DNA of 23,719 nt from an uncultured Eubacteriales bacterium (GTDB taxonomy: Bacteria > Bacillota_A > Clostridia > Lachnospirales > Lachnospiraceae). Positions 1 through 23,719 of the stretch are shown piece by piece (position 1 is the stretch's first letter; each line of letters starts with the position of its first letter). The notes beneath the pieces were generated by a model. The model saw only the letters and a program-made list of their open reading frames with translations. It ran no database searches and was not told the origin of the DNA. The stretch covers positions 1 through 23,719 of the forward strand of contig CADCPV010000220.1 in NCBI GenBank assembly GCA_902803345.1. The letters are read 5' to 3'. The position numbers and the translations under genes are program-made.

Positions 1-1196
1 ATATTATCCAGCGCCTTCAGAAGACCTTCCAGGATATGAGCCCTCTCCTGTGCCTTGTTGAGATCGTACTGCGTTCTTCTGGTCACCACATCTTCCTGAT
101 GTGCCAGATAATAGTTGAGCATCTCGTTCAGGTTCAGGACCTTCGGCTCCAGGCTTCCTTTATTGGGAACCAGACAGAGCAGATTTACGCCAAACGTATC
201 CTGCAGCTGCGTATGTTTGAACAGCTGATTGAGAACAACATTCGCATTGGCGTCTTTTCTCAGATCGATCTGGATACGCATTCCCTCTCTGCTGGAATGG
301 TCATTCAGATCGACGATGCCTTCGATCTTTTTATCGCGGACGAGCTCTGCGATCTTCTCGATCAGACGGGCTTTATTGACCAGATAAGGCAGCTCCGTCA
401 CGACAATGCAGGTACGCCCGTTCGGAAGAGTCTCAATGTTTGTCACCGCACGTACGCGGATCTTTCCGCGGCCTGTGCGATACGCCTCCTCAATGCCCCG
501 GCGTCCGAGGATGGTGGCACCCGTCGGAAAATCCGGACCCTTGACGATATCGAGGATCTCTTCCATGGTGGTCTCTCTGTTCTCCTCGATGATGTTGTCG
601 ATGATCTTTACGACCGCATCGACCACCTCTTTCAGATTATGAGGAGGGATGTTCGTCGCCATACCGACAGCGATACCCGAAGTACCGTTTACCAGAAGAT
701 TCGGATATCTCGACGGAAGAACCACCGGCTCCTTTTCCGTCTCGTCAAAGTTAGGCTGGAAATCGACGGTATCCTTATTGATATCCGCCAGCATTTCCAT
801 CGATATTTTACTCAGCCTTGCTTCCGTATATCGCATGGCCGCAGCACCATCGCCGTCCACAGAACCAAAGTTTCCGTGTCCGTCAACCAGAGGATACCTC
901 GTCGACCACTCCTGGGCCATATTGACCAGAGCCCCATAGATGGAGCTGTCGCCGTGAGGATGATATTTACCCATGGTATCGCCGACGATACGGGCACATT
1001 TACGGTGAGGCTTGTCAGGTCCGTTGTTCAGTTCGATCATCGAAAAAAGGACACGCCTCTGTACTGGCTTCAGACCGTCTCTGACATCCGGAAGAGCACG
1101 CGATGCGATAACACTCATGGCGTAGTCGATGTAGGATTCCTTCATGGTCCTTTCCAGGTCTACCTCATGAACTTTATCAAAAATATTGTCTTCCAT
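1..1196 (-). CDS. gyrA: DNA gyrase subunit A (partial, C-terminus beyond left edge)
   Basis: This is the breakage-reunion subunit of DNA gyrase, which forms A2B2 with GyrB and introduces negative supercoils. About 398 N-terminal residues are present, and the rest lies beyond position 1. The start ATG at 1196-1194 begins [20 protein letters not shown], 15 nt after the gyrB stop, with GGGAG upstream, so the pair is co-transcribed. The catalytic tyrosine is Y123 in [12 protein letters not shown]. The quinolone-determining region reads [17 protein letters not shown]: the usual serine is S84, but the normally acidic residue four positions on is G88. The reading frame is intact throughout the visible part. 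Gyrase rather than topoisomerase IV ParC is favoured by the direct coupling to gyrB, but the C-terminal GyrA box that would prove it is outside the window. Confidence 0.97.
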
Positions 1197-1211
1197 TCTC
1201 TATTCTCCCGA

Positions 1212-3200
<1,989 letters not shown>

Positions 3201-3249
3201 TCAGATACGCTGTTTATTCATGTAAAAAAGCACATAGAAATACCAATAT

Positions 3250-3278
3250 ATTATAGCACAAAACCTTGTTTCTTCCAA
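3250..3278 (-). promoter_or_regulatory. gyrBA promoter (sigma-A type)
   Basis: The -35 hexamer TTGGAA (3273-3278) and the consensus -10 TATAAT (3250-3255) are separated by exactly 17 bp, and TGTGC directly upstream of the -10 gives an extended -10. The predicted start is near 3243, leaving a leader of about 105 nt before gyrB. The -35 lies only a few bases beyond the T-tract of the rsmI terminator, so the two operons are closely packed but separately transcribed. Confidence 0.8.
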
Positions 3279-3279
3279 C

Positions 3280-3307
3280 AAAAAAAGAGGTAAAGTTAAC
3301 CTTTACC
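3280..3307 (-). terminator. Rho-independent terminator of the holB-ricT-trmN6-rsmI operon
   Basis: The minus strand shows GGTAAAG, a five-base loop GTTAA, and CTTTACC, followed by TC and a run of seven T. The 7-bp stem overlaps the rsmI stop codon (3296-3298), so the terminator is partly encoded by the end of the gene. Confidence 0.85.
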
Positions 3308-4144
3308 CCCCAGAAAATGCTGATAAATATCGCGTTTTGTGACTCCTCTGTCCTTAGCGGCCATTTTCATCGCTTCTTTTCGCGCGTATCCCTGTTTTTC
3401 ATACATTTCCACATGCTTTTCTATACTGATTTCTTCCCAGGACTCCGATTCTTCCTTTCTGATCTCTTCCCTCGATTTTCCTTCGATCACCAGCACACAT
3501 TCCCCCAAAGGTTTATTATCCCGGTAATAAGCGATCAGATCGTCGAGCGTCGTCCGCATGCAGGTCTCATGCTTCTTGGTCAGTTCCCGGCAAAGCGAGA
3601 TCTGCCTGCTGCCGAGCGCTTCTCTCAGTTCTTCAAGCGTCCTTACCAGGCGATGCGGCGCTTCATAGATCACAATGGTCCGGGTTTCATCCTTAAGCTC
3701 CTCAAGGATCAGCCGCCTCTCTTTCTTGTCCGCCGGCAGAAAAGCCTCAAACGCAAATCTGCGCGTGGGAAGGCCCGACATGGTGAGCGCGGTGATACAC
3801 GCAGCCGGCCCCGGAACGGATGTCACCGGGATGCCCTCCTCGTGGCACATCGCACAGAGCTCTTCCCCGGGGTCGGAAATTCCGGGTGTCCCGGCGTCCG
3901 TGATCAGGGCGATATTCTTCCCCTCCAGAAGCTGACCGACCAGATACCTTCCTTTATCGATCTTGTTAAACTCATGATAGCTGGTCATCGGCGTGTGAAT
4001 ATCAAAATGATTGAGAAGCTTGATACTGTTTCGCGTATCTTCCGCTGCGATCAGATCCGCTTCTTTAAGGATCCGCAGAACCCGGAACGTAATATCCTCA
4101 AGGTTTCCGATCGGCGTCGCGCAAAGATATAATGTTCCGCTCAT
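3296..4144 (-). CDS. rsmI: 16S rRNA (cytidine1402-2'-O)-methyltransferase
   Basis: RsmI methylates the 2'-O of C1402 in the 16S rRNA decoding centre using S-adenosylmethionine. The protein is 282 residues (E. coli RsmI is 286) and has the tetrapyrrole-methylase fold signatures: MSGTLYLCATPIGNLEDITF at the N-terminus and DAGTPGISDPG around residues 83-93. An ATG at 4189 overlaps the trmN6 stop as ATGA and would add 15 residues. I prefer the ATG at 4144 because AGGAG lies just upstream and the family normally begins exactly there. It is the last gene of its operon, as in Bacillus where the homologue yabC follows the trmN6-like yabB. Confidence 0.95.
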   Translation of the reverse strand: MSGTLYLCATPIGNLEDITFRVLRILKEADLIAAEDTRNSIKLLNHFDIHTPMTSYHEFNKIDKGRYLVGQLLEGKNIALITDAGTPGISDPGEELCAMCHEEGIPVTSVPGPAACITALTMSGLPTRRFAFEAFLPADKKERRLILEELKDETRTIVIYEAPHRLVRTLEELREALGSRQISLCRELTKKHETCMRTTLDDLIAYYRDNKPLGECVLVIEGKSREEIRKEESESWEEISIEKHVEMYEKQGYARKEAMKMAAKDRGVTKRDIYQHFLGGKG

Positions 4145-4185
4145 AAAAATCTCCTGTTTACATTCGTATGGATCGTTCTTCACGA

Positions 4186-4926
4186 TCATATCATATGATA
4201 AATTTCCAGAATCGATTTGGTATACACCCCGGGCTTTTCATACACGATCAGCGGCCTTTCGACCGTCAGACGCGGATTTCCGCCTTTCCGGGCTTCGATC
4301 AGAACCATGTTGGGCTCCCGGTCGATATACGGGTACACCAACTGCATCCGCTTCGGCTCCAGACGAAACCTGCGAAGTACCTCAAATATCTCCGCCAGTC
4401 TGAAGGGTCTGTGTACCATAAAGAACCTGCCCCTGTCTTTCAGGACATAAGCAGCCCCTTTTACCACATCCTCCAGCGTACAATAGATCTCATGTCTTGC
4501 GATCGCTTTCGGCAGATCGGGATTGGTCAGTCCATGTTTGCCTATCATGTACGGAGGATTGCTGACCGCCACATCAAAAGAACAGGCTCCAAACATCTCC
4601 CGGATATTTCTGATATCACCCTGCATAATAGAAATACGCTCTTCAAGATGATTATAGCGCACACTTCTCTCCGCCATCTCGGCGCACTCTTTCTGCAGCT
4701 CTATCCCCGTAAAATGTTCTCCCTCGGTCCCGGACGCAAGAAGAACGGGAATAATTCCCGTTCCTGTCCCCAGATCCAGCACCGTCTCTCCTTTTCGCAC
4801 GTCGGCAAACCCGGAAAGCAGCACCGCATCCATACCAAAGCAGAACTTTTCCGGATCCTGGATAATAAAATATCCATTCTGCAGATCATCGATTCGCTCG
4901 TTTTTTCGAACCGGGCTCTCTATCAT
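4186..4926 (-). CDS. trmN6: tRNA1(Val) (adenine37-N6)-methyltransferase family protein
   Basis: This is a class I SAM-dependent methyltransferase of 246 residues. The SAM-binding motif is DLGTGTG at residues 51-57, and NPPY at 123-126 is the catalytic motif of N6-adenine methyltransferases. The segment ERIDDLQNGYFIIQ followed by FCFGMDAVLLSGFA is typical of the TrmN6/YabB group, which modifies A37 of tRNA. The start at 4926 overlaps the end of ricT by 41 nt. GGAG about 12 nt upstream, within the ricT coding sequence, supports it, and no later in-frame start would keep the conserved N-terminus. The family assignment is firm. The exact tRNA substrate in this organism is inferred. Confidence 0.9.
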   Translation of the reverse strand: MIESPVRKNERIDDLQNGYFIIQDPEKFCFGMDAVLLSGFADVRKGETVLDLGTGTGIIPVLLASGTEGEHFTGIELQKECAEMAERSVRYNHLEERISIMQGDIRNIREMFGACSFDVAVSNPPYMIGKHGLTNPDLPKAIARHEIYCTLEDVVKGAAYVLKDRGRFFMVHRPFRLAEIFEVLRRFRLEPKRMQLVYPYIDREPNMVLIEARKGGNPRLTVERPLIVYEKPGVYTKSILEIYHMI

Positions 4927-5896
4927 GCTTTTTGGAATCTCCTTTTTTCTCGCCGGATCTTTTCTTCTCTCCGGATCCTTTAGGTTCTTTATCTTTGTCC
5001 TTTTCTTTATCCTTCTCTTTTTCCTTTGGTTCGCGGTTTTCTTTCCGGTCCTGCTCCTGGTTCTGCCCTTTGCCTTTCTTCTTGCGCGGACGGAATTCCA
5101 GATCGTCCACCGGATACTCCGTGATCTCTTTCTGGTCGTTCTCCTCTATCACCACTTTTACCAGCTGACGAAGGACATTTACACTGTGGACCGTACCCTG
5201 TCTTCCGTCGGGAACGACAACCTGATCTCCCGGAGAAGGAAGCTTCTTGTTCAGTTCCTCATAGGTTTCCTGCTCATTTTTAAGACAGCACATCAGTCTG
5301 CCGCACACACCCGAAATTTTCGTCTGATTGAGCGAAAGATTCTGCTCCTTTGCCATCTTGATCGAGACAGGTGCAAAATCGGCCAGATACGAGTGGCAGC
5401 AGAGACTTCTGCCGCATATTCCGATACCGCCGAGTATCTTTGTCTCGTCCCTCACACCGATCTGGCGAAGCTCTATCCTGGTCTTAAAAATGGATGCCAG
5501 ATCCTTCACCAGAAGTCTGAAATCGACCCTGCCGTCCGCGGTAAAGTAAAACAGCACTTTATTATTGTCAAAAGTATACTCTGCATCGATCAGCTTCATA
5601 TCCAGCTGATGCTCTCTGATCTTCTGTTTGCAGACTTTAAAAGCTTCTCTCTCCTTCTGCCGGTTCCGGTCCTCCCTTTCGTCGTCCTCGGGAGTGGAAA
5701 GGCGCACTACCTCTTTAAGAGGATGCACTACTTCTTTATCCTTCACTTCCTTCGGTCCCAGAACTACCCGGCCGTATTCTATACCGCGTGCGGTTTCCAC
5801 GATCACGTGGTCATTCACTTCAATATCATAATCCTTCGGATCAAAGTAATAGATCTTACCCACATTCCGAAATCTGACACCAACAACTTTTGCCAT
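4886..5896 (-). CDS. ricT: PSP1-domain protein, RicT (YaaT) family
   Basis: RicT is a component of the Y-complex of Bacillus (RicA-RicF-RicT), which binds Fe-S clusters and affects RNase Y-dependent mRNA maturation and Spo0A phosphorelay outputs. The 336-residue protein has a PSP1 core (about residues 1-215) with the hallmark cysteines in ICGRSLCC (C161, C166, C167) and VCGRLMCC (C198, C203, C204). From about residue 270 it carries a long Lys/Glu/Asp-rich tail absent from the 275-residue Bacillus protein. The last bases of that tail are shared with the start of trmN6. The ATG at 5896 has GGGAG 5 nt upstream. The ATG at 5908 has no such site. Location between holB and trmN6 is the standard Firmicute arrangement. 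Confidence 0.93.
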   Translation of the reverse strand: MAKVVGVRFRNVGKIYYFDPKDYDIEVNDHVIVETARGIEYGRVVLGPKEVKDKEVVHPLKEVVRLSTPEDDEREDRNRQKEREAFKVCKQKIREHQLDMKLIDAEYTFDNNKVLFYFTADGRVDFRLLVKDLASIFKTRIELRQIGVRDETKILGGIGICGRSLCCHSYLADFAPVSIKMAKEQNLSLNQTKISGVCGRLMCCLKNEQETYEELNKKLPSPGDQVVVPDGRQGTVHSVNVLRQLVKVVIEENDQKEITEYPVDDLEFRPRKKKGKGQNQEQDRKENREPKEKEKDKEKDKDKEPKGSGEKKRSGEKKGDSKKHDREPGSKKRANR

Positions 5897-5956
5897 TTTT
5901 ACTCCCATTCATTAAATGCTTATATTGCATATGTTCAGAACCTGAACATATACCTT

Positions 5957-6946
5957 TTATCTTTCTCTGAAGGTCAAAAACAGGAGTTCCAGCGCAAGCT
6001 CAGGATTGACATTCGCACCCAGCCTGACCTTTGTCTTGTCGATAGCCTCCAGTATCTTCTCCAGATTTTCATAGGATCTTTCACTGGCCTGATCCCTGAT
6101 ATAATTGATCTCCTGCTTAAAAACAAGATTATCGATCTCCGTCGTAGCCTTAAAAAGCAGTACATCCCTGAACCAGAACTGAAACAGATCAAGATAATCT
6201 TCGATCTTTGTCTTGTCCGCCGCGAGCTTTTTGATCTCCTCGGTCAGCTCTGAAACATCCATCTTTCCGGCATATTCCAGCAGATGCAGCGCCTTATCGG
6301 TAAGTTCCGAGAATTCCTGTGAGGCAGCAGCTTCCTTCGCTTTTCCAATGCTTCCCTGAGCGATGGTCGCATCGATCTCGGCCTGATAATCCGGAATATG
6401 CATATGCTCCATCAGGTACTGTTTGACAACGGCATCATCCACAATTTTAAGATCCAGCCGCACGCATCTGGACAGGATCGTCGGAAGAAGAATATCCGCA
6501 TTGTTTGTCAGCAGCATGATGACCGCATACTCGGGCGGCTCTTCGATCGTTTTTAAAAGCGCGTTCTGCGCCGAAGCATTCATCATCTCCGCATCGGGAA
6601 TGATATAAACCTTATATTTACCGTAATATGGACGGATAGCCACATCATGTATCACCTGATCACGAATCTCATCCACCGTGATCAGACCGGGTTTTTCATG
6701 CTCGACAAAAATAATATCCGGGTGATTATTACCGATAACCTTTTTACACGAATCACAGACCATGCAAGGCTCTGTTCCGCCTTTTTCGCACTGAAGCGCA
6801 GCGGCAAAAGAACGGGCGACGGTCTTTTTTCCCGCACCTGATTCTCCTGTCAAAAGGTAGGAATGAGATATTTTTCCCGATTCCATTGCATTTCTTAAAT
6901 GACGGATAACCTCGTCATGTCCGATAATATCATTAAAGCTTATCAT
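5957..6946 (-). CDS. holB: DNA polymerase III subunit delta' (clamp loader)
   Basis: HolB is the delta' subunit of the clamp loader that places the beta clamp on primed DNA. The 329-residue protein has an intact Walker A-like GESGAGKK at 34-41, a zinc-binding cysteine set (C53, C61, C64, C67), NALLKTIEEPP, and the SRC motif in LPTILSRCVRL. The start is placed at ATG 6946, preceded by GGGGTGATTAT, giving MISFNDIIGHDEVIRHLRNA. A GTG 33 nt upstream is also in frame but lacks a good site. ricT follows after about 60 bp. Delta' rather than DnaX is supported by the short length and by the ricT neighbour, as in Bacillus. Confidence 0.94.
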   Translation of the reverse strand: MISFNDIIGHDEVIRHLRNAMESGKISHSYLLTGESGAGKKTVARSFAAALQCEKGGTEPCMVCDSCKKVIGNNHPDIIFVEHEKPGLITVDEIRDQVIHDVAIRPYYGKYKVYIIPDAEMMNASAQNALLKTIEEPPEYAVIMLLTNNADILLPTILSRCVRLDLKIVDDAVVKQYLMEHMHIPDYQAEIDATIAQGSIGKAKEAAASQEFSELTDKALHLLEYAGKMDVSELTEEIKKLAADKTKIEDYLDLFQFWFRDVLLFKATTEIDNLVFKQEINYIRDQASERSYENLEKILEAIDKTKVRLGANVNPELALELLFLTFRER

Positions 6947-7026
6947 ATAATCACCCCATTTCGTATCAGTTCCGGACACTTATTCCATTTTTATTTTCTG
7001 TCGGCACCTTTATAAATATACCGGAT

Positions 7027-7076
7027 GACATAATGTCCCTTACTATAAATTTATCATAAAACATCAGGTTTGTCTA
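7027..7076 (-). promoter_or_regulatory. Weak candidate promoter and small palindrome upstream of holB
   Basis: TAGACA (7071-7076) lies 17 bp before TAAATT (7048-7053), directly after the stop codon of the kinase-like gene. An 11-bp palindrome, GACAT-T-ATGTC (7027-7037), sits near the expected start site. The 130-bp gap is the largest inside this gene run, so an internal promoter is plausible, but the -10 matches only four of six consensus positions. Confidence 0.25.
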
Positions 7077-7664
7077 TTACTGCTGTTCTCTGATATACAG
7101 GGTGATATTCTTCAAACACTCCTCTTTATCGTCGTTGACAAAACGGACCGTTATTCCCGCATCCTTTAATTTTTCCTCCGAAAAATCCTCCTCATCGGCA
7201 AGAAATCTGCGGCACATCTCGGCATACCGCCCGTTCTCCGGCTTTTTTTCTCTCTTCAGCGCTCTGGTCAGCCTCTCCCCGTCCTCAACTTCGATGTAGA
7301 TCGGACATACCTTATCCCGGCCGTAATAATCTCTCAAAGCGCAGTAAGACTCAAGAGTTCCTATTCCCAGATAGTTCGAACCATCCCATGCTATCTGCCC
7401 GTCGTCCGCGGTAAAATAGGCCCATATTCCGTGAACTGTATGGTAATCTCTCTCCTCTATGATGATCCCTCTGCTTTTCATCTCATCAAGCTCATCATGT
7501 GAGACAAAATAATACTCTCTTCCGTTTTCCTCTCCGTCACGCATCGGACGGGTAGTGTAAAGGATCAGTTTTTTAAAAGAAAACTCTTCCGTATTCATCA
7601 GCTCCCGGTAGATCGAATCCTTCCCGGAAGCACTTTTTCCGATAATATAAAATAATTTACTCAT
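7077..7664 (-). CDS. Divergent guanylate-kinase-like P-loop protein
   Basis: This 195-residue protein resembles the guanylate kinase superfamily. It has a P-loop GKSASGKD at 9-16 and YTTRPMRDGEENGREYYFVS, which matches the GMP-binding TTRxxRxGExxGxDYxF signature. It departs from housekeeping Gmk further on: the usual DIDxQGA element is not visible, and after EERDYHTVHG the sequence becomes atypical. It could be a GMP/dGMP kinase, a kinase with altered specificity, or a GuK-like protein without that activity. It follows the decarboxylase by 14 bp and precedes holB, the position held by tmk (thymidylate kinase) in Bacillus. The ribosome binding site is weak, so translational coupling to the decarboxylase is possible. 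Family confidence is good but function is uncertain. Confidence 0.75.
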   Translation of the reverse strand: MSKLFYIIGKSASGKDSIYRELMNTEEFSFKKLILYTTRPMRDGEENGREYYFVSHDELDEMKSRGIIIEERDYHTVHGIWAYFTADDGQIAWDGSNYLGIGTLESYCALRDYYGRDKVCPIYIEVEDGERLTRALKREKKPENGRYAEMCRRFLADEEDFSEEKLKDAGITVRFVNDDKEECLKNITLYIREQQ

Positions 7665-7678
7665 GTCTTTTTGTCACT

Positions 7679-9115
7679 TTACAAAACACAGTCGATATAC
7701 TCTCCCGTGCAGTCTTTTAATCCCGAAACATTCATTTCTTCAGCAATGTATCTTCTCATATTTTGTACAAATTGTAAAGATATCTGTTCCCCCGGTACAA
7801 GGAGGGGTATTCCCGGAGGATAAATGTACATAAACTCTGCCGATATTTTTCCCACACTTTCATTTAGCGGAACTGTGACGTTTTTCCCTTCCAAAGCTTC
7901 AGAAGGATTCAGTATCTTTACCGGACGCTCCTCGATAAATCTGCAGACATTCTCCCATTTAAAATCCACATTGACTGCTGCCCTGTCGATCTCCCTCACT
8001 GCCCTGTAGAGCCTCTCAAAACCTTCCTCGGTATCGGCAGGCGACGTAAGAGCGGTCACATAATCCGAGGCAGCCATCTCAAGCTCCACTCTGTACTCTT
8101 CATGCAAGATCTTCAGCAGCCGGTTGCCTCTCATCCCTGCAGAAGATGTCGACAGAAGTATTTTCGATCTGTCATAATCATAAATCTTTTCTCCACCCTC
8201 AAAGGAAGTCTCAAAATGCAAAAGCCGTACATTTTTAAACTCTCCCAGCCGTCTCCTCCACCTTTCCAGTCTTTCGGTATAGATACGAAAAAAGTTCTCT
8301 CCTTCGCTTCCCAAAAACCGAAAACAACGGTCAAGATTTGCCATCAGAGGGTAGGAAGGACTGCTTGTCTGATATATGGACATAAACCTGACGATCCTGT
8401 CCTCAGGTATCCTGTCGGAACACACATGAAGGACCGCCGTCTGCGTCATTGCGGGAAGCGTTTTATGAATACTGTGGATCACCGCGTCTGCTCCCGCATT
8501 CACGGCGGATTCCGGAAAATAATCCGAAAAAGCAAAATGCGCCCCATGTGCTTCGTCGACGATCAGCGGCACGCCATACCTGTGAGCGATCTCCGCAATT
8601 TTCCGAACATCAGACACGACTCCATCATAAGTAGGAGAAGTGATAAATACCGCCTCGACACCCTCATTTTCTTCCAACAGTTTTTCCACTTCGGAAGGAA
8701 GAATGCTGCCGCTTATCCCCGTCTCCTCATCGATCTCCGGATAGACATACACAGGCTCAAGATTTCTCAGGTACATAGCATGATAAAACGATTTATGGCT
8801 GTTTCTTGCGGCAAGGATCTTTCCCCCATTTTTAACCGCAGCAGACACAGCCGCCAGTATACATGCCGTGCTTCCGTTAACACTGAAGAATACTCTGCGT
8901 GATCCGTAAAGCTGCGCGGCATACTCCTGTGCCTCTTTAATAATGCCTTCCGCGTGATGCAGATCGTCAAACCCCGTGATCTCTGTAATATCCTGCGCAA
9001 CAGGAAAAAATCCGGCCGAAAAGGTCGGATTTCTTTTATGTCCCGGCATATGAAACGGATAAATATCCTTTTCATCATAGTGTAGTAGTTCTGAATATAA
9101 AGATTTCTCTCTCAT
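7679..9115 (-). CDS. Orn/Lys/Arg decarboxylase-family PLP enzyme (YaaO-like)
   Basis: This is a fold-type I pyridoxal-phosphate protein of 478 residues, the size of Bacillus YaaO. The cofactor lysine is K218 in HSIHKTLPAMTQ. D187 and H190 in VDEAHGAH are the residues that usually contact the PLP ring, and PFHMPGHKRNP near the N-terminus is diagnostic of the family. Members decarboxylate arginine, lysine or ornithine to polyamines or diamines, but substrate cannot be read from the sequence and several YaaO-type proteins have no proven activity. It starts 23 nt after the response regulator stop, with GGAG upstream, so it probably belongs to the same transcript as the two-component genes. Confidence 0.9.
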   Translation of the reverse strand: MREKSLYSELLHYDEKDIYPFHMPGHKRNPTFSAGFFPVAQDITEITGFDDLHHAEGIIKEAQEYAAQLYGSRRVFFSVNGSTACILAAVSAAVKNGGKILAARNSHKSFYHAMYLRNLEPVYVYPEIDEETGISGSILPSEVEKLLEENEGVEAVFITSPTYDGVVSDVRKIAEIAHRYGVPLIVDEAHGAHFAFSDYFPESAVNAGADAVIHSIHKTLPAMTQTAVLHVCSDRIPEDRIVRFMSIYQTSSPSYPLMANLDRCFRFLGSEGENFFRIYTERLERWRRRLGEFKNVRLLHFETSFEGGEKIYDYDRSKILLSTSSAGMRGNRLLKILHEEYRVELEMAASDYVTALTSPADTEEGFERLYRAVREIDRAAVNVDFKWENVCRFIEERPVKILNPSEALEGKNVTVPLNESVGKISAEFMYIYPPGIPLLVPGEQISLQFVQNMRRYIAEEMNVSGLKDCTGEYIDCVL

Positions 9116-9138
9116 TATACTGTTCTCCGGTCTTCCGC

Positions 9139-9828
9139 TCAGATCTTAAAGCGGTAGCCGATTCCCCAGATCGTCTCGATGTACTGCGGCTTCGCTGAAT
9201 TGAATTCGATCTTTTCACGGATCTTTTTGATGTGGACCGTCACGGTAGCAATGTCACCGACCGATTCCATATCCCAGATTTTCCTGAAAAGCTCATCTTT
9301 TTTAAACACCCTGTTGGGATTTTCCGCAAGGAAAGTAAGCAGATCGTACTCCTTGGTGGTAAAGGTCTTTTCTTCTCCGTTTACCCACACTCTCCTGGCT
9401 GTTTTATCGATTTTAAGTCCGCGGATCTCAATGATCTCATTTTTCGGCATTCCCGAACCGACAAGACGATTATAGCGCTCAAGATGTGCTTTTACCCTGG
9501 CAACCAGTTCGCTCGGACTGAAAGGCTTGGTGATATAATCATCCGCTCCCAGACCCAGACCTCTGATCTTATCGATATCCTCCTTTTTGGCCGAGACCAT
9601 CATGATCGGAATATTCTTTTCTTCACGTACACGCTGGCATATTTCAAATCCATCAATCTCAGGCAGCATCAGATCCAGAATGATCAGATCAAACTGCTCT
9701 TCCAGAGATCTTTTCAGGCCCGTATCTCCTCTGTATTCGACCTCCACCTCAAAACCGGACAGTTCCAGATAGTCTCTTTCGAGGTCGGCGATCGCTTCTT
9801 CGTCTTCTATGATCAGTATTTTACTCAT
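9139..9828 (-). CDS. OmpR-family response regulator
   Basis: This is a 229-residue DNA-binding response regulator. The receiver domain has the acidic pocket EDE at 8-10, the phospho-acceptor D52 in ILDLMLPEIDGFE, S79 in MVSAKK and K101 in YITKPFSP. The C-terminal winged helix spans about 130-229, with TTKEYDLLTFLAENPNRVF, VTVHIKKIREKIE and IWGIGYRF. The ATG overlaps the 3' end of the kinase gene by 8 nt, indicating translational coupling. The target genes are unknown. The immediately downstream decarboxylase, or the cell-envelope gene murA nearby, would be natural first guesses, but nothing in the sequence shows it. Confidence 0.95.
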   Translation of the reverse strand: MSKILIIEDEEAIADLERDYLELSGFEVEVEYRGDTGLKRSLEEQFDLIILDLMLPEIDGFEICQRVREEKNIPIMMVSAKKEDIDKIRGLGLGADDYITKPFSPSELVARVKAHLERYNRLVGSGMPKNEIIEIRGLKIDKTARRVWVNGEEKTFTTKEYDLLTFLAENPNRVFKKDELFRKIWDMESVGDIATVTVHIKKIREKIEFNSAKPQYIETIWGIGYRFKI

Positions 9829-10966
9829 TTACAGGCACCTCCTGATATTTTCTCAGAACAAAATACATTATCGTCCCTATTCCCGGCTTGCTGGTGGCCC
9901 AAACCTTTCCGCCATGATCCTCCATGATCTTCTTTACGATCGACAGGCCGATTCCGCTTCCTCCCTTAGAAGAATTTCTGGAAACATCCGTGCGATAAAA
10001 GCGGTCAAATATATAATGGATATCCTTTGCCGCTATGCCCTTGCCATTATCCTCGATCTCCACCTGGATAAAATCTCCGACATCTTTTACACGTAATTGG
10101 ATTATTCCGTTTGACTTATCCATATATTTGATCGCATTTCCGATAATATTGTGGATAACTCTTCGAATTTGCTCTCCATCTGCGATCACAAGCACATCGC
10201 TTTCCACATAATTGGAATAGATCAGCCTGATTCCTTTCGTCTCCAGCTCCAGCGAGACCTCTTCCGCACAATCCGAGAAATAATCGTCAACGTTGAGCTT
10301 GCTGAAATTATAAGGGATCCTGTTGGTATCGATTTTTGAATAGAATGTCAGTTCATTGATCAGATGATCCATCTCTATCGTCTTGTTGTAGATGGTCTTG
10401 ATGTAACGGTCCATCTTCTCCGGAGTATCCGCCACACCGTCCATTATCCCTTCCACATATCCTTTAACGGCTGTGATCGGTGTTTTCAGGTCATGCGAAA
10501 TGTTGCTGATCAGCTCTTTGTTCTCCTTATCCAGGACCATCTTTTCTTCCGCAGACTCTTTGAGCCTCACCCTCATCTCATCAAAATCCCGGCAAAGCTC
10601 CGAAAACTCATCATTCCCCTCCGCATCTATGGCAAAATCAAGGTTCCCTTCTTTTATATTCTGCGTCGCCTTTTTCAACTTCAACAGAGGAATAGAAATA
10701 CTGCCGTATATCCAGATACCGACGATCAATGAAGTAAAGATGAGGATCAACGTTGTCGTCAGGAACAGATCTCTTCCCGGCATATTTACCTTATGCTCAC
10801 TCAAGTCCTTCCCGGAAATAGATATCTCATACGAAGAAGCATTTCCGGTCTGTACAGGAGCCCCACTCTGATTACGGCCGTAAGCAAACAAGACCGCAGC
10901 AAACAACAACTGCGGAACCAGGATGACCATCAAAAATCCTGCGATAATTCTTGTTCTCAGCTTCAT
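9821..10966 (-). CDS. Membrane sensor histidine kinase
   Basis: This is a 381-residue HisKA-type sensor kinase and partner of the downstream regulator. Segments in order: TM1 about 7-29; a short extracytoplasmic loop of about 35-40 residues; TM2 about 67-92; HAMP to about 145; HisKA with phospho-acceptor H158 in NISHDLKTPITAVKGY; and the HATPase_c domain with N-box N273/N277 in VIHNIIGNAIKYMD, G1 box DNGKGI at 307-312 and G2 box GGSGIGLSI from 336. The small outer loop suggests sensing within or near the membrane rather than with a large ligand domain. ATG 10966 is preceded by GGGGGAATTT. Longer in-frame starts would run into the promoter. Confidence 0.94.
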   Translation of the reverse strand: MKLRTRIIAGFLMVILVPQLLFAAVLFAYGRNQSGAPVQTGNASSYEISISGKDLSEHKVNMPGRDLFLTTTLILIFTSLIVGIWIYGSISIPLLKLKKATQNIKEGNLDFAIDAEGNDEFSELCRDFDEMRVRLKESAEEKMVLDKENKELISNISHDLKTPITAVKGYVEGIMDGVADTPEKMDRYIKTIYNKTIEMDHLINELTFYSKIDTNRIPYNFSKLNVDDYFSDCAEEVSLELETKGIRLIYSNYVESDVLVIADGEQIRRVIHNIIGNAIKYMDKSNGIIQLRVKDVGDFIQVEIEDNGKGIAAKDIHYIFDRFYRTDVSRNSSKGGSGIGLSIVKKIMEDHGGKVWATSKPGIGTIMYFVLRKYQEVPVNE

Positions 10967-11006
10967 AAATTCCCCCGACTTAATCATTCTATAATACCGT
11001 AAACAT

Positions 11007-11017
11007 ATTATAGCACA
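11007..11017 (-). promoter_or_regulatory. Extended -10 promoter for the two-component operon
   Basis: TGTGCTATAAT contains a consensus -10 TATAAT (11007-11012) with a TGn extension. No good -35 is found at 16-18 bp, so this looks like an extended -10 promoter. The predicted leader is about 35 nt. The same 13 bases, TGTGCTATAATAT, occur in the gyrB promoter. Confidence 0.65.
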
Positions 11018-11047
11018 GAGGGGTCCGGTAAACTCTAAATTTTCTAT

Positions 11048-11113
11048 AAATTTGAAACAGGGGAACACAAAAGGACCGTCCCCCTGTGTTCCCCTGTGTT
11101 CCCTTTCAAATTT
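11048..11113. repeat. REP-like palindromic element at the 3' end of metK
   Basis: The outer arms aaatttgaaa (11048-11057) and tttcaaattt (11104-11113) and the inner arms caggggaacaca (11058-11069) and tgtgttcccctg (11085-11096) form a 22-bp stem. It is interrupted only by a 7-nt bulge tgttccc (11097-11103), which duplicates neighbouring sequence as a tandem cccctgtgtt. The loop contains aaaggaccgtccccc. The GGACGGTCCTTTTGTGT-type core resembles short palindromes dispersed in many clostridial genomes, often linked to REP-associated transposases. That link is from memory and not shown here. The element overlaps the metK stop codon and could also act as a 3' stabilising or termination structure, although no T-tract follows it. 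Confidence 0.65.
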
Positions 11114-12299
11114 ACAGATACTTTCTCAGCACTTCCGCCTTATCCGTCTTCTCCCACGGAAACTGCACATCAGTCCGTCCAAAATGCCCATAGGCAGCAG
11201 TCTTATTATAAATCGGACGGCGAAGATCAAGCATCTTGATGATCCCTGCCGGACGAAGATCAAAGTTCTCGCGGATGATCTCCACAAGCTTTGTCTCCTC
11301 TACCTTACCTGTTCCAAATGTCTCAACATGAATAGAAGTAGGATGCGCCACACCGATCGCGTAGGAAAGCTGGATCTCGCATTTATCGGCAAGCCCGGCT
11401 GCTACGATATTCTTCGCCACATATCTCGCCGCATAAGCCGCCGATCTGTCAACCTTAGTGCAGTCCTTTCCGGAGAAAGCTCCGCCGCCGTGGCGTCCCG
11501 TTCCGCCGTAGGTATCCACAATGATCTTCCTGCCGGTAAGTCCGCTGTCGCCGTGAGGTCCGCCGATAACAAAACGTCCGGTAGGATTGATAAAGTATTT
11601 GGTATCCTCATCGACCATATCCGCCGGAATTACCGCGTCAAAAACATACTTTTTGATATCTTCGTGGATCTGCTCCTGTGTGACATCGGGGTCATGCTGC
11701 GTAGAGCAGACAACAGCGTCGATCCGCTTCGGGGTTCCCTGCTCGTCATACTCTACTGTAACCTGCGTCTTTCCGTCCGGTCTCAGATACTTAAGCGTTC
11801 CGTCTTTGCGGACTTTCATCAGCTGATAAGACAGCTTATGTGCCATATTGATCGCATAAGGCATATACTCTTCCGTCTCGTTGGAAGCATAGCCAAACTG
11901 AATACCCTGATCCCCTGCACCGATCGCGTCGAGTTCATCTTCATTCATCTCATCTTCTCTTGCTTCCAGAGCCTTGTCGACACCCATGGCAATGTCCGCA
12001 GACTGCTTATCCAGCGCGATCATAACAGCGCATGAATCCGCATCAAATCCGTAGTCGCCGCTTGTATATCCGATCTCACGGATCGTATCTCTGACGATCT
12101 TCTGATAATCGATATTTGCATTGGACGTGATTTCACCCATCACAAAAACAACACCCGTAGTAGCGCATGTCTCACACGCTACACGGCTCATCGGATCCTG
12201 CTCTACAAGCGCATCCAGAATAGCGTCCGAAATAGCATCGCACATTTTATCCGGATGCCCTTCTGTAACTGACTCTGAAGTAAACAAAATTTTTCCCAT
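11112..12299 (-). CDS. metK: S-adenosylmethionine synthetase
   Basis: MetK makes S-adenosylmethionine from methionine and ATP. The 395-residue protein is full length and carries HPDK at 15-18, the ATP-binding hexapeptide GAGDQG at 127-132, and the P-loop-like [12 protein letters not shown] 12299 has AAAGGAAATCATT upstream. Expression should be shut off by its own product through the SAM-I riboswitch in the leader, closing the loop between enzyme and ligand. It supplies the cofactor for rsmA, trmN6 and rsmI in this same window. The stop codon lies inside one arm of the palindromic element. Confidence 0.98.
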
Positions 12300-12361
12300 A
12301 ATGATTTCCTTTCAAAAAAATATTTATAAAAACAGAATTATTCTGCTTCTTTCGTACACAT

Positions 12362-12399
12362 CAAAAGAAAAGCAGCCCGCAAAAAATCGGACTGCTTTT
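12362..12399 (-). terminator. Expression-platform terminator of the metK riboswitch
   Basis: On the minus strand AAAAGCAGTCCG (12388-12399) and CGGGCTGCTTTT (12368-12379) form a 12-bp stem with one G-U pair around an 8-nt loop, followed by CTTTTGA. The competing antiterminator is visible: GGATTG (12407-12412), which starts at the last two bases of the aptamer's closing helix, can pair with CAGTCC (12389-12394) in the terminator 5' arm. This fits ligand-induced termination. Confidence 0.85.
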
Positions 12400-12410
12400 A
12401 TATATACAAT

Positions 12411-12512
12411 CCTCTTATTGTTCGATCGCTCGCTCAGGTTGGCACCTTCCCGAAACCGGGGGTTGCCGTGGCTTCACAGATCCTTTGTATCTCCACCACT
12501 CTGAATAAAAGG
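12411..12512 (-). promoter_or_regulatory. SAM-I (S-box) riboswitch controlling metK
   Basis: The minus strand shows the S-box core: AGAGTGGTGGAGATAC, then GGATCTGTGAAGCCACGGC, AACC and AAGGTGCCAACCTG, closed by P1 with CCTTTTATT (12504-12512) pairing AATAAGAGG (12411-12419) over 9 bp. The conserved GUGAAGCC and GGCAACC elements and the GGUGCCAA helix are all present. S-box RNAs bind S-adenosylmethionine and terminate transcription of methionine and SAM genes, and the gene downstream is metK. The promoter must lie between here and murA. TAGAAT just upstream of P1 is a possible -10, without a convincing -35. Confidence 0.95.
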
Positions 12513-12533
12513 TCTTAATATTCTATTGTAATG

Positions 12534-13826
12534 TCAGCCTACTCTGAGTTTAAACTTCTGAATTTCCTTCTCGCCGGATACTTTTTCGATCTCGGCTCCC
12601 AGACTGCGAAGCTTGCCCTCAAAGTCTTCATATCCTCTCTGGATATATACTATATCATCAACAATGGTAATACCTTCCGCTGCCAGGCCTGCAATCACAA
12701 GCGCGGCGCCTGCACGAAGGTCGGGAGCGCTGACTCTTGCACCGGTAAGCTTCTCCACACCATCGATGATAGCGGAATTACCTTTTACCTTGATACATGC
12801 TCCCATGCGGCTCAGCTCGTCGGCATATTTGAATCTGTTCTCAAAAATACTTTCCGTAACGATGCTTGTACCCTTTGCAATCGAAAGTGCCACCGCGATC
12901 TGAGGCTGCATATCTGTCGGATAACCGGGATAAGGAAGAGTTTTTACATTCGTCCTTCTCAGCCTGCGACATGCACGCACTCTTACCGCATCATCAAACT
13001 CTTCCACCTCACAGCCGATCTCCTGAAGCTTGGCCGTTGTGGCTTCCAGATGCTTTGGAATGACATTTCTTACCGTTATATCGCCGCCTGTTGCGGCAGC
13101 TGCAAACATAAATGTTCCGGCTTCTATCTGATCCGGAATGATCGAATATTCTGTCTTATGGAGTTTTTCGACTCCCTTGATACGAATGACATCCGTACCT
13201 GCGCCCTTGATATTGGCGCCCATACTGTTGAGGAAGTTTGCAACGTCTACGACATGTGGCTCTTTAGCCGCATTCTCAAGGATCGTTCTGCCCGGTGCCA
13301 GTGCAGCGGCCATCATAATATTGATCGTCGCACCGACCGAAACTACATCGAGGTAAATATGGCTGCCATGAAGATTCTCCGCTTTCGCTATGATAGAACC
13401 ATGGTGAATATCCACATCTGCCCCAAGAGCTTTAAATCCTTTAAGATGCTGATCGATCGGTCTGCTGCCGATATTGCATCCGCCGGGAAGAGGAACTTCT
13501 GCATGCTTATATTTACCAAGCAATGCACCGAGAAGGTAATAAGAGGCCCGGATCTTCTTGATATATTCATAATCTACACTGAGATCACTGATCGTCGATC
13601 CGTTTATCTTTACAGTCGAACGGTTTACCCTTGTGACTATGGCTCCGATTCCGGATATTGCTTCGAGAAGCACATTGATATCCCGTACATCAGGAAGGTT
13701 TTCGATCACGATCGTCTCATCCGTCATGATCGCTGCCGCAAGGATCGCTAAAGCCGCATTTTTTGCTCCGGCTATATCAACCTCTCCTACAAGCGGATTT
13801 CCGCCCTTTATAATATACTGTTCCAT
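12534..13826 (-). CDS. murA: UDP-N-acetylglucosamine 1-carboxyvinyltransferase
   Basis: MurA transfers enolpyruvate from PEP to UDP-GlcNAc, the first committed step of peptidoglycan synthesis in the cytoplasm. The 430-residue protein has the conserved K22 (GAKNAAL) and the catalytic cysteine C117 in LPGGCNIGSRPIDQHLKGF. The cysteine is the residue alkylated by fosfomycin in this family; it is not replaced by aspartate here. PGYPTDMQPQ contains the conserved catalytic aspartate region. The start is supported by GAGGTGTAAA before ATG 13826. Firmicutes often carry two paralogues (MurA/MurZ), and which one this is cannot be told from one copy. Confidence 0.97.
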   Translation of the reverse strand: MEQYIIKGGNPLVGEVDIAGAKNAALAILAAAIMTDETIVIENLPDVRDINVLLEAISGIGAIVTRVNRSTVKINGSTISDLSVDYEYIKKIRASYYLLGALLGKYKHAEVPLPGGCNIGSRPIDQHLKGFKALGADVDIHHGSIIAKAENLHGSHIYLDVVSVGATINIMMAAALAPGRTILENAAKEPHVVDVANFLNSMGANIKGAGTDVIRIKGVEKLHKTEYSIIPDQIEAGTFMFAAAATGGDITVRNVIPKHLEATTAKLQEIGCEVEEFDDAVRVRACRRLRRTNVKTLPYPGYPTDMQPQIAVALSIAKGTSIVTESIFENRFKYADELSRMGACIKVKGNSAIIDGVEKLTGARVSAPDLRAGAALVIAGLAAEGITIVDDIVYIQRGYEDFEGKLRSLGAEIEKVSGEKEIQKFKLRVG

Positions 13827-13947
13827 TTTACACCTCTATTATTATACTCCTGAATGCGAACCGGACCCCCTCCGTCCAAATCCGCAATCTGTCCTAAGAC
13901 ATCCCTGTTAAATCCCCTTTTATGGTTTTATAGGAAATCAGTTAATT

Positions 13948-13976
13948 ATTATAACAGCTTTTAAACCATAATGCAA
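13948..13976 (-). promoter_or_regulatory. murA promoter
   Basis: A consensus -10 TATAAT (13948-13953) lies 17 bp from a poor -35, TTGCAT (13971-13976). The predicted start is near 13941, giving a leader of about 115 nt before murA. Within the leader I see only short GGAC/GTCC complementarity and no known riboswitch. A second TATAAT directly before the murA ribosome binding site is too close to it and lacks a -35. Confidence 0.7.
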
Positions 13977-14004
13977 GGCATACTACAAGCCGTATTATGT
14001 AAAT

Positions 14005-14613
14005 CTATTGTCTGTTTGTCTTCGTTTTCTTTTTTTTGCGTACACTAAATCCGAAATTTCCCAAAGCTTTGCCCGTTCCCATATATTCACCATGCGAATA
14101 TACCAGCATTCCTGCTTTATTCAGACAAAACTTATTATCATCATCGATCAGCTCCTCCGCAGCATGTACACAAAGCACATCCGCAATAAACATTACGTGA
14201 GATCCCAGCTCCTGCTTCTCTTTCACTCTGCATTCGATGGAAACCGGACATTCGGCAATCATCGGAGCCCCGACATATCTGCAGTGTTCCTTTGTCAGGT
14301 GCAGCTGCGAAAACTTATCCACATCTCTCCCCGATCTTACCCCGCAGTAATCCACCGCATACGCAAGATCCTCTGTGGAAAGGTTGATCACAAACTCACC
14401 CGTTTTGCAGATCATGTCATAAGAAAATCTGGAGGGTCTGACAGAAATATAAACCATCGGAGGATTGGTGCACACCGTGCCCGTCCAGGCTATAGTCAGA
14501 ATGTTATCCCGGCCCTCACCGTCCGAGACGCTCACAAGTACAGCGGGAAGCGGATAAACCATATTACCCGCTTTCCACATTATTTTTTTCATCGGCACCG
14601 CTTTTTTCTTCAT
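14005..14613 (-). CDS. Flavin reductase-like (flavoredoxin-type) FMN-binding protein
   Basis: This 202-residue protein of the flavin reductase-like split-barrel family binds FMN. The diagnostic segments are YPLPAVLVSVSDGEGRDNILT, AWTGTVCTNPPMVYISVRP with SRFSYDMI, and GEFVINLSTEDLAYAVDYCG. Anaerobes use such proteins as flavoredoxins or flavin reductases, but the partner is not evident here. It starts 12 nt after the pyrophosphatase gene. ATG 14613 or the in-frame ATG at 14592 (MKKIMWKAGNMVYPLPAV) could be the true start and neither has a clear ribosome binding site, so coupling is likely. The C-terminus ends in a lysine-rich tail. No terminator is visible after it. Confidence 0.88.
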   Translation of the reverse strand: MKKKAVPMKKIMWKAGNMVYPLPAVLVSVSDGEGRDNILTIAWTGTVCTNPPMVYISVRPSRFSYDMICKTGEFVINLSTEDLAYAVDYCGVRSGRDVDKFSQLHLTKEHCRYVGAPMIAECPVSIECRVKEKQELGSHVMFIADVLCVHAAEELIDDDNKFCLNKAGMLVYSHGEYMGTGKALGNFGFSVRKKKKTKTNRQ

Positions 14614-14625
14614 AAAACGGCCCCG

Positions 14626-16293
14626 TTAAAAATCGCTCTGCATTCTGACAGCCGCTTCCATCATCGCAGGTATCAGCTGCTTTTTGCGCGATACCACACC
14701 CGGAAGGATAAACGAACCATCCTCAGGCTTCTTATGGAAGGCTATCTCGGCCATCTCTTCACTGCCCTCGCCATAATAGATCAGCTCGGTCGTCTCATCT
14801 ATGATGTTTGTCATCATAAAGTAGACCTTCTTGATATCGTTTCTGCCGCATTCATGGACAAGGAACGGAGTCAGCTTTTCTTTGATCATGATCAGCTCGT
14901 CCGCATCCATGGAACTGATCTGACCGACACCGAAAGTCACATCTCCCTCAGCCACAAATTTCTTGTAATCCTGGTAGAATATCTCCTCCGGAGATTTATC
15001 CTTCAGATTACTGCCGGCCTTGAACATCTCTTTGGAGAATTTTTCAATATCAATTCCGGCGATCAGAGCCAGGGCACCCGCCGCCATCTTATCCTGCAGC
15101 GTGCATGTAGGCGACCTGAACATCAGTGTGTCGGAAATAATGGCAGCGCATAACAGTCCCGCCATCTTCTCGGATATCTCCAGCTTCTGATCTCCGTAGA
15201 TCTGATAAAGGATCGTAGCGGTACAGCCGACCGGCTGAAGTCTGAACGAGATAGGGGCCATCGTTTCCAGCGAACCCAGTTTATGATGGTCGATGATTTC
15301 CAGAATATCAGCTTTTTCGATATTATCCACAGCCTGGTCTTTTTCGTTATGATCCACAAGGATAACCTTTTTGCGCCTCATTGCAAGGAAATTGCGGCGC
15401 GAGATCATACCGATACATTTCCCGTTCTTATCGATGACCGGAAAAGCATTATGTTTCTTTTTGATCACCACATCCTGAATATCATCCGTAAAATCTTCCG
15501 TGCTGAACGTGATCAGATTTTCCGTCTTCATGATATAGCTGATCGGAATACTCTGGTTGATCAGCCTCGAGATCGTAAACGCATCAAACGGCGACATGAT
15601 GATCACGATATCTTTTTCATGGGCAAGCTTTCGTACCTTCTCCGATACTTCTATGCCCATTCCCACAATGATACAGCTGACGTTCTCTTCGATGGCTGCC
15701 AGGTGATCTTCCTCCCTGTCGCCGACGATCAGCATATCATCCTCTTCGATATAGTCCCGCATCATATCGGGCCTTGCGGTACACACAAGAACCTTGCCCT
15801 TCACAAAATAACCATGCTCATTGCCTTCGATCACCTTGCCGTCAAGCGTTTCCGCGATACGACGGTACTGTGTTCTCGCATTGGAAAGAAGATAGCTGTC
15901 GGTTCTGTCCATGTAAGTCTGAGCGATATCTCCGACAGTGATGAGTCCTTCCAGAACTCCTTTTTCATTGCATATCGGCAGAGTAATGATCTTTTGTCTC
16001 TGCATCAGATCCCAGGCGTTCTTTAATGTAATACTTTTATTTGCCTCAGGAACCGTCTGAATATCCATATCTATTACCTGTGTACCGATATTCGAAACAT
16101 ATCCCGGAGGCTGTACGCCAAATCGATTCAGCACATACTCCGTCTCCTGGTTAAGCTGCCCGGCTCTTTTTGGAATAAATATTTTACCCTGAGTCGTCCT
16201 GTTTTTTATATCGGCATAGGCGATGGCGGAACATATAGAATCTGTATCCGGATTTTTATGCCCTATAATATAGATCTTATCCTGTCGCTTCAT
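14626..16293 (-). CDS. Manganese-dependent inorganic pyrophosphatase with CBS and DRTGG domains
   Basis: This is a family II (DHH) pyrophosphatase that hydrolyses PPi to phosphate. The 555 residues split as a DHH N-part with GHKNPDTDS at 11-19; a regulatory insert of CBS1 (about 75-130), DRTGG (about 150-240) and CBS2 (about 250-305); then the rest of the catalytic core with VDHNE at 313-317 and IIDHHKLG with D335, H336 and H337; and a DHHA2 domain. In clostridial CBS-PPases the insert binds AMP/ADP as inhibitors and diadenosine polyphosphates as activators, so the enzyme links PPi removal to the energy and stress state. GGAGGA lies 8 nt before ATG 16293. It starts 15 nt after the S1 gene. 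Confidence 0.95.
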   Translation of the reverse strand: MKRQDKIYIIGHKNPDTDSICSAIAYADIKNRTTQGKIFIPKRAGQLNQETEYVLNRFGVQPPGYVSNIGTQVIDMDIQTVPEANKSITLKNAWDLMQRQKIITLPICNEKGVLEGLITVGDIAQTYMDRTDSYLLSNARTQYRRIAETLDGKVIEGNEHGYFVKGKVLVCTARPDMMRDYIEEDDMLIVGDREEDHLAAIEENVSCIIVGMGIEVSEKVRKLAHEKDIVIIMSPFDAFTISRLINQSIPISYIMKTENLITFSTEDFTDDIQDVVIKKKHNAFPVIDKNGKCIGMISRRNFLAMRRKKVILVDHNEKDQAVDNIEKADILEIIDHHKLGSLETMAPISFRLQPVGCTATILYQIYGDQKLEISEKMAGLLCAAIISDTLMFRSPTCTLQDKMAAGALALIAGIDIEKFSKEMFKAGSNLKDKSPEEIFYQDYKKFVAEGDVTFGVGQISSMDADELIMIKEKLTPFLVHECGRNDIKKVYFMMTNIIDETTELIYYGEGSEEMAEIAFHKKPEDGSFILPGVVSRKKQLIPAMMEAAVRMQSDF

Positions 16294-16308
16294 CGGCAGA
16301 ATCCTCCG

Positions 16309-17217
16309 TCAATCAAGTTTAATATTTGCAAAAAGGGATGCCAGCGAGGTGGTAGCCTGCTCTTTCGATCCCGGAATATCAAATACTTTTTCCTCGTGAA
16401 CCGGCTTCGGCGCTTCTTCCTCAGCCTGCTTCATGCTCAGACTGATCTTGCCGTCCTTGATACCGATCACTTTCACTTTTACTTTATCACCTACAGAAAG
16501 AACCTCTGCGGGAGTTTTGATCCTCTTTTCGCTGATCTGCGATACATGAACCAGTCCCGAAATCCTGTTACCCAGGTTGATGAAAGCACCGTAAGGCTGA
16601 ATAGTCTCTACCGTTCCCTCGGTGATCATGCCGATCTGTACACTGGCGATCTTGTTCTTTCTCTCTTCTGCCGCCTGTTTTTTCAGCACATCTCTTGCAG
16701 AAAGGATAAGTCTGTTCTTTTCTTTATCTACATCAAATACGATGACCTGAATGTCTTTGTTGAGATACTCATTCAAATCTTCAACATATGAAAGAGAAAG
16801 CTTCGATGCAGGGATAAATCCTCTCACATCTTCCACGTAAGCGATAACGCCGCCTTTTACAACACCTTTTACAACGACGTCAAGCACTTCTCCCGATTCT
16901 TTCAGTTCCTGAAGTTTTTTCCAGGAAAGAACATCGTTCGCTTCTACCTTAGAAAGAAGAATATTTCCATGTCCGTCATCTTTTTTTACGACCGTGGCAG
17001 AAACTTCATCTCCAACCTGTACCGCTTCCTTAATACTGAAGCCCGGCTCTCTCGAATAATCCTCTGCCGGAATAATACCTTCCGCATAATACTTAAGGTC
17101 AAGAACTACCTCTTTTTCATCTACGCTGATTACTGTGCCTGTCAGGATATCTCCCTCTTCTACTGTCTTAAAAGAGGCTTCCAGTTCCTGCTCATAGTCT
17201 TTCATTGTTTCTGACAT
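16309..17217 (-). CDS. Three-S1-domain RNA-binding protein (ribosomal protein S1-like)
   Basis: A 302-residue cytoplasmic RNA-binding protein with three OB-fold S1 repeats: about 22-91 (GDILTGTVISVDEKEVVLDL), about 108-175 (VVKGGVIAYVEDVRGFIPAS) and about 196-264 (GTVETIQPYGAFINLGNRIS). It lacks the six-domain length of E. coli S1 and matches the short RpsA/YpfD-type proteins of Firmicutes, which act in translation or RNA handling. The ATG at 17217 follows AAGGAAGGTAATTTTT. The longer in-frame reading begins inside the leader repeat and is disfavoured. It heads the S1-pyrophosphatase-flavin reductase operon behind a leader of about 210 nt. Confidence 0.92.
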   Translation of the reverse strand: MSETMKDYEQELEASFKTVEEGDILTGTVISVDEKEVVLDLKYYAEGIIPAEDYSREPGFSIKEAVQVGDEVSATVVKKDDGHGNILLSKVEANDVLSWKKLQELKESGEVLDVVVKGVVKGGVIAYVEDVRGFIPASKLSLSYVEDLNEYLNKDIQVIVFDVDKEKNRLILSARDVLKKQAAEERKNKIASVQIGMITEGTVETIQPYGAFINLGNRISGLVHVSQISEKRIKTPAEVLSVGDKVKVKVIGIKDGKISLSMKQAEEEAPKPVHEEKVFDIPGSKEQATTSLASLFANIKLD

Positions 17218-17263
17218 AAAAATTACCTTCCTTCCCTTCGGATATAATAAACCGGACCGGTTT

Positions 17264-17435
17264 TGAATAGTTGCCATTATCGTAACTGTTCAGTCACAAG
17301 CTCCTTCACAGTTACGAGGCCGGGCGCAGGCTCCTTTCGTCGCATTGGAAGTGCGCCCGGCCTTGGCTGTTCAACTTTTGTCTCACGCACCTCGCAGTAA
17401 ATGCGAGGTGCTGACTGAATAGTTGCTGTTATCTA
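17264..17435 (-). repeat. Structured leader/repeat element before the S1 operon
   Basis: On the minus strand the element is bounded by near-identical direct repeats, GATAACAGCAACTATTC (5' end) and GATAATGGCAACTATTC (3' end). Between them lie three hairpins: CACCTCGCA/TGCGAGGTG (9 bp, 5-nt loop), AGGCCGGGCGCA/TGCGCCCGGCCT (12 bp, loop about 23 nt) and CGTAACTGT/ACAGTTACG (9 bp, loop 18 nt). AACTATTCAGTCA at one end is an imperfect inverted copy of the GTGACTGAACAGTTAC in the last hairpin. It is GC-richer than the AT-rich DNA upstream. It could be a dispersed repeat inserted into the leader, or a structured RNA regulating the S1 gene. I do not recognise a named RNA family. Confidence 0.6.
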
Positions 17436-17436
17436 T

Positions 17437-17465
17437 ATTATACTATTATGTTTTGGCAATTACAA
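17437..17465 (-). promoter_or_regulatory. Promoter of the S1-pyrophosphatase-flavin reductase operon
   Basis: -35 TTGTAA (17460-17465) and consensus -10 TATAAT (17437-17442) are separated by 17 bp. Transcription would start near 17430, at the edge of the structured element, so the whole element would be the 5' leader of the S1 mRNA. The T-tract of an upstream terminator ends three bases before the -35. Confidence 0.75.
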
Positions 17466-17467
17466 AT

Positions 17468-17493
17468 AAAAAAAACTCCCCTAAAAAGAGGAG
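17468..17493 (-). terminator. Intrinsic terminator upstream of the S1 promoter
   Basis: On the minus strand CTCCTCT and AGGGGAG pair over 7 bp (one G-U) around TTTT, followed by eight T. It insulates the S1 operon from transcripts entering from the rsmA side or from any short RNA made in the AT-rich tract. Confidence 0.8.
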
Positions 17494-17494
17494 C

Positions 17495-17518
17495 GCCCCG
17501 GCAGTGGTTTACCGGGGC
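17495..17518 (-). other. GC-rich hairpin directly before the terminator
   Basis: GCCCCGG and CCGGGGC form a perfect 7-bp stem around a 10-nt loop (minus-strand loop TAAACCACTG). It has no T-tract of its own and sits one base upstream of the terminator stem, so the two make a tandem hairpin. It may be part of a small RNA or of a dispersed terminator-like repeat. Confidence 0.6.
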
Positions 17519-17528
17519 AATTATTATG

Positions 17529-17562
17529 AAAAAAAATTTTTAAGTGTAATATAAATTACACT
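17529..17562 (-). terminator. Weak hairpin followed by a T-tract
   Basis: AGTGTAAT and ATTACACT pair over 8 bp around TTAT. On the minus strand TAAAAA and then eight T follow. The T-tract is displaced by six bases and the stem is AT-rich, so termination here is uncertain. It is the first of three consecutive hairpins. Confidence 0.4.
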
Positions 17563-17819
17563 GTGGGCCTTTATTTGTTTGTTAGTATAATAACAATCAA
17601 ATATGAACAATATATGAATTAAACACGAACAATTCGTAAATTAATAGATTAATTTTAGCATATTTGTATATATTAGTTTTATTTACATATTTTTTTTCGT
17701 TAAATACCAATATTTGACCTAAACAGAATATTTAATATTCATGAATTCTTTCATATTTGTTCATAAAATGTTTACATAGAAATCATTTTTCTCTCATATT
17801 TACTATATATACTGTAACC

Positions 17820-17850
17820 ATAAAAATAATATAGCCAACATTATTTTTAT
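17820..17850. repeat. Inverted repeat, 11-bp arms
   Basis: ataaaaataat (17820-17830) and attatttttat (17840-17850) are perfect inverted copies separated by 9 nt. The arms are almost pure A/T, so a hairpin would be weak and chance is likelier than for the GC-containing repeats nearby. Confidence 0.4.
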
Positions 17851-17866
17851 AATTTCTTTTTCATAT

Positions 17867-17888
17867 GTTGACAGTACAAGCTGTCAAC
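17867..17888. promoter_or_regulatory. Perfect palindrome with 8-bp arms, possible operator
   Basis: gttgacag (17867-17874) and ctgtcaac (17881-17888) are exact inverted copies with a 6-nt spacer, typical operator geometry. Each arm contains a consensus -35 word TTGACA, one per strand, but no -10 lies at the right distance on either side. It sits between the rsmA hairpin and the AT-rich tract. Confidence 0.45.
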
Positions 17889-17903
17889 TCTCCTTCCTTT
17901 TAA

Positions 17904-17959
17904 CTTAAAAAGATAAAAAGTATCCGGATCTTCCACTGGATACTTTTTATCTTTTTAAG
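17904..17959 (-). terminator. 22-bp perfect hairpin after rsmA
   Basis: The arms 17904-17925 and 17938-17959 are perfectly complementary over 22 bp with a 12-nt loop. The stem includes GGATACTTTTTATCTTTTT read on the minus strand, so its 3' arm is itself T-rich. It begins 9 bases beyond the rsmA stop. The cleanest T-tract (eight T at 17963-17970) is on the plus-strand side, so the structure may work in both directions. Confidence 0.7.
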
Positions 17960-17968
17960 GACTTTTTT

Positions 17969-18841
17969 TTATTTTCTCTCTGCAAGAAGATCCGATACCC
18001 TCGCAAAGTCTTCGATCGACATCTTCTCTCCCCTGACAGATACAGGAATTCCGCATTCAGAAAGGACTTCTTCTACCTCTTCCCTTGTAAAATCAAGATT
18101 TCCCGCATTTTTTACCCCATTGGCAAAAGTTTTTCTTCTCTGATTAAAAGATGCCCTTATCAGATCAAACATCAGCTTTTTATCTTTTACTTTGATTCGG
18201 GGTTCTTCAAGCTTATCAAGGCGTATGACTGTGCTGTCGACTTTCGGCCTGGGAATAAAGCAGTTGCAGGGCACGTTTGCGACAATAGATGTATCGGCAT
18301 AATAATTTACCGAAAGAGTAAGAGCTCCATAATCTTTCGACCCGGGAAGTGCCCGCATCCTTTCGGCCACCTCTTTCTGGATCATCACCGTCAGAGAACT
18401 GACAGGAATATCATTCTCCAGCAGCTTCATGATGATCGGCGTAGTAATGTAGTATGGAAGATTTGCCACGACCTTCACAGGCCGTCCTCCATTCTTTTCT
18501 TCCGCCAGCTTTTTGATATCCACCTTCAGAATATCATCATTGATGATCTCGACATTATCCCATTCTTTTAACGTATCCCGGAGAACAGGAATAAGAGCCT
18601 TATCTATTTCCACCACGATCACATGTTGCGCTTTAGCCGCAAGATACTGTGTCAGGGTACCGATGCCCGGTCCTATTTCCAGGACACAGTCATCTTCCGT
18701 GATTTCGGCACCCGAAACGATCTTCTCGATCACGTGAGAATCGATAAGAAAATTCTGGCCGAACCTCTTTTGGAATGCAAAATCATACTTTCTTATCACT
18801 TCAGTCGTATTTTTTGCATTTCCAAGATATGGTTCGGCCAT
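17969..18841 (-). CDS. rsmA: 16S rRNA (adenine1518/1519-N6)-dimethyltransferase
   Basis: RsmA (KsgA) dimethylates A1518 and A1519 near the 3' end of 16S rRNA, a late step of small-subunit assembly. The 290-residue protein has GQNFLIDSHVIEKIV (motif X), the SAM-binding LEIGPGIGTLTQYLA with GPGIG at 57-61, the catalytic NLPYY at 127-131, and the C-terminal SFNQRRKTFANGVKN segment. ATG 18841 follows GAAGGAAAAAA. It begins 19 nt after the acidic protein gene, so the two should share a transcript. The family is also known for kasugamycin sensitivity. Confidence 0.97.
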   Translation of the reverse strand: MAEPYLGNAKNTTEVIRKYDFAFQKRFGQNFLIDSHVIEKIVSGAEITEDDCVLEIGPGIGTLTQYLAAKAQHVIVVEIDKALIPVLRDTLKEWDNVEIINDDILKVDIKKLAEEKNGGRPVKVVANLPYYITTPIIMKLLENDIPVSSLTVMIQKEVAERMRALPGSKDYGALTLSVNYYADTSIVANVPCNCFIPRPKVDSTVIRLDKLEEPRIKVKDKKLMFDLIRASFNQRRKTFANGVKNAGNLDFTREEVEEVLSECGIPVSVRGEKMSIEDFARVSDLLAERK

Positions 18842-18860
18842 TTTTTTCCTTCACTTTCTA

Positions 18861-21800
18861 TTATTTTCCTCTGATGAAATCTCTTTCATAGAGAATAATA
18901 AATCCATTTTCATCTTTTCTCTTTTTCTCTGCGTTCTTCTGGAAGAGCTTTAATCCCCCTTTACTCTTTGCAATGGCGGCATCTACGATCTCTTTCACTG
19001 CTCCTATATTCATAGGCAGATCTTCCTTCTGGTTGATGCTGATCAGATTGTACAGAGCAAGCATTCCGTTGTTATCGATCCGATAACCGTTCTCCATCGC
19101 ATATATGCGCGCAAAGTTGGCAAGCTCATCGTTGGTGAAGACCGGAATGTTAATGATCGAAGTAAACTTTTTGGCAAGCTTCGGATACCTTGCCATCATC
19201 TTCCTCATTCCGATCTTGTCATCCTCCAGAACAAAGATCATTCCTCCGGTATCGCCTTCCATCAATTTTGTCAGGTTTACCGCCGTCTCCTGTTCCAGCT
19301 GATTGGCATTTTCGATTACCAGAAAACCTCCGCGGAGCTTGGAAACTATTTTGTTGACATCTTTTCCGTTGATCTGTTCCGCAAATACATAGGCCACTTT
19401 CGAAGCTTTAAGATTGAGCTCTTTACAGATTGCCGGTATCAGACCCGATATCAGCCTGGTCTTTCCCGATTCCGCTCCGCCCATCACTATGATATTTCCG
19501 GTATTCGAAGTTCTGTCGGATGCCTGGATCTGAACATCACACAGCGCATCTATGATCTGTTCTCTCATTCCCGGAACTTTTACAAAGTAGGAAAACAGCT
19601 TTATCTCCTCTTCGCTCAGCTCTTTGCTCCTGGGGATAATGTCTACTTCTTCCGATGTATATTCCGGCTGAAGAGAAGCGATAAAGCTTTCAATCCTGTC
19701 TTCTTCCGAAATATCAAGATCGTCGTCCTCATCCTCGTCCTCATCTCTGATGACGCCTGTTATAAGATACTCTTCATCATCCAGATCTTCTTCATTTTCA
19801 CCTTCGGCAATCTCCGCTGCAAGATCATCCTCTTTTTCTTCTTTTGCGACAGGATTCTCTTCAACATCTTCTTCCTCGAGAATCGTATTGAGGTCAGGCA
19901 TCACCAGATCGGGAACTTCCTCCTGCTCTTCATTATCATCTTTAGGAGGAAGCTGCCTGGTATTCTGCTTAAGAGAACTGATCGATTTCTTTTCTTCCGA
20001 ATTTATCATCTCTTCAATGATAACAGGCTCGTCTTCATCCTCTTCTGCAGGTTCTTTAACAGCGGCCGGCTCTGCTTTTTCTGTCGGTTTTCCGGGTATG
20101 GCTCCCGGAATTTCTATACCCTGAGCAAAAGCTGCGGCAAGAATAGTATCCTCAAGATTGAATTCTTCCTTAGGCTCTTCCGGAACCTCTTTTACTACCG
20201 GAGCAGCAGTTTTTTCTGCTTTCTTTTCTGTCCCTGACTCCCCGGAAACCTTCGGTATTCTCGGTACTTTGGTTTCTTTGGACTTTTTGGGTTTCCTGAA
20301 CTCTCTTACAAATTCCTCTTCGTCCTCATCCTCAGATTCAAGCTCTATTTCATCCTTGGTTTCATCAATGTAAAATGCTTCCTTCCTCGGTGCACTTCTC
20401 ATTGCCCGGGCAAATTTGAATTCAGGGAATTTAAATTCTATCTTTTTCTTTTTCTTCTTCTCTTCAGGTTCTTTTTCACGATCATCATCGGAATCTTCAT
20501 CAAATTCTTCGTCCGAAACTTCACCGGAAACTTCATCCAAGTCTACGCCCGAAACTTCATCCGAAGTCTCATCATAGTCTTCATCCGAAATTTCATCATA
20601 ATCCTCATCGGAGTCTTCTTCAAAGTCTTCATCAATAACTTTATTGAGTACTTTGTTTCGCTTCTCTTCCGATCCTTTCTCGTCCCTGATGCCTTCGTCT
20701 TTCTTTTTTAACGATCTCTTTTTCTTCTCAGGTTTTTTTATCGGCTCTTCTTCCGGCTCATCATAATCCGAAAAATCTTCGTAACTTTCTTTTTCCCGAT
20801 CATCATCGTGAACATCATCATCGGCATAATCCGATGCTTCATCATCGATCAGATAATCATCAGAGTAATCATCGTCCTCTTCATAATCATCATAATCTTC
20901 TTTTTTCTTTTTATGCTCTTTTTCTTTCTCCTCGGTATTATCTGTTTTTCTTCCGCCGAAAAGACTTCTGAATCCTTTGGATATCTTTTCTCTGTAAGTC
21001 TCGGCACCGGCCAGATCTCTCTTATTTTCTGTGCTTATACTCTCGATCAGAGGAGCGCCATCGTCAAGAATATTTTCTTCAGGATCATCTTCAAAATCTT
21101 CTTCCTCAGTCTCTTCGTCATCGATTTCTTCCGGGATCTGCTCTTCGCCTGTTTCTCCGTACTCTTCGTCTGTTCCTTCTGACGCTTCATCTTCAGTATA
21201 ATCCTCTTCCGGTTCCGAAATATCTTTATCAGATTCCTCTTCAAATTCCTCTTCTGATTCTTCTTCCGGCTCCTCTTCAGAAACGATCTTAGAACCTTTT
21301 CTCTTTAACTTCCCTGAGAATAGCTCAGACAGGAAGCCCTGTTTTTTCTTTCTCGGAGTTTCCGGAAATTCCTCACTGTCATCGTCATATTCTTCTTCGT
21401 CATATTCTTCCGGAATTTCTTCATGAACGACCTTGCGTTTTTTCTTCTTCGGCCTCTCTGTGACTTCTTCCGGAATCACTTCATGAACAACTTTGCGTTT
21501 TTTCTTTTTCGGCCTTTCTGCGACTTCTTCTTCCGGAATGAGCTCGGACTCTTCCTCAGAAGGCTCTGCGGAAATCTCCTCAGAAGCACTCTCAGGTTCT
21601 TCTTCGGGAAGGATCTCCGATTCTTCTTCATAAACAACTTCAGATTCTTCCTCAGGATTCTCTTCAGAAACAGTTTCGGATTCTTCCTCTTGAGATTCTT
21701 CCTCGTGAGGTTCCTCCGAAGTCTCCTCAGAAACGATCTCCCGCTCCTCTTTCTCTGCCTCTTCCGATATCTCTTCAGAAATATTTACAAACTCTTCCTG

Positions 21801-22571
21801 AACTACAGGACTCTCTTCTTCCGAAACCTCTTTTTTATCTTTTTCCTCATCATCGGAAGCGCTGATTTCAACCTCCTCGATGATCGTCTCTTTCTCTTCT
21901 TCCTTAGGTTTCTTCTCAGAAGCTTTTTTCTCTTCGCGAGCTCTTCTCTCCGCTTTCGCTTCGGCATCTCTTTCGAGTTTTTCTTTTTCTCTGTCAGTAA
22001 TGACGCCCATCCGCTGCTTCAGCTCAAGAGCTTTCATTACATAAGGTCCGTCACTGAACCAGAGAACCATCTCGCTGCAGACTTCTTCACACTTGTCTTT
22101 TTTGCCGGCCATATAATAAAGCTTGGCCAGCTCATAAGACCATTTTTCTGTGAATTCCTTGCTCTTATACTCCTCAAGAACCTGAATCTGATCCTCAATA
22201 GGTGCCTTTTTTTCTTTAAGGATCTTATATTTAAGAACGCAGGCGGTATTGTCATTGGGAGCAACCGAACAGAATTCCTCATAATAATCCGTCGCCTCGT
22301 CGATCTCTCCCATTTTAAGAGAAACTTCAACCAGACGGTACAGTATATTTTTGCCTATGGATGCCCGATGATAAGCAAGAAGGAAAATATCTCTGCTGTC
22401 TTCATATCTCTTGTTAGCGGCATAAATTTCTCCGACAACGCAAAGAGTACGGACATTTTTTACGCGGCGCCAGTCAATGCTGTCCACCACTTCCATAGCT
22501 CCCTTGTAATCTTTTGCCTCTACAAGGTGGTTAATTTCATCAAGTTTAATACGAAATTCCTCTTTATCCAC
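18861..22571 (-). CDS. Giant acidic protein: TPR-like N-terminus, disordered Glu/Ser/Asp-rich middle, degenerate AAA+ C-terminus
   Basis: I do not recognise a named gene. With a GTG start at 22571 (GGTGA upstream, about 30 nt after the predicted start site) the protein has 1236 residues. Residues 1 to about 205 look like helical TPR-type repeats (KDYKGAMEVVDSID, NKRYEDSRDIFLLAYHRA, EIDEATDYYEEF). A charged helix follows, then about 750 residues of low-complexity Glu/Asp/Ser with Lys-rich islands and tandem repeats. From about 980 a folded domain resembles CbxX/SpoVK-type AAA+: Walker A GGAESGKT (1031-1038), GGFLVIENANQL where Walker B should be, and FTNDELANFARIYAMENGYR near the end. The Walker B acidic pair reads E1087-N1088 instead of D-E, and the RSRF-like arginine motif reads AKKF, so ATP hydrolysis may be lost. 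No signal peptide or membrane segment is seen. Confidence 0.85.
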   Translation of the reverse strand: MDKEEFRIKLDEINHLVEAKDYKGAMEVVDSIDWRRVKNVRTLCVVGEIYAANKRYEDSRDIFLLAYHRASIGKNILYRLVEVSLKMGEIDEATDYYEEFCSVAPNDNTACVLKYKILKEKKAPIEDQIQVLEEYKSKEFTEKWSYELAKLYYMAGKKDKCEEVCSEMVLWFSDGPYVMKALELKQRMGVITDREKEKLERDAEAKAERRAREEKKASEKKPKEEEKETIIEEVEISASDDEEKDKKEVSEEESPVVQEEFVNISEEISEEAEKEEREIVSEETSEEPHEEESQEEESETVSEENPEEESEVVYEEESEILPEEEPESASEEISAEPSEEESELIPEEEVAERPKKKKRKVVHEVIPEEVTERPKKKKRKVVHEEIPEEYDEEEYDDDSEEFPETPRKKKQGFLSELFSGKLKRKGSKIVSEEEPEEESEEEFEEESDKDISEPEEDYTEDEASEGTDEEYGETGEEQIPEEIDDEETEEEDFEDDPEENILDDGAPLIESISTENKRDLAGAETYREKISKGFRSLFGGRKTDNTEEKEKEHKKKKEDYDDYEEDDDYSDDYLIDDEASDYADDDVHDDDREKESYEDFSDYDEPEEEPIKKPEKKKRSLKKKDEGIRDEKGSEEKRNKVLNKVIDEDFEEDSDEDYDEISDEDYDETSDEVSGVDLDEVSGEVSDEEFDEDSDDDREKEPEEKKKKKKIEFKFPEFKFARAMRSAPRKEAFYIDETKDEIELESEDEDEEEFVREFRKPKKSKETKVPRIPKVSGESGTEKKAEKTAAPVVKEVPEEPKEEFNLEDTILAAAFAQGIEIPGAIPGKPTEKAEPAAVKEPAEEDEDEPVIIEEMINSEEKKSISSLKQNTRQLPPKDDNEEQEEVPDLVMPDLNTILEEEDVEENPVAKEEKEDDLAAEIAEGENEEDLDDEEYLITGVIRDEDEDEDDDLDISEEDRIESFIASLQPEYTSEEVDIIPRSKELSEEEIKLFSYFVKVPGMREQIIDALCDVQIQASDRTSNTGNIIVMGGAESGKTRLISGLIPAICKELNLKASKVAYVFAEQINGKDVNKIVSKLRGGFLVIENANQLEQETAVNLTKLMEGDTGGMIFVLEDDKIGMRKMMARYPKLAKKFTSIINIPVFTNDELANFARIYAMENGYRIDNNGMLALYNLISINQKEDLPMNIGAVKEIVDAAIAKSKGGLKLFQKNAEKKRKDENGFIILYERDFIRGK
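20500..20625 (-). repeat. Acidic tandem repeats within the giant protein gene
   Basis: The encoded stretch contains successive 8-residue units such as SDEDYDEI and SDEDYDET, then related SDEVSGVD, LDEVSGEV and SDEEFDED units, from degenerate 24-bp DNA repeats. The pattern suggests growth by slippage or unequal exchange inside the disordered region. Boundaries are approximate. Confidence 0.6.
21421..21530 (-). repeat. 60-bp tandem repeat encoding ERPKKKKRKVVHE units
   Basis: Positions 21421-21470 and 21481-21530 are near-identical copies with an exact 60-bp (20-residue) period. Each encodes ERPKKKKRKVVHE followed by (E/V)IPEE. The few differences are mostly at synonymous positions, so the peptide is conserved between copies. 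It forms a basic island within a strongly acidic region. Confidence 0.85.
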
Positions 22572-22572
22572 A
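22564..22572. promoter_or_regulatory. Consensus DnaA box at the start codon of the acidic protein gene
   Basis: TTATCCACA on the plus strand is an exact DnaA-box consensus and overlaps the GTG start codon, about 30 bp downstream of the predicted transcription start. It is a single site, so autoregulation-like control by DnaA is only a possibility. Confidence 0.3.
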
Positions 22573-22608
22573 ATTTTCACCAACTTTCTGTCATTGCACT
22601 CATTGGTT

Positions 22609-22637
22609 AGTTTATCATACACATATTTACTTGTCAA
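22609..22637 (-). promoter_or_regulatory. Promoter of the acidic protein-rsmA operon
   Basis: A perfect -35 TTGACA (22632-22637) lies 17 bp before TAAACT (22609-22614), preceded by TGA as an extended -10. The -35 overlaps the last codons of recF. The predicted start near 22602 falls upstream of the chosen GTG and downstream of an in-frame TTG at 22637, which argues against that TTG as the translation start. Confidence 0.65.
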
Positions 22638-23718
22638 AACATGTGCTTAACGTTCCCTTCACAACATGAAAAACCTTGTTGATTTCAAACTGATGACTGA
22701 TAAAATCATCCAGACCCGTACATGTGATAATTGTCTGGATATCGTGTATACTGTCCAGCAGATAATTCTGCCTGCTGCTGTCAAGCTCCGACAGGACATC
22801 ATCCAAAAGCAGTACCGGTGTATCTTTGATCCTCTTTTTCACCAGAAAGATCTCAGAAAGCTTGATGGAAAGCGCCGCCGTTCTCTGCTGTCCCTGAGAG
22901 CCATACTTGCGGATATCTATTCCGTTGACCGTCACGCACATATCATCCCGGTGAGGTCCTGTCGTCGTGGTCTTCATTTTCAGGTCTCTGTCCCTTGACG
23001 AAGCCAGTCTTTCCCTGAAATCCCCTTCTTCCACATCCGGCTCATACAGAATATGAATACTTTCCAGACCGCCTGTCAGATTTTGATGGATATCTTTGAC
23101 GATCGTATTCAGTTCATCGATAAAAACTCTTCTTGCGGATATGATACGGTTACCATATTCCGTAAGCTGCTCATCCCAGACATCAAGAGTACTTCTGAGT
23201 CCGGGATTAAAAAAAATATCTTTCAGCAGTTTATTTCTCTGATTCACCACCTGATTGTAAGCGGAAAGATCCGAAATATACATATTTTCGAGCTGACACA
23301 GCTCCATATCGATAAATTTTCTTCTTTCGGAAGGTCCGCTCTTAATGACATTCAGATCCTCGGGAGAAAAAAATACCAGATTCAGAATACCCAGCAGCTC
23401 TCTGGCTTTACGTATCGGAATTCCGTTTATGGCTACACCTTTCGACTTATTTTTTTTCAGATGCATATCAATGCGATATGGCAGGTCATTTTTTCGTATC
23501 ATAAGTCGAATATGTGCTTCTTCTTCTTTAAATCGGATCATCTCTTTATCTTTGCCGCCCCTGTGGGACTTGCTTGTTCCGCAAAGATAGATCGATTCAA
23601 GAATATTTGTTTTTCCCTGGGCATTATCACCGTAAAGAATATTCGTACCCCGATCAAAAGGAATTTCAAGAAATTCATAATTTCTGAAATTTTTTAGCTG
23701 TACGGATTCAATATACAT
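22627..23718 (-). CDS. recF: DNA replication and repair protein RecF
   Basis: RecF is an SMC-like ATPase that, with RecO and RecR, loads RecA onto gapped DNA. The 363-residue protein is complete. The Walker A is GDNAQGKT at 30-37, the ABC signature is YGSQGQQRTAALSIKLSE, and the Walker B is VLLLDDVLSELD, all in the C-terminal or N-terminal positions expected. The N-terminus MYIESVQLKNFRNYEFLEIP is standard, and the start codon lies one base from the right edge, so its ribosome binding site cannot be fully seen. It normally follows dnaA-dnaN near the origin, which would then lie to the right. The gene after it here is the acidic protein instead of gyrB. Confidence 0.97.
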   Translation of the reverse strand: MYIESVQLKNFRNYEFLEIPFDRGTNILYGDNAQGKTNILESIYLCGTSKSHRGGKDKEMIRFKEEEAHIRLMIRKNDLPYRIDMHLKKNKSKGVAINGIPIRKARELLGILNLVFFSPEDLNVIKSGPSERRKFIDMELCQLENMYISDLSAYNQVVNQRNKLLKDIFFNPGLRSTLDVWDEQLTEYGNRIISARRVFIDELNTIVKDIHQNLTGGLESIHILYEPDVEEGDFRERLASSRDRDLKMKTTTTGPHRDDMCVTVNGIDIRKYGSQGQQRTAALSIKLSEIFLVKKRIKDTPVLLLDDVLSELDSSRQNYLLDSIHDIQTIITCTGLDDFISHQFEINKVFHVVKGTLSTCFDK

Positions 23719-23719
23719 G

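Follow-up and report, generated by a model that had tools for sequence, protein, structure and literature searches.

A near-universal protein of the Lachnospiraceae with a TPR-like head and a degenerate AAA+ domain, probably an adaptor or scaffold

CbbX, SpoVK and EccA belong to a clade of AAA+ proteins whose active members are dedicated chaperones, CbbX for Rubisco, SpoVK for MurG and EccA for type VII secretion, and whose N-terminal recruiting domains are variable, TPRs among them (PMC10659427, partial text). The same partial text gives GY at sensor 1 as a signature of this clade, along with the finger Arg and with an Asn placed four residues ahead of the first arginine finger, and reports that SpoVK, the sporulation AAA+ chaperone of MurG, requires an intact Walker A, Walker B and finger.

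Here we describe X, a large unnamed acidic protein encoded on the minus strand of the window, by which we mean the whole 23,719-nt stretch of DNA analysed (the label X is also used for the members of its family). Compared with CbbX (red-type Rubisco activase; PDB 3zuh/3syl/3syk), the C-terminal domain of X has 14-17% identity, shows E-N instead of D-E at Walker B and Lys at the place of the finger Arg, and lacks both the sensor-2 Arg and GY, and the TPR head and acidic linker of X are absent from the CbbX chains. X matches the SpoVK model TIGR02881 over the second half of the domain but has neither the intact Walker B nor the finger of SpoVK, and like EccA it carries TPRs before an AAA+ domain that belongs to this clade (PMC10659427, partial text). 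X scored 23.2 bits with TIGR02880 (CbbX, cut-off 459), 24.8 bits with TIGR02881 (cut-off 423) and 18.9 bits with TIGR03922 (EccA, cut-off 467), all far under the cut-offs; an earlier note on this DNA had stated that no described protein with this architecture was known to it. Unlike X, EccA has to our knowledge no acidic linker or dead active site. No name above cut-off was found for X in the family libraries used, and no description of it in open-licence PMC papers; a role as a defence system was rejected, PADLOC yielding Csx3 alone at E 0.041. The X gene and its parts in the window are:

18861..22571, minus strand: whole X gene, with a GTG start fitting some relatives, 1236 aa
18861-22637, minus strand: longer X ORF with a TTG start, from the ORF listing
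21963..22571, minus strand: TPR-like head, 203 residues, from profile matches; the better conserved part across the family
19683..21962, minus strand: acidic low-complexity linker, 760 residues, from composition
18861..19685, minus strand: predicted C-terminal pseudo-AAA+ domain, about 273-274 residues, from the AlphaFold2 model (pLDDT 85.9)
19458..19481, minus strand: Walker A GGAESGKT, intact, computed from TTG residue 1053 (GTG 1031)
19308..19313, minus strand: Walker B pair E-N replacing D-E, TTG residues 1109-1110 (GTG E1087-N1088)
19164..19175, minus strand: arginine-finger region AKKF, TTG residue 1155 (GTG 1133)

The GTG position, MDKEEF, is the start in some relatives (P0008, P0103), and TTG-started residue numbers minus 22 give the GTG-started numbers, in which E1087-N1088 lies where the earlier note placed it; the ORF, GGAESGKT and AKKF of that note are real as well. 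The ORF is not due to chance, since the C-terminal part had matches with E of at most 0.001 in 6284 of the 7986 scored candidate clusters (scores were computed solely for the candidates with most words in common). The linker (TTG residues 226-985) consists of 39% Asp+Glu with a net charge of -188, and the GTG-started protein has a pI of 4.34 and a charge of about -192. Thus the acidic stretch of about 750 residues that had been called disordered does exist, at 760 residues, and its disorder is presumed from composition.

The AlphaFold2 model of the C-terminal domain (274 residues) reached a pLDDT of 85.9 and a pTM of 0.82, an earlier single-sequence prediction (pLDDT 51) having been set aside. 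The model shows an AAA+ core with a C-terminal helical lid, and the structural matches listed by Foldseek and VIA-align are what we take to be AAA+ proteins; structure prediction and structure search thus support the proposed AAA+ fold of the CbbX/SpoVK kind. The window protein has a Walker A of the form GxxxxGK[ST], while D-E at Walker B was present in 0/136 core sequences (135 loci and the window), so the Walker B defect that had been noticed in the window recurs in the homologues. In this pair Glu occupies the first position in 120/136, and the second is variable (Lys 42, Asn 31, Arg 13, Asp 12, Glu 11, His 10, others). GY at sensor 1 was found in 0/136 (D-D in the window), the finger Arg in 5/136 and the finger-region Asn in 51/136 (both absent from the window, which reads YPKLAKKF where the controls read NPGLRSRF), and the sensor-2 Arg in 1/136 (Gly in the window). 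The controls were 23 weaker-scoring AAA+ matches, of which 18 have FIDEAY and the Arg-finger motif, and therefore the contrast between X and the controls is not an alignment effect; the remaining five comprise three third domains from triple-AAA+ proteins and two divergent X-family members. D-E does appear in the aligned Walker B columns of two divergent loci, L215 and L223, which have no P-loop motif, and together with a P-loop in the further domains of the outgroup-like locus L226. The core sequences have thus lost the set of residues for hydrolysis, namely D-E at Walker B, the arginine finger and the sensor-2 Arg. In 5/136 the Walker A Lys occurs along with a Glu in the catalytic position, so some members may, to judge from these residues, hydrolyse slowly, which runs counter to an adaptor or scaffold.

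The head matched Pfam TPR only weakly as a single sequence (best E 1.2e-4, under the Pfam cut-off), and as a family profile against consensus TPR chains the match was clear (best E 1.2e-20), which bears out the earlier description of it as TPR-like. In 128 loci that have the head as well as the AAA+ part, pairwise identity averaged 48% over the former and 38% over the latter, and head identity exceeded AAA+ identity in 93% of 3000 random pairs. A broken ATPase domain combined with a better-kept binding head, in most family members sampled, makes it probable that X serves as a scaffold and not as a motor. Therefore, with moderate confidence, we presume that X, which nearly all of Blautia's family carries and mostly in one copy, acts as an adaptor or scaffold instead of a motor: the TPR head would hold a client protein, the pseudo-AAA+ domain would serve as a docking or assembly surface and in the clade of the window may, judging by its residues, still bind ATP without turnover, and the acidic tether, which varies across the family, would, if flexible, space the two. 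By analogy the client is likely to be one specific enzyme or complex, because the active relatives are dedicated activators of single targets and X is degenerate with its TPR head conserved.

The presence of X was followed with an AAA+ profile (A3) and a head profile (A4). A3 matched 105/140 genomes of the family sample at E 1e-30, 30/146 of the order sample at 1e-10 (12 score >180 bits, the others at most 87) and 7/245 of the class sample at 1e-25, and A4 matched 134/140 of the family sample at 1e-20 (133 once, G049 twice) and 10/245 of the class sample at 1e-15 (two of the ten <70 bits; six also belong to the family sample, three to the order sample, and G601 to neither). X is therefore present almost throughout Blautia's family and rare elsewhere; the family is taken to be Lachnospiraceae on the ground that G003 is the genome of locus L008, which is titled Blautia wexlerae. 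The head profile missed six family genomes, of which three (G022, G055, G119) matched A3 at E 1e-30, and their matching open frames of 422-607 aa may be fragments. Window X sits in a Blautia clade with the order recF-X-rsmA, nearest to L001 from an uncultured Lachnospiraceae MAG, in trees that are quick searches with SH-aLRT support alone and several long branches. Blautia's family is among the commonest gut-bacterial families, and it carries a conserved, nearly always single-copy protein without a library name above cut-off.

We then compared 175 loci, which include L226, an outgroup-like locus, as well as two that are split and divergent (L227, L228), and which exclude L032-L061 (short, mostly genomes re-fetched at greater length), L162-L177 (intended control paralogues) and L182-L201 (glgB regions); in 7/175 X was located by its AAA+ part alone. 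Neighbours were taken as the longest non-overlapping ORFs of >=90 aa rather than as gene-finder calls, and 166 loci have an upstream and 172 a downstream ORF. glgB is the next same-strand gene (+1) in 58/175 and lies within three genes in 64/175, glgP adjoins X in 10/175 (-1 in 9, +1 in 1), and a GH13 gene lies within two genes in 8/175. rsmA is adjacent in 57/175 (+1 in 40, -1 in 17) and within three genes in 59, recF is at -1 in 28/175 and recR at -1 in 23/175 (either within three genes in 53), an AI-2E transporter is at -1 in 12/175, and a ~1480-aa SMC-like protein, its family named by eye, is at -1 in 9/175; 40/175 have no glg/GH13, rsmA, recF or recR gene within three genes. One representative each of GlgB, phosphorylase, alpha-amylase domain, RsmA, RecF and RecR scored above the curated Pfam/NCBIfam cut-offs. 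The fewest changes on the head tree (169 rows, the window among them) were recF 2, recR 7, rsmA 13, glgB 12 and glgP 4, so each neighbourhood is largely clade-bound.

One explanation of these neighbourhoods, which we hold to be possible though doubtful, is that X, a degenerate cousin of the CbbX/SpoVK chaperones, is a scaffold or activator for the enzymes of alpha-glucan storage, namely the branching enzyme GlgB and the phosphorylase GlgP. It would fit the 76/175 loci with a glg or GH13 gene within three genes of X, the adjacency of glgB in several clades and of glgP in another, and, by another count made by coordinates, the at least 35 of 106 X genes that have glgB in the next 1.5 kb (genomes overlap; the count used 45 of the glgB rows listed, picked by eye as on X contigs). 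It would also fit the action of CbbX and SpoVK on single enzymes (PMC10659427, partial text), and glg genes of Blautia and Dorea are discussed in a review of gut-commensal glycogen, the available part of which makes no mention of X (PMC10395257). However, there is no glgB, glgP or GH13 match within the window, and 0/175 loci have a glg/GH13 gene together with recF or recR within three genes, so that the glg adjacency, being clade-bound, could be retained gene order. Moreover, glgB is present in 134/140 family genomes, which makes its co-occurrence with X uninformative, and no X-like gene was seen among the neighbours listed in 20 glgB regions, 8 of them from X-bearing genomes with glgB elsewhere and 12 from genomes in which no AAA+ match reached E 1e-30; in most of the latter 12 genomes the head sits behind recR instead.

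A second reading of X, likewise tentative and on balance unlikely, concerns the P-loop clades alone, where X would be a switch gated by ATP: the altered Walker B would hold the bound ATP, and the ATP would determine conformation or oligomeric state. Active AAA+ proteins mutated at the Walker B Glu bind ATP but do not hydrolyse it, G69, G74, K75 and T76 are invariant in alignment A2 (27 sequences), and the P-loop motif is retained in 28/28 recF-type, 10/10 glgP-type and 40/40 rsmA-downstream loci (the groups overlap). Against it stand whole clades without a P-loop, so that nucleotide binding can be the common function only if those clades changed theirs: the motif is retained in 1/17 rsmA-upstream, 4/23 recR (19 lost) and 32/64 glgB loci, the Walker A Lys is absent in 36/136 with at least 7 changes on the tree, and just 5 of 40 further loci beyond the core set have the motif. 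Some recR-linked loci, L202 and L207 for example, have other sequence in place of the P-loop strand, and their domain is broken up by an acidic stretch. Overall the motif was found in 101/175 loci by a pattern search behind residue 200 without alignment, in which at least one match (L229) may be chance. Thus nucleotide binding without hydrolysis, as predicted from the window, agrees with the loss of the catalytic set, but by the P-loop counts binding is not common to the whole family, and a nucleotide switch would apply to at most some clades, that of the window included.

The adaptor or scaffold that we prefer can be extended to an enzyme-activating motor of the CbbX type that a whole bacterial family converted to a non-hydrolysing TPR/pseudo-AAA+ scaffold organising alpha-glucan storage (GlgB/GlgP) in many lineages, with staged decay of Walker B, the P-loop and then whole strands that living relatives would still display; we consider this extension speculative and rather improbable. 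Whatever its function, the X family offers natural gradations between an AAA+ domain that appears competent for nucleotides and one that has no P-loop, and can help to find out which roles the AAA+ fold has without ATP turnover.

In the window recF ends 55 nt upstream of X and rsmA starts 19 nt downstream, all on the minus strand, with a promoter-like TTGACA-17-TAAACT (10/12 consensus, 22637-22609) just before the GTG and terminator-like hairpins (17519-17475) behind rsmA. These signals are consensus matches only (20 promoter-like sites vs 12.2 in shuffles), so that the proposed co-transcription of X with rsmA across the 19-nt gap is plausible and that of X with recF uncertain. The recF-X-rsmA neighbourhood is real in the window and occurs mainly in the Blautia clade, recF being upstream in few of the loci. 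From it the earlier note had drawn a housekeeping role tied to replication or ribosome assembly. Such a role, with recombination included and RecF/RecR or RsmA as partners, becomes one of several readings from gene order, other loci lying behind recR, in front of glgB or behind glgP, and we judge it to be improbable. recF and recR are partners in one pathway and flank X in different parts of the tree, and the rsmA counts point the same way; but the recF loci are nearly one clade, the starred branches force only 2 of the 7 recR changes, no rec gene lies up to three genes away from X in any of the 76 glg-linked loci, most recR loci have lost the P-loop, and recF, recR and rsmA reside in generic conserved clusters. 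The glgB/glgP and the rec/rsmA neighbourhoods, each a lead from gene order alone, provide two testable leads to function, one of them in glycogen storage of gut commensals.

A decaying relic under weak selection, which the staged motif loss, the range of ORF lengths (from 267 up to 1656 aa with a median of 904, not counting a longer frame that crosses a masked stretch), the head-only L240 (267 aa) and L227, L228 and L238, where separate adjoining genes encode the head and the AAA+-like part, might suggest, is very improbable given the head in 134/140 genomes and the 65-83% identity of the C-terminal part in L001-L028, mostly Blautia. That longer frame, from one divergent locus, had been considered as a gene fusion and was rejected, since it crosses the masked stretch.

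In L226 (from the class-level genome G601), as in X, a degenerate AAA+ domain, here with D-N at Walker B, comes after a TPR region that resembles the head (54 bits); unlike X, L226 has three further AAA+ domains with FIDEAY, the Arg-finger motif and NAR. We would guess that X descends from a TPR-multi-AAA+ ancestor that lost its active domains; the head match of L226 is weak and its branch very long.

In the linker of window X we also observed two stretches, FNLEDTILAAAFAQGI-like and ISKGFRSLFGG-like. The former was present in 67/120 close proteins and 17/175 loci and the latter in 86/120 close proteins and 12/175 loci, and being few among the 175 loci both are clade traits.

The gene order rsmA, acidic gene, glgB, DUF6240 protein, flagellin and FliS was found in L085, L088, L090, L094, L095, L097 and L100, with the identities of the DUF6240 protein, flagellin and FliS checked on representatives L133 and L134. 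In this order the acidic gene borders a flagellar cluster. Among the 140 genomes of the family sample, G049 alone had two matches to the head of the acidic protein (loci L100 and L117), and glgB comes after the acidic gene in both copies. In the regions where glgB stands away from the acidic gene (L182-L201), it often lies behind a GH13 gene of about 455 aa and small regulator-like genes.

Immediately upstream of the acidic gene, 9 of the 175 loci carried a large protein that appeared SMC-like by eye, and a representative of it had no match in a Pfam search at 1e-5:

L180:9427-13854 and kin, protein of about 1480 aa with a P-loop-like start, GGGKS

The outgroup-like locus L226 encodes a multi-AAA+ protein, and an Hsp70 gene adjoins it:

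L226:3479-7486, TPR and four AAA+ domains, one of which has D-N at Walker B while the other three are canonical

In the window, the ORF listing gave one long frame antisense to the acidic gene, and two further frames of 124 codons were present at 19750 and 20808; all three are most likely shadows of the Glu/Asp-rich codons of the acidic gene:

21423-22610, plus strand, 395-codon open frame

Between rsmA and the S1-domain gene, about 690 nt held no clear gene and contained terminator-like hairpins:

17475-17519, minus strand, terminator-like hairpins followed by T runs

Elsewhere in the window, metK is preceded by a SAM riboswitch:

12412-12511, minus strand, SAM riboswitch RF00162 (73.3 bits)
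11112-12299, minus strand, metK
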